64,000 bases of DNA from Flavobacteriales bacterium UBA4466 (GTDB lineage: Bacteria; Bacteroidota; Bacteroidia; Flavobacteriales_D; Crocinitomicaceae), in the NCBI GenBank assembly GCA_905182335.1, contig CAJJBE010000001.1, positions 1 through 64,000 of the forward strand, read 5' to 3'. Below are positions 1 to 64,000 of this stretch, one piece after another (within the stretch, counting starts at the first letter, position 1; every line of letters starts with the position of its first letter). The position numbers and the translations under genes were made by a program. Below the pieces are notes generated by a model, which saw only the letters and a program-made list of their open reading frames with translations, searched no databases and was not told the DNA's origin.

Positions 1-63
1 TAGTTACACCTGTTGTGTAAGATCTGTTATTGTATATGTTGAGGGGGCAAAAGTTTAAAGCAT

Positions 64-90
64 AAAAAAGCCCTCCGATATGGAAGGCTT
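64..90 (-). terminator. Rho-independent terminator reading leftward
   Basis: Read on the minus strand, a 9-bp stem (AAGCCTTCC with GGAGGGCTT, one mismatch) and a 5-nt loop are followed by six T. It lies just downstream of the minus-strand gene remnant at 114-297, so it is probably the original terminator of that gene. Confidence 0.7.
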
Positions 91-113
91 CTTAATTTGT
101 GCTTGAATGCTTT

Positions 114-297
114 CTATTGTTCTAACTTAAACACTCTTTCTACAGTACCATCTGAATAGATGTAGATAAGAGGTGTGCTGGGTTTAAAAGTAGTTTCTCT
201 CCTTTATCTTTTAATTGTTCATTCTCTTGTGCAAGAATGGGTGCTGTCTCATTTGTTTTTGTTATACAAACGTAATCGAGAAGACCTAATTCACATC
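114..297 (-). pseudogene. Remnant of a C-terminal coding region, frameshifted
   Basis: On the minus strand one frame (about 297 to 185) reads a sensible stretch ending in a polar, helix-forming segment (ILAQENEQLKDKGEK). After a frame change near 185 another frame continues as STPLIYIYSDGTVERVFKLE and stops at 114-116. No start codon is seen upstream in either frame. A terminator follows directly. I infer the tail of a surface or coiled-coil protein that has lost its body and suffered an indel. The family is not recognised. Confidence 0.4.
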
Positions 298-331
298 ATT
301 TTATCTAAATAAAATCAGAATATGGATTAAA

Positions 332-416
332 AATACCGTCTTTAGGGTATTGATTTCTAAGAATATATGACGGCTATATTGTTGATATAATGTAGAATAC
401 CTTAATGAGGGTATTG
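332..416. promoter_or_regulatory. Duplicated inverted repeat AATACC-N8-GGTATT, putative operator pair
   Basis: Two copies are seen, at 332-351 and 396-415. Both have the arms AATACC and GGTATT, an 8-bp spacer ending in AG, and a trailing G. Start-to-start distance is 64 bp, about six helical turns, so both would face the same side of the DNA. The second copy ends 57 bp before the ATG of the hemerythrin-like gene. The arrangement suggests a dimeric transcription factor binding cooperatively. The factor is unknown. Confidence 0.5.
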
Positions 417-472
417 CACAAAATTTTTTTCGTGAGTAGTTTTGAACTTCAATTATAAAAAATTTGTTTTAC

Positions 473-976
473 ATGCTAGAAAATTCAGTCATAAATGAGG
501 ATAAAGGGCTAGAAAATGATTTCTTTGTTCGTTCATTTTTAGTCCAATCAAAGCCAAAAGTTGTGGTTGACTTTTTAACAGCTTCTCACTGGAGGTATGA
601 GCATGAAATAATTCCAAAAATTGAACAGAATTTTATTAGACTCATTAAAACTTTACCTAATGAGCCAACCTTACCTGTAATATTCAATCTATTTCTAAAG
701 TTTCAATTATCTCTTAAATTGCATATTCGAATGGAAGAAGAGATTGTGTTTCCTAAATATTTGTGCATTCTAAAAAGAGAGGGTGAGATTTCAATGACAG
801 GGTCTCACGAAGCTCAAGAGCCTTACGTAAATGAAATCATAAAATTACTTAATAGAACTTCTTATTCAAAAAATCCATTTTGTCAACTTCTTATTCAACG
901 ACTAGATAAATTCGAAATTGAATTAAACGAACATGCATGGATTGAAGAAAACATAATTAGCAAAAATCTACAGTAG
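473..976 (+). CDS. Hemerythrin-like domain protein (RIC/YtfE-type diiron domain)
   Basis: This 167-residue protein has the histidine and acidic pattern of an all-helical hemerythrin-like fold, as in the C-terminal part of RIC/ScdA/YtfE repair proteins. Candidate metal ligands are in FLTASHWRYEHE (about residues 35-46), HIRMEEEIVFPK (about 85-96), the GSHEAQE helix (about 110) and HAWIEENII near the C-terminus. It lacks the N-terminal DUF542-like domain of full RIC proteins, so it is a single-domain form. No signal peptide is seen; it should be cytoplasmic. RIC relatives respond to nitric oxide or oxidative damage, and such a role here is inference. I chose the ATG at 473; a TTG nine bases upstream would add three residues. 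The paired inverted repeat upstream is its likely control region. Confidence 0.75.
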   Translation: MLENSVINEDKGLENDFFVRSFLVQSKPKVVVDFLTASHWRYEHEIIPKIEQNFIRLIKTLPNEPTLPVIFNLFLKFQLSLKLHIRMEEEIVFPKYLCILKREGEISMTGSHEAQEPYVNEIIKLLNRTSYSKNPFCQLLIQRLDKFEIELNEHAWIEENIISKNLQ

Positions 977-1319
977 CCAAATGCAAGAACCAAACCATAC
1001 AGTTATTCATAGTAATGCTTTTATCTATGCATCTTTTACATCCTCTTCACCGTTTAATACATCTCCGTATGTTGTATGACTGTATACCATTGAGTTAACC
1101 GCTAAGAGTATACCTAATAATAAGTTTTTCATATTTAGAGAATTAAAGATTGATATAGTTCTAATTCATCTAAGTGAAAAAGTAACAGAAATCAAACATA
1201 CTTTTTTGATAAAATAAAATTACCTTTAAATGGACCGTACAAGGTGAATATAACCCTTTGGGATGCTAGGATACCACACACGAGACGTTAACAAACATTG
1301 AAAAAATTACTCTGACTCC
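977..1319. other. Intergenic region with one weak small ORF and a TTGTACGG site
   Basis: This 343-base gap holds a 35-codon minus-strand ORF (1025-1132) and, at 1235-1242, CCGTACAA. Its reverse complement TTGTACGG also occurs in the direct repeats before the beta-helix gene. No clear TAnnTTTG promoter box was found in front of the TPR regulator gene. Confidence 0.4.
1025..1132 (-). CDS. Possible 35-residue secreted peptide
   Basis: The minus strand encodes a short peptide starting MKNLLLGILLAVNSMVYS, which looks like a signal peptide, followed by an acidic tail (DVLNGEEDVKDA). The lysine-leader-plus-apolar pattern argues mildly for a real coding sequence or for the surviving 5' end of a larger secreted protein. 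There is no recognisable promoter and no family match, so it may be chance. Confidence 0.25.
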   Translation of the reverse strand: MKNLLLGILLAVNSMVYSHTTYGDVLNGEEDVKDA

Positions 1320-3170
1320 ATGAAGAACAGGCCACATATTTTTCTAATAATTATTTCAGTACTCCTTTTATTCAAAGGAGAAGTCTTTGCTCAAAATCAG
1401 AAACAAATTGACAGCCTAAAACAAATAATTACATTAGCAAAACAAGACACAAACAAAGTAATAACATTATTGGAGTTAGGAGACCAATACGAACACAACA
1501 AACCAGATAGCGCCTTAGTTTTTTACCATAGAGCGCTTGACATTTCAAAAGAGATTAAATCTCAAACACTTATTGCAAAATGCTCAAGGTATATAGGTAT
1601 TATTTACTATTATCAGGGTTTTTACACAAAAGCCATTGCCTATCATATTAAGTCTCTTAACACCTACAAAAAAATTGGTGATAAGAAGGGCATTTCAGGC
1701 TCTTACAACAACATTGGACTTGTTTACGAGTATCAAGGCGCTTACACCAAAGCAATATCTTATTATCTTAAGTCTTTAAAAATTAGCGAAGAAATTGGCG
1801 ATAAAAAAGTAATACAAAGTGCCTACAATAATATAGGTGGTCTTCACACTAATCAAGGTGCTTATGATAAGGCATTGTCTTATTTCTTTAAATCATTAAA
1901 AATATCTAACGAAAGCGGCAACAAAAAGGGGGTAGCAGACTCTTACAACAACATTGGAAGTATTTACTGGCATCAAGGGCGTGAAGATGAATCAATCCAA
2001 CATTATCTTAAATCACTTAAGATTAAAGAAGAAATTGGAGACAAAAGAGGTCTGTTTAGCTCTTATCAAAACTTAGGTGTTTCTTACTATACGAAAGGTT
2101 CTTACGACAAAACTCTATCGTATTATCTTAAATCTCTGAATATAGCTGAAGAGATTGGTGATAAACATGGGATTGCAACGACACACATAAATATAGCCTC
2201 TTTAAATATTAGGCTTGCTGATTCTTTAGCAAGAAATGAAACACAAAGAATTGAATACTTAAAAAAAGCTATTAAAAATAGTTCTCTGAGTTATAAACTA
2301 GCCAAAGAAATAGGATCATTACCTCTGGTAAGTGAAGCGTGTAACTCTCTTATGAATACGTATTCAAAATTGGGGAATTATAAAAGAGCAATAGAGTTTT
2401 CAGAAATATATATCATCTCGAAAGACAGCCTATTTGACAAAACAAAAACAAAAGAATTAGCAAAAATAGAAGCAAAATATGAATACCAGAAACAAACAGA
2501 AATAGACTCCTTAGCCCATGTTAACGAAATAAAAATCAAAGATCAAGTGTTGTTGAGAGAAAAAGAAGTGAGTAAGATGAAGATTATCACTTTTGTAATA
2601 ATAGGCTCCATTATTTTAATTGTAACATTACTTATTATCTACCTTCAAAGAGGAAGGATAAAGAAAAATAAAATGATTTCCCAACAGGAAAAGGAGCTTA
2701 CTAATGTTAACCTTAAAAACAAAGAGCTGGAGAATAAAAACCTTTTATCTGAATTAGAATACAAGCATAATGAAGTAGTTAATTTTGCCTTACACATAGC
2801 CGAAAAGAATGATTTTTTAGAAAATCTCCAAAAAACGCTTAATGCGTCTAATGATCAGATTGATCCAAAGACGCTTAAAAAACTAATTGCTCAGAACCTT
2901 TCCACAGAGAAAGATAGAGAAGAATTTAATGCTAATATTGAAAGTTTGAACGATTCCTTTTTCCTAAAATTAGATGAGAAATTTCCTAAACTGACAAAAA
3001 CTGACAAACGTTTATGCGCCCTCCTTCGCCTAAATCTTTCATCTAAAGAAATAGCATCTATTCAAAATATATCTCCAAACAGTGTTGATGTAAATAGATA
3101 TAGATTAAGAAAAAAGCTTGACATTACTACAGATAAAGATCTATCTAATTTCTTAAATGCCTTTATTTAA
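1320..3170 (+). CDS. Membrane-anchored TPR protein with C-terminal LuxR-like helix-turn-helix
   Basis: The 616-residue protein has a signal peptide (about residues 1-24), then about six kinesin-light-chain-type tetratricopeptide repeats of 40 residues (about 60-290, each with a YNNIG-type core and LKSLKI). One transmembrane helix follows (about 421-442, IITFVIIGSIILIVTLLIIY), then a coiled coil, and a C-terminal LuxR/FixJ-like helix-turn-helix (about 565-610, LTKTDKRLCALLRLNLSSKE then IASIQNISPNSVDVNRYRLR). This layout is common in Bacteroidota and places the TPRs in the periplasm and the DNA-binding domain in the cytoplasm, a one-component signal-to-transcription device. The signal and targets are unknown. 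The secreted beta-helix gene downstream, with repeats in its promoter region, is a plausible target (inference). Confidence 0.85.
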   Translation: MKNRPHIFLIIISVLLLFKGEVFAQNQKQIDSLKQIITLAKQDTNKVITLLELGDQYEHNKPDSALVFYHRALDISKEIKSQTLIAKCSRYIGIIYYYQGFYTKAIAYHIKSLNTYKKIGDKKGISGSYNNIGLVYEYQGAYTKAISYYLKSLKISEEIGDKKVIQSAYNNIGGLHTNQGAYDKALSYFFKSLKISNESGNKKGVADSYNNIGSIYWHQGREDESIQHYLKSLKIKEEIGDKRGLFSSYQNLGVSYYTKGSYDKTLSYYLKSLNIAEEIGDKHGIATTHINIASLNIRLADSLARNETQRIEYLKKAIKNSSLSYKLAKEIGSLPLVSEACNSLMNTYSKLGNYKRAIEFSEIYIISKDSLFDKTKTKELAKIEAKYEYQKQTEIDSLAHVNEIKIKDQVLLREKEVSKMKIITFVIIGSIILIVTLLIIYLQRGRIKKNKMISQQEKELTNVNLKNKELENKNLLSELEYKHNEVVNFALHIAEKNDFLENLQKTLNASNDQIDPKTLKKLIAQNLSTEKDREEFNANIESLNDSFFLKLDEKFPKLTKTDKRLCALLRLNLSSKEIASIQNISPNSVDVNRYRLRKKLDITTDKDLSNFLNAFI

Positions 3171-3482
3171 GAAACGTACTCAAATCCACCCCTTTACACC
3201 TCTATTTTGAGCCTTTTTATTGCCCGAGTTATTTTTTCCTTGAGACATAACCAATCCTATTCAGTCAAATTTATCCCAATATTATATTTTAAGATCTAGA
3301 GTAAGTTTTATACTCTAAAATATTCTATGTAATCCAATTAAACACCTAAATTTATTATCAATAACTTAAGTGAAATATGTACGGATAAATATATGCTTTG
3401 TATGGACGTTGTACGGACGAAAAAATGATTTAAAACATTTAGATACCATTACTTTGCAGAGTGCATTAAAACAAATTACATT
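3171..3482. other. Intergenic region upstream of the surface gene cluster
   Basis: The 312-base gap contains the TGTAYGGA direct repeats (3377-3419) and a weak promoter-like box TTACTTTG (3449-3456, one mismatch to TAnnTTTG) about 27 bases before the beta-helix start codon. A weak CTCAAA/TTTGAG stem followed by T-rich sequence near 3179-3222 could end the regulator transcript. Confidence 0.4.
3377..3419 (+). repeat. Helically phased direct repeats, putative activator binding sites
   Basis: Two adjacent 11-mers, TTGTATGGACG (3398-3408) and TTGTACGGACG (3409-3419), differ at one base. A third, looser copy (ATGTACGGATA) starts 21 bases upstream at 3377. Spacings of 21 and 11 bases match two and one helical turns, as for direct-repeat-binding activators. 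They sit 64-106 bases before the start of the secreted beta-helix gene. Binding by the neighbouring TPR/HTH regulator is inference. Confidence 0.45.
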
Positions 3483-4736
3483 ATGAAAAATCACATCATT
3501 TATTCCTTTTTAACTTTAATATTTTTGTCATCTTCTGTTAAAGCTGCAGATTTTTTTGTTTATTCTAGTGCACAAGCGCCAGATTACAGCACTATTCAAT
3601 CTGCTGTTAATGCAGCAAGTAATAATGATAATATTTATATCGATTCTACTGTTTTTACAGAAAATGTGACAATAGATAAATCACTTTCTTTTTACCCCCT
3701 AAATAAAGGTTCTAGGTATACAATTAATGGTGGTTTGACACTTGACTTTGTAAATAATACTTCAATCTATATTCAAGGACTTGATGGTGCTGGAATCTCA
3801 TCTACTTTTAGTGGGATTAATACAGATTCTGCTACAATAATTATAAATGATTGTTATTTTACTGGATTTGTTGGTCTGAATCCAAATTCTTCAATCCATT
3901 CATTTATTTACTATTCCAAATTTGATGCTTATGTTGGACTTGATCATGCAGAATTGATAGGTAATGATTTTAATAATCAGGTGAAATTATCAATAAATCA
4001 AGATTTTGATACTAACCCTCCAAAGGTTAAAATCTACGCAAACTCATTCTATTTGTTTAATTCTCAAAATAATTCATTCCATCAATTGGAAATTGATTTT
4101 GCAGAAAATGCTGATATCCATATTGCAAATAACATTTTTAATGGCGATAATAATCTTGGAGATAACATTCGTATAGAGGCAGGTAGTGGTATTTATGCAA
4201 ATAATATATTAATAGAGAATAATACCATATATAAATCTAGTTCATCTACTTCAGTTTACGCAAAAAGAAATATCAATATATATTACTGTGATTTCTTAAC
4301 AGTTCGAAATAACTATTTTAATAATCAAAATTCAGATAGACGAATCTCTTGTACTTATGTTGGGGTTAGAAATATAGAATCTAATGTTTGCAACCTACCA
4401 TATGATTTCACTTACTGTTTGAGCAGTACTTGTGGTTCAATAATTTCTCAGAATAATCTAGAATCAAATCCTTTAAGTTATAATTCATCAACAGGTGTAG
4501 TAACACCAGCTTGGGGTGGTGGAATTGATATTGGAGCTGATATTTATGAATGTAGAGATATTGACAATACAATAAATGATATTGGAACTTATGGAGGACC
4601 TCATTCTTGGAGTAATTATCATAATAATTCTAATTCTCCAGCTCAAATAATCGATTTAGAGATACCTTATTATATGTTAGTTCTTCCAGGAACTATTCTG
4701 GAATTTAATTCAAAAGCAATTCATAAAAACGAATAA
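3483..4736 (+). CDS. Secreted right-handed beta-helix (pectin-lyase-like) protein
   Basis: This 417-residue protein starts with a signal peptide (MKNHIIYSFLTLIFLSSSVKA). It continues with the opening typical of parallel beta-helix proteins (YSTIQSAVNAASNNDNIYID, about residues 35-55) and many short Asn-rich rungs such as ILIENNTIY, LTVRNNYFNN and IHIANNIFNGD. Near the C-terminus is IGTYGGPHSW, a segment I associate with Bacteroidota surface beta-helix proteins. No T9SS sorting domain is seen, so its anchoring is unclear. Its stop codon overlaps the start of the next gene (TAATG), which implies coupled translation with the repeat adhesin. Substrate or ligand is unknown; carbohydrate binding is only a guess from the fold. 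Confidence 0.7.
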   Translation: MKNHIIYSFLTLIFLSSSVKAADFFVYSSAQAPDYSTIQSAVNAASNNDNIYIDSTVFTENVTIDKSLSFYPLNKGSRYTINGGLTLDFVNNTSIYIQGLDGAGISSTFSGINTDSATIIINDCYFTGFVGLNPNSSIHSFIYYSKFDAYVGLDHAELIGNDFNNQVKLSINQDFDTNPPKVKIYANSFYLFNSQNNSFHQLEIDFAENADIHIANNIFNGDNNLGDNIRIEAGSGIYANNILIENNTIYKSSSSTSVYAKRNINIYYCDFLTVRNNYFNNQNSDRRISCTYVGVRNIESNVCNLPYDFTYCLSSTCGSIISQNNLESNPLSYNSSTGVVTPAWGGGIDIGADIYECRDIDNTINDIGTYGGPHSWSNYHNNSNSPAQIIDLEIPYYMLVLPGTILEFNSKAIHKNE

Positions 4737-5653
4737 TGATTGTAAGAAAATTAGTTCTATTATTTTGTCTTTTTTATTCTGTTTTATTGTCTGCTCAGAT
4801 AACAGCTCCTAGCAACTCGATAACTGAAGGAGAATATTTTTGGGATACAGATCCAGGAGAGGGGAATGGTACTCCTTTAGTTGCTTTTGATGGCAATTGG
4901 GATGAGAGTATGGAAAGTGTTTCAGAGTCTATATCTAGCTTACTATTTAATGGTTATCATACCTTTAATATTAGAGTAAAAGATGCTGATGGAGTTTGGA
5001 GCAGCATTTTTAGCAGTGTTATATATTTTGATCAACTAACGTCTTTAAGTGCTTCTGATTTTGATTTAACTCAAGGAGAATATTTTTGGGATGCAGATCC
5101 AGGAGAGGGCAATGGTACTCCTTTAGTTGCTTTTGATGGTAGTTGGGATGAGAGTATGGAAAGTGTTTCAGAGTCTATATCTAGCTTGCTATTTAATGGT
5201 TATCATACCTTTAATATTAGAGTAAAAGATGCTGATGGAGTATGGAGTAGCATTTTTAGCAATGTTATATATTTTGATCAACTACAGTCTTTAAGCGCTT
5301 CTGATTTTGATTTAACTCAAGGAGAATATTTTTGGGATACAGATCCAGGAGAGGGGAATGGTACTCCTTTAGTTGCTTTTGATGGTAATTGGGATGAGAG
5401 TATGGAAAGTGTTTCAGAGTCTATATCTAGCTTGCTATTTAATGGTTATCATACCTTTAATATTAGAGTAAAAGATGCTGATGGAGTATGGGGTTATCCC
5501 TTTATTGCTAGTATATTTTTTAATGATCCTTCAATAATTTACGGTTGTACAGATAGCACTTCTCTTAATTATGATCCTTTAGCAACATTAGATGATGGTT
5601 CATGTTCTTACCCTTGTTTACCTGATACTTCTTTTACTCTATCATTAATGTAA
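4736..5653 (+). pseudogene. Adhesin fragment 1: signal peptide and three 82-residue repeats
   Basis: This 305-codon block begins with a signal peptide (ending VLLSAQ) and carries three nearly identical 82-residue units with GEYFWDTDPGEGNGTPLVAF, then HTFNIRVKDADGVW. The EYFWDxDPGxGNGT pattern recurs in Bacteroidota secreted proteins. It ends with a Cys-framed motif (YGCTDSTSLNYDP then LDDGSC) and runs into a stop after PDTSFTLSLM. One frame over, the sense continues as SIINVNDSLVWNGITYDSSG without interruption, so the stop is the product of an indel and not the natural end. Confidence 0.7.
4831..5530 (+). repeat. Three tandem 246-bp coding repeats
   Basis: The sequence AGAATATTTTTGGGAT recurs at 4831, 5077 and 5323, exactly 246 bases (82 codons) apart. 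The copies differ by only a handful of bases, even at synonymous positions, so they arose or were homogenised recently. Such arrays can change copy number by recombination. Confidence 0.9.
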
Positions 5654-5958
5654 ATGACAGTTTAGTTTGGAATGGAATTACTTATGATAGCAGTGGTACC
5701 TATACTTATAATGGTTCTTCTACAATTAATAATTCTTCTGCAAGCCTCGATGGTATTAATGATTACGTTGATGTCGGGAACAATAGTGTATTAGATGTTG
5801 ACAATTCAGTAACTATTGAAGCCTGGATTAACCCTGCGAATTTGTCTAACCGTCATGCAATTTATTCAACAAGAAAGAATAACGATCCTGGATCATTTCA
5901 ACTTGAAATAGGAAGTGGTCATCTCGGGACAAGTTTTGTTGCAGTTACTGGGCGTTGA
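5640..5958 (+). pseudogene. Adhesin fragment 2: first half of a LamG-like domain, no start codon
   Basis: In the frame ending at the TGA at 5956-5958 the sequence reads SSASLDGINDYVDVGNNSVL and then VTIEAWINPANLSNRHAIYS, the classic opening of a LamG/concanavalin-like domain. There is no initiation codon of its own. It continues fragment 1 after one apparent base loss and is continued by fragment 3. The words VDTNGSYY at 5954-5977 are in yet another frame, suggesting two close compensating indels. Confidence 0.6.
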
Positions 5959-6404
5959 TACTAATGGTAGCTATTACAGGTAGTAATGTAATAAATACTA
6001 ACAGTGGATGGGTACATATTGCTTATACTAGAGATGGTGTAGGCGATAATCATCAAATTTATATTAATGGAATACCGCAGATAATCAATACTTATCCCTA
6101 TACATTTATTAATAATAATGCTTCAAAAGAAATAGGACGTGGGATTAGCCTATTGCAATATTATGACGGTCAAATAGATCAAGTTAGCATTTGGAATATT
6201 GCACTATCTCAACAAGAAATTCAAAATTATATGAACTGCTCACCTCAGGGAAATGAAGTAGGTCTAGTTGGCTATTGGAACTTTGAAGAAGGTAGTGGTA
6301 ATACTGCTTATGACCAAACCTCCAATGGAAATGATGGAATCATTAATGGAGCTACTTATGACACAAATGTGCCATGCACAATCTTGCTCCTTAACCAATG
6401 CTAA
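5955..6404 (+). pseudogene. Adhesin fragment 3: second half of the LamG-like domain
   Basis: The block reads SGWVHIAYTRDGVGDNHQIY, then YDGQIDQVSIWNIALSQQEI and LVGYWNFEEGSGNTAYDQTS, which are the typical later strands of a LamG domain. Its only start is a TTG, which is not credible as an independent gene start. It stops at 6404 after VPCTILLLNQC, while the neighbouring frame continues AQSCSLTNANGCDSIAILNL. One extra base near 6373-6376 explains the switch. Confidence 0.6.
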
Positions 6405-7401
6405 TGGTTGCGATAGTATAGCTATACTTAATTTAACTATTAATCAATCAGATACTTCATACACCAACATTACTAATTGTGATTCTTATACATGGTCTGT
6501 AAATGGAACTACATATACTCAGACTGGAACTTATACTGATGTAAGTACGAATTCATCAGGATGTACAGATACTGAGATTTTAGTACTTACAATAAATAAC
6601 AGTACAACCAATACTAATTACTTGCCATCAAATGGTTTAGTTGGCTGGTGGCCTTTTAATGGCAATGCAAATGATGAAAGTGGAAATGCGTATAATGGCA
6701 CTGTTAATGGCGCAGCACTAACTACTGATAGATTAGGTGCTACTAATTCAGCATATTCATTTAATGGTAACAGTGCTTTTATTCAAACCCCCACTTCTGC
6801 TGTAAATTTCCCCTCGGGCTTTACTATAAGTGTTTGGGCAAAAGTTTTAGGTGCAAATACAAATACAAATTGTTCTTTTGGATGTGCTGAATTTCTTGTA
6901 ACAAAAGGGGATGATGGGCAAAGTGGGCGTATTAGTATTCAGTATTCTCAAGACACCGGAGGAGAAACTTTTGCGGGGGCAACTGATTATAGTTTATCTG
7001 TGAGTTCTTTAACACAATATCCATTTCCTCAACCAAATTGGCATCATGTAGTATATACATTTGATAATACGAATTACAAAATTTATCTTGATGGATTGCT
7101 AATGAATACGATAGCTTCAACAACTGCTATTCCTAATCTGGCAAGCGATATCGTTTTCGGAAAGATGCCTAATAACACATCCTACCCTTATTATTTTAAT
7201 GGCTATTTAGACGACATCGGTATTTGGAATCATGCATTAACCCCAGGAGAAATAACTAATTTATACAGTGCAGTTAATTTTGCCTCCCCTACAGGAACGC
7301 ATACAAGAACAGAATGTGACGCTTACACTTGGATTGACGGAAACACCTACACAGCAAGTAACAACTCAGCTACTTTTAACATTACTAGATGGTGCTGCTA
7401 G
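6376..7401 (+). pseudogene. Adhesin fragment 4: Ig-like spacer and second LamG-like domain
   Basis: This block starts with a Bacteroidota-type repeat (NCDSYTWSVNGTTYTQTGTY) and continues into a second LamG domain (GLVGWWPFNGNANDESGNAY, then PNWHHVVYTFDNTNYKIYLD and YLDDIGIWNHALTPGEITNL). It enters the first 53-residue repeat and stops at 7401 because of an extra G at 7388. The open frame can be extended back to an ATG at 6268, but that part overlaps fragment 3 in a frame with no domain sense. Confidence 0.65.
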
Positions 7402-8600
7402 CGGTTGTGATTCTTTGGTAACTTTAGATTTGACTATTGTTAACGCTACTTCAGGTACAGACACCAAAACAGAATGTAATTCTTATACTTGGATTGATGG
7501 AAACACCTTCACAGCAAGTAACAACTCAGCCACTTTTAATATTACTAATGGTGCTGCTAATGGTTGTGATAGTTTGGTAACTTTAGATTTGACTATTGTT
7601 AATTCTACTTCCGGTACGGACATCAGAACGGAATGTAATTCTTACACTTGGATTGATGGAAACACCTTCACAGCAAGTAACAACTCAGCCACTTTTAATA
7701 TTACTAATGGTGCTGCTAATGGTTGTGATTCTTTGGTAACTTTAGATTTGACTATTGTTAACGCTACTTCAGGTACGGACACCAGAACAGAATGTAATTC
7801 TTACACTTGGATTGATGGAAACACCTTCACAGCAAGTAACAACTCAGCCACTTTTAATATTACTAATGGTGCTGCTAATGGTTGTGATAGTTTGGTAACT
7901 TTAGATTTGACTATTGTTAACGCTACTTCAGGAACGGACACCAGAACAGAATGTAATTCTTACACTTGGATTGATGGGAATACCTATACAGCAAGTAACA
8001 ACTCTGCTACTTTTAATATTGTCGGAGGTGCTGCTAATGGTTGTGATTCTTTGGTAACTTTAGATTTGACGATTGTTAATTCTACTTCAGGTACGGACAC
8101 CCGAACAGAATGTAATTCTTATACTTGGTTTGATGGTATCAACTACACAGCAAGTAACAACTCAGCTACTTTTAATATTATCGGTGGTGCTGCTAGCGGT
8201 TGTGACTCTTTGGTAACTTTAGATTTGACGATTGTTAATTCTACTTCAGGTACAGATACCAAAACAGAATGTAATTCTTACACTTGGATTGATGGGAATA
8301 CCTACACAACTAGTAACAACTCAGCTACTTTTAACATTACTAATGGTGGTTCTAATGGTTGTGATAGTTTGGTAACTTTAGATTTGACTATTGTTAACTC
8401 TACTTCAGGTATTGATACAAGAACAGAATGTAATTCACTTCTTTGGATTGATGGTAACACTTATTATGCAAATAATAACACTGCAACATTCAACATAATC
8501 GGTGGAGCTTCTAATTTGTGTGACTCTTTAGTAACACTCGACTTGACTATTAATACTTCTACTACTGGAACTGATACCAGAACTGAATGTGACTCTTACA
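7312..8600 (+). repeat. Nine-unit tandem array with 159-bp period (53 residues)
   Basis: The word GAATG of the GAATGTAATTCTTA-type core starts at 7312, 7472, 7631, 7790, 7949, 8108, 8267, 8426 and 8585. Every spacing is 159 bases except the first, which is 160. The middle units are almost identical at DNA level. The odd spacing pins a one-base insertion (G at 7388, ACTAGATGG against ACTAATGG in the next copies). Confidence 0.92.
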
Positions 8601-9112
8601 CCGCACCGGATGGTGCGGTCTATACTTCCACCGGAATTTACACTGCCATAATTTCAAACGCAGCAAATTGCGACAGTACTATTACGATTGATCTTACGGT
8701 GAACAATGCAACTGCAAGCAGTATTTCCGAAACGGCTTTGGACTTGTATACTGCACCAAGTGGAGCTGTTTATACAACGAGCGGCGTGTTCAACGATACC
8801 ATAGCAAATGCTGCAGGATGTGATAGTGTAATAAGCATTACACTTACGATGAGCCATACCGGAATTGAAGAGCTAAATCACCAACCGATCTTCCTTACAC
8901 CAAATCCCACAAGTGATTTTATTACCATTGTAGGGCTTGAAAATGTAACGGAAATTAAAAGTATGGAGCTGTTGTCTTCAGCGGGTAGGGTAGTTGCTGT
9001 ATTGAAAGTCGGCACACTGAAAATAGACGTGTCGAGGCTCAGCAGCGGAGCCTATTTCCTATCCATTACACACACTAACGGAACAGAACGATTGCGCTTT
9101 GTGAAGGAGTGA
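7386..9112 (+). pseudogene. Adhesin fragment 5: 53-residue repeats and type A T9SS sorting domain
   Basis: After the 7388 indel the frame carries the remaining 53-residue units (ECNSYTWIDGNTFTASNNSA, then GCDSLVTLDLTIVN) and two more diverged units (SYTAPDGAVYTSTGIYTA). About 75 residues at the end match a type A T9SS C-terminal sorting domain: PNPTSDFITIVGLENV, a central SSAGRVV strand, LSSGAYFLSI, then RFVKE. In working relatives this domain directs export across the outer membrane and is cleaved by the PorU sortase. An open frame begins at 7268, but its first 40 codons are out of frame with the repeat. Confidence 0.7.
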
Positions 9113-9305
9113 GAAATGTGCACTATGCAACCTTTTAAGTCGTTCATCCGTTTTGCTTAAGTATATTGAGAAAAAATTAAACAGGAAATGTCTATTCAAT
9201 AAAATAAAACCTGGATTGTACTCATAGCTCAGATATTGAAGGATCTCTTCATTCCATTGCTAAACAGACACTTAATCAACCAAACACAAGCTAAAAAAAA
9301 TAAGT

Positions 9306-12300
9306 ATGTTATTAAAGATTGCGATCACATCAATCCTAATATTTTCAATTTTCAATGCGAATGCTCAGAATAGCTTCGGAAATAAAGAAACGACATGGTC
9401 AGCTGATGCATTTGATTATTGGTTTACTGATGTTAGTGAACAAAATCTGCCATATGGTATTTCAGAAGCTGTATTGTTTTCTAGTTCGACACGGCTTGGA
9501 CAACTGCTATTTACAAAAAGTGGAATAACGATTCTAAATCCACGTCGATTAACAGAAGAGCATCAAGATTTGAGTAAAATTGAGGAGGGTGGAGAAAATA
9601 AAATATATGATGATCTAAACCCTTTGAAATATGAATTTCTGTTTATTAATTCTAGTCAAGATGCAGAGCTCATAGGCAGTCTAAAGTGTTCGCATTATTC
9701 TGTATTTGGACGAACTAAACTTAGCAATTACAACAATCTTGTTTATCGCGGCATATATCCCAACATCGACATTATCTTTTCCCTGCCTGAAACGGGTGGA
9801 TTAAAATATGATATTATTGTTCATCCAGGTGGAAATATTGAGGATGTCCAAATCATGCATAAAGACAGTAAACTGGATATAAAAAAAGAGGGCAATCTAA
9901 ATATTCAAACTGAAGGCTACATGCTCACAGATAAAGCTCCAACAGCTTTTGATTCAGATGACATACCGGTAGCCGTTTCTTTTGAGTTAAAGAACAACTT
10001 AGTTTCTTTCGAAACTGAACCATACGACAAGAGTAAGACACTTATTATTGATCCTGTCATTGATTTTTCTCCAGATTCATCTTTTGTTTCAGGCAGCGGA
10101 ACATTTTACCCGTTGAAGCCTATGTTTAGGAATATCAATTTTGACATGTTCGGCAATCTTTATTGTTCAGTGGATAGAGCCCAGAATTTTGGTAATGACT
10201 TTATTTATCGGAAGTATTCGCCAAATGGGGTGTTATTATGGTCGAATAATACTTTTGTTTTATATATCAAAATTTCTGATGTCACAGTTAATCCACAAAC
10301 GGGAACTTCTTACGCAGTAACTGGCGATTTAGTATCAATTGACAGCAATGGATTTACAATTGCAAGCGTAAATAATGTATATTCAGAATTGTCAGTGAGA
10401 TACGACCCTTGTTTGGATACGGTTGTCATGGGCTTGGGAGGTTGCAATCCTGGTCCTATCCCTGTTGATAATGATGTTGTAGTCTTTAGTCCTAATCTTT
10501 TGACCGGGGTATCAAATAATATTAATTTATTACCGTGTTTATTTTATCAGCAAGGGTCCAGTGCTTTAACATTAGATCCTGAAGGGGGCGACGCTTATTT
10601 TGTAATGAATACAGCAACCATCGGACCAGGTCGTATTTACAAAATGAATTATGGGCAAGTTGGTGTTTCTCCTTCCCTAACATGGCAAAATTTATCTTTA
10701 AGTAGTGCATATCCCAGAGGAGCAAGTTCTGATGTTTTAACTTGTGGAAGAAATTACCTTTACTATTTTGATGGTTCTGCGATTGAAAAAAGAAACAAGA
10801 ATACAGGAGCGCTTTTGAATACTCTTACAATCAATGTAAATAGTCCAATTCTATTGAGTGGCGATGTATTTAATGCTGCTGTCAATTCATTTGTCAATGT
10901 GTCTCCGCATGGAATTGATCTTGATCTATGCGGTAACGTTTATGTTGGGCAATCGCAAGCTGTAAAAGTATATGATTCAAATTTAAATTTTTTGACTCAG
11001 TATCTCACAACTAGCTTAGATACTATTCTGGATATCCAAATACATGAAGATCAACTGGCAGTTGGTGGGTTCAACTATTTGGAAGTTTTTACGCTACCTT
11101 ATTTTTCAGGAACTAATAATATTACCTTAAGTACTACTCCAGACACCTGTGCTTTATGCATCGGATCAGCCGCAATAGATACAACATCATTTCCATGCGG
11201 AGATCTTGATTCGCTAGATATTCTCTGGTCCAATGGGCAAAATACTCCAGCTATTTCGGGGTTGTGCGAAGGCTGGTATTCTGTGACTATCAGTGGAGGT
11301 TGTTTTTCTCAACAATTCACAGATTCTGTATTCGTGAGTAACACGGCCACGCTTTGCGGTGTAAATATTTCTATTCCAGATGATACTATTTGTGTTGGTG
11401 AATGTGTCGACCTAGTTGCTGCAACTATAGGTTCTTTTACTGCGCCAGTTACTTATGCATGGAATAATGGCATCATAGCAACAGATAGTGTCGTAAACGT
11501 CTGTCCAACAGCAACAACGACATATGAAGTGATTGGAACTGATTCAACCGGCCTAGCGGACACCGCAATCGTTACCATCACCGTTGTTGCGCCACCTGTA
11601 ATAAATCTTGGAAATGACACCGCCATTTGCTTTGTTCCGTTCACCTTGGATGCAGGAAATATAGGAGCTTCTTTTTCTTGGCAAGATGGTTCCAATACAC
11701 AACTTTTCAGTGTTGATAGCTCTGGTGTATTTTCTGTAACCGTTGATAATGGTGTTTGTATTAACACTGATAGTATCGTCATTAACTATGATCCTGCAAT
11801 TGTGAATCTGGGGCCCGATATTATCACTTGTCAGCCAGATACTGTTGTTTTTGATGCTGGAGTTCTTTTCGTATCGTATTTATGGGGTGATAATTCTACC
11901 GACCAGACTTTAAATGCTTTAAATACAGGCATGTACAGTGTCGAGGTGACGAACTCTTCTGGGTGCACTGCTTTGGATACCACCGAAATCATTGCTGGCT
12001 CACTTGCTTTAAATCTGGGCAGCGACACAGTAATTTGCCAAGGGCAATCATTATTAGTTAATGCACAAACGCAAGCGTCGGGTGTAGACTATTTATGGAG
12101 TACTGGGTCTACTAATCCAACCTTGACTTTGACAGATGCTGGAGTATATTGGGTTGAGGTATCCTCCGGGATTTGTTTGCAAAGGGATTCCATAGAGGTA
12201 CAAGAACAAATTGTAACAGCTGCATTTGAAGGTTTAAATGAATCGGGTTGTTCTCCCGTAACTATCGATTTTAACAGTACATCTGTTGTGAGTATTGGAA

Positions 12301-12998
12301 GCATTACTTCTTGGGATTGGAATTTCGGTAACGGAATGAACTCCAATGTTGAGAACCCGAATCAAACGTATTTAAATGAAGAAGGTATCACTTACCCCAT
12401 TCAATTAATCGTAACATCGGACCTTGGTTGTACGGATGATACAACGGTATTTATGCAAATCAATGCTTATCCTCAGGTTGTAGCTGAATTTAGCTATTTT
12501 CCGAATACTGTTTTATTTGGTGAAGACATTTATTTTGAGAATCTTTCGACAAATGCTACAAGTTGGCAATGGGACTTTGGAGATGGGGTGAATTCTATTG
12601 AAGAAAGCCCAGCGCATTCGTACCTTACCATTGGTACGTATTCCATAACCTTGATAGCTTCCAATGAATTTGGATGTAACGATACTATTAGCTATCAGCT
12701 TGAAGTTTCCAGTGAGACTTTGCTGTTTGTGCCGAATACTTTTACTCCTGATGGTGATGAATTTAATCAAAATTGGGTGGTTCAGATTTCAGAAATTGAC
12801 ATCTATGACTTCAGCATTACTTTATTTAATAGATGGGGTGAGCTAATCTGGGAGAGCTTTGATCCTGAAGTTGGATGGGATGGAACTATAAATGGCGCTG
12901 CTGTTCAAGATGGGGTATACACATGGAAAATAGAAGTTGGGACAAAGTTTACCGGAAAGAGAGAAATATTCACTGGCCATGTAAATGTGATTAGATAA
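9306..12998 (+). CDS. Secreted PKD-domain protein with type B T9SS (gliding-motility) C-terminal domain
   Basis: This 1,230-residue protein has a signal peptide (ending FNANAQ). Its N-terminal region (about 25-265) resembles the domain found ahead of SBBP repeats (YNNLVYRGIYPNIDIIFSLP, then GGLKYDIIVHPGGNIEDVQI). A beta-propeller-like middle follows, then several Ig-like repeats of about 80 residues opening LGxDTxIC (about 765-980). Two PKD domains come next (SWDWNFGNGMNS and SWQWDFGDGVNS, about 985-1140). The C-terminus is a CHU_C/type B sorting domain (NTFTPDGDEFNQNW, then FNRWGELIWES and GWDGTINGAAVQDGVYTWKI). It should leave the cell by the T9SS and stay at the surface or be released. Type B substrates usually need a PorP/SprF partner, and none lies next to it. 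It is intact, unlike its upstream neighbour. Confidence 0.88.
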   Translation: MLLKIAITSILIFSIFNANAQNSFGNKETTWSADAFDYWFTDVSEQNLPYGISEAVLFSSSTRLGQLLFTKSGITILNPRRLTEEHQDLSKIEEGGENKIYDDLNPLKYEFLFINSSQDAELIGSLKCSHYSVFGRTKLSNYNNLVYRGIYPNIDIIFSLPETGGLKYDIIVHPGGNIEDVQIMHKDSKLDIKKEGNLNIQTEGYMLTDKAPTAFDSDDIPVAVSFELKNNLVSFETEPYDKSKTLIIDPVIDFSPDSSFVSGSGTFYPLKPMFRNINFDMFGNLYCSVDRAQNFGNDFIYRKYSPNGVLLWSNNTFVLYIKISDVTVNPQTGTSYAVTGDLVSIDSNGFTIASVNNVYSELSVRYDPCLDTVVMGLGGCNPGPIPVDNDVVVFSPNLLTGVSNNINLLPCLFYQQGSSALTLDPEGGDAYFVMNTATIGPGRIYKMNYGQVGVSPSLTWQNLSLSSAYPRGASSDVLTCGRNYLYYFDGSAIEKRNKNTGALLNTLTINVNSPILLSGDVFNAAVNSFVNVSPHGIDLDLCGNVYVGQSQAVKVYDSNLNFLTQYLTTSLDTILDIQIHEDQLAVGGFNYLEVFTLPYFSGTNNITLSTTPDTCALCIGSAAIDTTSFPCGDLDSLDILWSNGQNTPAISGLCEGWYSVTISGGCFSQQFTDSVFVSNTATLCGVNISIPDDTICVGECVDLVAATIGSFTAPVTYAWNNGIIATDSVVNVCPTATTTYEVIGTDSTGLADTAIVTITVVAPPVINLGNDTAICFVPFTLDAGNIGASFSWQDGSNTQLFSVDSSGVFSVTVDNGVCINTDSIVINYDPAIVNLGPDIITCQPDTVVFDAGVLFVSYLWGDNSTDQTLNALNTGMYSVEVTNSSGCTALDTTEIIAGSLALNLGSDTVICQGQSLLVNAQTQASGVDYLWSTGSTNPTLTLTDAGVYWVEVSSGICLQRDSIEVQEQIVTAAFEGLNESGCSPVTIDFNSTSVVSIGSITSWDWNFGNGMNSNVENPNQTYLNEEGITYPIQLIVTSDLGCTDDTTVFMQINAYPQVVAEFSYFPNTVLFGEDIYFENLSTNATSWQWDFGDGVNSIEESPAHSYLTIGTYSITLIASNEFGCNDTISYQLEVSSETLLFVPNTFTPDGDEFNQNWVVQISEIDIYDFSITLFNRWGELIWESFDPEVGWDGTINGAAVQDGVYTWKIEVGTKFTGKREIFTGHVNVIR

Positions 12999-13237
12999 TT
13001 TGGAAAGGTAGTGGTTTTGTGACCTCCGCTGGTGATAGTTCAAACTTTTTGGAGGATTTGAAAGCGTTGGAATAGCTTCATTGAATCACCCAAAGAAAGA
13101 ACTAATCTCTAACTACCCTACCTCTTCAGTTATCTCTCCATAACGGTTCTTTCGAGTTAATTAAATCTGATTTAAATTATTGTTACTAACATTGAGAAAA
13201 TTAGTGCTTTCACAGTTTATGTTCTTACTTTTAAAAA

Positions 13238-13477
13238 ATGAAGAGACTCTTGTGGTTTTTGTTTTTAGTTCCAAACATATTGTTGTCTCAAAATATCGAA
13301 TGCTCCTTAATTAAGAGCAACCATATAAATACAGAAGGTTTATCTTTTAATCCTGAATTAAATTCTTTTGTGTTAGACTGTTTCAATAGATTGAACGTCT
13401 CGCCACCCCAAAACTTTCATGTTTATGAGGCAAATATTGAGAATTGTTTGGTAACCTTTATGCGAGATTTTCCATAA
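13238..13477 (+). CDS. Small secreted hypothetical protein, possibly truncated
   Basis: The 79-residue product has a clear signal peptide (MKRLLWFLFLVPNILLSQ) and a short mature part with two well-separated Cys. The tail segment QNFHVYEANIENCLVTF faintly recalls the stretch before the catalytic helix in M48-like peptidases of Bacteroidota, which would make this a truncated remnant; that comparison is weak. No terminator or partner gene is evident. It may be a genuine small secreted protein or the leftover 5' end of a larger gene. Confidence 0.4.
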   Translation: MKRLLWFLFLVPNILLSQNIECSLIKSNHINTEGLSFNPELNSFVLDCFNRLNVSPPQNFHVYEANIENCLVTFMRDFP

Positions 13478-13568
13478 TTCAAAGATAATAGGACGTACAA
13501 TACATAAATCGTACAAAAATTAAAAAACCGTACTAATCTAAAAATAAGACTATTAGAATTTATTATTG

Positions 13569-13653
13569 CGGAGAGAGGGGGATTCGAACCCCCGTTACGT
13601 TACCATAAACACGCTTTCCAAGCGTGCGCGTTCAACCACTCTGCCACCTCTCC
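13569..13653 (-). tRNA. tRNA-Ser (anticodon GGA)
   Basis: On the minus strand an 85-nt class II tRNA can be folded. The acceptor stem is GGAGAGG with TCTCTCC plus discriminator G; the D-arm is GCAGAGTGGTTGAACGCGC. The anticodon loop is TTGGAAA (anticodon complement at 13617-13619), followed by a long variable arm and a T-arm GGGGGTTCGAATCCCCC. CCA is not encoded. It reads UCC and UCU. It lies 57 bases downstream of ansA on the same strand and may be cut from that transcript. Confidence 0.95.
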
Positions 13654-13710
13654 GTTTTGAAGAGGCAAATGTAACAAATCAATCTAAGTTTAGCTTAGGA
13701 AAGCTTGAGT

Positions 13711-14748
13711 TTATTTCAAGTCCTCTGTTAACTCACCACGTAAGTTTTTAGCGAGTAATCTTTTAGATTTTACTAAATCGTTACGGTCAAGTACTGCCAT
13801 CATTTTTGTAACTGCTGCCTCCGTTGTCATATCCGCACCACTTATTACGCCCATTTCATTAAACAAGGAGCTTGATTTGTACATCCCTTGTTTTACGGAG
13901 CCTGAATTGCATTGGGTAATATTCAAAATAACCCCTCCTTCATTCACAAAACGCTCTATTAAATCACGGAATTCTTTTGAACTCGATGAGTTTCCTGCTC
14001 CAAACGTCTCTAAAATCAACCCGTCTACTTGAGAGGCATTAAAAACTTCTTTGTAAAGATTAAAATTCATTCCGGGGAACAACTTTAGCAAAGCCACCTT
14101 ATCATTAAGGTTCGTATTCAGCCTAAATTTGTCTTTTGTTGTTCGGTAAAACTTAGTTGTGTTGTAACGAATTTGAACTCCTGCTTCACAAAGCTCTTGA
14201 TAATTAGGAGACCTGAACGCTTCAAAATGTTCAGCTGAATCCTTCATGCTTCTATTTCCTCTAAATAATTTGTAATCAAAATATACTGCAACTTCTTGAA
14301 TTAAAGGTATCTTTTTTTCATCGCTTGATGCTGCAATTTCTATAGCAGTAATCAGATTTTCCTTCCCGTCTGTACGAATAATACCTATTGGTAATTGAGA
14401 CCCTGTAAGTATAACTGGTTTTTTCAATCCTTCAAACATAAAGCTCAGTGCCGATGCCGTGTAAGCCATTGTGTCAGAGCCATGCAGCACCACAAACCCA
14501 TCGTGTTGTGTGTAATTTTCGGAGATTGTTTCAGCAATTTCTCTCCAATGTTCTATCTCTATTTCCGATGAATCAATAGGGTCTTTAAAGCTTATCGTAT
14601 CAAGCTCTACGTTCAACCTTCTCAACTCGGGTAAATGATCATAGATGTGATCAAAATTTACATTTGTTAATTGAGCGGTTTCAGAATCTTTAATCATTCC
14701 GATTGTCCCACCCGTATAAATTATAAGTATTCTAGGTTTTACTTCCAT
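13711..14748 (-). CDS. ansA: Type I (cytoplasmic) L-asparaginase
   Basis: The enzyme hydrolyses L-asparagine to aspartate and ammonia. The 345-residue protein has the N-terminal nucleophile motif YTGGTIGM (Thr12 and Thr15 region), the second active-site motif VVLHGSDTMAYTASALSF (about 87-104) and the conserved KPVILTGSQLPIG. No signal peptide is seen, consistent with the cytoplasmic type I enzyme; the length fits the family. It is the last protein gene of a minus-strand cluster with galE, an outer membrane protein gene and tatD, and starts 18 bases after tatD, so cotranscription is likely. tRNA-Ser follows. Confidence 0.9.
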   Translation of the reverse strand: MEVKPRILIIYTGGTIGMIKDSETAQLTNVNFDHIYDHLPELRRLNVELDTISFKDPIDSSEIEIEHWREIAETISENYTQHDGFVVLHGSDTMAYTASALSFMFEGLKKPVILTGSQLPIGIIRTDGKENLITAIEIAASSDEKKIPLIQEVAVYFDYKLFRGNRSMKDSAEHFEAFRSPNYQELCEAGVQIRYNTTKFYRTTKDKFRLNTNLNDKVALLKLFPGMNFNLYKEVFNASQVDGLILETFGAGNSSSSKEFRDLIERFVNEGGVILNITQCNSGSVKQGMYKSSSLFNEMGVISGADMTTEAAVTKMMAVLDRNDLVKSKRLLAKNLRGELTEDLK

Positions 14749-14766
14749 CAGTTTTCAATGATTGAT

Positions 14767-15540
14767 TTAAGTGGGTAAATTAAATAATTTCTTAGCAGTC
14801 TCGGTCGTTTGTCTTTCAATTTCACTCAATGGAAGACCATAAATATCCGCTAGTTTCTCAGCTATATGTAATAAGTATGAGCTTTCATTGCGCTTTCCGC
14901 GATGCGGTGTTGGAGATAGATATGGAGAATCCGTTTCCAAAATCAATTGATCTATTGGGACATCTTTAATTACAAGGTCCAACTTTGCGTTCTTATAGGT
15001 TAGCACACCACCAATTCCAAGCTTAAAGTTATGATATCCTGCAATTTTATTGACGTCTTCTAATGTCCCTGTAAAGCAATGAAATACTCCTGAAAGATTT
15101 TCATCATCCAACACATCAAGAACTTCATAAATCTCTTGAAATGCATCTCTTGCATGAATGGCGATAGGTATCTTCAACTCCTTTGCCCATTCCACCTGTT
15201 TTTTAAACACCTCCCTTTGCGCATCGATATGCGTTTTATCCCAGTACAAATCCATTCCGATTTCACCCACTGCAATGTATTTTCTTGAAAAAAGATTTTT
15301 CTTAATTATTTCTAATTTATCCTCCCACCTTTCATCAACATAGCCTGGGTGAAGCCCCATCATTGAAAAACAGTTCTTTGGATATTTCAATTCCAATTTA
15401 TGCATCGCATCAATTGTATCTACATCGATATTAGGCAATAAGCAGAGCTCTACCCCTGATTGAATAGCACGTTGAACAACTTCATTTCTATCCTCATCAA
15501 AAGAATCAGAGAAAAGATGTGTATGTGTATCAATAAACAT
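14767..15540 (-). CDS. tatD: TatD family metal-dependent deoxyribonuclease
   Basis: TatD-family proteins are TIM-barrel hydrolases with 3'-5' exonuclease activity used in DNA repair or turnover. This 257-residue protein shows the full set of metal-binding motifs: FIDTHTHLF at the N-terminus, VGEIGMDLYWD (about 91-101), IPIAIHARDA (about 125), GVFHCFTG (about 150) and LILETDSPYLSPTPHRG (about 200). Length is normal. It sits between the outer membrane protein gene (8-base gap) and ansA (18-base gap) in one minus-strand cluster. Confidence 0.9.
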   Translation of the reverse strand: MFIDTHTHLFSDSFDEDRNEVVQRAIQSGVELCLLPNIDVDTIDAMHKLELKYPKNCFSMMGLHPGYVDERWEDKLEIIKKNLFSRKYIAVGEIGMDLYWDKTHIDAQREVFKKQVEWAKELKIPIAIHARDAFQEIYEVLDVLDDENLSGVFHCFTGTLEDVNKIAGYHNFKLGIGGVLTYKNAKLDLVIKDVPIDQLILETDSPYLSPTPHRGKRNESSYLLHIAEKLADIYGLPLSEIERQTTETAKKLFNLPT

Positions 15541-15548
15541 AATTGAAT

Positions 15549-16295
15549 TTAAAAAAGAGAAACACTCAATCCCATTTGAACCGCATTCAGTTTTGTACTG
15601 CTACTATTCGAGAATAGTGTATTGAAGTTATAACTGGCATATAAAGCCCAGTTCCGAATACCTAAACGTACATGCGCTGAATAAATCCACTTATTTTCAT
15701 CCGGAAAACCATAACGCTTATAGACTTCTTTTTGTCCGTCAATTTTATAAACTCTTTTTGATAAGGTATTGACTTGATAGCCAACCTTTGCTCCAACATG
15801 AAATTTAAAATGTCTCCAATTCTCTTTTCGAAACCTTAATTCTAATGGAATAGAAAAACTATTACCACTAATTATACTTTTATAAAAAAGGTCTGACGAA
15901 TCCTTCGGCTCATATACAGAGCTCCTAGTGAGCTCATTAATAATAAATCGATTATCATGACGAATATTTGTATACTGATGAGCAATACCTGCTCCGAATG
16001 CTACTGTACTTCCCTTCGTTAATGGAATGTCAAACATTAAGTTTGTATTCAATCCAATTGAAGCCCAGCTATTTTGGAAAAGATCTTCGTCTCCAATCCA
16101 ATCGTTGTAAGTAACATCAAATATTAATCGGTCGTATTTAGACTGTTTTTCTTGCTTAGCAGGTCTAAGCCCTGTAAAAAACCACATTGTGCCAGGCCTA
16201 AACCTTGACACTTCGCCTCCACCCTGTCCATCATACTGTGAAAATGAGCTTAGGCCTATGAAACACATTACTATTAATAATCCAACTCTAGTCAT
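15549..16295 (-). CDS. Predicted outer membrane beta-barrel protein
   Basis: The 248-residue protein has a signal peptide (MTRVGLLIVMCFIGLSSFSQ) and alternating polar and apolar strands such as FDVTYNDWI, SWASIGLNTNLMFDI and STVAFGAGIAHQY. It ends in a strand with C-terminal Phe (VQMGLSVSLF), the usual signal for Bam-dependent assembly. Function is unknown; it resembles the small OmpA-barrel/porin-like family common in Bacteroidota. Its start overlaps the end of galE by 8 bases. Confidence 0.7.
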   Translation of the reverse strand: MTRVGLLIVMCFIGLSSFSQYDGQGGGEVSRFRPGTMWFFTGLRPAKQEKQSKYDRLIFDVTYNDWIGDEDLFQNSWASIGLNTNLMFDIPLTKGSTVAFGAGIAHQYTNIRHDNRFIINELTRSSVYEPKDSSDLFYKSIISGNSFSIPLELRFRKENWRHFKFHVGAKVGYQVNTLSKRVYKIDGQKEVYKRYGFPDENKWIYSAHVRLGIRNWALYASYNFNTLFSNSSSTKLNAVQMGLSVSLF

Positions 16296-17316
16296 TCTTC
16301 ATTTTTAACTCCCAATTCCATGCATCAGACACAGCGTCCTCAACTGTTTTGTTTGATTTCCATTCTAAAATTTCCATTGCTTTAGAAGCATCGGCATATA
16401 TCTCCTCAACATCACCCTCCCTTCTTGGACCAAAACTCCAATTTAATTTGGTGTTCGAAATGCGCTCGAAAACATGAATAATTTCTAAGACACTTGTTCC
16501 TTTTCCCGTACCTATATTAATGTACTCTTCAAGTGAGTTTTCTTGCTTCATTAACCAACTCAAGCCTTTTACATGTGCATCAGCAACGTCAACGACATGC
16601 ACATAGTCACGAACACATGTGCCGTCAAGCGTATTGTAATCGTTTCCATACACAATGATTTTTCCAATTTTTCCAATCCCTGACTGTGTAACTATAGGCA
16701 TAAGGTTATTCGGTTTTCCCATAGGGAGTTCACCAATCAAAGCAGAGCTGTGCGCACCAACCGGATTAAAATATCTTAAGCTTAAGACCTTTGTGTCTCC
16801 ACCGCTCTTAATTAAATCACTTATTATTTGTTCGCCTATCCGCTTCGTATTGCCATAAGGAGAAGTAGCCTGCTGCAATTTGGTTTCTTCAGAGACAATT
16901 CTACTCCCGTCAGGGCTTCCATATACTGTGCATGATGAAGAGAATACAATGTTTTTCACTTCATATTCTTTAGCTAAATCTAAAATATTTATAAGTCCTA
17001 CTAAATTATTTTTATAATAGTTCAAGGGTTCTTTGACAGATTCTCCAACCGCCTTAAACGCTGCAAAATGAATAACCCCATCAAATCTAAACTCTTCAAA
17101 TATTGATTTCGTTTTAGCGAAATCACAAACATCAACTTTACGAACAATAATATCAGCTCTTGTGATTTCCATAAGACCATCAATTACTTGTTCTGTAGAA
17201 TTTGAAAAATCATCTATGATGACTGGCACAAAGCCATGTTGAATTAACTCCACTACAGTATGAGAACCAATATATCCTGCTCCCCCTGTAACCAATATGT
17301 ACTTTGATTCATTCAT
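16288..17316 (-). CDS. galE: UDP-glucose 4-epimerase
   Basis: The enzyme interconverts UDP-glucose and UDP-galactose, supplying galactose units to surface polysaccharide. The 342-residue short-chain dehydrogenase fold has the NAD motif TGGAGYIGSHT at the N-terminus, the catalytic Ser region VFSSSCTVYG, the Tyr-Lys pair in SPYGNTKRIGE (about 150) and the GalE signature LRYFNPVGAH. The C-terminal sugar-binding part (CVRDYVHVVDVADAHV) is complete. It is the first gene of the galE-OMP-tatD-ansA cluster, with a TAnnTTTG box so close upstream that the transcript would be almost leaderless. Confidence 0.93.
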   Translation of the reverse strand: MNESKYILVTGGAGYIGSHTVVELIQHGFVPVIIDDFSNSTEQVIDGLMEITRADIIVRKVDVCDFAKTKSIFEEFRFDGVIHFAAFKAVGESVKEPLNYYKNNLVGLINILDLAKEYEVKNIVFSSSCTVYGSPDGSRIVSEETKLQQATSPYGNTKRIGEQIISDLIKSGGDTKVLSLRYFNPVGAHSSALIGELPMGKPNNLMPIVTQSGIGKIGKIIVYGNDYNTLDGTCVRDYVHVVDVADAHVKGLSWLMKQENSLEEYINIGTGKGTSVLEIIHVFERISNTKLNWSFGPRREGDVEEIYADASKAMEILEWKSNKTVEDAVSDAWNWELKMKND

Positions 17317-17322
17317 TAATTA

Positions 17323-17330
17323 CAAAGTTA
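17323..17330 (-). promoter_or_regulatory. -7 promoter box TAACTTTG for galE
   Basis: A perfect match to the Bacteroidota -7 consensus TAnnTTTG is read on the minus strand, ending 7 bases before the galE ATG. The predicted transcription start falls within a few bases of the start codon. No good -33 TTTG was found. Confidence 0.5.
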
Positions 17331-17354
17331 AAAGAATAGATTTAAATTTAGGGT

Positions 17355-17549
17355 ATGATGGAAGAACGTAAAATTGATTTAAAGAGGTATACCAGCCCTC
17401 CTGTATCCAGGATGTACCTGCTGAAGACTTTGTTTTATGTGGTACTCCTGTCTATTCTGTCTATCTGTCTATACAAGAGGGGAGATAAAAATCCTTCCAC
17501 TCCAGAAAAAGAAATCACTGAAATCCATCATATAAAATTAGGTGAATAG
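17355..17549 (+). CDS. Small single-pass membrane protein, unknown function
   Basis: The 64-residue protein has a basic N-terminal part (RKIDLKRYTSPPVSRMY), one transmembrane helix (about 22-39, LLKTLFYVVLLSILSICLY) and a short polar tail. It is divergent from galE and is followed immediately by a strong hairpin terminator, which supports a real gene. I recognise no named family; short proteins of this pattern occur in Flavobacteriales. Either of two adjacent ATG codons (17355 or 17358) could start it. Confidence 0.6.
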   Translation: MMEERKIDLKRYTSPPVSRMYLLKTLFYVVLLSILSICLYKRGDKNPSTPEKEITEIHHIKLGE

Positions 17550-17575
17550 AAAAGGCCGTCAATAGACGACCTTTT
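17550..17575. terminator. Bidirectional terminator between convergent genes
   Basis: An 11-bp stem (AAAAGGCCGTC with GACGACCTTTT, one mismatch) and an AATA loop lie between the convergent small membrane protein and lipoprotein genes. A and T runs on both sides allow termination in both directions. Confidence 0.8.
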
Positions 17576-17599
17576 CAAAAAAACACATTATGGATATAA

Positions 17600-18136
17600 T
17601 TAGATCTTCATCCCTCTAACGACTCTGTCTTTACGTTTTGTTTTTTGTAATTTCTTACGAACCACTTGTAAATATGCCGTTGCACTACTAGTTGTAGCTA
17701 CGTATAAGTCATTCCCATAAGTAATATCGCCTCCCTTCGAACTACCATTCCAATTCGCGAGCAAATAATACTTCCCAGAAGTTGAGCCGCCTCTCATTAA
17801 GAAAGAAATTGTTCTCCCAACACCTACTTCAAAACGAAGAACCAATTCTCCATTATCTCCATAACTATTAAAAACACACTTTGTTCCAATTGGAATAATT
17901 ACACGTTCTTGATTCGTGTTTGAAGCAGTAACTAAGACACCATCATTATTTGTACTTTGATTTCCTGATTTCTTGTTTTTTTCTAAAATAATAGATGCAG
18001 AGGTGAAAAACTGCACTTTTCTCATTTGCTGTTCTGTTTCCAAACCAAACTCATCTTTAAGTTTGTTTGTATAAGGCACTCTAGTTCCACAGCTCGTTAA
18101 AATGATTCCAGCAACTAATAAAAATGCATATTTCAT
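17600..18136 (-). CDS. Hypothetical lipoprotein
   Basis: The 178-residue protein starts with a lipoprotein signal (LLVAGIILTSCGT, lipidated Cys about residue 16). The mature part is beta-rich with a Gly/Ser-rich middle and a strongly basic C-terminus (RKKLQKTKRKDRVVRGMK). No domain is recognised. It stands alone: a promoter lies just upstream and a terminator downstream. It should be anchored in the periplasmic face of a membrane. Confidence 0.65.
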   Translation of the reverse strand: MKYAFLLVAGIILTSCGTRVPYTNKLKDEFGLETEQQMRKVQFFTSASIILEKNKKSGNQSTNNDGVLVTASNTNQERVIIPIGTKCVFNSYGDNGELVLRFEVGVGRTISFLMRGGSTSGKYYLLANWNGSSKGGDITYGNDLYVATTSSATAYLQVVRKKLQKTKRKDRVVRGMKI

Positions 18137-18151
18137 AATTCTAATTTATTA

Positions 18152-18179
18152 CAAATATAATTAAAGAGTAACTCACAAA
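18152..18179 (-). promoter_or_regulatory. Promoter of the hypothetical lipoprotein
   Basis: On the minus strand a TTTG (18176-18179) and a perfect -7 box TATATTTG (18152-18159) are separated by 16 bases, a little short of the usual spacing. The -7 box ends 15 bases before the ATG. Confidence 0.5.
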
Positions 18180-18214
18180 TGATGCATTATATGTTTAATT
18201 CGTTAAAAACATCC

Positions 18215-18222
18215 TATTTTTG
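18215..18222 (+). promoter_or_regulatory. -7 promoter box TATTTTTG for the MBL hydrolase gene
   Basis: A perfect TAnnTTTG match lies 20 bases before the ATG at 18243, which predicts a 5' leader of about 14 bases. The -33 element is poor (TTTA near 18193). Confidence 0.5.
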
Positions 18223-18242
18223 TACTTTACAACTAAAGAAAA

Positions 18243-18887
18243 ATGGCATTATTAATTCAGAAGTTTTCGTTTAATGGATTTCAAGAGAACACATACATCG
18301 TTCAAGACGGATATAACTGTGTGATCATTGACCCAGGTTGTTATGAAAAACACGAACAGGATGAATTAATGAATTATATTACACTCAATAACTTAAACCC
18401 AGCCGCGTTGTTATTAACTCATGCACACATTGATCATGTTTTAGGGTGTTCTTTTGTTCTTTCCAAGTTTGAAATAGATTTTTATATGCACAAAGAAGAC
18501 ACTAACACATTAAATGCGGTTTCGGATTATGCGCATGTTTATGGATATCCTGGGTATTCTGCTCCATCAGCGCCAAATAAAGTTCTAAAACATGGCGATG
18601 TTTTATCTTTTGGAGACATTCAACTTGAAGTAAAATTCACCCCAGGACACTCAGCGGGACATGTTGTCTTCTACAACGAAGAAGCTGGCTTTGTTATTAA
18701 TGGTGATGTCCTTTTCGCTGGAAGTTTCGGAAGAACAGACTTGCCAGGAGGAGATATTGAAATATTAAAGGGTTCTATTCACAATATAATGTTTAAGCTG
18801 CCCGAAGAAACCGTTGTTTACTGCGGTCATGGTGGAGAAACGACAATTGGTCAAGAAAAAAGAACAAATCACATACTTCAATTTTAG
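18243..18887 (+). CDS. MBL-fold metallo-hydrolase (glyoxalase II-like)
   Basis: The 214-residue protein carries the full zinc-binding set of the metallo-beta-lactamase fold: LLTHAHIDHVLG (about 59-70), TPGHSAGHVVFY (about 138-149), INGDVLFAGSFGRTDLPGGD (about 158-177) and the C-terminal YCGHGGETTIGQEK. The THAHIDH and GRTDLPGG pattern matches hydroxyacylglutathione-hydrolase-like proteins of Bacteroidota. The real thioester substrate is unknown. It is followed after 9 bases by a glycosyltransferase gene, so the two are probably one operon. Confidence 0.85.
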   Translation: MALLIQKFSFNGFQENTYIVQDGYNCVIIDPGCYEKHEQDELMNYITLNNLNPAALLLTHAHIDHVLGCSFVLSKFEIDFYMHKEDTNTLNAVSDYAHVYGYPGYSAPSAPNKVLKHGDVLSFGDIQLEVKFTPGHSAGHVVFYNEEAGFVINGDVLFAGSFGRTDLPGGDIEILKGSIHNIMFKLPEETVVYCGHGGETTIGQEKRTNHILQF

Positions 18888-18896
18888 AATAGTCGA

Positions 18897-20024
18897 ATGA
18901 GGATCGCTGTAAATACACGCTTTTTACTCTCTTCAAAAATGGAGGGATTTGGTTATTACACCTATGAAGTTGTTAAGAGGTTAGTTGAAGAACATCAGGA
19001 ACATGAATTTATTTTGTTCTTTGACAGAAAATTCGACGAGAAGTTTGTTTTCGGTGAAAACGTAACTCCCGTGATCTTAAATCCGCCGGCAAGACATCCA
19101 TTCTTATTTTATATTTGGTTTGAATTTTCAGTAAAAAGAGCATTAAAAAAGTATAAAGCTGATGTTTTTATATCTCCTGACGGATATCTTTCACTAAAAA
19201 GTAAAGTGAAGCAAATTGCTGTAATTCACGATGTTAACTTCGAGCATAATCCGGAAGATGTACCATGGCTTATGCGAAAATACCTGCGGCGATTTTTTCC
19301 AAAGTTTGCACATAAAGCAACCCATATTTTAACCGTTTCTGAATACTCTAAACAAGATATTTGTTCAACATATAAAATCGATACAGCTAAGGTTACTGCA
19401 TTATGGAATGGGGCTTCTCCTAAATTTAAACCTTTGAGTTTAGATCAAAAAACCATGGTTCGCTCCACCTATACTAGGGGAAATCCTTTTTTGTTATTTG
19501 TTGGGGCACTTCATCCAAGGAAAAATCTAGGTCGCCTCATTCGTTCGTTTGAGCAATTCAAGCGCAGTAATTCAAAAGACCAACACAAATTAGTTATTGT
19601 GGGGGCCGAGTTGTTTGGAGGAAAGCTTGGTGAAATTGAAATCTCCTCTTTTATTCGTGAACACATTATACTTACAGGACATGTATCACTTTCCGACCTA
19701 GCGGATATTATGGGGGCAGCAAGCATATTTACTTACGTGCCTTATTTTGAAGGTTTTGGTATCCCGTTGGTTGAAGCAATGAAATGTGGAACGCCGATCC
19801 TTTCAGGAGACAGAACATCGCTTCCTGAGGTTGCGGGTGACGCCGCAATTTATTGCGACCCTTTCAGTATAGAGGACATCAGTGAAAAAATGAGTATCCT
19901 TGCGAATAGCTCATCCATTCGAGAAGAATTAAGCAGAAAAGGACTAAAACGAAGTAAATTGTTTTCATGGGATAGCACTTCTAATGAAATTTGGAGTATA
20001 ATTTGCTCTATTGTAGAGCAGTAG
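18897..20024 (+). CDS. Glycosyltransferase family 4 (GT-B fold)
   Basis: The 375-residue enzyme has a weak N-terminal acceptor domain opening MRIAVNTRFLLSSKMEGFGY. The conserved C-terminal donor domain has FVGALHPRKNLGRLIRSFEQ (about 200-220), then YVPYFEGFGIPLVEAMKCGT (about 285-305) and LSGDRTSLPEVAGDAA. The E-x7-E motif of retaining GT4 enzymes is present within EGFGIPLVE. It probably transfers a nucleotide sugar to a surface polysaccharide or lipid; the acceptor cannot be told. It follows the MBL gene by 9 bases and precedes the collagen-like lipoprotein by 22. Confidence 0.85.
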   Translation: MRIAVNTRFLLSSKMEGFGYYTYEVVKRLVEEHQEHEFILFFDRKFDEKFVFGENVTPVILNPPARHPFLFYIWFEFSVKRALKKYKADVFISPDGYLSLKSKVKQIAVIHDVNFEHNPEDVPWLMRKYLRRFFPKFAHKATHILTVSEYSKQDICSTYKIDTAKVTALWNGASPKFKPLSLDQKTMVRSTYTRGNPFLLFVGALHPRKNLGRLIRSFEQFKRSNSKDQHKLVIVGAELFGGKLGEIEISSFIREHIILTGHVSLSDLADIMGAASIFTYVPYFEGFGIPLVEAMKCGTPILSGDRTSLPEVAGDAAIYCDPFSIEDISEKMSILANSSSIREELSRKGLKRSKLFSWDSTSNEIWSIICSIVEQ

Positions 20025-20046
20025 CGATTTATTAAAATAACCAATT

Positions 20047-21069
20047 ATGAAATTTGTTTTTCTTTCATCATTATTACTTATTGTTTTAAGTTCTTGCGGT
20101 AGCTTTAAAAAAATAAACGTAAGTGAAATACGCACGGCTTACATCGAATATAATCCAATTAAAGCTATTAATTTTGGTAGCAATATCGAAGCAAAGATCA
20201 TGGTTCTAATGAATGACGGCACCGAAATAGATGTAACAAACAATAAGAAACTTAACCTCGTTTCAAAAGATATTATTCGCAACGGAAGCTCTAAAGAATT
20301 CAAAATCGTAAAGCACCCAACATTATTTAGTGACAACACAGCTAATGTTAGCATTACAATTACGGACAAAGAGCAAGTCTTTCAAACAACAGATAGTATT
20401 CGAATTAACTTTAAAGGCAATATGGTTATTAATGCCCGGGGAGTTAGTGGTAGGAATGGTATAAGTCAAAAAAACCGAGGGAGTAGAGTGCTATTACGTG
20501 ATGGTAGACATGCCGAAAATGGTACTAATGGTGTTGACGGCCAAAGCGCAGACAATTATATTTCAAATATTTGGCGTGAAGATCGTTTTACTCATATTTA
20601 CATTAAAAATCAACGAACCAATTTAGTTTGGCGCTATAAAACATTGGGCGAGGGAACTATAACGTTCAATCTTAACGGTGGTAATGGTGGTAACGGTGGT
20701 AATGGTGGTAATGGTGGCAATGGTCGTGATGGTAGTTTAAATGAAGGCAAGTATAAACGCCCTGGTAGCGGCGGTGATGGTGGAAATGGAGGTGCCTCAG
20801 GTAGCGGTGGGAACGGAGGGTCGATTCAAGTTACTATTCACACTAATAATTCACAAATCGAACCTAAGATGTTGTATTTCACTAATGGGGGGCATCGAGG
20901 AAATCCTGGTAAAGCCGGTAAAGCTGGTAAAGCCGGTACTCATATAACTGGACAGACCGCTGGTAGAATAGGCAAAACAGGTATTACAGGGAATTCAGGG
21001 AGAAATGGACTAGACGGCCAGGCGCAACCAATCAATTTTCAAGATTTCGATTCAAATCAATTTATGTAA
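20047..21069 (+). CDS. Collagen-like Gly-rich lipoprotein
   Basis: The 340-residue protein has a lipoprotein signal (LLIVLSSCGS, Cys at residue 17) and a beta-rich domain (about 25-125). Gly-rich segments follow: a short one (about 130-165), an NGG triplet array (about 210-230), GSGGDGGNGGASGSGGNGG (about 240-260) and a Gly-X-Y collagen-like tail (GNPGKAGKAGKAG, then GRIGKTGITGNSGRNGLDG, about 280-325). At DNA level the NGG array is a 9-base tandem repeat and could change length by slippage in frame. Surface stalk or matrix functions are known for bacterial collagen-like proteins; here that is inference. Its last 13 bases overlap the end of the convergent DUF420 gene. Confidence 0.75.
   Translation: MKFVFLSSLLLIVLSSCGSFKKINVSEIRTAYIEYNPIKAINFGSNIEAKIMVLMNDGTEIDVTNNKKLNLVSKDIIRNGSSKEFKIVKHPTLFSDNTANVSITITDKEQVFQTTDSIRINFKGNMVINARGVSGRNGISQKNRGSRVLLRDGRHAENGTNGVDGQSADNYISNIWREDRFTHIYIKNQRTNLVWRYKTLGEGTITFNLNGGNGGNGGNGGNGGNGRDGSLNEGKYKRPGSGGDGGNGGASGSGGNGGSIQVTIHTNNSQIEPKMLYFTNGGHRGNPGKAGKAGKAGTHITGQTAGRIGKTGITGNSGRNGLDGQAQPINFQDFDSNQFM
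20674..20727 (+). repeat. 9-bp tandem repeats encoding Asn-Gly-Gly
   Basis: About five units of AAYGGTGGT in a row, in frame within the collagen-like lipoprotein gene. Gain or loss of units would lengthen or shorten the protein without a frameshift. Confidence 0.8.
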
Positions 21070-21578
21070 TAAGGAGAAATCATTAGGTAAACTAGAACTC
21101 CAGTGACAGCGACATAAAACCAAACTGGCCATGTAAAGCGTGTCCATTTTTTGTGCTTTTCAAAATCTCCTTGCCAGGCAAATAAATAGGTAAATAGCAC
21201 TAAAGGTACAATCACAAAGCTCAAAAAAATATGGGAAATAAGAATTAAAAGATATAACGCTCGCATTTCTCCGCCGTATTCAGTAGAGTCAGATGTCATG
21301 TGATACGCTACATATAATGCTAAGAATAATAAAGAAAGCAACAAACAAACTCGGATTATGCCCCTATGAATGTTCTTGTTCTTTTTTTTAATGGCAACAA
21401 GAGCAAGCACCAATAATACCGCTGTTATCCCATTAATAGTTGCATAAACTGGTGGTAAAAAAGACAAGTCAACACCGTCAACCTTAACTCCGAAGAGAAC
21501 CGCAACAACGACTGGAATGACTACCGATAAGGTATAAATTAATATTCTCGCTTGCCTTACTTTATTTTGATCCAACAT
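21057..21578 (-). CDS. DUF420 membrane protein (cytochrome oxidase accessory)
   Basis: The 173-residue protein has five predicted membrane helices (about 12-30, 42-62, 77-95, 105-128 and 147-167) with conserved His residues (VAYHMTSD and ISHIFLSFVIVPL). This matches the DUF420 family, which is regularly encoded with caa3-type oxidase assembly genes, for example YozB in Bacillus. It is the last gene of the operon and starts 2 bases after the SCO gene. Its molecular role is not established. Confidence 0.8.
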   Translation of the reverse strand: MLDQNKVRQARILIYTLSVVIPVVVAVLFGVKVDGVDLSFLPPVYATINGITAVLLVLALVAIKKKNKNIHRGIIRVCLLLSLLFLALYVAYHMTSDSTEYGGEMRALYLLILISHIFLSFVIVPLVLFTYLFAWQGDFEKHKKWTRFTWPVWFYVAVTGVLVYLMISPYYIN

Positions 21579-21580
21579 TT

Positions 21581-22231
21581 CTATTTAATATTTAATAAGC
21601 TTCTTAAATGTACCTGTAATAAATCTACTTGTTCTGTATTTGTTCCTTGGTAAATTCCACGAACATAACCCTCGGTATCAACGATTGCAAAATAGTCTGT
21701 ATGTCCAAAACCGCCATCGGCTAAATCATCACGTTCAGCCCCATTAAAAAAGCTCTTAGCCAATACGTGAGTTCTTTCTTCATCACCGGTAAAAAAGTTC
21801 CAATTAGAAACCCCTTCTATATCATAAATATCACGATACTCTCTCAGCCTCTTTGGTGTGTCACGGTCAGGATCAATTGAAAAACTCATAAACTGAACAT
21901 CTTCTGCTAAATCTTGCATTTCAAAATTTAACCGTTTCATCTGAGCCGTCATTGTAGGGCAAATAGTAGGGCAATGTGAAAAGAAGAAATCTGCAACCCA
22001 AACCTTATCTTTCATAGATTCGGATGTAATCATTACTGAATCCTGATTCAAGTATTTAAACGAAGGAACCTTCTGGTAAATAGTATCGGCAACTTCTCGC
22101 CCATCAACGACTGAATATTCTAAATCGCGCTCACCCAAAATTGGTAAAGCAGGCATTTTTTTCTCACTACAAGAGAACAGAACAACTACAAAAAGGAGCA
22201 GTAAACTAGTTCTTTTTAACACTTTCAGCAT
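21581..22231 (-). CDS. SCO1/SenC copper chaperone for cytochrome oxidase
   Basis: SCO proteins deliver copper to the CuA centre of cytochrome oxidase or reduce its cysteines. This 216-residue lipoprotein (LLFVVVLFSCSEK) has a thioredoxin fold with the copper-binding FSHCPTICPTM (CxxxC, about 90-98) and the distal His in GGFGHTDYFAIVD (about 176). All three ligands are present, so it is a full SCO. It overlaps the upstream SCO-like gene by 26 bases, which implies coupled translation. Confidence 0.9.
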   Translation of the reverse strand: MLKVLKRTSLLLLFVVVLFSCSEKKMPALPILGERDLEYSVVDGREVADTIYQKVPSFKYLNQDSVMITSESMKDKVWVADFFFSHCPTICPTMTAQMKRLNFEMQDLAEDVQFMSFSIDPDRDTPKRLREYRDIYDIEGVSNWNFFTGDEERTHVLAKSFFNGAERDDLADGGFGHTDYFAIVDTEGYVRGIYQGTNTEQVDLLQVHLRSLLNIK

Positions 22232-22889
22232 TTTCTTTATCGTATTGCTTTTTCAATAACGCAACATGTTCACGCATTCTACGAATCATTCCTTCAGACT
22301 TACCTGAAAGTACCATTCTAAGATGGTTGTTTTTATCCAAAAGCATCATTAACTCTTGGAACGCTTCACCGCCATAATACTCTTCCCCCTGTTGAAGTAA
22401 GTTGGCATCATTATGTTCAAAGTTATAAAGCTTTTTAGGGTCTCCTGAAGCTACTAACCATATGTTAGGGTCATATCCCTCAACCTGGTCTTTAAGCATG
22501 TCGCTAACAGCTGATAAATCCTTCATTCGATTTCCTTTACCATCAGTAACAAAAGTAATAATTCTCAAGGAACCTTCTTTCCCCGACTTATCGCGCATTT
22601 TTTGGTAAATCAAATGATTTAAGTGCCAGAAAGAAACAGAACAATTCTCAGGACAAGTAGGCTGAAGTACATTTATTAATACAGAATACTCCTTAAAGTC
22701 CTCTGCAGTATATTTCACTCCTTGAGCATCAATAAATGCATAGTTATCAGCTAGACCAAAATCATCAAGTTCCTTGAAGTTATGGCTGCAATTTCTTGAT
22801 GAAATCAATATCAAAATAAAAGCCGGCCCAAGCAGAAGTAAAACTATTAAGATTCTATTTACTCGTCCGACAGCACCCTTCACTTCCAT
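22206..22889 (-). CDS. SCO-like thioredoxin-fold protein lacking the distal histidine
   Basis: The 227-residue protein has one N-terminal membrane anchor (about 11-28) and a periplasmic thioredoxin-like domain with INVLQPTCPENCSVSF (CxxxC as in SCO, about 72-87). In the region where SCO proteins carry the third copper ligand (GxxHT) it reads YYGGEAFQELMMLLDKNNHL, with no equivalent GHT. It may therefore act on disulfides rather than hold copper. Position next to a full SCO suggests a partner role in CuA maturation (inference). Confidence 0.7.
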   Translation of the reverse strand: MEVKGAVGRVNRILIVLLLLGPAFILILISSRNCSHNFKELDDFGLADNYAFIDAQGVKYTAEDFKEYSVLINVLQPTCPENCSVSFWHLNHLIYQKMRDKSGKEGSLRIITFVTDGKGNRMKDLSAVSDMLKDQVEGYDPNIWLVASGDPKKLYNFEHNDANLLQQGEEYYGGEAFQELMMLLDKNNHLRMVLSGKSEGMIRRMREHVALLKKQYDKENAESVKKN

Positions 22890-22901
22890 TTAAAAGTAAA
22901 A

Positions 22902-23270
22902 TTAACTTCCATAAATCTGCAATGCTTCACCATAGGCTGTACCTTCCCATAATAAAATGAAAATCATATACAGCATAAAAATGAAATACGGTACTAATAT
23001 GAAATATTTAAGGCTTTTTCTTTCCTCACCAAGATGCATAAACACCAATACGATATAACCTGCTTTTACTATTGTCATAATAATGAACCCCCACTTAACA
23101 AATGGCCATGCTGCAGAATCTTGTTTAATCATCATTCCAAGCGCAACCTCAACTGCCGTAATAACGGTTAAAAGAGCTGTAACAAACCAAATCTTTTTAC
23201 GAATTTTAACTCCAGCCTCTTCGCTATGGTGACCGTCTAACGAATATTCAATAATATCATCTCTTTCCAT
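22902..23270 (-). CDS. Cytochrome c oxidase subunit IV-type protein
   Basis: The 122-residue protein has three membrane helices (about 26-46, 58-80 and 90-112) with the family pattern WPFVKWGFIIMTIVKAGYIV, then FMHLGEER. This matches the small prokaryotic subunit IV found with caa3-type oxidases. It lies between the subunit III gene and the SCO-like gene in one operon. Confidence 0.8.
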   Translation of the reverse strand: MERDDIIEYSLDGHHSEEAGVKIRKKIWFVTALLTVITAVEVALGMMIKQDSAAWPFVKWGFIIMTIVKAGYIVLVFMHLGEERKSLKYFILVPYFIFMLYMIFILLWEGTAYGEALQIYGS

Positions 23271-23295
23271 AACCGCTAATTTAATTTTTTGATAA

Positions 23296-24318
23296 TTATA
23301 CTAAATAGAAGAATGTAAATACGAATACCCAAACTAAATCGACAAAGTGCCAATAAAGTCCAGTTTTCTCAACCATCTCGTAATGTCCTCTTTTGTGATA
23401 AACACCTCTGACAACACCCATAAGGATTAAAATATTGATCATTACCCCCGTAAACACGTGGAACCCGTGAAACCCCGTAATAAAGAAGAAGAATTGACCA
23501 TATTGCTTTGGTCCATATTCATTCTCGTTTAGGTTTGCACCATAAGTAACTTTATTTGCATTACCCGAGTTTACAACATCTTCATACATCGAAATCGCAC
23601 CATTTTCGATAACATCCCCTTTTGAATAAGTCCCACCAGCCTCTTTGACTAGTAGCCTCATATGCTCATTTTCCTGCTTTGAAATAGTCGCTTCAGAACC
23701 ATCATGAAGCGTAATTACATTGTTCTCAATATGACCCTCTGAGACCGCGTGTTGATACTCGTGTAATAAATCTTCCGTAATTATATCACCAACTTGATGA
23801 TGATGACCAGCTTTTGTTACTTTGAAGTTTTCAATTTCGCCAAAATGCCCTTTAATAATAGCTAAAGACCCATCTGCTAACTCAACCTTTCCGAATTCAG
23901 ATCCATGAATAAAATGAGACCACTCCCATGCTTGAGAGCTTAAGAAAAAGAAACCACCAATAATAGTAGCAATCATCCATTTAACCACTCCTTTTTTGTC
24001 CATTCTATGTCCTGCCTCAACAGCTAAGACCATTGTTACCGAAGAAACAATAAGAATAAATGTCATCAATGCCACATAAATCAATGGATACCCATGACCT
24101 AAAAATGGTAATGAGTTAAATGTTTCCTCTCCAATTGGCCAAGAACCCCCATAGTTGTGTCTCGTGAAACCATATGCAACAAGAAACGCACCAAAAGTTA
24201 GTGCGTCAGACACAAGAAAGAACCACATCATTAGCTTTCCATAGCTTGTACTAAATGGAGAAGTCTTACCTCCCCATAGTGTTTTTGAATCAATTTTTTT
24301 CGAAGCGTGTCCTGCCAT
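23296..24318 (-). CDS. Cytochrome c oxidase subunit III with a large loop insertion
   Basis: The N-terminal helices (GKLMMWFFLVSDALTFGAF and YPLIYVALMTFILIVSSVTM) and the C-terminal helices (FFFFITGFHGFHVFTG, then GLYWHFVDLVWVFVFTFFYL) are typical of subunit III. Total length is 340 residues because about 125 mostly polar residues (about 145-270) interrupt the bundle before the HGFHVFTG helix. The insert contains a His triplet (AGHHHQVGD) and repeated acidic motifs, and is probably extramembrane. Subunit III supports proton uptake and stability of the catalytic core; subunits I and II are not in this window. Confidence 0.88.
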   Translation of the reverse strand: MAGHASKKIDSKTLWGGKTSPFSTSYGKLMMWFFLVSDALTFGAFLVAYGFTRHNYGGSWPIGEETFNSLPFLGHGYPLIYVALMTFILIVSSVTMVLAVEAGHRMDKKGVVKWMIATIIGGFFFLSSQAWEWSHFIHGSEFGKVELADGSLAIIKGHFGEIENFKVTKAGHHHQVGDIITEDLLHEYQHAVSEGHIENNVITLHDGSEATISKQENEHMRLLVKEAGGTYSKGDVIENGAISMYEDVVNSGNANKVTYGANLNENEYGPKQYGQFFFFITGFHGFHVFTGVMINILILMGVVRGVYHKRGHYEMVEKTGLYWHFVDLVWVFVFTFFYLV

Positions 24319-24342
24319 GCTTAATAAATTTTATCTACAAGT

Positions 24343-25401
24343 TTAATGAATAAAAAGTAAAAAAAGTACTAAATAGAGCCATAATAATCCCAAAAAGTGC
24401 CAGAAAATAGCCCCCATTTGTAAGGTAAGGTTCTCTTGTTTATTAATCTTGCCTGAGAATGAGTGTTTTACGAGTTTTACAATATAAAGTGTCGTCACCA
24501 TAACATGCAGTAAATGAAGAAATGTAATTAAATACAAATATGAAGATGCTGTATCTGCGGCTTCCATTGATTTAATTTGCAAGTAATTAGTCAGTTTCTT
24601 GCCATTCATCTGTAGCTCTCTATTTTCATACTGCAACTCTTTTCCTTTGTAATAGACATGGAAATCTTTCCCCATCTTTCCTTTAACAAAAAAATCACCG
24701 CGATTATCTCGAACGTTTACTGCTAAATCTCTCAAACGAAGGCAATCAAGGAACTTTAGTTTACCCTCTTCTTCAGAATATAAGACTCCTCCTATAAGTT
24801 TTAAGGGGGTATTCATAAAAAAGAGTTCAAAATCCTTCCCATATTGCTTTATATTAAAGGATTCTTTCTCACTTACCTCTAGAAATTGAGACATGAAATT
24901 CTGATACGCTTTCATCTCGGTCGCATTCATATTTTTACTTTTCAGTAAAAAATCATTTCCATTCACCTCAACAAAATCACCGTTATACTTTACTTCGAAG
25001 TAATCTCCATACTTGCCATCAGTAACAATGATGTGATTTCCAACGAAATGTACCCCATTGTCAATTAATTGGCCATATCCTTTAAACTGAAAATAAATGA
25101 ATGAAAGCCCTAAGGCTAACGTAATTGAAATTGCTGTTTTCATAGCAGGCATATTTCCTTTTTTCGCAAAAGAAACTGCGGCCTGAATACAAATACTACT
25201 CATTCCAATTATCGCCGTACTTATCCAAAAAGCGCTTGGAAATGTGAATTTCAACCAGAATGAATCTCCCATTGAAACAATGTAGGCAGATGTTAATCCG
25301 GCAAAGACCATGATAATACTAAGCATCGAAACATACACGAGGTTTTTCCTTGCCTTATCTACTTGTTCTTTGTTTTCGTCTTGTAAAAAATCTTCTTTCA
25401 T
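24343..25401 (-). CDS. Second cytochrome oxidase subunit III-type protein, also with a long insertion
   Basis: The first three helices (ARKNLVYVSMLSIIMVFAGL, then AFWISTAIIGMSSICIQAAV) and the last two (YLYLITFLHLLHVMVTTLYI and IFWHFLGLLWLYLVLFLLFI) fit the heme-copper oxidase subunit III family. Between them lie about 170 polar residues (about 110-280) unlike any domain I recognise, with short beta-like repeats such as VKYNGDFVEVNGNDFLL. Bacteroidota often carry two tandem subunit III-type genes. This one starts 12 bases after ctaB and is followed by the canonical one. Confidence 0.8.
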   Translation of the reverse strand: MKEDFLQDENKEQVDKARKNLVYVSMLSIIMVFAGLTSAYIVSMGDSFWLKFTFPSAFWISTAIIGMSSICIQAAVSFAKKGNMPAMKTAISITLALGLSFIYFQFKGYGQLIDNGVHFVGNHIIVTDGKYGDYFEVKYNGDFVEVNGNDFLLKSKNMNATEMKAYQNFMSQFLEVSEKESFNIKQYGKDFELFFMNTPLKLIGGVLYSEEEGKLKFLDCLRLRDLAVNVRDNRGDFFVKGKMGKDFHVYYKGKELQYENRELQMNGKKLTNYLQIKSMEAADTASSYLYLITFLHLLHVMVTTLYIVKLVKHSFSGKINKQENLTLQMGAIFWHFLGLLWLYLVLFLLFIH

Positions 25402-25413
25402 GACTTTTAAAAT

Positions 25414-26316
25414 TTATTTAAGGAGTGATTCAATAACATCTAAACTACGATCAAATACATACGCAAATTGTACAATTGGCAGATAAATAAATGATGCAAA
25501 CATCAACTTACGAGCATCTTTGTCGTCACATGTTAATAATAACTTATATGCATAATAGAAGAATCCGATACCTAGTAGCGTAACAATAATCATTGAACAT
25601 ATCCCAGAAGTGCCAAGCGCCCAAGGCAAAAGACTGAATGGGATTAACACAATTGACCAAACGACAATTTGATACGCTGAATTTTTTGATTTCCCATGCT
25701 TAGAAGGTAATAAAGAGAACCCTCCAGCTTTATAGTCATCATAGGCAACCCATGCAATTGCCCAAAAATGTGGAAACTGCCATGTGAATTGCACAAAAAA
25801 CAAAATGCCTGGAATTAAACCAAACTCCCCTGTACAAGCTATTGCGCCAAGCATAGGGGGTATAGCACCAGGGATTGCCCCAACAAAAACTGCCCATGGA
25901 GAAATCCGCTTCATAGGTGTATATGCAAAGACATAAAGTACATATGCCAATAACCCTAATAAAGCTGAAGGAAGATTAATAAGTAAAAGTAATGCTGTCC
26001 CTGTAATTAATGAAAAAACAACAACAGTATATGCCTCAATAATAGACATGCTACCTTGAGGAAGTGGTCGATTTTCAGTTCGCTTCATTAGTCTGTCTAA
26101 TTCACGTTCCCAAATTTGATTAGACCCATTTGAGGCAGCAGTTATAAGTAACCCACCAACTAAAAGATAAGTCAATTCTGACCAATCACTACCCCCAACA
26201 AACAAATAACCCGAAAGTGCAGATACAATTACCAAAGCAGACAGCCTGAACTTTGTAAAGACCATATAATTCTTCATTTTACCTTTAAATCCCATATTTG
26301 GTGAAGTGCTATCCAT
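25414..26316 (-). CDS. ctaB: Protoheme IX farnesyltransferase
   Basis: The enzyme converts heme B to heme O by adding a farnesyl chain, needed for aa3/caa3 oxidases. This UbiA-family membrane protein has about eight helices and the prenyl-diphosphate motif NQIWERELDRLMKRTENRPL (about residue 85 on), where the usual Asp residues are partly Glu, plus the second loop YDDYKAGGFSLLP. I set the start at the ATG at 26316. The longer frame begins with a TTG at 26337 that lies inside a TAnnTTTG promoter box. It heads the oxidase accessory operon, each gene separated by 26 bases or fewer. Confidence 0.88.
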   Translation of the reverse strand: MDSTSPNMGFKGKMKNYMVFTKFRLSALVIVSALSGYLFVGGSDWSELTYLLVGGLLITAASNGSNQIWERELDRLMKRTENRPLPQGSMSIIEAYTVVVFSLITGTALLLLINLPSALLGLLAYVLYVFAYTPMKRISPWAVFVGAIPGAIPPMLGAIACTGEFGLIPGILFFVQFTWQFPHFWAIAWVAYDDYKAGGFSLLPSKHGKSKNSAYQIVVWSIVLIPFSLLPWALGTSGICSMIIVTLLGIGFFYYAYKLLLTCDDKDARKLMFASFIYLPIVQFAYVFDRSLDVIESLLK

Positions 26317-26334
26317 GAAAGAAAATTTGCGCTT

Positions 26335-26342
26335 CAAAAATA
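26335..26342 (-). promoter_or_regulatory. -7 promoter box TATTTTTG for the ctaB operon
   Basis: A perfect TAnnTTTG match on the minus strand lies about 18 bases before the ATG at 26316. It overlaps the alternative TTG start, which it makes unlikely. No clear -33 element is seen. Confidence 0.45.
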
Positions 26343-26494
26343 GTTATTATTTACGCGTTAAAGACACGAAATAGATAGAATTAATATGAATAGCTGTCTT
26401 CCTTGTTTTTTATACAGGTCGACAACAATAGCTCCTCTGTCGTGAAAAATAAACGGCTAATCTTCTAAATATTGACATTTAACTTTCTGCTAAC

Positions 26495-26536
26495 AAAAAA
26501 AAAGGATGTTGAAATAATCAACATCCTTTTTTTTGT
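26495..26536 (-). terminator. Terminator after queA
   Basis: A near-perfect stem (AAAAGGATGTTG with CAACATCCTTTT) and a 7-nt AT-rich loop are followed on the minus strand by a run of T. It closes the ftsX-to-queA cluster and separates it from the oxidase operon. Confidence 0.9.
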
Positions 26537-26553
26537 ATCAATAAAGACTTTTC

Positions 26554-27603
26554 CTAGATGATCATCATCGCATCACCATAAGAGTAAAATTTATACTTTT
26601 CTTTTATTGCTTCTTTGTAAGCACTCATCATCAATTCATGACCTCCAAAAGCAGAAATCATCATTAGCAAAGTTGATAATGGTGTATGAAAATTTGTGAT
26701 TAAAACGTCAGCGATACTAAAGTCATAAGGAGGAAAAATAAACTTATTTGTCCATCCATCATAAGGCTTAAGTAAACCATCTGTTGAAACTGAAGTTTCG
26801 ATTGCACGCATCGACGTACTACCTACAGCAACTATTTTCTTTTTCATTTTCTTCGCATTATTAACCATCTCAACACAAGGTTGTTTGATTGAAATTTGCT
26901 CAGAATCCATTTTATGTTTTGTTAAATCTTCTACTTCTACCGGGCGGAAAGTTCCTAGTCCAATATGTAGAGTTACTTCTGCGAAATCAACCCCTTTAAG
27001 CTCTAAACGCTTCATTAATTGTCGAGAAAAGTGTAGCCCCGCAGTAGGGGCTGCAACAGCACCTTCTTCTTTTGCATAAATTGTTTGGTAGCGATCTTCA
27101 TCCGAATCTTCAACCTCGCGCTTAATATACTTTGGAAGTGGTGTTTCTCCTAGCGCCGTTATTGCTTTCTTGAAATCTTCATACGGTCCATCGAAAAGAA
27201 AACGAAGAGTTCTCCCTCTAGATGTCGTATTATCAATTACCTCAGCAACTAAGGTCTCATCTTCACCGAAGTATAATTTATTTCCAATTCTAATTTTACG
27301 CGCAGGGTCAACTAAAACATCCCACAACAGACTCTCGCGATTCAGCTCTCTCAATAAGAAGACTTCAATCTTAGCCCCTGTCTTTTCTTTATTTCCATAC
27401 ATACGAGCTGGAAATACTTTCGTGTTGTTCATAATCAACACATCACCCTCATCAACGTAATTAATCACGTCTTTAAATAATTTGTGTTCAATCTCTCCGG
27501 TATCCTTATGGATTACCATTAAGCGTGATTCATCACGGTTCTCACTTGGGTACTCTGCAATTAACTCTTCCGGTAGGTCAAAGTTAAACTGCGATAATTT
27601 CAT
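26554..27603 (-). CDS. queA: tRNA preQ1(34) S-adenosylmethionine ribosyltransferase-isomerase
   Basis: QueA moves the ribosyl part of S-adenosylmethionine onto preQ1 in tRNA to give epoxyqueuosine at the wobble base. The protein opens [19 protein letters not shown] and contains the signatures [27 protein letters not shown] and [13 protein letters not shown]. Near the end come [10 protein letters not shown] and [19 protein letters not shown]. Length with this start is 349 residues, as usual. Longer starts exist at 27612 (ATG) and 27648 (TTG). The TTG coincides with the predicted transcription start from the box at 27654-27661, so it is unlikely. Confidence 0.93.
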
Positions 27604-27653
27604 TTTATTCATAACAACAATCCCGTTTATGTTACTCTCATTTTTCAAGGACG

Positions 27654-27661
27654 CAAAGGTA
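27654..27661 (-). promoter_or_regulatory. -7 promoter box TACCTTTG for queA
   Basis: A perfect TAnnTTTG on the minus strand lies between truB and queA. It would give queA its own transcript with a 35-45 base leader in addition to read-through from truB. Confidence 0.5.
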
Positions 27662-27675
27662 CTAAAATTAACACT

Positions 27676-28371
27676 TTAGAGCGGAGAGTTCTCAATAAAA
27701 TCAATCCACTCTTCTACACTCTTACTTTCTGCTATGTTTTGACCTCCTGATTTCGTACGTCTTAACTCAATTAAAGTTGCGCCAGAATTGAGTTTAACGC
27801 CAAAATCATGAGCAATAGATCGAATATAAGTTCCTTTACTACATGTAACCTCAAAGCTTACTTCGGGGAAGGAAGAAGTGTCAATTTTAAAATCATTAAT
27901 CCTAATTTTGTTTGCTTTTAATTCTATTTCAATTCCAGCGCGCGCTAAATCATATGCTCGTTTACCATTCACCTGTTTTGCAGAAAAGATGGGTGGAACT
28001 TGATTTTGCTTACCAATAAAGGATAATCTTGCCTCCTCAAGTAAGTGTTCATTGATATGAACAATCGGAAATTCTGCATCAAATTCTGATTCTAAATCAT
28101 ACGAAGGTGTCGTTTTTCCAACTAAAAACTTCCCTGTATAAGTTTTGTCACCAATCATAAGATCGTTAATTTGCTTTGTATGTTTCCCAATACAAATCAC
28201 TAATAACCCGGTTGCTAGAGGGTCTAATGTTCCTGCGTGACCCACTTTCAGTTTTTTGACTCCAATTTTATTTCTCAGGTGCCATCGTAATTTATTTACC
28301 ACATCGAAAGAGGTCCATTCAATTGGTTTATCTACTAATATTGTGCTTCCTGCAGCAAATTCTGTTATCAT
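27676..28371 (-). CDS. truB: tRNA pseudouridine(55) synthase
   Basis: TruB makes pseudouridine 55 in the T-loop of tRNAs. The 231-residue protein has the catalytic motif VGHAGTLDPLATGLL (nucleophile Asp50), the KxTY-like segment GDKTYTGKFLVGKTTPSYD and the signature CSKGTYIRSIAHDFG (about 180). It is shorter than E. coli TruB, ending soon after the catalytic domain, as in other Bacteroidota. The start codon overlaps the end of uppP by 4 bases. Confidence 0.93.
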   Translation of the reverse strand: MITEFAAGSTILVDKPIEWTSFDVVNKLRWHLRNKIGVKKLKVGHAGTLDPLATGLLVICIGKHTKQINDLMIGDKTYTGKFLVGKTTPSYDLESEFDAEFPIVHINEHLLEEARLSFIGKQNQVPPIFSAKQVNGKRAYDLARAGIEIELKANKIRINDFKIDTSSFPEVSFEVTCSKGTYIRSIAHDFGVKLNSGATLIELRRTKSGGQNIAESKSVEEWIDFIENSPL

Positions 28372-29189
28372 ACTTCATTAAATATTGCCCAAACTATGGC
28401 TACAAGACCAACGATGAAACAGTAATATGAGAAATAAGACAATTTGCTTTTCTTAACAATAGCAATCATCCAAGTACATGCTATTATTCCAGCAATAAAA
28501 GCTGCTATGAAACCTACCGAAATAGCTCCAAACGAAATTCCAATGTCAATTTTCCCAGAAATCATTCCTCTAAAATCTTCACTTGCCATGTCTTTCGCTA
28601 TTTTTCCGAAGATTAATGGAACAACCATTAAAAATGAAAACCGTGCAGCTTTAGATTTATCTACCCCCAATAAAACTGAAATCCCAATTGTTGCTCCAGA
28701 CCTCGATATACCTGGTAAAACAGCAATTGCTTGAGCGATACCTATCACTATTGCATTTGAAATACTAACTTCTTTATCTGTGTTTTTTGCTCGATCAGCA
28801 AGAAATAAAATTAGCCCTGTCAAGATAAGCATATACCCAATAAGTAAGACCTGACCGACAAAAAATGATTCGAGGATATCATCAAACATAACTCCAACTA
28901 TTACTGCTGGAATCATTGACAAAACTATTTTCAATGAAAACTTGAAAGATTGATTCATTTTAAACTGAAAAAGTCCCTTTATTATTTCTAAGATGTCTTT
29001 TCGAAATACAACGACAGTACTTAATGCTGTAGCAGCATGCAAGAAAACAGTCAGCATCATACTGGATTTACCTGTAAGGTTTTGGCCTTGAATCGATTTT
29101 GCTAATTCCAAATGTCCACTACTACTCACTGGTAAAAACTCAGTCAGTCCTTGTATTATCCCAAGGATTATTGCTTCAAGAAAACTCAT
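28368..29189 (-). CDS. uppP: Undecaprenyl-diphosphate phosphatase
   Basis: UppP (BacA) dephosphorylates undecaprenyl pyrophosphate so that the lipid carrier for peptidoglycan and O-antigen can be reused. The 273-residue membrane protein has the catalytic motif GLTEFLPVSSSGHLEL (about 15-30) and the second motif VLPGISRSGATIGIS (about 157-171), with about eight helices. It lies between the DUF3098 and truB genes in the conserved Bacteroidota order. Confidence 0.95.
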   Translation of the reverse strand: MSFLEAIILGIIQGLTEFLPVSSSGHLELAKSIQGQNLTGKSSMMLTVFLHAATALSTVVVFRKDILEIIKGLFQFKMNQSFKFSLKIVLSMIPAVIVGVMFDDILESFFVGQVLLIGYMLILTGLILFLADRAKNTDKEVSISNAIVIGIAQAIAVLPGISRSGATIGISVLLGVDKSKAARFSFLMVVPLIFGKIAKDMASEDFRGMISGKIDIGISFGAISVGFIAAFIAGIIACTWMIAIVKKSKLSYFSYYCFIVGLVAIVWAIFNEV

Positions 29190-29195
29190 TAAAAT

Positions 29196-29519
29196 TTATT
29201 TTGGATTTGCCTTTGGCTTTTTCATAATCGCATACGCAATAATGATATACCCCATAACAATTAGAATCGGCGCAATCGTAATACGCGTATGACTAAATAA
29301 TTCGCTCGCATCAAACTTCGCAGGGTCATCAGTAGCACCCCCAATCATTAAAACAAAACCAAGAAGATTAATCCCAAGTCCAATGAGCAAAAATCTATAG
29401 TTTTTTGCACTAAATGAAAATGGTGCAGTTTTATTAAATTCCTTTAATGACACCGACTCTTTATTCGAAGTATTTTCTATTGAACTCATTTCGTTCGTTT
29501 TTGAATTGTTTACACCCAT
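29196..29519 (-). CDS. DUF3098 small membrane protein
   Basis: The 107-residue protein has a polar N-terminus and two membrane helices (about 44-62 and 79-97, RFLLIGLGINLLGFVLMIGG and ITIAPILIVMGYIIIAYAIM), joined by the conserved loop DDPAKFDASELFSHTRI. This is the DUF3098 family, almost always next to ftsX in Bacteroidota, which suggests a link to division or envelope remodelling (context inference). Function is unknown. Confidence 0.85.
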   Translation of the reverse strand: MGVNNSKTNEMSSIENTSNKESVSLKEFNKTAPFSFSAKNYRFLLIGLGINLLGFVLMIGGATDDPAKFDASELFSHTRITIAPILIVMGYIIIAYAIMKKPKANPK

Positions 29520-29528
29520 CTTCCAAAT

Positions 29529-30419
29529 TTAATACAATTCATCCAATTTCATTCTCAAATATTTGTTAAGAGCAAACCAAGTTGAAATATAAGTAATCAC
29601 CATCCCTATAACTAGTAGAGAACCTAGAAGGATTAGAAAGGTGTTTATGGAGTAAGAAATTTCCATTGAATCAATTAAATTGTTCAATGAATAGAATAGT
29701 CCAAAAAGCAACGCCATGGCTATTAGTCCGCTCAAAAGCCCAATACCAAGAGCCTGCAATAAAAATGGGGTTCGTATGTGCCTTGAAGTAGCTCCAACTA
29801 ATTGCATCGTCTTAATTGAGAATCGTTTTGAATACAAAGCCAGACGAATTGTATTGTTTATCATCGCGACAGCAACAATAATTAAAAGTAAGGCTACTGC
29901 TCCGAACAAATAGATAAACTGTTTGAATCCGAGGTTTACAGATTTTACACTTGCCTCGTCGTAACTTACTTCATCCAACCGATCTCCATACGCATCGAAT
30001 AAAGCATTCTTGATTTCTTCCATCCCTTCTAATGTAGCATACTCAACTATTGGGTTAAAGCCAACCGTTGGGGGTAAGGGGTTGTATCCTTCAAATATCT
30101 CTAGAATATTATCTGCATTTTGATCTTGCCCCGTAAATTCTTCGATTGCACGCTCAGGAGAAACATAAAAAACTTCATTGAATTGCTCCCAAGTTTTTAA
30201 TTCTTGCTCCACTTGTTTGATATCTGCCTGGTTCATTTGTGGCTTGAAAAACAAATCTCCTTGCAAATTCTCCTTTGCTTGACGTTGAATGTTATCTAAA
30301 CCAAAGACGCCCCCCAGTACTATGCCAATCATAAATAAAACCAATGAAATTCCAATAATTGTTGATACATAACTGGACTTTACTCCGCGTCTATTTAGTT
30401 TATCTACATTCGCTGCCAT
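29529..30419 (-). CDS. ftsX: Cell division protein FtsX
   Basis: FtsX is the membrane partner of the FtsE ATPase and activates peptidoglycan hydrolases at the septum. The 296-residue protein has an N-terminal helix (about 20-42), a large periplasmic domain (about 45-165, with YVSPERAIEEF) and three C-terminal helices (about 168-190, 218-245 and 260-284). A coupling-helix-like segment RFSIKTMQLVGATSRHIRTP is present. ftsE is not adjacent. It heads the cluster ftsX-DUF3098-uppP-truB-queA. Confidence 0.9.
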   Translation of the reverse strand: MAANVDKLNRRGVKSSYVSTIIGISLVLFMIGIVLGGVFGLDNIQRQAKENLQGDLFFKPQMNQADIKQVEQELKTWEQFNEVFYVSPERAIEEFTGQDQNADNILEIFEGYNPLPPTVGFNPIVEYATLEGMEEIKNALFDAYGDRLDEVSYDEASVKSVNLGFKQFIYLFGAVALLLIIVAVAMINNTIRLALYSKRFSIKTMQLVGATSRHIRTPFLLQALGIGLLSGLIAMALLFGLFYSLNNLIDSMEISYSINTFLILLGSLLVIGMVITYISTWFALNKYLRMKLDELY

Positions 30420-30438
30420 AGTATGAAATTAGCGAATT

Positions 30439-30446
30439 CAAAACTA
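30439..30446 (-). promoter_or_regulatory. -7 promoter box TAGTTTTG for ftsX
   Basis: A perfect TAnnTTTG match on the minus strand lies 19 bases before the ftsX ATG. It sits in the 218-base divergent gap between ftsX and fhs. No good -33 element is seen. Confidence 0.4.
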
Positions 30447-30637
30447 CTAATATCACTCCTTAAAAAGAGTTTTGAATGGTCATTTGTGAATACAACCAAC
30501 AGCACATTCATTTGTTTAAATGACATCCTTGGTAGAAGAAGTGAAATATCTATCAGACTCAATGTGTTTTCTCTTATATTTATAACTGGTGTGCACAAAA
30601 TAATTGCTTATTTTACACCCTCAATAAACTTACAATA

Positions 30638-32320
30638 ATGACTAAAAAAGTTTTATCAGATATTGAAATTGCTCAAGCGGCAATAGTGCAACATATTAAA
30701 TATGTAGGTAAAAAACTATCTATAGATGAAGACAATTTAGAATTGTATGGTAAATACAAAGCTAAGCTTCCATTAAATTTAATTGATGAATCTAAAATCA
30801 AGAAAAGCCACCTAATATTGGTTACCGCAATGACTCCAACACCAGCAGGAGAGGGAAAGACGACAACGTCGATTGGTCTTACTGAAGGAATGAATAAAAT
30901 CGGAAAGAAAGCAACAGTTGTTTTACGTGAACCTTCTTTAGGTCCTGTTTTTGGAATTAAAGGTGGTGCCGCGGGTGGCGGTTACTCACAAGTAATTCCA
31001 ATGGAAGACATTAATCTTCATTTTACAGGAGATTTTTCAGCGATTGAAAAAGCAAACAACCTACTTTCGGCATTAATAGATAATAATATTCAATCAAAAG
31101 TGAACAATCTTGGTCTTGACTCAAGAACAATTGCATGGAAACGTGTTATGGACATGAATGACCGCTCATTAAGAGATATTACAATTGGACTAGGAGGTAC
31201 TGCAAATGGTATTCCTCGTCAGGATGGATTTAACATTACGCCTGCATCTGAGGTTATGGCTATTCTTTGTATGGCCGAAAACTTTAAAGATCTTAAAACG
31301 CGTATCGGTAAAATATACATTGGGCTTACTTTTGACAAGAAGCCCATTTATGCTTGTGATTTAAAAGCTGAAAATGCAATGGCAATTTTATTGAAAGATG
31401 CTGTTAAGCCAAACCTTGTTCAAACGATGGAAGGGAATCCAGCAATTATTCACGGCGGTCCTTTTGCTAACATTGCTCAAGGTACAAATACAATTTTAGC
31501 TACTAAGATGGGGCTTTCTTTGTCTGATTACGTAATAACAGAAGCAGGATTTGGAGCAGACTTGGGAGCGGAGAAGTTTTTAGACATCAAATGTGTTTCA
31601 GGTGGCTTAAAACCAGAGGCCGTTGTTGTAGTTGCCACAATTAGGGCACTAAGACATCACGGTGGCGCAATTAAAGAAGAATATAATACGCCAAATTTGG
31701 AACGTGTTTCTACTGGTTTTTCTAACTTAGAGAAACACTTGGAGAATATTAAAAAATTCAATTTGACCCCAGTTGTTGCGATCAACGCTTTTCCAACAGA
31801 CACGAACGAAGAAGTAGTATTGATTCAATCTAAATGTGCCGAAATGGGTATAAAAGCAATTATTTCGGAAGGTTGGGCTAATGGTGGTGATGGAATGACA
31901 GATTTAGCGAAAGCTGTTGTCACAGAAATCGAATCTGGTAAAAATGAATTTAAACCTTTATACGATTGGAATGCTTCGATCAAGGATAAAATTGAAACAA
32001 TTTCACGTGAGATCTACGGTGCTGATGGTGTTGATTACTCAAAACAAGCATTAACTGATCTAAGGAAAATTGATCAGCTTGGATTAAGTCATTTGCCAAT
32101 CTGTATGGCGAAAACTCAAAAGTCTTTTTCAGATAACGATAATTTATTAGGCCGCCCAACTAATTTCAGAATTACTGTGCGTGAATTTGAATTTGCTGCA
32201 GGGGCGGGGTTTATTATACCGATTTTAGGGAAAATGATGCGTATGCCAGGACTCCCTTCTACACCTGCTTCTGAAGGAATGTTTATCGACAATGATGGGA
32301 AGATTTCAGGGCTTTCTTAA
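30638..32320 (+). CDS. fhs: Formate-tetrahydrofolate ligase
   Basis: The enzyme makes 10-formyltetrahydrofolate from formate, tetrahydrofolate and ATP, feeding purine synthesis and initiator tRNA formylation. The 560-residue protein has the ATP-binding loop TPTPAGEGKTTTSIGL (about 65-80), then VVLREPSLGPVFGIKGGAAG (about 95-115), the INLHFTGDFSAI signature and VSTGFSNLEKHLEN. Length matches the homotetrameric bacterial family. It is monocistronic, divergent from ftsX and closed by a strong terminator. Confidence 0.95.
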   Translation: MTKKVLSDIEIAQAAIVQHIKYVGKKLSIDEDNLELYGKYKAKLPLNLIDESKIKKSHLILVTAMTPTPAGEGKTTTSIGLTEGMNKIGKKATVVLREPSLGPVFGIKGGAAGGGYSQVIPMEDINLHFTGDFSAIEKANNLLSALIDNNIQSKVNNLGLDSRTIAWKRVMDMNDRSLRDITIGLGGTANGIPRQDGFNITPASEVMAILCMAENFKDLKTRIGKIYIGLTFDKKPIYACDLKAENAMAILLKDAVKPNLVQTMEGNPAIIHGGPFANIAQGTNTILATKMGLSLSDYVITEAGFGADLGAEKFLDIKCVSGGLKPEAVVVVATIRALRHHGGAIKEEYNTPNLERVSTGFSNLEKHLENIKKFNLTPVVAINAFPTDTNEEVVLIQSKCAEMGIKAIISEGWANGGDGMTDLAKAVVTEIESGKNEFKPLYDWNASIKDKIETISREIYGADGVDYSKQALTDLRKIDQLGLSHLPICMAKTQKSFSDNDNLLGRPTNFRITVREFEFAAGAGFIIPILGKMMRMPGLPSTPASEGMFIDNDGKISGLS

Positions 32321-32338
32321 AAACAATTAATACCTTTC

Positions 32339-32378
32339 AAGCCTCTTTCGATTGTTAACACAATGAAGAGGCTTTTTT
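32339..32378 (+). terminator. Terminator after fhs
   Basis: A compound hairpin has an outer stem AAGCCTCTT with AAGAGGCTT and an inner stem ATTGT with ACAAT, followed by six T. The T-run ends right at the start codon of the next gene, which must have its own promoter or rely on read-through. Confidence 0.85.
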
Positions 32379-33395
32379 ATGCTAAATTCTACCCCACTCA
32401 TCTCGATAGTAATGCCCGTCCATAATACGGGGAAATACTTACCTGATTGTATTGATTCAATTATTGATCAATCCTACAATAATTGGGAATTAATCGCTGT
32501 AAATAATGGCTCTACAGATTCTTCTTTGTCCGTGTTAAAAGAATATGAACTTATCGATTCAAGGATTAAAATAGTCCACCTTGATCAAGCCAATTTACTT
32601 AAATCACTACGCGTAGGATACAGCAAAACTAAAGGCGATTGCATACACAGAATGGACTCTGATGATAAAATGCCAGCATACAAGCTTGAAAGTATGCTGG
32701 CAGCTCTTGTTAATGTCGGTAGAGGCTCTGTTGTTACTGGTGGGACTTCTTATTTTTCAGACGAAAGAACAATAGGTGATGGCTTTAAACGATATGACAA
32801 ATGGCTTTGCGAAGTGGCTCGATTAAACTCACATGCAGTTGAAATATATCGTGAATGTGTGATTCCATCAAATTGTTGGTTGATTTATAGAAAAGACTTT
32901 GAATTGGTTGGTGGCTTTAATCCTTCTGTTTTTCCGGAAGATTATGATTTATGTTTTCGCTTTTACGCAAACAAATTGAAGATTATAGGTTTAGAAACTA
33001 TTTTGCATTTCTGGAGAGATCGTGCGGATCGCATTTCTAGAAACTGGGAATGCTATAAAGACAATCGATTTTTTAAATTAAAAGTCAATTATTTCATGCA
33101 AGTGGAGCGCGATGAAAGCAGACCCTTAGTCATTTGGGGTGCTGGAAAAAATGGAAAGGACCTATCTAAACTATTTACTGCTTTAAATCAAGAGATTCAT
33201 TGGGTATGTGACAATGATCGGAAAATCGGAAAAGATATTTATGATATTCGGATGCACTCTTTTGAAATAGTCTCTCAATTAGAAAACCCTCAAATTATAA
33301 TTCCGGTTTCTTCCCCTGAGGACCAAAAAGAAATTGAATCTTATCTCATAGCTATTAAAAAAATAAAAGGAATAGACTACTGGTTTTTTTCTTAA
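32379..33395 (+). CDS. Glycosyltransferase family 2 with C-terminal Rossmann-like domain
   Basis: The 338-residue protein has a GT-A domain (about 1-230) with PLISIVMPVHNTGKYL, VNNGSTDSS and the metal-binding HRMDSDDKM (about 87-95). The acceptor part carries FPEDYDLCFRF, whose ED matches the usual catalytic base. A second domain (about 245-338) starts with a nucleotide-binding loop PLVIWGAGKNGKDLSKLF and resembles the small Rossmann-like domains seen in sugar-modifying proteins. No membrane segment is evident. The sugar and acceptor are unknown. There are two bases between the fhs terminator stem tail and its ATG, an unusually tight arrangement. Confidence 0.8.
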   Translation: MLNSTPLISIVMPVHNTGKYLPDCIDSIIDQSYNNWELIAVNNGSTDSSLSVLKEYELIDSRIKIVHLDQANLLKSLRVGYSKTKGDCIHRMDSDDKMPAYKLESMLAALVNVGRGSVVTGGTSYFSDERTIGDGFKRYDKWLCEVARLNSHAVEIYRECVIPSNCWLIYRKDFELVGGFNPSVFPEDYDLCFRFYANKLKIIGLETILHFWRDRADRISRNWECYKDNRFFKLKVNYFMQVERDESRPLVIWGAGKNGKDLSKLFTALNQEIHWVCDNDRKIGKDIYDIRMHSFEIVSQLENPQIIIPVSSPEDQKEIESYLIAIKKIKGIDYWFFS

Positions 33396-34120
33396 TTGGG
33401 AATTGTGTTAGCATTTTTTTGGTCTTCAACTTTTCGATAAAACCCTTTTAGCTTTAAGTTTAATTTACGAATCGAATTGGCATAACGCTTATTGATGTTT
33501 CCGCCAGGGTTATATCCAGAATAATATGGAAATGGCTCTTTTAGTTGATGAAAATTATTACTTCTTATAACTAATGCAGGCAAGCTGTTTTTTTGATCAC
33601 CATAATAACTAACACCTTCAGGATTATGGACGCTTCCCGGGTCTGGATTTGTGCCTTTATAATAAAAAATGGTGTCAGATTCAACTACACCAAATTCACT
33701 AATAAAATATTTATCCGGATCTAAATACGACATGTTTATAGTGTCCATATTAGTAGAGTAAAACTGCACAGAATCATACTTTTCCTCTAGTAACATTCTA
33801 GAATCTTCCATGGCGAAAAAATAAACTTTACAGAAGTTAAAATGTTCCGAAAATGCTTTTGTGATTTGAGTGTTTTGTTTCTGTTGTTTTTTCCGTGTCT
33901 TGTCAGCGCCCTTAGTGTTTCCAAAACGTTCATAATATGCTATTTCTTTTTTACGCATGTTCAGCCTAACTAACAAGACCCCATTTTTAAGCTTAACGAT
34001 ACTCTCTTCCGCTACGTTATTTTGTAGTTTACGATAAGCCACGTTGGCTTTAATTTTTGCTCTTTCTTGTGCAAAGACAGTTAAGCCAATCAAGAAAACG
34101 ATACTCAATAAATACTTCAT
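33392..34120 (-). CDS. Secreted hypothetical protein
   Basis: The 242-residue protein has a signal peptide (MKYLLSIVFLIGLTVFAQ), a Lys/Arg-rich helix (ERFGNTKGADKTRKKQQKQN, about 65-85) and a mixed alpha/beta part ending in a basic tail. Segments such as YLDPDKYFISEFGV and FPYYSGYNPGG look conserved but I cannot assign a family. It converges on the GT2 gene with a 4-base overlap and lies downstream of the ATP synthase terminator, so it is transcribed separately. Confidence 0.6.
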   Translation of the reverse strand: MKYLLSIVFLIGLTVFAQERAKIKANVAYRKLQNNVAEESIVKLKNGVLLVRLNMRKKEIAYYERFGNTKGADKTRKKQQKQNTQITKAFSEHFNFCKVYFFAMEDSRMLLEEKYDSVQFYSTNMDTINMSYLDPDKYFISEFGVVESDTIFYYKGTNPDPGSVHNPEGVSYYGDQKNSLPALVIRSNNFHQLKEPFPYYSGYNPGGNINKRYANSIRKLNLKLKGFYRKVEDQKNANTIPN

Positions 34121-34146
34121 AGACTTAAAGTTAATACTCTTAACGC

Positions 34147-34176
34147 AAAAAAGCCTCCCAAATAGGAAGGCTTTTT
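34147..34176 (-). terminator. Terminator of the ATP synthase operon
   Basis: On the minus strand AAAAAGCCTTCC pairs with GGGAGGCTTTTT around a short AT loop and ends in T-runs, 16 bases after the atpG stop codon. It is nearly the same sequence as the terminator at 64-90. Confidence 0.88.
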
Positions 34177-34192
34177 AAATATGTATCGATTT

Positions 34193-35071
34193 CTATTTAC
34201 CGTTTAATGCTTCCGCTCCACCAACGATTTCTAAAATTTCATTTGTAATGGAAGCCTGACGTGCTTTGTTGTAAGATAATTTAAGGTCCTTTCTTAAATC
34301 ATTTGCATTATCTGTTGCCTTATGCATCGCAGTCATACGGGCTCCATGCTCAGAAGCTTGAGAATCAAGTAAGCCTTTGAATAGTTGAATTTTTAATGAC
34401 TTAGGAATTAAGTCCTCAACAATTTCAGCTTTACTTGGTTCGAATATGTAATCTCCTGATCCATTTGCATTTGCTTGAACAGTAGGAAGTATAGGAAGCA
34501 TTTGCTCAATTTTCACTTCTTGACTCGCTGCATTAATGAAGCTATTGTAAACTACGACAACTTTATCAACCTTATTTTTTAGGAATAAACCCATAACGCT
34601 TTCAACAATTACAGCATTGTTCTCGAAGTTCAAGTCACCAAAGATATCTTCTACAGGAGCAATTGTATCATTTATATAGTAATGATCTGTTCTCTTATAA
34701 ACATCTTTAATTTTCTTTCCTAAACACAGAACATTAGGGTTTGAATCCTTGTACTCAACGTTAACCAACTGGTTAACTCTTTTGATTACGTTATTATTGA
34801 ATCCACCACACAAACCTCTGTTTGAAGTAATTCCAATAATCAATACCCTCTTAGTTTCACGAACTTCAGAATAAGCATTTTCTGAAAGGTCAAGCGTAGC
34901 GCTTAGGTTACCCAAGATCTCTTGAAGCTTTTCAGCATAAGGCTTAACTTGAGCAATAGCATCCTGGGCTCTTTTCAACTTAGATGCAGAAACCATTTTC
35001 ATTGCTGAGGTGATTTGCATTGTTGAGCTTACAGAAGTAATCCTATTTCGTATTTCCTTTAAATTTGCCAT
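34193..35071 (-). CDS. atpG: ATP synthase F1 subunit gamma
   Basis: Gamma is the rotating central shaft of F1. The 292-residue protein has the long N-terminal helix MANLKEIRNRITSVSSTMQI, the conserved core GITSNRGLCGGFNNNV (about 76-91) and the C-terminal helix with RQASITNEILEIVGGAEAL. It follows atpA by 70 bases and ends the operon; atpD and atpC do not follow. Confidence 0.95.
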   Translation of the reverse strand: MANLKEIRNRITSVSSTMQITSAMKMVSASKLKRAQDAIAQVKPYAEKLQEILGNLSATLDLSENAYSEVRETKRVLIIGITSNRGLCGGFNNNVIKRVNQLVNVEYKDSNPNVLCLGKKIKDVYKRTDHYYINDTIAPVEDIFGDLNFENNAVIVESVMGLFLKNKVDKVVVVYNSFINAASQEVKIEQMLPILPTVQANANGSGDYIFEPSKAEIVEDLIPKSLKIQLFKGLLDSQASEHGARMTAMHKATDNANDLRKDLKLSYNKARQASITNEILEIVGGAEALNGK

Positions 35072-35141
35072 TCTCTTATTTAGTTATGAATGATGAGTTT
35101 TGAGTGATGAACCATAGTCCATCACTCATAATTCCTAACTA

Positions 35142-36716
35142 TTAATATTTTGCTGCTAATTCTTTTGCAACTCTCGCTAATACGTCAGTTGAATCATCTG
35201 TGTATTTACCAGACTTCAAAGAAGCCATTACATCAGGATGCTTAGCATCTAAATAATCTAAATATTCAGTTTCAAACGCTTTAACTTTATTTACAGGCAC
35301 TTTTTGGATTAATCCTTTTGTTCCTACGTAGATAATTGCAATTTGTCTTTCAACTGGGTATGGATCACCTTCTTTTTGCTTCAAGATTTCAACGTTACGT
35401 GCACCTTTATCAAGTACAGACTTCGTAGCCGCATCTAAATCAGAACCGAACTTAGCGAATGCCTCTAGCTCACGGTATTGTGCTTGATCAAGCTTCAATG
35501 TACCAGCAACTTTCTTCATTGATTTAATTTGAGCAGATCCACCAACACGAGATACAGAAATACCAACGTTAATTGCTGGACGAATACCTGCGTTAAATAA
35601 ATCACCTTCTAAGAATATCTGACCATCAGTAATTGAAATTACGTTTGTTGGAATATAAGCAGAAACATCACCGGCTTGTGTTTCAATAATTGGAAGTGCT
35701 GTTAAAGATCCTCCTCCTTTCACTTTACCTTTCAATGATTCAGGTAAATCGTTCATTTGAGATGCAATAGAATCATCATTAATGATTTTTGCTGCACGCT
35801 CTAATAGTCTTGAGTGAAGGTAGAATACATCACCTGGGTATGCCTCACGTCCTGGAGGACGACGAAGTAACAATGATACCTCACGGTATGCAACTGCTTG
35901 CTTCGATAAATCATCAAAAACAATAAGACCTGGTCTACCCGTATCTCTAAAGTACTCACCAATTGCAGCCCCCGTCATTGGAGCATAAAACTGCATTGGA
36001 GCTGGATCAGCTGCATTAGACGCAACGATCACTGTATAAGCCATAGCGCCTGCATCTTCTAATTTCTTAACAATCCCTGCAACTGTTGAACCTTTTTGTC
36101 CAATTGCTACATAGATACAATAAACAGGTTCTCCTCTGTCGTAAAATTCTTTTTGGTTAATTATTGTATCAATCGCCACGGTAGTTTTACCTGTCTGACG
36201 GTCACCAATAATCAACTCACGCTGTCCACGTCCAATTGGAATCATCGCATCAACCGCCTTAATACCTGTTTGAAGAGGTTCCGTTACTGGTTGCCGGAAA
36301 ATAACACCTGGTGCTTTACGCTCGATTGGCATTTCAAACAACTCCCCCCCGATTGGTCCTTTACCATCGATTGGGTTACCTAGCGTGTCAACAACACGCC
36401 CTACCATTTCTTCACCTACGTTAACTGAAGCAATACGACCAAGACGCTTTACAGTGTCTCCCTCTTTAACTCCCGATGAACGTCCTAAAAGAACAGCTCC
36501 TACATTGTCTTCCTCTAAGTTTAATGCGATTCCTTGTAGCCCGCTATCGAACTCTATCAATTCACCGTATTGAACTCCTTTCAATCCATAAATCCGAGCA
36601 ATACCATCACCAATTGTTAGTACGGTACCAACTTCTTGTAGTTCAGCTTCCGATCGGAAACCTGAAAGTTGCTCTCTTAATATTGCAGAAACTTCTGCTG
36701 ATTTTACATCTGCCAT
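35142..36716 (-). CDS. atpA: ATP synthase F1 subunit alpha
   Basis: Alpha is the non-catalytic nucleotide-binding subunit of the F1 hexamer. The 524-residue protein has the P-loop [17 protein letters not shown] (about 167-183), the DDLSK Walker B-like strand, and the signature [17 protein letters not shown] (about 378-394) with the conserved Arg and Ser. Length is normal. It lies 31 bases after atpH. Confidence 0.97.
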
Positions 36717-36747
36717 CTAGTGTAGTATTTACTTGGCTAAGCCAAAA

Positions 36748-37281
36748 TTAACGTGCTAAACGTTGTTTTAAATTATTAAACTGGTTTGAAACAGAAGCAT
36801 CAATTTGCATGTCTCCCATTCTTACCACAAATCCGCCTATTAGCGATTCATCTATCTTTTCTTCTATTTCTAATTGTCCTTTAACTGAATCTTGTACTTT
36901 AGCAACGATTTTCTCTCTAGTAGAACTGTCAAGAGGGCTAGCTGAAGTTATTGTCATTGGAACAATTCCTTTCAATTCCTTTACCTGGTCACTGAATGAT
37001 TGAGCAATTGCTGGAAGATGAGCCTCACGTCTATTTTTCGTGATCAACTTCACGAAAGACATTGAAACGTCTTCGAATTGTTCAAACACTTTTTCGAAAA
37101 TTTGAATTTTCTTGTCCGCTTTTACAATTGGACTTGAAATTAAGTTTTCAAAATCACGCGCCTCATTATTAGCCTCAAGCAAGAAATTCATATCATCAAG
37201 AATTGAATCAATCTTATTTTGCTCAACTGCTATCTCTAATAAAGCCTTCGCGTATCTTGATGCTACTTTCGTACTTCTCAT
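36748..37281 (-). CDS. atpH: ATP synthase F1 subunit delta (OSCP)
   Basis: Delta connects the top of F1 to the b-subunit stator. The 177-residue protein has the OSCP pattern: helical N-terminal SRYAKALLEIAVEQNKIDSI and the C-terminal strand pair with PLDSSTREKIVAKV and ESLIGGFVVRMGDMQIDASV. Position between atpF and atpA is the standard one. Confidence 0.93.
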   Translation of the reverse strand: MRSTKVASRYAKALLEIAVEQNKIDSILDDMNFLLEANNEARDFENLISSPIVKADKKIQIFEKVFEQFEDVSMSFVKLITKNRREAHLPAIAQSFSDQVKELKGIVPMTITSASPLDSSTREKIVAKVQDSVKGQLEIEEKIDESLIGGFVVRMGDMQIDASVSNQFNNLKQRLAR

Positions 37282-37292
37282 CTTTGATTTTA

Positions 37293-37787
37293 TTAATTCA
37301 AGTTAATATCATCAACAAGCTTATCTGCTAATGCTTTTTGTTTATCTGCAGATGACAATTCTCCACGAACAACTTTCTCAGCGATTTCAATTGAGAATGT
37401 CGCCATTTTAGCTTTAAGCTCTGCGATTGCAGCACCCTTCTCAGCATTAATAGATTCTCTTGCAGCTCCAACTAACTTCTCAGCTTCAACTTTCGCTATA
37501 CCTTTAGCATCATCAACCATTTCAGAAGCAACTTCTTTAGCATCTTTAATCATTAAATCTCTTTCGGAGCGAGCTTCTTTCAACAAGTTTTCATTTGCCG
37601 CATGTAGCATTTTCATTTCTTCCTGAGTCTTTTTAGCTAATTCAAGAGCACTTGTAATCTTCTCTTCACGGGCATTAACTGCACCTAAGATTGGTTTCCA
37701 TGCAAACTTTACTAGAAGAAACAAAAGAAGACAAAAGACAATTCCTGTCCAAAATAAAAGACCTAAGTCCGGAGTAACTAATTCCAT
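37293..37787 (-). CDS. atpF: ATP synthase F0 subunit b
   Basis: Subunit b forms the peripheral stalk. The 164-residue protein starts with one membrane helix (GLLFWTGIVFCLLLFLLVKF, about 9-28) followed by the typical WKPILGAVNAREEKI and a long charged coiled coil to the end. It lies 11 bases upstream of atpH. Confidence 0.93.
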   Translation of the reverse strand: MELVTPDLGLLFWTGIVFCLLLFLLVKFAWKPILGAVNAREEKITSALELAKKTQEEMKMLHAANENLLKEARSERDLMIKDAKEVASEMVDDAKGIAKVEAEKLVGAARESINAEKGAAIAELKAKMATFSIEIAEKVVRGELSSADKQKALADKLVDDINLN

Positions 37788-37866
37788 TTTTGTTTACGTT
37801 AATTTCTGTTTTAAACTTTAAAATAACTCTTGTCGCAACAATCCGTTGCGACAAGATTTACAATTC

Positions 37867-38100
<234 letters not shown>

Positions 38101-38130
38101 TTATATATATTTAAAAAAGTTACTAATTAA

Positions 38131-39243
38131 TCAATGATGTGCTTCTTCCACTGCTGCACCGATAAACAATGCCGAAAGCATTGCGAATAGATACGCTTGT
38201 AAGAAAGCCACCAACAACTCTAACACCGAAATAAACAATGCCATAGGTACGGATAAGAATCCCCAAACTGCAGATTGATTAATAAAGATGATAGATACTA
38301 AGGCCAAGATAATAATGTGCCCAGCAGTAATGTTCGCAAACAAACGAATCATTAAAGCAAAAGGCTTCGTTAATATCCCAACCAACTCAATAGGAATCAT
38401 AATTGGCATTAACGCTACAGGCACACCTGGCGTTGCAAATATATGTTTCCAATAACTTTTATTTCCTGAAAACACAGTAATCAACAAAGTAGCGGAGGCT
38501 AAGAATAATGTAACTGAAATGTTTCCTGTTAGGTTAGATCCTAATAATGGAATTAAACCTGTTAAGTTAGAAACCCATATAAAGAAAAAGATAGTCAATA
38601 GATAATGAACGTATTTCTTATACTTCGCTTCGCCGATGTTTGCTTTCGCTATATCGTCCCTAACAAATACAATCAATGGCTCAATAAATTTTGCGATTCC
38701 TTTTGGGGCAACCGCACCATTTTTCTTGTAAAATCTAGCTACAGATAACATGATTAATATCATTAAAAAGAATGTGATAAATAATGATGCTACGTTTCTT
38801 GTGATTGAAAGATCATAAACATTACTTCCATTCGCTGGATGACCATATTCAAAAACCAATTCACCATTAATTAATCTATATATTTCCTCATGATACATTG
38901 CGTATCCAGCTGCAGATCCTTTACCAACCTTATAATGAAATTCTCTGCCTGACTCATCTGTAACTGTTTTTGATTCACCATGATATAAATGAGAAGAAGA
39001 GAACATTTTCAAACCACCATCGATTAAAATGACAGGAAGATAGATTGTTGTTCCGTCATGAGTATCACCCCATAAATGCCACTCATGCGCATCACTAATG
39101 TGATGTTTAATCATTTCATTTACATTAAATGCTTTTTCATCTTCATGCTCATGAGACGACTCATCCTCTAACGCGAAAACCGCCGAACTTAAGAGCATAA
39201 GTGTCACTGTTAAAAATGCCTTAATCATACTTCTAATTACCAT
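38131..39243 (-). CDS. atpB: ATP synthase F0 subunit a with N-terminal extracytoplasmic extension
   Basis: Subunit a forms the proton half-channels. The C-terminal part has the expected helices with the essential Arg in KPFALMIRLFANITAGHIII and FLQAYLFAMLSALFIGAAVE. The 370-residue protein is longer than the E. coli one because of a signal-like N-terminus (AFLTVTLMLLSSAVFA) and about 120 His- and acid-rich residues (DESSHEHEDEKAFN, then HHISDAHEWHLWGD). Such extensions are known from Bacteroidota AtpB. A promoter just upstream suggests that atpBEFHAG can be transcribed on its own. Confidence 0.95.
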   Translation of the reverse strand: MVIRSMIKAFLTVTLMLLSSAVFALEDESSHEHEDEKAFNVNEMIKHHISDAHEWHLWGDTHDGTTIYLPVILIDGGLKMFSSSHLYHGESKTVTDESGREFHYKVGKGSAAGYAMYHEEIYRLINGELVFEYGHPANGSNVYDLSITRNVASLFITFFLMILIMLSVARFYKKNGAVAPKGIAKFIEPLIVFVRDDIAKANIGEAKYKKYVHYLLTIFFFIWVSNLTGLIPLLGSNLTGNISVTLFLASATLLITVFSGNKSYWKHIFATPGVPVALMPIMIPIELVGILTKPFALMIRLFANITAGHIIILALVSIIFINQSAVWGFLSVPMALFISVLELLVAFLQAYLFAMLSALFIGAAVEEAHH

Positions 39244-39278
39244 TATTCAATCTTAATTAAAGAGCTTGAAATTTGGCG

Positions 39279-39310
39279 CAAAGATATAGAAACTTTTACA
39301 AATGCCACAA
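39279..39310 (-). promoter_or_regulatory. Promoter of the atpBEFHAG operon
   Basis: On the minus strand TTG (39308-39310) and the perfect -7 box TATCTTTG (39279-39286) are 21 bases apart, within the Bacteroidota spacing. The expected start is about 30 bases before the atpB ATG. It lies in a 146-base gap that otherwise looks featureless. Confidence 0.55.
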
Positions 39311-39389
39311 GAAAAACTGAATTAAAACAGAGGAAAATTTAAAAAAAGTGTCACATTCACCAATACAGAATTAACAAATAGTGATTTTT

Positions 39390-39782
39390 CTAGCGTTTCA
39401 CTAGGGGTTTTTTAACACCCTTAACTAAAAAGAAAGATTGAATTGCTAATAAAATGACAAAAACAGCAATAAACTGAAGTGCCGCTCTTCTCACGTCTGG
39501 TGTTTTCATAAATACCAAAACTGCCAAAACTGACATAGCAGATAATAATTGTAATGTGGTTAATATCAGAAAACGATTCACGAAGTTTCCTGGTTCTTTA
39601 TCGAGTCCTGGTCCTATGATTATAGCACCAAGCGCGAAGATAAGGAATAAGAAGGCGTCAAGTATTAGATTTGATTGAGTTTTCAATCCAAGCACTTCAA
39701 GAAAAGATAAAAAGATGTGCGAGATTAAAATAATCGCCACTAAAGGGACGAATCGTTTTAAGAATCGTTTATTTAGACTCAT
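39390..39782 (-). CDS. Four-helix membrane protein at the atpI position
   Basis: The 130-residue protein has a basic N-terminus (MSLNKRFLKRF) and four membrane helices (about 11-30, 40-60, 70-90 and 100-120). It overlaps the atpZ-like gene by 14 bases and precedes atpB, where many bacteria encode the AtpI helper. Sequence similarity to AtpI is not evident to me, so the link is from position and topology. Confidence 0.65.
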   Translation of the reverse strand: MSLNKRFLKRFVPLVAIILISHIFLSFLEVLGLKTQSNLILDAFLFLIFALGAIIIGPGLDKEPGNFVNRFLILTTLQLLSAMSVLAVLVFMKTPDVRRAALQFIAVFVILLAIQSFFLVKGVKKPLVKR

Positions 39783-40005
39783 TTTCCTTAGTGATTTTAA
39801 TGACTTTACTGATGATTAGATATAATGCTGCAGTTACGCCAAATAATGAGAGAAAAATTGTCCACCAGTCTGTTTTAGACTCATATTTATCATCTAAATA
39901 AACCCCTAGCCATGAAAAGAATCCAATGACAGCACCCATTTGAATTCCAAGAGCTGAAAATCGGGCGTACTTAGAAAAGTTAGTCAACTTCTTTTTTTGA
40001 TTCAT
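39769..40005 (-). CDS. AtpZ/AtpI-family protein
   Basis: The 78-residue protein has two membrane helices (about 17-33 and 44-66) with the family pattern GAVIGFFSWLGVYLDDKYES, then DWWTIFLSLFGV. This matches AtpZ, a small protein encoded ahead of the F0 genes that helps ATP synthase assembly or ion supply. It lies between the bactofilin gene (5-base gap) and the four-helix protein. Confidence 0.8.
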   Translation of the reverse strand: MNQKKKLTNFSKYARFSALGIQMGAVIGFFSWLGVYLDDKYESKTDWWTIFLSLFGVTAALYLIISKVIKITKENESK

Positions 40006-40010
40006 TATAA

Positions 40011-40415
40011 TTAGTACACGAGGTCCTCTTGAGTTGTTGTGGGTTTATTTAAGGGTTTAGATGGAAAATTATTCATGGTACAATTCCCAGAAAAGTGTGC
40101 TCCTTCTTCAATTTCAAATTTAGATGTAGTAATTTCTCCATCAATTATCGATTTCGATCTTAATGAAAGTAATCCATCAATTTTCATTACCCCTTTAATA
40201 CGACCTTCAATGTCTGCATCAGCACATATTAAGTCTCCTGTTATGCTGCCGTTCTCTCCGACTACAACTTTAGATGCAGAAGTTACATTTCCCATAACTT
40301 CGCCATCAATACGAAGGTTAGAGTCTGTAATCATATCCCCCATAACTTTTGACCCTTCAACGATTATATTTAATCGGTCCGGACTTTCAAACGATGTGTT
40401 TCCTTTCTTCTTCAT
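40011..40415 (-). CDS. Bactofilin family cytoskeletal protein
   Basis: Bactofilins polymerise into nucleotide-free filaments through a compact beta-helix. The 134-residue protein has a short tail, then the DUF583 core with regular rungs (INIVEGSKVMGDMITDSNLR-like spacing, DGEVMGNVTSASKVVVGENG and SIIDGEITTSKFEIEEGAHF) and a disordered Pro/Thr-rich end. It sits between porW/sprE and atpZ, with gaps of 3 and 5 bases. A role in cell shape or in placing envelope machinery is possible. Confidence 0.85.
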   Translation of the reverse strand: MKKKGNTSFESPDRLNIIVEGSKVMGDMITDSNLRIDGEVMGNVTSASKVVVGENGSITGDLICADADIEGRIKGVMKIDGLLSLRSKSIIDGEITTSKFEIEEGAHFSGNCTMNNFPSKPLNKPTTTQEDLVY

Positions 40416-40418
40416 AAC

Positions 40419-43049
40419 CTAATAATATTCTTCATAAAACATTTCATACTCCGGCAAGTTTTGCTTTTCAAACAACACTTTTAAATTATCCGATGTAATC
40501 ATAAGAACCTTCGCCTTTTGCAAATCCAACAAATACTTTCTTGTTTTCCTGAAAACACGAATATACTCCATTCCATCTGCCTCTGTATCAAATAGACTGA
40601 TTAAAATAATACTTTGTTTTGAATTATAGATTTTTGAGCTTACACTTAGTTTGTCTCGTCTAAAATATTCACGCTGGAAATCCACTATTCTAGCCTTTGC
40701 TAAATTAGATTTCTCATCTTCGTCTAAAAAAACAATAATCATTTGTGCCTCTTGGTCAACATAATTAAAGGGATGCTTATCTCCAAAATCAACTATTTCA
40801 TTTTTAGAATACCCGTTCTTAATGATGTCAATCATTTCAAGTGCTTTTGCTGCCTCTGATGTTTTCGGATATTCATCAACAACTGCGCTCAAAGTTGGCA
40901 ATAAATCATTTTTATTCTCATTTATTTGCCCCATTGACATGGCTTTTAGCAGCATATACTTTGACCGGAACACATTGCTCTTTTCGTCAGAAATCACAAT
41001 CTCTGCCTTTGAAATGACAGGGTAATACAATCTACGATTATAGCGATCTAATATCTTGACGTATTCCTGCTCTGCTAAAGCATCGCGCTCTTTCTTTTTC
41101 ATAAAAAAGTTCGGGTCTTTTAAATAATTTGCATAATCACTATTTGAATAGTTATTTAAAATATAAGACTTGTGTACTGCCGCTTTAGTAGCATCAGTTT
41201 CTTCGTAAAGTTTATACAGTTGAAATGCGGACATTAGGTTGTGTTTGTTCTCTACATTCTTCTTTAATACAGCTTCGAATTCATCGATAGCCATATTATC
41301 TTCGTTCAATAGTTCTTTATAAATAACGCCGGCATCATAACGTGCTTTCAACAGCCTAACATTAGATATAGCTAATAAAGACTCATTCAATGGTAATTTT
41401 AAAGAAAGATACTCAACCGTTAATGTATCATCAGGAAGTATTAAAGTGTCTATCTTCAGCTCTTCTATCCCTATTTCGGTGAAGTCTCCAATTATAATCC
41501 TCTCTGAACGACGCCAGTCATCTTCATTTTTACGCGCTCCCCAAAGACGCTTGAAATCGTCAAGTCCTTCCGCTCTAGATTTCGCATTGCTCCAATACCA
41601 CTTAGAGCCTCCTCCACTTTGAATAAATAAATTCTCGTTAGATTGCAACTCCCTTAATCTTGCTGCTTCCCTTTCTTTTTTCCTAGCATCAGCTTCCTTA
41701 ATTTGTTTAATTAATCCTTTTAAGAAGTCTTTTCGATTATCCTCATTCAAACCAGCAATCATCTGAACACTGTCTTCATATTTGGAAGTTTCCACTGCAA
41801 CTACCAAATCTGCTAAATTCGATGCCTTATTTCGAATTCCTTCAGCATTCGGATAATCATCCTTAATTACGGTAGCACATGAATCGTAATACTTTTGAGC
41901 GCTCACATAATTTCGTTTCTCAAAACTCATATCAGCTAACGTCTCATAAGCCATCCCTTTTTGACGTGTGTTTTTTGTAGAAAAAAATGCCGATTGATGT
42001 AAGTATTCAATTCCTTTTGATTCTTCCCCTTCTTTAAACTCAATACCGGCAAGAGCATAATAAATTTGGTCTTTAAATTCTGCATTTTTAGCATCCTTCA
42101 ACATCTTATTTAAGTCCACTTTTTTCTTTTCACTTTCCCCTAAAAATGCCTTCTTTAATCTTGCGTTAAAACTCATTTGAAATGGTGCATCCCCTTTTAA
42201 CACTTTTGCATAATGTTCGCTTGCGAGTTGATCATCACCTGCCTCTTCATACAATTGGGCCAAAATAAAGTGAACACGCGTTTTTTTTTTTGATTTTTTC
42301 GTGAAATTGAGTGATGACTCTAAAAATTTAATTGCATCTTGATTATCCTCTCTCTTTAATGCTAAGTCTGCCTTTGTTTTCTCTAAGTCGAATTTTATTT
42401 TCTTAGGAAAAGATGCGATCTTATTGCCTTCATTCTTTTTTATTTTTGTTTTTTTCGCATTCTCGCCTCTAGATTCTTCCTCAGCTATCGCTTTATCTAG
42501 TTTGTCTAAGCTAAACTTAGCCTCCGTGTATTTCCCTTGAGCAATATTAGTTTTAGCCATCCACAGATCACCAACATATAGAGAAGGGTCATTTTTAAAG
42601 AATTTTTTGATGAATTTGAAATTCTTAATCGCTCCTTCATAATCGCGACGATAATAGAAGGCCTGCCCCACTGTCGTCCAGTTTTCATCTATCCACTTAT
42701 TATGCTCGTCTTTTTTTCTTGCGGGACGATCATTACTTGGCATACTGTGATCCTGAATAACCTTCGTACACTTTGCAATAGCAGTGTCAATAGCAGGGTA
42801 CATACCTATAATATCCTCTTTACTTGGAACGACATCAATTGGCAAAATAGAATAATAATCTTCCTCAAGCGAAGACCTGTATGTGCTCAGCGACTGATTG
42901 ATTAGTTCGTTCGCATTATAATAACCGTTATAATGAGCATTTAACCCGTGATATGACCTGCTTAGAAGTGTGTTTTTTTCTGTTGAGCAAGCATAAACGA
43001 ATGCAAGCACAAATAAGCAGTAAACAACATTTTTTAATCTTTTAATCAT
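40419..43049 (-). CDS. porW: PorW/SprE-type T9SS lipoprotein with TPRs
   Basis: PorW (SprE in gliding species) is an outer-membrane-associated lipoprotein required for the type IX secretion system. The 876-residue protein has a lipobox (FVLAFVYACSTEK, Cys about 21), the family opening SRSYHGLNAHYNGYYNANEL, many TPR-like helices (about 120-450) and a Lys/Arg-rich central helix (EADARKKEREAARLRELQSN). An alpha/beta C-terminal region ends the protein. Length fits the family. It is the only T9SS machinery gene in the window and would serve the secreted proteins at 4.7-13 kb. Confidence 0.82.
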   Translation of the reverse strand: MIKRLKNVVYCLFVLAFVYACSTEKNTLLSRSYHGLNAHYNGYYNANELINQSLSTYRSSLEEDYYSILPIDVVPSKEDIIGMYPAIDTAIAKCTKVIQDHSMPSNDRPARKKDEHNKWIDENWTTVGQAFYYRRDYEGAIKNFKFIKKFFKNDPSLYVGDLWMAKTNIAQGKYTEAKFSLDKLDKAIAEEESRGENAKKTKIKKNEGNKIASFPKKIKFDLEKTKADLALKREDNQDAIKFLESSLNFTKKSKKKTRVHFILAQLYEEAGDDQLASEHYAKVLKGDAPFQMSFNARLKKAFLGESEKKKVDLNKMLKDAKNAEFKDQIYYALAGIEFKEGEESKGIEYLHQSAFFSTKNTRQKGMAYETLADMSFEKRNYVSAQKYYDSCATVIKDDYPNAEGIRNKASNLADLVVAVETSKYEDSVQMIAGLNEDNRKDFLKGLIKQIKEADARKKEREAARLRELQSNENLFIQSGGGSKWYWSNAKSRAEGLDDFKRLWGARKNEDDWRRSERIIIGDFTEIGIEELKIDTLILPDDTLTVEYLSLKLPLNESLLAISNVRLLKARYDAGVIYKELLNEDNMAIDEFEAVLKKNVENKHNLMSAFQLYKLYEETDATKAAVHKSYILNNYSNSDYANYLKDPNFFMKKKERDALAEQEYVKILDRYNRRLYYPVISKAEIVISDEKSNVFRSKYMLLKAMSMGQINENKNDLLPTLSAVVDEYPKTSEAAKALEMIDIIKNGYSKNEIVDFGDKHPFNYVDQEAQMIIVFLDEDEKSNLAKARIVDFQREYFRRDKLSVSSKIYNSKQSIILISLFDTEADGMEYIRVFRKTRKYLLDLQKAKVLMITSDNLKVLFEKQNLPEYEMFYEEYY

Positions 43050-43131
43050 TCTAATTAAATCTATTAATAGATAGAAACTGATTTATTCTCAATTTATTCT
43101 ATCAACTTATAATAAAAATTGATATTGGGCC

Positions 43132-43842
43132 CTATTCAATATTTGTAAAAACCTGCTGTATATCATCATCATCTTCGATTTTATCCAACATTTTTTCAAT
43201 GTCAATAAGTTCATCTTCAGTAAATGCTAAAGGAGAGGTTGGTATTCTTTGTAGGCTTGATTTAGTAACGTCTATATTCAATCCTTCTAGAGCTGTAGAT
43301 AGGTCACCAAATGCTGTATAAACTCCATAAACGAAAACTTTATCATCTAGTTCTTCTATTTCTTCTAGCCCTGAATCAATTAATTCGAATTCAAGTTCCT
43401 CAATGTTCATTCCTTCTATTTTGTCAAATTCAAATAAACATTTGCGATTAAACATAAATTCTAATGATCCGTTCCCAACTAAAGCGCCTCCCGCTTTATT
43501 AAAATATGATTTAACATTCGCTATAGTTCTTGTCGGGTTATCCGTAGCACACTCTATATAAACGAGTACTCCATGAGGGCCTTTTCCTTCGTAGTTCATT
43601 TCTGAATATGTCTCAGCATCTTTCCCGTCTGCACGTTTAATTGCAGCTTCGATATTATCCTTTGGCATATTCTGCGCTTTAGCATTCTTAATTGCAGAGC
43701 GCAGCGTAGCATTCATGTCCGGATCCGACCCTCCTTCTTTAGCCGCCATAGTTATGGCTTTTCCAAGTTTTGGAAACAGCTTGGACATTTTATCCCAACG
43801 CTTTTCTTTAGCGGCTCTTCTGTATTCAAATGCTCTACCCAT
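43132..43842 (-). CDS. yebC: YebC/PmpR family protein
   Basis: YebC-family proteins were described as transcriptional regulators and more recently as translation factors acting on proline-rich stalls. The 236-residue protein has the diagnostic [40 protein letters not shown] and [13 protein letters not shown]. The three-domain core ([20 protein letters not shown]) is complete. It has its own promoter and is followed 82 bases later by porW. Confidence 0.92.
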
Positions 43843-43861
43843 TTTTTATGATTAATTCAAG

Positions 43862-43892
43862 CAAAATTAAGAATTAAAAAAGATTTTTCAAG
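43862..43892 (-). promoter_or_regulatory. Promoter of yebC
   Basis: On the minus strand CTTG (43889-43892) and the perfect -7 box TAATTTTG (43862-43869) are 19 bases apart. The -7 box ends 19 bases before the yebC ATG. Confidence 0.55.
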
Positions 43893-43939
43893 CTCTATCC
43901 ATTCGACATTTAAGCTTAAATTAATTAAGCTCCTTGTTT

Positions 43940-44041
43940 ATGAAAAGAATTGACATACTATTGTTACTAATCATTTTGTGGGAATACCTTTTTTACAATT
44001 ATCTAAAGATTAGAATACAATATCAATGTAAATCGATTTAA
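43940..44041 (+). CDS. Possible 33-residue membrane peptide
   Basis: In the 352-base gap between yebC and the saccharopine dehydrogenase-like gene, a plus-strand ORF encodes MKRIDILLLLIILWEYLFYN and a short basic tail. It is a credible single membrane helix, but the region is very AT-rich and the ORF has no promoter box I can name. It may be chance. Confidence 0.25.
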   Translation: MKRIDILLLLIILWEYLFYNYLKIRIQYQCKSI

Positions 44042-44053
44042 AAAAATAAAAAC

Positions 44054-44080
44054 AATGATGTCTATCAAAAAAACATCATT
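44054..44080 (-). terminator. Hairpin with T-rich tail on the minus strand
   Basis: AATGATGT and ACATCATT form an 8-bp stem with an 11-nt loop. On the minus strand it is followed by GTTTTTATTTTTTT, the look of an intrinsic terminator, although no annotated minus-strand gene lies upstream within the gap. Confidence 0.4.
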
Positions 44081-44144
44081 AAACCTTAATGCTTGGGATT
44101 GTAATTTTAACATTCCGCACGTTGACAAGTTTTTTATTTAACGT

Positions 44145-44175
44145 TTTGAATCGGCAATTTCATTATATACATTTG
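44145..44175 (+). promoter_or_regulatory. Promoter of the saccharopine dehydrogenase-like gene
   Basis: TTTG (44145-44148), 19 bases of spacer and TACATTTG (44168-44175) form a complete match to the Bacteroidota primary promoter. The predicted start is near 44180, so the leader is about 15 bases. Confidence 0.65.
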
Positions 44176-44186
44176 ATTTAAATCAA
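44173..44186. promoter_or_regulatory. Perfect palindrome TTGATTTAAATCAA overlapping the promoter
   Basis: The 14-base palindrome has TTGAT arms and overlaps the end of the -7 box and the expected transcription start. It matches the shape of CRP/FNR-family sites (TTGAT-N4-ATCAA). At this position binding should repress. The regulator is not known. Confidence 0.45.
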
Positions 44187-44194
44187 GTTTATAT

Positions 44195-45532
44195 ATGAAA
44201 ACGATTCTCGTACTAGGCGCTGGCCTTTCAGCATCATCACTTATTAGATACTTATTAGAAAACTCTGTTAGCCATAAGTGGCAAGTGCGTGTTGTAGACC
44301 GTGATATAGACTTGGTTAAATCTAAAATAAACGACCATATTAATGGTGTTTCATTAAGCTTCAATGTTTTAAATGCAGATGATCGAAGGCCTGAAATTGA
44401 AAGCGCTGACATTGTAATTTCAATGTTACCAGCAAGATTTCATTTAGATGTTGCCAAAGACTGTATAGATCTTAAAACAAATCTTATTACTCCTTCTTAT
44501 ATTTCGCCAGAAATGAAAGCGCTTGATCAAGCTGCGAAAAATGCCGGAATCATAATTATGAATGAAATCGGTGTTGATCCAGGACTAGATCACATGAGTG
44601 CAATAAAGATTATTGATGAAATAAAATCTAAAGGGGGAAAAGTTACAAGTTTTAAATCTTTTTGCGGTGGATTAATTGCACCAGAATCCGATAACAATCC
44701 TTGGAATTATAAGTTTACTTGGAACCCTAGAAATGTTGTACTTGCAGGTCAAGGAGGCGCGGCATGTTTTAAACGCAACAACCAATACAAATACATTCCA
44801 TACAATAGATTGTTTGGAAGACTAGACCTCCTTAACGTTGATGGATTTGGCGCTTTTGTAGGTTATGCAAATCGTGATTCTTTGTCTTATAGAGAAACAT
44901 ATGGACTAGAAGACATACCAACTATATTCAGAGGAACTCTAAGAAGGCCTGGCTATTGCAAAGCATGGGATGTTTTTATTGAATTAGGAATGACTGACGA
45001 TACCTACGCTCTAGTTAACACGGAAGGGTTAACACCAAGAAAATTCCTAAATGCCTACCTCCCCTATAACGCAAACAAAACAGTTGAAGATAAATTCCGA
45101 GACTTTTTACGCCCTGAAAGGATAGAAAATTACGGTCGTTTTGAATGGCTTGGTTTATTTGAAGATGAGCCATTATTAGAAATGGAGAATGCAACTCCAG
45201 CACAAGTCCTTCAAAAAATACTAGTTGCTAAGCTTTCATTAGACCCACAAGATAAAGATATGCTTGTCATGGTCCATCAGTTTGAATATGTATTAAACAA
45301 CGAGAAATATGCAATTTCATCTCACATGGTTAACATCGGTGAAGATCAAATGTATACTTCGATGTCAAACACTGTTGGTCTCCCAGCTGCAATCTGTGCT
45401 AAGATGATTCTTACAGGTGAACTAAAGAAAAAAGGTGTTACACTTCCTGTTCAAAAAGATATTTATATCCCTATTTTAAAAGAACTAGAAGAATTTAATA
45501 TTCGTTTTGTAGAGCTTGAAATGGCTCTGTAA
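44195..45532 (+). CDS. Saccharopine dehydrogenase-like oxidoreductase
   Basis: The 445-residue protein has an N-terminal NAD(P)-binding domain (ILVLGAGLSASSLIRYL, residues 4-20) and the saccharopine dehydrogenase layout: ADIVISMLPARFHLDVAKDC, NEIGVDPGLDHMSAIKIIDE and the substrate-domain segment SFKSFCGGLIAPESDNNPWN. Enzymes of this type release glutamate and aminoadipate semialdehyde from saccharopine during lysine breakdown. The lysine-side partner enzyme is not in the window. It is monocistronic with its own promoter and an overlapping palindrome. Confidence 0.85.
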   Translation: MKTILVLGAGLSASSLIRYLLENSVSHKWQVRVVDRDIDLVKSKINDHINGVSLSFNVLNADDRRPEIESADIVISMLPARFHLDVAKDCIDLKTNLITPSYISPEMKALDQAAKNAGIIIMNEIGVDPGLDHMSAIKIIDEIKSKGGKVTSFKSFCGGLIAPESDNNPWNYKFTWNPRNVVLAGQGGAACFKRNNQYKYIPYNRLFGRLDLLNVDGFGAFVGYANRDSLSYRETYGLEDIPTIFRGTLRRPGYCKAWDVFIELGMTDDTYALVNTEGLTPRKFLNAYLPYNANKTVEDKFRDFLRPERIENYGRFEWLGLFEDEPLLEMENATPAQVLQKILVAKLSLDPQDKDMLVMVHQFEYVLNNEKYAISSHMVNIGEDQMYTSMSNTVGLPAAICAKMILTGELKKKGVTLPVQKDIYIPILKELEEFNIRFVELEMAL

Positions 45533-45616
45533 AAAACGTGATTTTCCTCTTTCTACTTATTAGTAAGCATCAACTGCTTTTATTAACTTTACTGTAAATA
45601 ATTTCATCATTTCGAA

Positions 45617-47671
45617 ATGACAAAAGAAAAGTTCACTGTTACGGCTGCTTTACCATATGCTAACGGGCCCCTCCATTTAGGACATGTCGCAGGCGTTTAT
45701 TTGCCCTCTGATATTTTCGTGCGGTTTCTGCGTATGAACAATCATGATGTTGCTTTCATTTGTGGGAGTGACGAGCATGGAGCTGCGATTACTTTACGCG
45801 CAAAAAAAGAAGGCGTTACACCTAAAGAAATTGTAGACAAATACGATGGAATAATTGGTAAAGCATTTAAAGCTTTTGATATCTCGTTTGATGTTTTTCA
45901 CAGAACATCTAGTGCCATTCACCATGAAACGGCACAAGAATTTTTCAAAGTATTAGACGATAAAGGTCACTTTACGAAGGAAACGAGTGAACAATATTAT
46001 GACGAAGATTATGACCAGTTCTTAGCTGACCGTTACATCACAGGTACTTGTCCAAGTTGTAAAACTGAGGATGCATATGGGGATCAATGTGAGAAATGTG
46101 GTTCGGCTTTAAGCCCTACAGATTTAATTAATCCAAAATCAACTCTAAGTGGTAAAACTCCAATTATGCGCTCTACATCTCACTGGTATTTACCAATGCA
46201 AAATCATGAGCAATGGCTTAAAGAATGGATAAAAGAAGGTAAACTTGATGGTATTCATCACCATGATCCTTCTAAATGGCGAAATCAAGTAGTTGGTCAA
46301 TGTATGTCTTGGATCGATGGAGGGCTTCGCCCTCGGGCCATGACTAGAGATTTGGACTGGGGAGTAACAGTTCCTGTAGAAGGTAGTGATGGAAAAGTAC
46401 TATACGTTTGGATGGATGCTCCTATTGGCTACATTTCAGCTACGAAACAATGGGCGCTTGAAAACAACAAAAACTGGAAAGACTATTGGACAGGAGATCG
46501 TAAATTAGTCCACTTTATTGGGAAGGATAATATCGTATTTCATGCTATCATCTTTCCGATATTGCTTAAAGCACACGGTGATTTAATTTTACCAGAGAAT
46601 GTTCCTGCTTACGAGTTTTTAAATTTAGAAGGCGCTAAGTTGTCTACTTCTAGAAACTGGGCAGTTTGGCTACATGAGTATATTGAAAGTTATCCTGATA
46701 AAATGGATGAGTTGAAATATGTTCTTACTTCTATTGCCCCAGAAGCAAAAGATAGTGAATTTACTTGGAAAGAATATCAAGCTCGAATCAACAATGAATT
46801 AGCAGACATTCTTGGAAATTTTGTGAATCGTGCTTTAGTGTTGACACAAAAATATTACGCAGGAAAGGTTCCTCCCTTAGGGAAACTAACGGATCATGAT
46901 AAAGATGTGATTGCTCAAATCAAAGCAATTCCTGAAAAGATATCAGCACTTGTTTACAAGTATAAGCTACGTGAAGCTCAAGCGGAAGCAATGAATTTAG
47001 CTAGACTTGGAAACAAGTATTTGGCTGACATGGAGCCATGGAGGTTGATGAAAACAGACCCTGTTCGTGTAGAAACAATAATGAACATTGCTCTGCAAAT
47101 CACTGCTAATTTGAGTTTAGTTCTTCAGCCATTCTTGCCTGCAACAGCAGATAAATTGTCTGAATTCTTAGACTTCAAAACAACAGAATGGAGTGCATCA
47201 GGTAAAATTGATCTTATTTCAGCAGATCATCTAACAAATAAGCCAAGCATTCTTTTTCAAAAAATTGAAGATACAATTGTTGAATTAGAAGTAGCAAAAT
47301 TAGAAGCGACAAAGAAAATTGACACTGCTTTTGAACCACAAAAAGAAGACGCTACATTTGATGAGTTTTCAAAAATAGATATCCGATTAGGAACAATTAT
47401 AGATGCTGAAAAAGTAAAGAAGGCCGATAAATTATTGAAGCTGACCGTTGACACAGGAATTGATAAAAGAACAATAATTTCAGGTATTTCTAAACACTAT
47501 AACGCCGAAGAAGTCATTGGGAAAAAAGTAACTGTGCTAATGAATTTACCACCACGTAAAATTCGTGGAGTTGAATCTCAGGGAATGATATTGATGGCTG
47601 AAGATGCCCAAGGGAACTTAAGTTTTATGTGCCCTGAAAAAGATTTTGAAGCTGGTAGTGGCATTCACTAA
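45617..47671 (+). CDS. metG: Methionyl-tRNA synthetase with C-terminal EMAPII-like domain
   Basis: The enzyme charges tRNA-Met. The 684-residue protein has the HIGH-type motif ALPYANGPLHLGHVAG (about 9-24), a knuckle with paired Cys (CPSCKTEDAYGDQCEKCG, about 147-164) and the KMSKS-type loop as GAKLSTSRNWAVW (about 345). It ends with a tRNA-binding OB fold (FSKIDIRLGTIIDAEKVKKA to the end, about 580-684). The lysine-serine loop variant KLSTS is normal for this class. The small gene at 47686 follows after 14 bases. Confidence 0.96.
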   Translation: MTKEKFTVTAALPYANGPLHLGHVAGVYLPSDIFVRFLRMNNHDVAFICGSDEHGAAITLRAKKEGVTPKEIVDKYDGIIGKAFKAFDISFDVFHRTSSAIHHETAQEFFKVLDDKGHFTKETSEQYYDEDYDQFLADRYITGTCPSCKTEDAYGDQCEKCGSALSPTDLINPKSTLSGKTPIMRSTSHWYLPMQNHEQWLKEWIKEGKLDGIHHHDPSKWRNQVVGQCMSWIDGGLRPRAMTRDLDWGVTVPVEGSDGKVLYVWMDAPIGYISATKQWALENNKNWKDYWTGDRKLVHFIGKDNIVFHAIIFPILLKAHGDLILPENVPAYEFLNLEGAKLSTSRNWAVWLHEYIESYPDKMDELKYVLTSIAPEAKDSEFTWKEYQARINNELADILGNFVNRALVLTQKYYAGKVPPLGKLTDHDKDVIAQIKAIPEKISALVYKYKLREAQAEAMNLARLGNKYLADMEPWRLMKTDPVRVETIMNIALQITANLSLVLQPFLPATADKLSEFLDFKTTEWSASGKIDLISADHLTNKPSILFQKIEDTIVELEVAKLEATKKIDTAFEPQKEDATFDEFSKIDIRLGTIIDAEKVKKADKLLKLTVDTGIDKRTIISGISKHYNAEEVIGKKVTVLMNLPPRKIRGVESQGMILMAEDAQGNLSFMCPEKDFEAGSGIH

Positions 47672-47685
47672 GGCCTGCTAAGGCT

Positions 47686-48036
47686 ATGAATGTTTTTCTT
47701 ACTAAAGCTGCTATTAAACTCGAGTTTAAATCACATGAGTTTACTTTAAAAACGCAGTTTCAAATCGTCAAAGACTTTAATCTATCTGGAATTCATTTCA
47801 ATTCTCAATTCTCATCAAAAGAGCTAGAGTATGATCAAATAATATTAGAAATTGAATCCAATCTTGTTAAAGTGATAAAATTCGGAGAAACACAATTATT
47901 ACAATTATTGTATCAAATTGACATTCCACAGTCTCGTTTCTTGAGCCTACTTGGAAACCCAAAAATGCTAGGAGAACTAAGCGAATTAATTTTAAAAAGA
48001 GAGGCTTATAAAATATATTTAAGGCGTAGATTTTAA
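47686..48036 (+). CDS. Small hypothetical protein downstream of metG
   Basis: The 116-residue protein has no signal or membrane segment. It shows alternating beta strands (KLEFKSHEFTLKTQFQI) and a C-terminal helical part (LGELSELILKREAYKIYLRR). It starts 14 bases after metG and is read in the same direction, so it is probably cotranscribed. I recognise no family and propose no function. Confidence 0.6.
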   Translation: MNVFLTKAAIKLEFKSHEFTLKTQFQIVKDFNLSGIHFNSQFSSKELEYDQIILEIESNLVKVIKFGETQLLQLLYQIDIPQSRFLSLLGNPKMLGELSELILKREAYKIYLRRRF

Positions 48037-48097
48037 AAATCTAACAGATTATCAATCATTTTTCGTCAATCTAATGGCTAAAAGTCTTCAAATTGTC

Positions 48098-48105
48098 TAA
48101 ATTTG
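48098..48105 (+). promoter_or_regulatory. -7 promoter box TAAATTTG for sucA
   Basis: A perfect TAnnTTTG match lies 23 bases before the ATG at 48129 and just after a TTG codon that would extend the frame. The predicted start near 48112 favours the ATG. Confidence 0.45.
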
Positions 48106-48128
48106 ATATTAACTGTGCACAAGAAATA

Positions 48129-50855
48129 ATGGATAAAGTATCATATATTGGAAATGCGGATGTAAGCGCAATTGATAACCTGTACAAATCGTACATTCAA
48201 AACCCTGAGAGTGTTGACCTCGGCTGGAAAAAATTCTTTGAAGGATTTGATTTTGCTAGAACTAACTTTGAAGAAGGGGATGGAATTCCTAAGAATTTCC
48301 AAAAAGAATTTAAAGTGATTAATCTGATTGACGGCTATAGAAACCGTGGTCATCTTTTTACAAAAACGAATCCTGTAAGAGACAGGAGAAAGTATGCACC
48401 TTCGCTAGACATTACAAACTTCGATTTGGAAGAATGTGATATGGATCTTGTTTTTCAAGCAGGAGAAGGGATTGGCATCGGCCCAGCAACTCTTAGAAAT
48501 ATCATTAAAGATCTTGAAGAAACATATTGTCAATCTATTGGGATTGAATATATGTATATGCATGAACCTAATCGTATTCAATGGTTTAAGCAAACGATTG
48601 AATTAAAAAACCGTCCAAAATACGATGCAAATCGTAAAATTAATATATTTAAAAAACTGACTCAAGCAACTGGTTTCGAGTCTTTCCTTGGAAAGAAATT
48701 CGTAGGTCAGAAACGCTTCTCTGTTGAGGGCTTGGAAACTTTAATTCCAGCTTTAGATGCATTAGTTCAAAAAGGCTCAGATAATGGTGTTGAACAATTT
48801 GTAGTTGGAATGGCACATAGAGGACGTCTGAATACGCTTACAAATATTTTCGAAAAACGCCCAAAAGACATCTTCTCAGAATTTGAGGGGAAAGAATTTG
48901 AAGTTGATGAGCGTTTTGATGGTGATGTTAAATACCATCAAGGATTTACTTCATTCCTTAAATCAAAAAAGGGGAAAGACCTCGTTCTTACGTTGTCTCC
49001 AAACCCATCTCACTTAGAGGCAGTTAACCCTGTGGTTGAGGGGATTGCACGAGCGAAAGCTGAGCATAAATTAAATTTTGATTATAAAAAAGTGTGTCCC
49101 GTGTTGATTCATGGAGATGCTGCTATCGCTGGTCAGGGAGTTGTTTATGAAACAGTTCAAATGGCTCAGTTAGATGGTTATAAGACAGGTGGAACGATTC
49201 ATATTGTTACCAATAACCAAGTTGGATTTACTACAAACTACTTGGATGGCCGTTCTTCAACCTATTGTACAGACGTTGCGAAAACTACGCTTTGCCCAGT
49301 ATTCCATGTAAATGGTGATGATGTTGAAGCGGTAGTTCAGGTAATGGAAATGGCCATGGAATACCGTCAACATTTCAATAGTGATATTTTTATCGATTTA
49401 CTGGGATACAGAAAGTATGGTCACAACGAAGGTGACGAGCCTAAATTTACACAACCAAACTTATATAACCTCATTGCTAAACATCCGAATCCAAAAGACA
49501 TCTACTTGAATCAATTAATTGGTGAAGGAGTATTGACTAAGGAAGGAGCAAAGAAATTGACAGATGAGTTTAGTGAGTATTTAGAAGCTGAATTTGAAGA
49601 GTCTAGAAAACATGAAAAAGCCCTGGTATATGATTTCTTGAGCGACGATTGGGAAGAATACCGCAGTGGTAGGGCTGATGATTTCATAACATCGCCACCA
49701 ACTGGGGTTGATAAAAAGAAGCTGAGCCAACTTGGTGAAAAACTATCAACACTTCCTGAAGGGAAAAAATACTTTAGAAAAATATCAAAGATTTTCAATG
49801 ACAGATTAAATTCTATCAAAGAAGATAGATTAGATTGGGGCTCTGCTGAAATGTTAGCTTATGCTACACTTTTGGATGAAGGTCATCCTGTTCGTATTTC
49901 TGGTCAAGATGTTGAAAGAGGAACATTTTCTCACCGTCATGCTGTGGTTAAAACAGAAGATACCGAAGAGGAAGTTGTAACACTTAATATGCTTTCAGAA
50001 AATCAAGCGCCATTCTCAATATATAACTCTTTCCTTTCTGAATATGGTGTGTTGGGTTATGAATATGGATACTCACTGGCTTGCCCTAATGGATTGACAA
50101 TTTGGGAGGCTCAATTTGGAGATTTCTACAATGGAGCACAAATTATCGTCGATCAATTCATAACAGCTGGTGAAGATAAATGGTCAACTCAAAGTGGATT
50201 GGTAATGTTATTGCCTCATGGGTATGAAGGCCAAGGTGCAGAGCACTCAAGTGGCCGTATGGAGCGTTTTTTGCAGCAATGTGCCGACATGAATATACAA
50301 GTAGTAAATACATCAACTCCTGCGAATCATTTTCACTTGTTAAGAAGACAAATGAAACGTGAGTTTAGAAAGCCTTTAGTTGTTTTCTCTCCAAAATTAC
50401 TTTTACGTCATCCTAGAGCTACATCTAGCTTAGATTCAATGGCCAAAGGAAGTTTCCAAGAAGTTCTTGATGATCCGAATGCAAAAATTAAAGACACTGA
50501 TACTATAGTCTTCTGTTCAGGTAAATTCTATTACGAAGCAACTGAAAAAGCAGAGGAACTAGGAGTAGATAACATGGCATTTGTTCGAATTGAACAATTA
50601 TACCCGCTTCCAAAAACTCAAATTGACGAAATTCTTGTGAAATATAAAAATGCTAAGAACTTAATTTGGGCACAAGAAGAGCCTTCGAATATGGGGGCAT
50701 GGACATACATGGCAATGCAATTAAGAGAATTAAACTTAACTGGAATTTGTAGACATGCATCCGCAGCTTCGGCTGAAGGCTCTCACGACCTTCACAAAAG
50801 AAGGTTAGAACTCTTATTTAATGAACTGTTTGTATATGCTACATTAAAAGCATAA
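48129..50855 (+). CDS. sucA: 2-oxoglutarate dehydrogenase E1 component
   Basis: E1 decarboxylates 2-oxoglutarate with thiamine diphosphate and passes the succinyl group to the E2 lipoyl arm in the citric acid cycle. From the ATG at 48129 the protein has 908 residues, opening MDKVSYIGNADVSAIDNLYK as in relatives. Thiamine-enzyme motifs include GMAHRGRLNTL, HGDAAIAGQGVVYETVQM and VVFCRKYGHNEGDEPKFT-like YRKYGHNEGDEPKFTQP. The C-terminal part has LPHGYEGQGAEHSSGRMERF. A TTG at 48093 would add 12 residues but precedes the likely transcription start. Confidence 0.95.
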   Translation: MDKVSYIGNADVSAIDNLYKSYIQNPESVDLGWKKFFEGFDFARTNFEEGDGIPKNFQKEFKVINLIDGYRNRGHLFTKTNPVRDRRKYAPSLDITNFDLEECDMDLVFQAGEGIGIGPATLRNIIKDLEETYCQSIGIEYMYMHEPNRIQWFKQTIELKNRPKYDANRKINIFKKLTQATGFESFLGKKFVGQKRFSVEGLETLIPALDALVQKGSDNGVEQFVVGMAHRGRLNTLTNIFEKRPKDIFSEFEGKEFEVDERFDGDVKYHQGFTSFLKSKKGKDLVLTLSPNPSHLEAVNPVVEGIARAKAEHKLNFDYKKVCPVLIHGDAAIAGQGVVYETVQMAQLDGYKTGGTIHIVTNNQVGFTTNYLDGRSSTYCTDVAKTTLCPVFHVNGDDVEAVVQVMEMAMEYRQHFNSDIFIDLLGYRKYGHNEGDEPKFTQPNLYNLIAKHPNPKDIYLNQLIGEGVLTKEGAKKLTDEFSEYLEAEFEESRKHEKALVYDFLSDDWEEYRSGRADDFITSPPTGVDKKKLSQLGEKLSTLPEGKKYFRKISKIFNDRLNSIKEDRLDWGSAEMLAYATLLDEGHPVRISGQDVERGTFSHRHAVVKTEDTEEEVVTLNMLSENQAPFSIYNSFLSEYGVLGYEYGYSLACPNGLTIWEAQFGDFYNGAQIIVDQFITAGEDKWSTQSGLVMLLPHGYEGQGAEHSSGRMERFLQQCADMNIQVVNTSTPANHFHLLRRQMKREFRKPLVVFSPKLLLRHPRATSSLDSMAKGSFQEVLDDPNAKIKDTDTIVFCSGKFYYEATEKAEELGVDNMAFVRIEQLYPLPKTQIDEILVKYKNAKNLIWAQEEPSNMGAWTYMAMQLRELNLTGICRHASAASAEGSHDLHKRRLELLFNELFVYATLKA

Positions 50856-50907
50856 GAAATAATATTCGGTCTAGCCGTTTTATATAAAAAGAATTAAAGT
50901 TAGAAAT

Positions 50908-52152
50908 ATGTCAGTATTAGAAATGAAAGTGCCAAGTCCAGGAGAGTCAATTTCTGAAGTAGAGATTGCACAATGGTTAGTATCTGATGGAGATTATGTT
51001 GAAAAGGATCAGGCAATTGCCGAAATTGATTCTGACAAGGCAACATTAGAGTTACCTGCTGAAGAAAGCGGAATAATTACATTGAGCGCGGACGATGGTG
51101 ACACGGTTGCTGTTGGTGCGGTTATTTGTGTTATTGATACAAGTGCCGAGAAACCAAAAGAGTTCGTATCTGCAGCTGAGGTTGTCACACCAGTTAAAGA
51201 AGATGTCAAACCAGATGCACCTAGTCCAAACCCCGTAAATGAGAAAAAATCATATGCTACGGGTACTCCATCTGTAGCTGCTGCAAAAATCATGGCAGAA
51301 AATGGAATTCAATCAGATAAATTAAATGGGACTGGTAAAGACGGTCGTATTACGAAACAAGATGTAGTAGCTGCAATGACCTCTGGGTTCTCAAGTGCTG
51401 CAGTACAAGGATGGGGGGGCACTAGAGAAAATTATCGTGAGAAAATGTCATTGATGCGTCGTAAAATTGCTGAGCGTTTAGTTGCTGTGAAAAATGATAC
51501 TGCCATGTTAACTACATTTAATGAAGTTGATATGAAACCTATTATGGATTTACGTGCGAAGTATAAAAAAGCATTTGCTGATTATCATGAAGTAAACCTT
51601 GGGTTCATGTCGTTCTTTACGAAAGCGGTAACTGAAGCTTTGAACTTATACCCTACTGTAAATGGCCAAATCGAGGGGAAAGAAATGATACTTCACGATT
51701 ATGCAGATATTGGTATTGCTGTTTCTTCACCAAAAGGGCTAATGGTTCCTGTTGTTCGTAACGCAGAGCAAATGTCATTGGCTGAAATTGAAAGAGAAAT
51801 TAAACGATTAGCGATTAAGGCTAGAGATGGTAAGATTACTCCAGACGAAATGACTGGTGGGACATTCACTATTACAAATGGTGGGGTGTTCGGCTCTATG
51901 TTGTCTACTCCTATTATTAATCCCCCTCAATCTGCCATTCTCGGGATGCACAACATTATTGAAAGACCTGTCGCAATTGATGGAAAAGTAGAAATCCGTC
52001 CAATTATGTACATTGCGCTATCCTATGACCACAGAATTATTGACGGTAAAGAATCAGTAAGCTTCTTAGTCAAAGTTAAAGAAATGTTAGAAAACCCTGA
52101 ACGAATGATCTTTGGAGCGAAAGATCCAGTAGAAGTTCTTTTAGGCCTTTAA
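50908..52152 (+). CDS. sucB: Dihydrolipoyllysine succinyltransferase (2-oxoglutarate dehydrogenase E2)
   Basis: E2 transfers the succinyl group to CoA. The 414-residue protein has an N-terminal lipoyl domain with the modified lysine in [13 protein letters not shown] (about 39-51) and a Pro/Ala-rich linker. A peripheral-subunit-binding domain follows ([16 protein letters not shown], then [13 protein letters not shown], about 120-155), then the acyltransferase core with catalytic [16 protein letters not shown] (about 371-386). It follows sucA by 52 bases. The E3 subunit is not nearby. Confidence 0.96.
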
Positions 52153-52187
52153 AAAAAGGGGGGTGATTAATTCACTCTCCTTTTTTA
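52152..52187 (+). terminator. Terminator of the sucA-sucB operon
   Basis: An A-run, a G-rich stem (GGGGTGA paired with TCACTCTCC, two mismatches), a TTAAT loop and a T-run start directly at the sucB stop codon. Confidence 0.8.
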
Positions 52188-52189
52188 TT

Positions 52190-52585
52190 TTCTAATAACT
52201 TAGTTTAGTGTGCTAATTATTAGTTACAAGTTGTCGGTATGATTCTGTTTTGAACAAAATGCCTCATCAAAACACGGCTACAACAAGTAACAATAATAAT
52301 ACTTTTGGCCAAACCAACTGTTTATAGCCCATACATACAACAAGCTAATTGAGAAAAATTGAGAAAAATCAATCCCGCTGTAATATTTTATAATTTCAAA
52401 CGTATTATAATATCATTGGATGATAGATACTGAAAAGCTGGTATACAATTTAAAAGTAAAGAATCAACTAAGTAGAAGTTAGTTTTCATAAAGTAGTAGT
52501 AGTTTAGGTTTTGAACGGGAAGAACGCCAGTCTTACCGTTTAATGTTTTATCCCCTATACCCTCCTGAAATTGATAATTTTGGTG
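52190..52585 (+). other. Long gap before lepA, possible small RNA region
   Basis: Nearly 400 bases carry no convincing protein gene. They hold a perfect TAnnTTTG box (TACTTTTG, 52300-52307), a tandem 10-mer ATTGAGAAAA (52348-52367) and a structured hairpin at 52514-52540. A small RNA running from about 52314 to 52545 is possible but unproven. Confidence 0.3.
52514..52540 (+). other. Stable hairpin upstream of the lepA promoter
   Basis: AACGG pairs with CCGTT and, inside it, AAGA with TCTT, around the 7-nt loop ACGCCAG, with one G-A mismatch. It lies upstream of the lepA promoter box, so it is not part of the lepA leader. It could be the 3' hairpin of a small RNA. Confidence 0.35.
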
Positions 52586-52593
52586 TACTTTTG
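52586..52593 (+). promoter_or_regulatory. -7 promoter box TACTTTTG for lepA
   Basis: A perfect TAnnTTTG match lies 33 bases before the ATG at 52627. The upstream in-frame ATG at 52543 precedes this promoter and is therefore unlikely to be used. Confidence 0.55.
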
Positions 52594-52626
52594 CATGCTA
52601 CGTCAACTAGACTGTATCACACAGAT

Positions 52627-54423
52627 ATGAAGAACATTCGAAATTTTTGCATTATTGCACATATTGATCACGGGAAGAGTACACTCGCAGATCGCTTATT
52701 ACAAAAAACTGGGACGATTTCCGACAGAGAAATGCAGAACCAAGCGTTGGATGATATGGACCTAGAACGTGAGCGAGGCATCACAATTAAGAGTCACGCA
52801 ATTCAAATGAATTACACCCTTGATGGTGAAGATTATATTTTGAACCTAATTGATACGCCTGGTCACGTTGATTTCTCTTATGAAGTTTCTCGCTCTATTG
52901 CCGCCTGTGAAGGTGCTTTATTGATTGTAGATGCATCTCAAGGAATTGAAGCACAAACTATCTCTAATTTATACTTAGCGCTAGAACACGATCTAGAGAT
53001 TATTCCAATTTTGAATAAAATGGACTTACCTGGCGCACAGCCAGAAGAAGTTACAGATCAAATTGTTGAATTAATTGGCTGTGATCCAAGCGAGGTTATT
53101 CCTGCATCTGGTAAAACAGGCTTAGGTGTTGACAAAATATTAAAGGCTGTAATTGACCGTATTCCTGCTCCAAAAGGAGATGAAGAAGCGCCATTACAGG
53201 CAATGATTTTTGACTCGGTATTTAACTCTTTTAGAGGCATTATTGCCTATTTCAGAGTTAAAAATGGTGTGATTCGAAAAGGAGAAAAAATTAAGTTCTT
53301 AAATACCGGAAAATCCTATAATGCAGAGGAAGTTGGGATTTTAAAAATGGATCTCTCTCCAAGAAAAGAAGTTAAGGCTGGTGATGTTGGGTATATCATA
53401 TCCGGCATTAAGAAAGCTGCTGAAGTTAAAGTTGGGGATACAATTACAACATTTGAAAATCCTACGCAAGAAGTTCTTAAAGGTTTCGAGGATGTAAAGC
53501 CAATGGTCTTTGCTGGCATTTATCCCGTTGATACTGAAGACTACGAAGAGTTACGATATTCAATGGAGAAACTTCAATTGAATGATTCTTCATTGGTTTT
53601 TGAAGCAGAATCTTCGGCAGCACTTGGTTTCGGTTTCCGTTGTGGTTTCTTAGGAATGCTTCACATGGAAATTATTCAAGAGCGACTCGAGCGTGAGTTT
53701 AAAATGACTGTAATCACCACGGTACCTAACGTTTCGTACAAAGCATTCATGAATAAAACGCCTGACGTTGCGAAAATTGTAAATAATCCTTCTGAACTTC
53801 CTGATCCTTCAGGAATGAATAGAATTGAAGAGCCTTATATAAAAGCACAAGTAATTACTAAGTCTGAGTACGTAGGTCAAATTATGACATTATGTATTAC
53901 TAAGCGTGGAGAATTGACAAATCAAGTGTATTTAACACAAGATCGTGTTGAATTAACATTCGAAATGCCAATGGGTGAGATTGTATTCGATTTCTATGAC
54001 AAACTAAAAACTGTTTCAAGGGGATATGCGTCTTTCGATTACCATCCAATTGGATATAGAGATTCTGACCTTATTCGTATGGACTTGATGTTGAATGCTG
54101 AGGTTGTAGATGCTTTGTCCGCATTAGTACATAGAAGTAATGCCTACGATTTAGGAAAACGTATTTGTATCAAATTAAAGGAGTTGATTCCAAGACAGCA
54201 ATTCGAGATCCCTATACAGGCAGCAATTGGAGCAAAAGTCATTGCACGTGAAACAATTAAAGCTTTACGTAAAGATGTGACCGCGAAGTGTTATGGAGGA
54301 GACATTTCTCGTAAACGGAAACTTCTTGAAAAGCAAAAAGCGGGAAAGAAACGTATGCGCCAAGTTGGTCGTGTTGAGATTCCTCAGGAAGCGTTCTTAG
54401 CAGTCTTAAAGCTGAACGATTAA
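52627..54423 (+). CDS. lepA: Elongation factor 4 (LepA)
   Basis: LepA is a ribosome-bound GTPase that acts in translation initiation or in rescue of stalled elongation. From the ATG at 52627 the protein has 598 residues, the normal size. The GTPase motifs are complete: [15 protein letters not shown], the switch-I region [18 protein letters not shown] and LNKMDLPGA. The LepA-specific C-terminal domain is present ([20 protein letters not shown], then [20 protein letters not shown]). The longer frame from 52543 adds 28 residues that do not fit the family. Confidence 0.96.
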
Positions 54424-54438
54424 AACTATATTATAGTT

Positions 54439-54985
54439 TTAATCTCTTCCTGTAATCATCTTATTAACAATCCCTTTATTGTCTACTTTTTCTGCGACGA
54501 CCAATCCTACAAAATGGAACACGATTAACCAGTAAAAAGATAGTTCATGGAACTCTTCTGTAGTATGCTTTTATTCACGCGGACCAAATTCAATAATTAA
54601 TGATGAAGCTAATAGCACATCGAAAAGAGCATAACTCCAAGATTGACCCTTTTTCTTTTCCTTTGAAAGAGAACTTCCACCCCCTCTTTTATCATTAAAC
54701 CCATACGTAGAAAATACAGTCCCATCGATACATACTCAACGTATACGTGCCAATTCCACATTGGTTTGCGAATAGACTTAGCAATTGGTATTGCGTCATC
54801 TTCACCTATTGAAATATTTAGGTTCTCCAGACCGGCGCTCATTATCTCCGACATGTTGTGCTTATTCATCTAATTCAACCTTAAAATGATGATTAGCAAC
54901 ATAAATAACATTGAAAAAGCAATTGCCCAATGTAATAGGCGGCATGTGAAACTTTATATTTTAATAAAGCTTTATAATAGTTGCC
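54439..54985 (-). pseudogene. Decayed cytochrome b561-type membrane gene
   Basis: Conceptual repair of the minus strand gives a di-heme cytochrome b561-like protein. The pieces are GNYYKALLKYKVS, then RLLHWAIAFSMLFMLLIIIL, SIRKPMWNWHVYVEYVSMGL, SYALFDVLLASSLIIEFGP, and finally EEFHELSFYWLIVFHFVGL with VDNKGIVNKMITGRD. The lesions are a frame change near 54950, an in-frame TAG at 54870-54872 (probably from a Trp TGG), a frame change between 54650 and 54690, and a TAA at 54571-54573. Candidate heme histidines lie in RLLHW, NWHVY and VFHFVG. Only an 86-codon piece (54609-54869) is still open. The gene is dead or very badly sequenced. Confidence 0.75.
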
Positions 54986-55009
54986 AAAATCAATTTAAAA
55001 GGCGGATCT

Positions 55010-55028
55010 ATTTAGAATGATTCTAAAA
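55010..55028. promoter_or_regulatory. Fur-box-like palindrome before the iron-uptake operon
   Basis: TTTAGAATGATTCTAAA at 55011-55027 is a perfect 8-1-8 palindrome, close to the iron-box form I recall from Flavobacteriia (TTTAGAAT-N-ATTCTAAA). It lies 71 bases before the first gene of an operon whose content points to iron acquisition. Confidence 0.65.
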
Positions 55029-55098
55029 TACCTTGTTTATGGTATTGTGCTATAAATGAAATCTCCCTTTCTTTGCATAAAAAAATTAATTATTTAAT

Positions 55099-56259
55099 AT
55101 GAAAAAGTCTATTATCATTCTTGCAGCTTTAATTGGAACGACTGCAATCTCATGCAAAAAAGAAGGTTGTACAGATTCTACAGCCAACAACTACAATTCT
55201 AAAGCAAAAAAAGATGACGGAAGTTGTACCTATGATGCAAACACTGTAGTCCCTGTTGCTTACACAACTCCTTCAACTTTTGAGTTTACGGATGCAAACG
55301 GAAATTCAACTGTAAGCTTTAGTGGTCAAACTAATCGTCTAGACAAGCTAAGCGAAATGGTTACATATATGAAAACAGGTAAGAGTACTGTTGTAGATGC
55401 TGTCCAAATGAAAGATATGTTTGGAGACAATGTAGGTCAATATTTTACTGATCCTTTATTAAATGCTTCAACAAAGCAACTAAAAAATAAATGTTTCCCA
55501 GCTGATGTAGCGACATTTGAAACATTTATGGATGAATTGGCAACTGCTAGTATAGATAATGCAGAAGTTGCTGCTAATGGTCAGGCAGGTACGCTTTCTT
55601 CTGGAACAAGTACATATTTGTTTGATGCTAATGGAATTGAAAAAGTTCAGTTAGTTGAAAAAGGATTAATGGGAGCTGTTTTCTTAAATCAAGCATTAAA
55701 CACTTATTTTGGTGCTGATAAAATGGATGTAGATAATACTACAGCTGTTGATTCTGATGGAGGAAAATACTACACTTTAATGGAGCATCACTGGGATGAA
55801 GCATACGGTTACTTTACAGATGCTATAGACTATCCAACAAGTGGTACAGATAGATTTTGGGGTAAGTATTGTAACAAACAAGATGGAAATATTAACTGTA
55901 ATGCTGATATGATGGATAATCTATTAATGGGAAGAGCTGCTCTTTCTAGTGATGTATTAACAGATCGTGATGCTGCTATCGCAACAATTAGAACTGAGTG
56001 GGAAGATATTTCTGCAAATCAAGCTATGACTTATCTAGATGAATCTATCCCTTATTTCGGTTCAGATAATGCTAAATTCTTACACGTTCTTGCTGAAGCA
56101 TGGGCATTTGCATGGAACTTAAGATATGCACCAGTAGAAACAAGAAGAATGAGTGTTGCTGAGCATACCGCTTTAATGGGAATGTTTAAAGCAAACTTCT
56201 GGGAAATGACTGTAGCTGACGTAAATGCTATCAAAGCAGAAATCGACGCAAAATATTAA
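55099..56259 (+). CDS. DUF4856 lipoprotein of an iron-uptake operon
   Basis: The 386-residue protein has a lipobox (LIGTTAISCKKE, Cys 19), then a Cys-framed segment (GCTDSTANNYNSKAKKDDGS) and the DUF4856 domain: a helical, imelysin-related region with LMEHHWDEAYGYFTDAIDYP (about 227-246) and EAWAFAWNLRYA. DUF4856 proteins are encoded with imelysin and TonB receptors in Bacteroidota. Exact role is unknown; periplasmic or surface iron binding is the usual proposal. It is the first gene behind the Fur-like palindrome. Confidence 0.85.
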   Translation: MKKSIIILAALIGTTAISCKKEGCTDSTANNYNSKAKKDDGSCTYDANTVVPVAYTTPSTFEFTDANGNSTVSFSGQTNRLDKLSEMVTYMKTGKSTVVDAVQMKDMFGDNVGQYFTDPLLNASTKQLKNKCFPADVATFETFMDELATASIDNAEVAANGQAGTLSSGTSTYLFDANGIEKVQLVEKGLMGAVFLNQALNTYFGADKMDVDNTTAVDSDGGKYYTLMEHHWDEAYGYFTDAIDYPTSGTDRFWGKYCNKQDGNINCNADMMDNLLMGRAALSSDVLTDRDAAIATIRTEWEDISANQAMTYLDESIPYFGSDNAKFLHVLAEAWAFAWNLRYAPVETRRMSVAEHTALMGMFKANFWEMTVADVNAIKAEIDAKY

Positions 56260-56262
56260 AAT

Positions 56263-57333
56263 ATGAGAGTCAAGAGAACTATTAGAGTTTATTTAAGTCT
56301 TGCAATATTATTGCTACTTAATTTTAGTTGTAAAAAAGACTGTGATGAGGTGCAACCTGCATTTAGTAAAGCAGTTTTACTTGAAAATGTCGCGGATAAT
56401 ATTATTTTACCTGCATTAAACGACTTTGAATCAACTCTTAGTTCTCTTGAATCTAGTTTTTTCACTTTACAAACTGACCCAAATCAAGAAAGCTTAAATG
56501 CTGTTAGAGCAAATTGGAAAGCATCCTATATGCAATGGCAAATGGTTAAGATTTTTGACTTTGGCCCAATAAGAACTAATGGTTTTAAAGGGGCCGTTGG
56601 AACTTATCCTACAGATACAGTTAGAGTAAATTCAAATATTATTAACGGTGGATATAACTTAAGCACTGCAGATAATGCAGATGCTATTGGCTTCTCAGCA
56701 TTAGATTTTCTTTTATATCGCAATGATGCATTAATAGACTTTATATCTAATGAAGAATATTTTCAATATACATTGGATGTAATTCAAAAAATGAAGAATG
56801 AATTTGCACTGGTAAAATCTCAATGGTCAACTTATAATTCAACATTTATAGCGGGAACAGGCACAGAGTCTACTTCTTCCTTTTCTTTATTGGTTAATGA
56901 GTTTAACCGAGACTATGAGCTTGCTAAAAACGGAAAGCTTGGAATACCTATTGGAGCTGGAACGCTTGGCATTCAATTACCAGAGTATATTGAGGCTCGA
57001 AACAGTGGAATATCTCTTGAATTACTTCAAGAGAGTATGAGGGCTTTACGCATTGTTTATATGGGTAATAACTCTGGTTCGGGATTGGGATTCTATGACT
57101 ACCTAGTTGACTTAGAAAAATCCAGTTTAGCATCTACTATTGATGCTAACTTCAACCAGATTATTAATACGGTTGAAACATTTAATGGTTCACTTGAATC
57201 TGAGATGGGTTCTAATGTTAGTGGATTGAATGAATTATATAATTTAGTTCAAAGTCAAGTTGTAAACATTAAAACTGATATGACTTCATCCTTTGGGGTA
57301 CTAATTACATATCAAGATAATGACGGAGATTAA
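56263..57333 (+). CDS. Imelysin family lipoprotein
   Basis: The 356-residue protein has a lipobox (LLLLNFSCKKD, Cys 23) and the imelysin (peptidase M75) helical repeats: RANWKASYMQWQMVKIFDFG (about 87-106) and ADAIGFSALDFLLYRND (about 137-153). The canonical GxHxxE motif is changed here to GFSALD, so the metal-binding His and Glu are missing, as in other Bacteroidota imelysin-like proteins. It starts 3 bases after the DUF4856 gene. Role in iron uptake is inferred from family and operon. Confidence 0.85.
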   Translation: MRVKRTIRVYLSLAILLLLNFSCKKDCDEVQPAFSKAVLLENVADNIILPALNDFESTLSSLESSFFTLQTDPNQESLNAVRANWKASYMQWQMVKIFDFGPIRTNGFKGAVGTYPTDTVRVNSNIINGGYNLSTADNADAIGFSALDFLLYRNDALIDFISNEEYFQYTLDVIQKMKNEFALVKSQWSTYNSTFIAGTGTESTSSFSLLVNEFNRDYELAKNGKLGIPIGAGTLGIQLPEYIEARNSGISLELLQESMRALRIVYMGNNSGSGLGFYDYLVDLEKSSLASTIDANFNQIINTVETFNGSLESEMGSNVSGLNELYNLVQSQVVNIKTDMTSSFGVLITYQDNDGD

Positions 57334-58696
57334 GTTAAGTAAATACTTATCTCTTTTTAAAGAGGTATCAATAGCCCCGCTAATTATTTTCAGAATAATT
57401 TTCGGGGTTTTGATGTTTTTAGGCACCATCCGTTTTATAAGTAAAGGTTGGATTGAGCAATTATATATTGACCCAGATTATTATTTTGGATATCTTGGTT
57501 TCGAATGGATTAAACCCCTTGAAGGCCAACTGATGTATCTTCCATTTCTCTTGCTGCTAATATCACCGCTATTTATTCTTCTTGGTTTTTTATATCGAGC
57601 ATCTTCAATAACATTTTTTATTTGTTTTACTTATATAGAATTACTAGACAAGTCAAACTACCTAAATCATTACTACTTTGTTAGCTTAATAGCGTTAATT
57701 ATGATCTTTCTTCCGGCCCATCGGAATTTCTCAATTGATACTAAAATATGGCCAAAAATAAAAACGGTGTCAACCAAGCAATGGACAATTAGCCTAATCA
57801 AGCTGCAATTAGCGATAGTTTATATTTTTGCTGGAATTGCTAAATTAAACTCAGACTGGTTAATACATGCTAAACCATTAAAGATTTGGATACAAGCACA
57901 CCATAACATACCCTTTATTGGCCCTTTAATGCAGCAAGAATGGTTGGCCTATCTTTTTAGTTGGACAGGCTGCTGCTATGATCTTTTCATAGTCTTTTTT
58001 TTATTATCAAATCGATCTAGACCTATTGCCTATTTATTTGTAATAGTCTTTCACCTACTAACTTGGTACTTATTCCCGATTGGTGTTTTTCCATGGGTGA
58101 TGATATTTAGTACACTGATTTTCTTTTCACCTAAATTTCATGAACGGATTTTAAATCTATTAAGCCGCTCTAATTGGAAGAAGAACGTAATTGAAAACAT
58201 TAAATTATCTCATACTAGAAAAAAAATTATTATCTCCCTACTTACATTATACATTGCTATTCAAATTATTATTCCATTTAGGCATGTTTTATATCCTGGT
58301 AATTTATTTTGGAATGAAGAGGGGTTTAGGTTTTCATGGCGAGTAATGATAATGCATAAAGTAGGCCTCGCGACCTTTTACATGGTGGATCCAAAAACAG
58401 GCCGAGAATCTGAAATTAATAACAGCAAATTCTTAACTCGAACACAAGAGGGTCAGATGGCTACACAGCCAGATATGATTCTACAATATGCTCAGATTTT
58501 AAAGAATTATCATCATGGGAAAACATTTCATTACGGAAATCAGAAGTTTCTAATCGAAAACCCCGAGATTCGTGCCAAAATATATGTTAGCGTAAATGGT
58601 CGACCTTCTCAATTATTTGTTGATAAAAAACACGATCTCACAAAACTAGAATACAATTTATCTCACAGAACATGGCTAGAGCCTTTTAATAAATGA
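57320..58696 (+). CDS. HTTM-domain membrane protein (vitamin K-dependent carboxylase-like)
   Basis: The 458-residue protein has several membrane helices in the first 320 residues and the HTTM pattern: PLIIFRIIFGVLMFLGTIRF, then YIELLDKSNYLNHYYFVSLI and QLAIVYIFAGIAKLNSDWLI. The C-terminal extracytoplasmic part (about 330-458) contains FSWRVMIMHKVGLATFYMVD. This fold is related to gamma-glutamyl carboxylase, but the bacterial function in iron operons is not known. It overlaps the imelysin gene by 14 bases and the TonB receptor gene by 4. Confidence 0.85.
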   Translation: MTEIKLSKYLSLFKEVSIAPLIIFRIIFGVLMFLGTIRFISKGWIEQLYIDPDYYFGYLGFEWIKPLEGQLMYLPFLLLLISPLFILLGFLYRASSITFFICFTYIELLDKSNYLNHYYFVSLIALIMIFLPAHRNFSIDTKIWPKIKTVSTKQWTISLIKLQLAIVYIFAGIAKLNSDWLIHAKPLKIWIQAHHNIPFIGPLMQQEWLAYLFSWTGCCYDLFIVFFLLSNRSRPIAYLFVIVFHLLTWYLFPIGVFPWVMIFSTLIFFSPKFHERILNLLSRSNWKKNVIENIKLSHTRKKIIISLLTLYIAIQIIIPFRHVLYPGNLFWNEEGFRFSWRVMIMHKVGLATFYMVDPKTGRESEINNSKFLTRTQEGQMATQPDMILQYAQILKNYHHGKTFHYGNQKFLIENPEIRAKIYVSVNGRPSQLFVDKKHDLTKLEYNLSHRTWLEPFNK

Positions 58697-61113
58697 TTCG
58701 GTATTCACTCATACTATTTATTGGATTCCTTTCCTTTGGAATAAGAGCGCAATCGATTTCTGGAACAATTCAGGACGAATCAAAAACGTCCATCCCATCT
58801 GTTAAAATTCAAAATCTTACAAACAAAAAATATACGCGCGCTGATTTGGATGGGAAGTTTAAAATAAAAGCAAAACTAAATGATAGTGTTTTTTTCATAG
58901 CTTATGGTTATGACACAACATTGATTATTGTATCCGCTGAAGATATCATAAGAACAACTATTCCCGTTTTACTAAACACAACTATTCAAGAAATAGCTGC
59001 TGCAAATGTTATAAGTAAAAGATTGGCAGATTTTGATGTTGGCTTCTTACCTCCAATTAAAGGTGTACAAATATATACTGGTACAAATGCTGTTATTGAA
59101 CTATCAAAATTAAGTGGAGCAAAGTCATCTGCGAATCCACGAGAGATTTTTGCAAAAATACCAGGATTAAACATCTGGGAAAGTGATGGTTCAGGAGTTC
59201 AACTTGGAATTGGAGGTCGAGGATTAAGCCCTAATAGAGCCGCCAACTTCAATACACGCCAAAATGGGTATGACATAAGCGCAGATGCGCTAGGATATCC
59301 TGAAAGTTATTATACCCCACCGCTAGAAGCTTTAAAGTCGATTGAAATAATTCGGGGCTCTGCCTCTCTTCAATTTGGGACACAATTTGGTGGTTTATTA
59401 AACTTCATTATTCGCGAAGCCCCTACAAGTACACTCTTTGAATTAACAAGTAGAAATACCGTTGGGGTATATAATTATCTTGGGACTTTTAATCGTATTA
59501 CGGGAACGAACAATCGTTTCTTTTATCAAGCCTATCATCAATACAAACGCGGCGATGGCTATCGTGATAACAGCAAGTTCAATCAGCAACAGATTTTCGG
59601 GCAAGTTGGATACCATTTAACTGATAAAATAAAAATTAAACTAGAATACACACACATGGATTATCTTGCTAAACAAGCAGGGGGACTCACTGATACCAAA
59701 TTCAATCAAGATCCAACACAAAGTTTGCGTGATAGAAATTGGTTTAATGTAAATTGGAATATTCTTGCTCTACACTATGATTATGAAATTGGGGGAAGTT
59801 CGAATTTAAATATACGGACTTTTGGCATGATTTCACAACGACAATCACTTGGGTTTTTAGGTAAAATAACACAGGCCGATGATAATGAAGCTCGAGAAAT
59901 GATTTCAGGTGACTTCAGAAATTTAGGAATAGAAGCACGCTATTTGAAAAAATACACCCTAAAAAATGACGGGTCAAAATTGAAAGGTGCATTTCTAATT
60001 GGTAGCAGATATTACCAAGGAAACTCAACTGCAAAGCAAGGATTGGCAACCGAAAGTGATGATGCAAATTTCATTTTTCAAAATGAAACTGATTTAGAAG
60101 CATCTAACTTCTCTTACCCTTCTGAAAATGTAGCCTTGTTTGCAGAAAATATCCTTTTTTTAGGTCGGCGATGGACAATTAACTTTGGAGGAAGATTTGA
60201 ATATATCAAAAGTAGTTCAAAAGGGTATTACAAGAACTATGTCATCTTTCCTAATAATGGCGATACCATATCATCTAGTAAAGTTGATGATAATAATACC
60301 TCAAAGCGAAGAGTCCCATTATTTGGAGCTGGAACAGCTTATAAAATAGCTAATAAATCAACTGTTTATGGGAACTTTACCCAGAACTACCGTGCAATTA
60401 ACTTTACAGACATCCGAATTAACAATCCAAATATTACCATTGATAGTTTAATTAAAGATGAACATGGATATACAGCAGAAGTTGGCCTTCGTGGTTTAAT
60501 TAAAGACTTTCTAATTTATGATTTTGCAGGATTCTATATCTTCTATGGAGATAAAATTGGTTTGGCTCCAAAACCCGGAACAATCAAAAAAGAACGTACC
60601 AACATCGGGGATGCTCAAAACTTTGGAGTTGAATTATTCACTGAAATTGATTTCTTAAAAGCCTTTAATAATTCAACGAAACACTTTCTTTCTCTTTTCT
60701 TAAATGTCGCTTACATTGATGCAAATTATATTTCATCAAAAGAAACAAACTACCTAGATAAAAAAGTTGAATACGTGAGTTCTTGGATTCTAAAGTCTGG
60801 GATAAAATATAGATTCAAAGGATTAAGCTTACAAATTCAAGGATCATACAATTCAGAGCAATTCTCTGATGCTTCTAATTCAATTGAGCCATCAGGTGAT
60901 GCTGTAATAGGATTAATTCCTGCATATTTTGTCATGGATTTCTCATCCAGATATGCCTTCAAAAAACATTTCCAATTAGAGTTTGGAGTAACAAACCTTA
61001 CAAATAATAAATACTTTACACGAAGAGCAACAGGCTACCCAGGACCTGGGATTTTACCTTCCGATGGTATTGGAGCGTACTTTACCTTACAGTACAAATT
61101 CTCTGCGAAGTAA
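58693..61113 (+). CDS. TonB-dependent outer membrane receptor (FecA-like)
   Basis: The 806-residue protein has a signal peptide (ending LSFGIRAQ) and an N-terminal carboxypeptidase-regulatory-like domain (about 22-95, SISGTIQDESKTSIPSVKIQ). The plug domain follows (about 130-230, with NPREIFAKIPGLNIWESDGS and LKSIEIIRGSASLQFGTQFG), then a 22-strand barrel ending GIGAYFTLQYKF. The plug and barrel look like those of iron-siderophore or ferric citrate receptors. It is the last gene of the DUF4856-imelysin-HTTM operon, which suggests these proteins feed one substrate, most likely an iron complex. Confidence 0.9.
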   Translation: MIRYSLILFIGFLSFGIRAQSISGTIQDESKTSIPSVKIQNLTNKKYTRADLDGKFKIKAKLNDSVFFIAYGYDTTLIIVSAEDIIRTTIPVLLNTTIQEIAAANVISKRLADFDVGFLPPIKGVQIYTGTNAVIELSKLSGAKSSANPREIFAKIPGLNIWESDGSGVQLGIGGRGLSPNRAANFNTRQNGYDISADALGYPESYYTPPLEALKSIEIIRGSASLQFGTQFGGLLNFIIREAPTSTLFELTSRNTVGVYNYLGTFNRITGTNNRFFYQAYHQYKRGDGYRDNSKFNQQQIFGQVGYHLTDKIKIKLEYTHMDYLAKQAGGLTDTKFNQDPTQSLRDRNWFNVNWNILALHYDYEIGGSSNLNIRTFGMISQRQSLGFLGKITQADDNEAREMISGDFRNLGIEARYLKKYTLKNDGSKLKGAFLIGSRYYQGNSTAKQGLATESDDANFIFQNETDLEASNFSYPSENVALFAENILFLGRRWTINFGGRFEYIKSSSKGYYKNYVIFPNNGDTISSSKVDDNNTSKRRVPLFGAGTAYKIANKSTVYGNFTQNYRAINFTDIRINNPNITIDSLIKDEHGYTAEVGLRGLIKDFLIYDFAGFYIFYGDKIGLAPKPGTIKKERTNIGDAQNFGVELFTEIDFLKAFNNSTKHFLSLFLNVAYIDANYISSKETNYLDKKVEYVSSWILKSGIKYRFKGLSLQIQGSYNSEQFSDASNSIEPSGDAVIGLIPAYFVMDFSSRYAFKKHFQLEFGVTNLTNNKYFTRRATGYPGPGILPSDGIGAYFTLQYKFSAK

Positions 61114-61125
61114 TATTTATTATCC

Positions 61126-61914
61126 TCATAGAGGTAGCCTACTACTTAATTTATTTTTCAACCCCGCCCATCCCACAAGATGGATTTTAATTGATCCCAC
61201 AGGGATTTTTGCTTTAACTAAAATCGGAATCTTGTTTTTATCTGCAGTAACCCAAAACTGGACATCTTCTTCACTTTTAAAGTATCTCCCTGATTGGACC
61301 AATGGCACAAACTTATGACATTTAAATTTCCCCTTTCTAATTCTGATTTGCTCATCACCAACATATTTTATTTTAAGGTTATAAATTTCATCATCCATAA
61401 AGCACTTAAACTCAAAGGTCTTCCCTTTCTTCATGTTCTTGAAGTTTAAGGTCCTCGCTTTATAAAAGGATGATATCATATCCTGAATACCCATTGGGGT
61501 TTTAAAGTCTTTTTTACCATTGTTCACTTTATATTTATTTTGCTTGAAAACATAGCTCTGGTTAATCCTGTATCCACCTTCATTTACATCTCTTTCAAAG
61601 AACCATGGCATAATTGATTTCTTATCGATATAACTTTCATATACATCTAGAACAGAATAGAACGCATCAAATACCCCTAATGTTTTTGCTGTTCCTATAC
61701 AGTGGTATAACGATCTACTATTTCCTTTTTTTGAAGTTGATTTCACTTCAATTACTGCTTCGCCAGCATCTATAAAACCATATGTTATTCTATAACGTAG
61801 TTTCTCCCCTATTTTAAATGCTGAATTAAAAACTGAAGGATAATAAACGAAGCTTGAACTAGTCATTCCAAAGAGCAACCCGATCACTGTAATAAGATAA
61901 ATATACTTTTTCAT
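61126..61914 (-). CDS. DUF3108 domain protein
   Basis: The 262-residue protein has an N-terminal signal or anchor (MKKYIYLITVIGLLFGMTSS) and the DUF3108 pattern: FKIGEKLRYRITYGFIDAGE, then YESYIDKKSIMPWFFERDVN and GKFKCHKFVPLVQSGRYFKS. This is a beta-rich periplasmic family of unknown function. It is convergent with the TonB receptor gene (12-base gap) and monocistronic. Confidence 0.82.
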   Translation of the reverse strand: MKKYIYLITVIGLLFGMTSSSFVYYPSVFNSAFKIGEKLRYRITYGFIDAGEAVIEVKSTSKKGNSRSLYHCIGTAKTLGVFDAFYSVLDVYESYIDKKSIMPWFFERDVNEGGYRINQSYVFKQNKYKVNNGKKDFKTPMGIQDMISSFYKARTLNFKNMKKGKTFEFKCFMDDEIYNLKIKYVGDEQIRIRKGKFKCHKFVPLVQSGRYFKSEEDVQFWVTADKNKIPILVKAKIPVGSIKIHLVGWAGLKNKLSSRLPL

Positions 61915-62005
61915 AACATTGAATTATGCAGTTAGAAAAGCAAAGCGCGTGCCAAAACCCGAAACTGGTCGATGGGATACAACGTAATTTTTGGAGAGAA
62001 AAAGA

Positions 62006-62039
62006 AAACCGTAATCATTCAACTGAATAATTACGGTTT
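62006..62039 (-). terminator. Terminator after leuS
   Basis: AAACCGTAAT and ATTACGGTTT form a perfect 10-bp stem with an inner ATTCA/TGAAT stem. On the minus strand it lies 21 bases after the leuS stop codon and is followed by a T-rich stretch. Confidence 0.8.
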
Positions 62040-62059
62040 CAATATATAAGTCAATTCTA

Positions 62060-64000
62060 TTAAAGAACCACGTTTACAATTTTTTTAGGGATAACAATTA
62101 CCTTTTTAGGAGATTTTCCTTCTAAATATTTTTGTGATTGTTCATTGGCAAGTACAGCAACTTCTACCTCTTTCAGAGTCATAGCTGTTGGAAGTTCTAA
62201 CAAGAACCTCATCTTACCATTAAACGAAACTGGATACGAGTGATTCGCTTCGATTAAATGACTTTCTTCAAATAGAGGAAATGGTGCAACGCTTAATGAA
62301 CCCGCAGCATTTCCTGATTTCATCCACAACTCTTCTGAAATATGGGGCGCATAGGGCGATAGCAAGATTATTAAATCTGATAAAATAGACTTGTTATTAC
62401 ACTTTTGATCACTTAGCTCGTTCACAGCAATCATAAACGCAGACACGCCTGTATTGAAAGAAAACCGGTTTAAATCTTCCGTGATTTTCTTAATCAATTT
62501 ATGCAAGGTCTTTAAACTCTCGTTTGTTGGCTCTGAATCGATAACGTTTATATCACCTTGTCCGTTTAGTTGAAATAGCCTCCATAACTTTTTTAAAAAG
62601 TTATGGACTCCACTAATTCCCTGTGTGTCCCAAGGCTTACTTTGTTCTAATGGTCCAAGAAACATTTCATACATACGCAAGGTGTCTGCACCATACTTCT
62701 CTACTAAGTCATCAGGCGTTTGAATATTGAATTTAGATTTTGACATTTTTTCAACTTCGTGCCCACAAGTATAAGTCCCATCTTGCTCTAAAATAAATTC
62801 CGCATTTGCATTCTCAGACCTCCAATTTTTGAATGCTTGCATATCCAACTTGTCGTTTTCCACAAATGAAATGTCTACGTGGATTGGTGTTACATCATAT
62901 TCTTTTCTTTTTGAAGCAGTAACATACTTGTCCGTATCTTTAATGCGATAAGCAAAACTACTTCTGCCTAAAATCATCCCTTGATTGATCATTTTTTGGA
63001 ATGGTTCATCAAATGGAACGTAACCCATATCACTTAAAAATTTTGTCCAGAAACGGGAATACAATAAGTGACCCGTAGCATGCTCAGAGCCTCCGATATA
63101 TAAATCAACATTCTTCCAATACTCCACTTTGTCTTTTGCAACAAACTCACTATCATTACTTGGATCCATGTATCTTAAAAAATACCATGAGCTCCCTGCC
63201 CATCCGGGCATTGTATTGAACTCCATGCGATCACCTTCAAAATGATTCCAAGCACTGTCTTCAGCTCTTGCTAAAGGCGGCTCTCCATCTTCCGTTGGAA
63301 GATATTTATCTACTTCTGGTAAAGTAATAGGTAAATTTTTGTCTTCTACTAAGTAGGGTAATCCATCTTTATAGAATACAGGAAAGGGCTCTCCCCAATA
63401 ACGCTGCCTTGAGAAAACAGCATCTCGTAACCTATAGTTCGTTTGGCCTTTCCCAAGCCCGCGTTGTTGGATTTCGTAAATTGCCAATTTCATTGCTTTC
63501 TTAACGGATAAACCACTCAAGAAATCTGAATTTGAAATCACGGCATCTTTGTCGATATAAGCTGCTTCAGAAATGTCTTTCCCTTCAAAAACATTCTTGA
63601 TTTCAAGATCGAAATGCTTTGCGAAATCCCAATCTCTCTGGTCCCCACAAGGAACAGACATTACTGCACCTGTTCCATAAGATGCCAATACGTAATCTCC
63701 TATCCAAATCTGAATTTTATCTCCCGTAAATGGATGAATTGCAAATGCACCTGTATTTTGCCCTGTGATATTCTTTACATCTGCCTGACGATCTCTTTCT
63801 GACTTTAACGATGCTTTAACCTTATATTCAGCAACACCCTTTTTAAATTCGTTAGTGGTGATTTCTCCTACGTATGGGTGCTCAGGAGCAAGCACTATAA
63901 ATGACGCACCATAAATAGTATCAGGACGTGTAGTAAACACTTCAATTTTTTCATTAAAATTTTCCATCGCAAACTGCACCGAAGTTCCAATTGATTTTCC
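62060..64000 (-). CDS. leuS: Leucyl-tRNA synthetase, C-terminal part (cut by the window edge)
   Basis: The enzyme charges tRNA-Leu. The visible 646 codons start inside the editing region (EVFTTRPDTIYGASFIVLAP). They continue with the catalytic-core segment RYWGEPFPVFYKDG, the KMSKS loop EVEKMSKSKFNIQTPDDLVE and the C-terminal anticodon-binding part. The HIGH motif lies beyond the window. The open frame reaches the last base, so the gene starts outside; a GTG at 63979 is not the real start. An insertion before KMSKS (GMILGRSSFAYRIKDTDKYV) fits Bacteroidota LeuRS. Confidence 0.95.
   Translation of the reverse strand, partial: GKSIGTSVQFAMENFNEKIEVFTTRPDTIYGASFIVLAPEHPYVGEITTNEFKKGVAEYKVKASLKSERDRQADVKNITGQNTGAFAIHPFTGDKIQIWIGDYVLASYGTGAVMSVPCGDQRDWDFAKHFDLEIKNVFEGKDISEAAYIDKDAVISNSDFLSGLSVKKAMKLAIYEIQQRGLGKGQTNYRLRDAVFSRQRYWGEPFPVFYKDGLPYLVEDKNLPITLPEVDKYLPTEDGEPPLARAEDSAWNHFEGDRMEFNTMPGWAGSSWYFLRYMDPSNDSEFVAKDKVEYWKNVDLYIGGSEHATGHLLYSRFWTKFLSDMGYVPFDEPFQKMINQGMILGRSSFAYRIKDTDKYVTASKRKEYDVTPIHVDISFVENDKLDMQAFKNWRSENANAEFILEQDGTYTCGHEVEKMSKSKFNIQTPDDLVEKYGADTLRMYEMFLGPLEQSKPWDTQGISGVHNFLKKLWRLFQLNGQGDINVIDSEPTNESLKTLHKLIKKITEDLNRFSFNTGVSAFMIAVNELSDQKCNNKSILSDLIILLSPYAPHISEELWMKSGNAAGSLSVAPFPLFEESHLIEANHSYPVSFNGKMRFLLELPTAMTLKEVEVAVLANEQSQKYLEGKSPKKVIVIPKKIVNVVL

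Follow-up and report, generated by a model that had tools for sequence, protein, structure and literature searches.

The palindrome AATACC-N8-GGTATT, three exact copies of which lie in the window (the whole 64-kb stretch of DNA that was analysed), is almost certainly the operator of an iron-starvation regulon, judging from its conservation and its target genes, from which we infer both binding and the iron signal. With a probability of about 0.7, it is the operator of a LuxR/NarL-type (GerE domain) protein of the CdhR kind, acting as a class II activator of this regulon. The preliminary description of the window had proposed a Bacteroidota stress regulon. The regulatory site, the phylum-wide regulon and the hemerythrin gene as a core target are borne out by the present analysis, whereas nitrosative stress is not, the targets being genes for iron and heme uptake and iron-starvation genes.

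Palindromes and promoters in the window

Two near-identical inverted repeats, with AATACC-N6-AGGGTATTG as their common part, lie with their starts 64 bp apart in front of the hemerythrin gene, the second ending 57 bp before the ATG, exactly as first described, and both match the palindrome at all 12 defined bases (Table 1). It was also rightly argued that such a pair is hard to get by chance. After dinucleotide shuffling of the window (1000 runs), the exact pattern was left at a mean of 0.005 copies, and no shuffled window contained a pair with members up to 100 bp apart. AATACC is the sole half-site of a 6-N8-6 palindrome that is repeated within the window.

Pattern searches, on which the genome-wide work on the window's genome was based, added what had been missed: a third exact copy, 52 bp upstream of a DUF4856 gene that is followed by imelysin and HTTM genes; a fourth exact copy in the genome (C5:36912), upstream of a small lipoprotein gene; and a promoter box in front of the hemerythrin gene. 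Duplicate sites on contig C7 were rejected as a second locus. They belong to an assembly overlap, in which the sequence from C7:70855 onward duplicates the start of contig C1 (position 1) for 3.1 kb or more at 99.94% identity, which makes this part of the assembly redundant. To the left of the third site, the ORF at 54609-54869 resembles a truncated cytochrome b561 gene, the counterpart of which is intact at L139:6134-6691.

Table 1. Features of the window, with positions counted from its first letter
Feature	Position	Strand	Remarks
Distal palindrome AATACCGTCTTTAGGGTATT, putative auxiliary upstream site	332..351	+	Exact match; -7 box at the usual distance absent
Proximal palindrome AATACCTTAATGAGGGTATT, putative main operator	396..415	+	Exact match; overlaps the -33 TTG at 414-416
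Predicted Bacteroidota -7 element TAGTTTTG	437..444	+	Exactly 20 nt past the TTG; 0 mismatches to site-N20-TAnnTTTG
Hemerythrin-domain protein, 167 aa, RIC/YtfE-like	473..976	+	Ligands H39, H84, E88, H112, H154, E158
Fur-family-like 7-1-7 palindrome TTAGAATGATTCTAA	55012..55026	+	Exact; directly abuts the third site
Third exact palindrome AATACCTTGTTTATGGTATT	55027..55046	+	From the pattern search of the window
-7-like element TTTCTTTG	55068..55075	+	20 nt past the TTG of the third site; 1 mismatch
DUF4856 lipoprotein gene	55099..56259	+	First gene of a putative iron-uptake operon; commonest target in the family
Imelysin (Peptidase_M75) gene	56263..57333	+	Same operon as the DUF4856 gene
HTTM / gamma-carboxylase-like gene	57320..58696	+	Same operon as the DUF4856 gene

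TTG-N20-TAnnTTTG is the -33/-7 pair of Bacteroidota promoters, and three promoters of the window's genome have this pair, or its one-mismatch form, behind the site. For a count of distances, 150 unique sites from the family (identified as Crocinitomicaceae by its named loci) were used, which had been collected without requiring a promoter. The TTTG of the -7 element was located exactly 24 nt past the motif in 91 of the 150 sites and at 23-25 nt in 102 of them, nearly all other distances being represented by 0-5 sites each; the promoter box is absent at about a third of the sites. Due to this fixed distance, the palindrome is centred near -43 and shares its TTG with the promoter. A fixed position that overlaps the -33 element resembles that of class II activator sites, and activation is the most likely effect of its occupation.

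Crocinitomicaceae often have a second site farther upstream (30 found vs 2.9 expected, about tenfold), with the extra copies at about 32, 37-38, 64-72 and 117-126 bp. At hemerythrin genes, a close distal site was found only in the window and in two orthologues, and the comparison of orthologues indicates that the proximal member of the pair is the conserved one. The spacing of exactly 64 bp, which had been read as six helical turns, is not kept at these two orthologues (67 and 72 bp) or elsewhere (about 32, 38 and 117-126 bp). Because the spacing varies, helical phasing of the pair was dropped from the evidence.

Conservation and target genes

When the motif was searched for upstream of genes in related genomes, as the preliminary description had advised, it clustered at hemerythrin and iron-uptake genes. 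Of 26 hemerythrin homologues, which were collected from several families of the order by protein search alone and not by the motif, 24 have a site in front, mostly 53-83 bp ahead of the hemerythrin start, compared with 1 of 140 control genes. AATACCN8GGTATTG was found in all 34 genus genomes and in 134 of the 150 family genomes, while the reversed pattern gave almost none.

Outside the family, the strict 13-base pattern occurs at a level near chance and is mostly intragenic, specificity being reached only once the promoter box is added to it. A scan of a GTDB-wide collection found the site with the promoter box in at least 119 contigs, nearly all titled Bacteroidota; the promoter box alone already biases such a search towards this phylum. 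Among the matches listed with the box are Crocinitomicaceae, Bacteroides, Prevotella, Parabacteroides, Saprospiraceae and Chryseobacterium. Some matches outside the family have no gene behind them, and part of these matches are likely to be non-functional. For eight Bacteroidales genomes, 49 matches with up to two mismatches were obtained vs 0 for the control pattern.

The targets were determined by Pfam on the first gene past promoter-bearing sites. Within the family (n=99), these were DUF4856 (34), HmuY (12), TonB plug (9), imelysin (6), FeoA (5) and hemerythrin (5), the 12 HmuY-family genes of Crocinitomicaceae being located directly downstream of the site. The non-family targets (n=78) included TonB plug (18), DUF4856 (8), FeoA (7), FeoB (6), hemerythrin (5) and GerE (4). 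In Bacteroidales, where some of the names were assigned by eye from the sequence, the site precedes FeoAB, fldA (flavodoxin), a TetR-led operon, a hemerythrin-cdhR operon, pflB (pyruvate formate-lyase), nagB (glucosamine-6-phosphate deaminase) and TonB receptors. These gene classes match the published iron-depletion stimulon, as hmu, fldA, BT0507-09, BT0519-20, pflAB, BT0258-59 and FeoB were induced in iron-depleted B. thetaiotaomicron or P. gingivalis (PMC10434189).

An extended palindrome, TGCAAAAATACC-N8-GGTATTGTTGCAA, is located about 98 or 300 bp ahead of ribF in many family genomes and was also found ahead of sdhC (L207). The loci of this class B are L159:1844, L164:1725, L167, L171, L174, L178, L182, L188, L192, L084-L086, L091, L094 and L099. 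The ribF sites were kept separate because they are without a -7 box, and the class B palindrome may be a different element with the same core.

The candidate regulator and the alternatives

Among 130 proteins that flank the site, GerE/LuxR is the most frequent family (14) and hemerythrin the next (6), and none of CRP, Rrf2, Fur and DtxR is within the 25 commonest flanking families. The density of GerE genes is about eightfold higher within 1.2 kb of a site than at greater distances (14 in 260 kb vs 4 in 612 kb, p=4e-5). In Bacteroidales, the two neighbours can be one protein: five hemerythrin-GerE fusion genes are preceded by the site (L229, L242, L318, L329 and L334), including two, from Alistipes and Prevotella, with products that look like hemerythrins. 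The site also precedes the hemerythrin-cdhR operon at L426 and is found just after two operons of this kind (L301 and L331). CdhR (PG1237) is a LuxR-type regulator reported to control hmuYR (PMC10434189; PMC10101095). It is encoded with the hemerythrin PG1236 in P. gingivalis, and the pair is fused in Prevotella intermedia (PMC10434189). PG1237 was described as a repressor in one paper and as an activator elsewhere (PMC10101095).

The window's genome encodes few GerE proteins, and no CdhR-kind GerE gene adjoining a hemerythrin gene was found in Crocinitomicaceae. Judging from its sequence, the receiver-GerE protein encoded at C3:271029-271652 of this genome (G000) is the likely candidate regulator. 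It is conserved through Crocinitomicaceae and groups, with moderate support (81/93), with the motif-adjacent GerE proteins, with which it has the recognition-helix region S-x-HT-[VI]-x-THR in common, a region that some controls also have. No site of its own was found at this gene. For the TPR-GerE gene at 1320-3170, beside the hemerythrin gene of the window, a role as the regulator was set aside because the hemerythrin orthologues are without such a neighbour. Another GerE protein (C4:226475) was rejected, as it groups with ordinary response regulators.

According to the mechanism we propose, a GerE-domain dimer would bind AATACC-N8-GGTATT with its centre near -43, covering the -33 TTG, and the bound dimer could then promote initiation by RNA polymerase at the TAnnTTTG promoter in the class II manner. 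Low iron would thereby switch on the DUF4856-imelysin-HTTM operon, HmuY, TonB receptors, Feo, flavodoxin and the hemerythrin gene. An iron (or O2/NO) signal would probably be passed to the regulator by the diiron hemerythrin, a role suggested by Bacteroidales, where hemerythrin shares an operon with the regulator or is fused to it. As for the window's genome, the receiver-GerE protein would be the one that binds the DNA and activates transcription, presumably with iron as the signal.

Alternatively, an iron-responsive repressor of the Fur or DtxR type could, under ample iron, block the -33 element, and the GerE genes nearby would then merely be co-regulated. We regard this as unlikely. An iron regulon as the target set and a site over the -33 element could be explained by a repressor as well, and Fur and DtxR-type proteins are present in Bacteroidota (PMC10434189). 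However, neither family is among those that commonly flank the site, and a fixed -7 distance at most of the family sites (102/150) is more typical of an activator. To our knowledge, AATACC-N8-GGTATT is also unlike the known Fur or DtxR boxes. It is not of the 7-1-7 form, and a separate box that is, TTAGAnnnnnTCTAA, often TTTAGAATnATTCTAAA, was found beside 29 of the 150 family sites vs 0.42 expected. The offsets of this TTAGAATnATTCTAA box from the sites are fixed (-14 to -17 or +22/+29), which suggests joint control by two regulators at the promoters having both elements. On sequence grounds, the 7-1-7 box would be the better candidate for Fur, and this counts against AATACC-N8-GGTATT as a Fur box.

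A CRP/FNR or Rrf2 (NsrR/IscR-like) site in a nitrosative or general stress regulon, with a regulator of the families first suggested for the window, is improbable. RIC/YtfE hemerythrins are linked to NO in other phyla and a class II position is also known for FNR sites, but CRP sites have an N6 and FNR sites an N4 spacing, compared with N8 here. GerE/LuxR and not CRP or Rrf2 heads the flanking families, and none of the NO-detoxification families (flavohaemoglobin, Hcp, NO reductase) was among the Pfam targets listed, in the family or outside it. An extended promoter element that an alternative sigma factor recognises by itself would account for the rigid distance of the -7 box, but it is hard to reconcile with the perfect dyad symmetry, with the further upstream copies 32-126 bp off and with a downstream box that is an ordinary Bacteroidota -7 element, and we consider it very improbable. 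A chance or functionless repeat can practically be dismissed in view of the shuffles, the reversed-pattern controls and the conservation at orthologous promoters.

The hemerythrin protein and known systems

For the hemerythrin of the window, PF01814 was the only domain matched, just below the curated cut-off, and no N-terminal ScdA domain was reported by Pfam in its 167 aa. Its four His and two Glu ligands are invariant with those of the fusion regulators. The protein has a profile match to ScdA/YtfE (E 2e-6) and a predicted RIC-like fold (TM 0.71 to 9r7j), the first 14 residues of the model being of low confidence. From the ligand set, the profile and the fold, a role as a diiron sensor or partner of the regulator is plausible. 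In several relatives, a small conserved Cys-containing protein of about 110 aa is encoded after or next to the hemerythrin gene, at L137:3285-3614, L138:2946-3272 and L335:2064-2486.

In the literature, the mechanism of CdhR and its iron binding were called unclear, and knowledge of the mechanisms of iron-dependent regulation in Bacteroidetes 'scarce' (PMC10434189). The same paper gives no operator sequence (0 matches for 'motif' or 'palindrom'), and our search for the sequence of the site returned unrelated papers only within the searchable literature, in agreement with the preliminary description, whose author knew of no regulator with this site. By providing an operator at a fixed position relative to the promoter, a predicted regulon in agreement with the stimulon and a named regulator-hemerythrin pair, the present analysis makes the control of iron starvation in Bacteroidota directly testable, and it suggests hemerythrin as a bacterial iron sensor. 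A hemerythrin-coupled LuxR-type regulator could even be the main iron-starvation activator throughout the phylum. Hemerythrin, whether encoded in the same operon as the regulator, fused to it or acting in trans, would then be the iron sensor, and AATACC-N8-GGTATT the ancestral operator. This wider proposal is tentative, and we place it somewhat below even odds; if true, the sensor would differ from Fur, DtxR, RirA and IscR.

Among known systems, the RIC proteins ScdA and YtfE are like the window protein in profile, fold and the set of four His and two Glu, with the hemerythrin domain alone matched here. FBXL5 of mammals is alike in the idea of a hemerythrin domain that reports iron to gene control, while its output is unrelated and its fold match to the window protein is weak (E 7.8). 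The NarL/NarP 7-2-7 sites have TACC/GGTA half-sites eight bases apart, a spacing we take to be the same as in TACC-N8-GGTA, and a class II-like placement; here, the heptamers differ at their inner positions, iron and not nitrate is presumably the signal, and the promoters are of the Bacteroidota TAnnTTTG type. CdhR/PG1236 of P. gingivalis, BT_0519-0520 of B. thetaiotaomicron and the P. intermedia fusion likewise combine a hemerythrin with a LuxR-type regulator, are induced by iron depletion and are linked to hmuYR (PMC10434189). The site is located ahead of operons and fusions homologous to these and ahead of the same kinds of targets. In Crocinitomicaceae, unlike in these systems, the hemerythrin and the regulator are unlinked.
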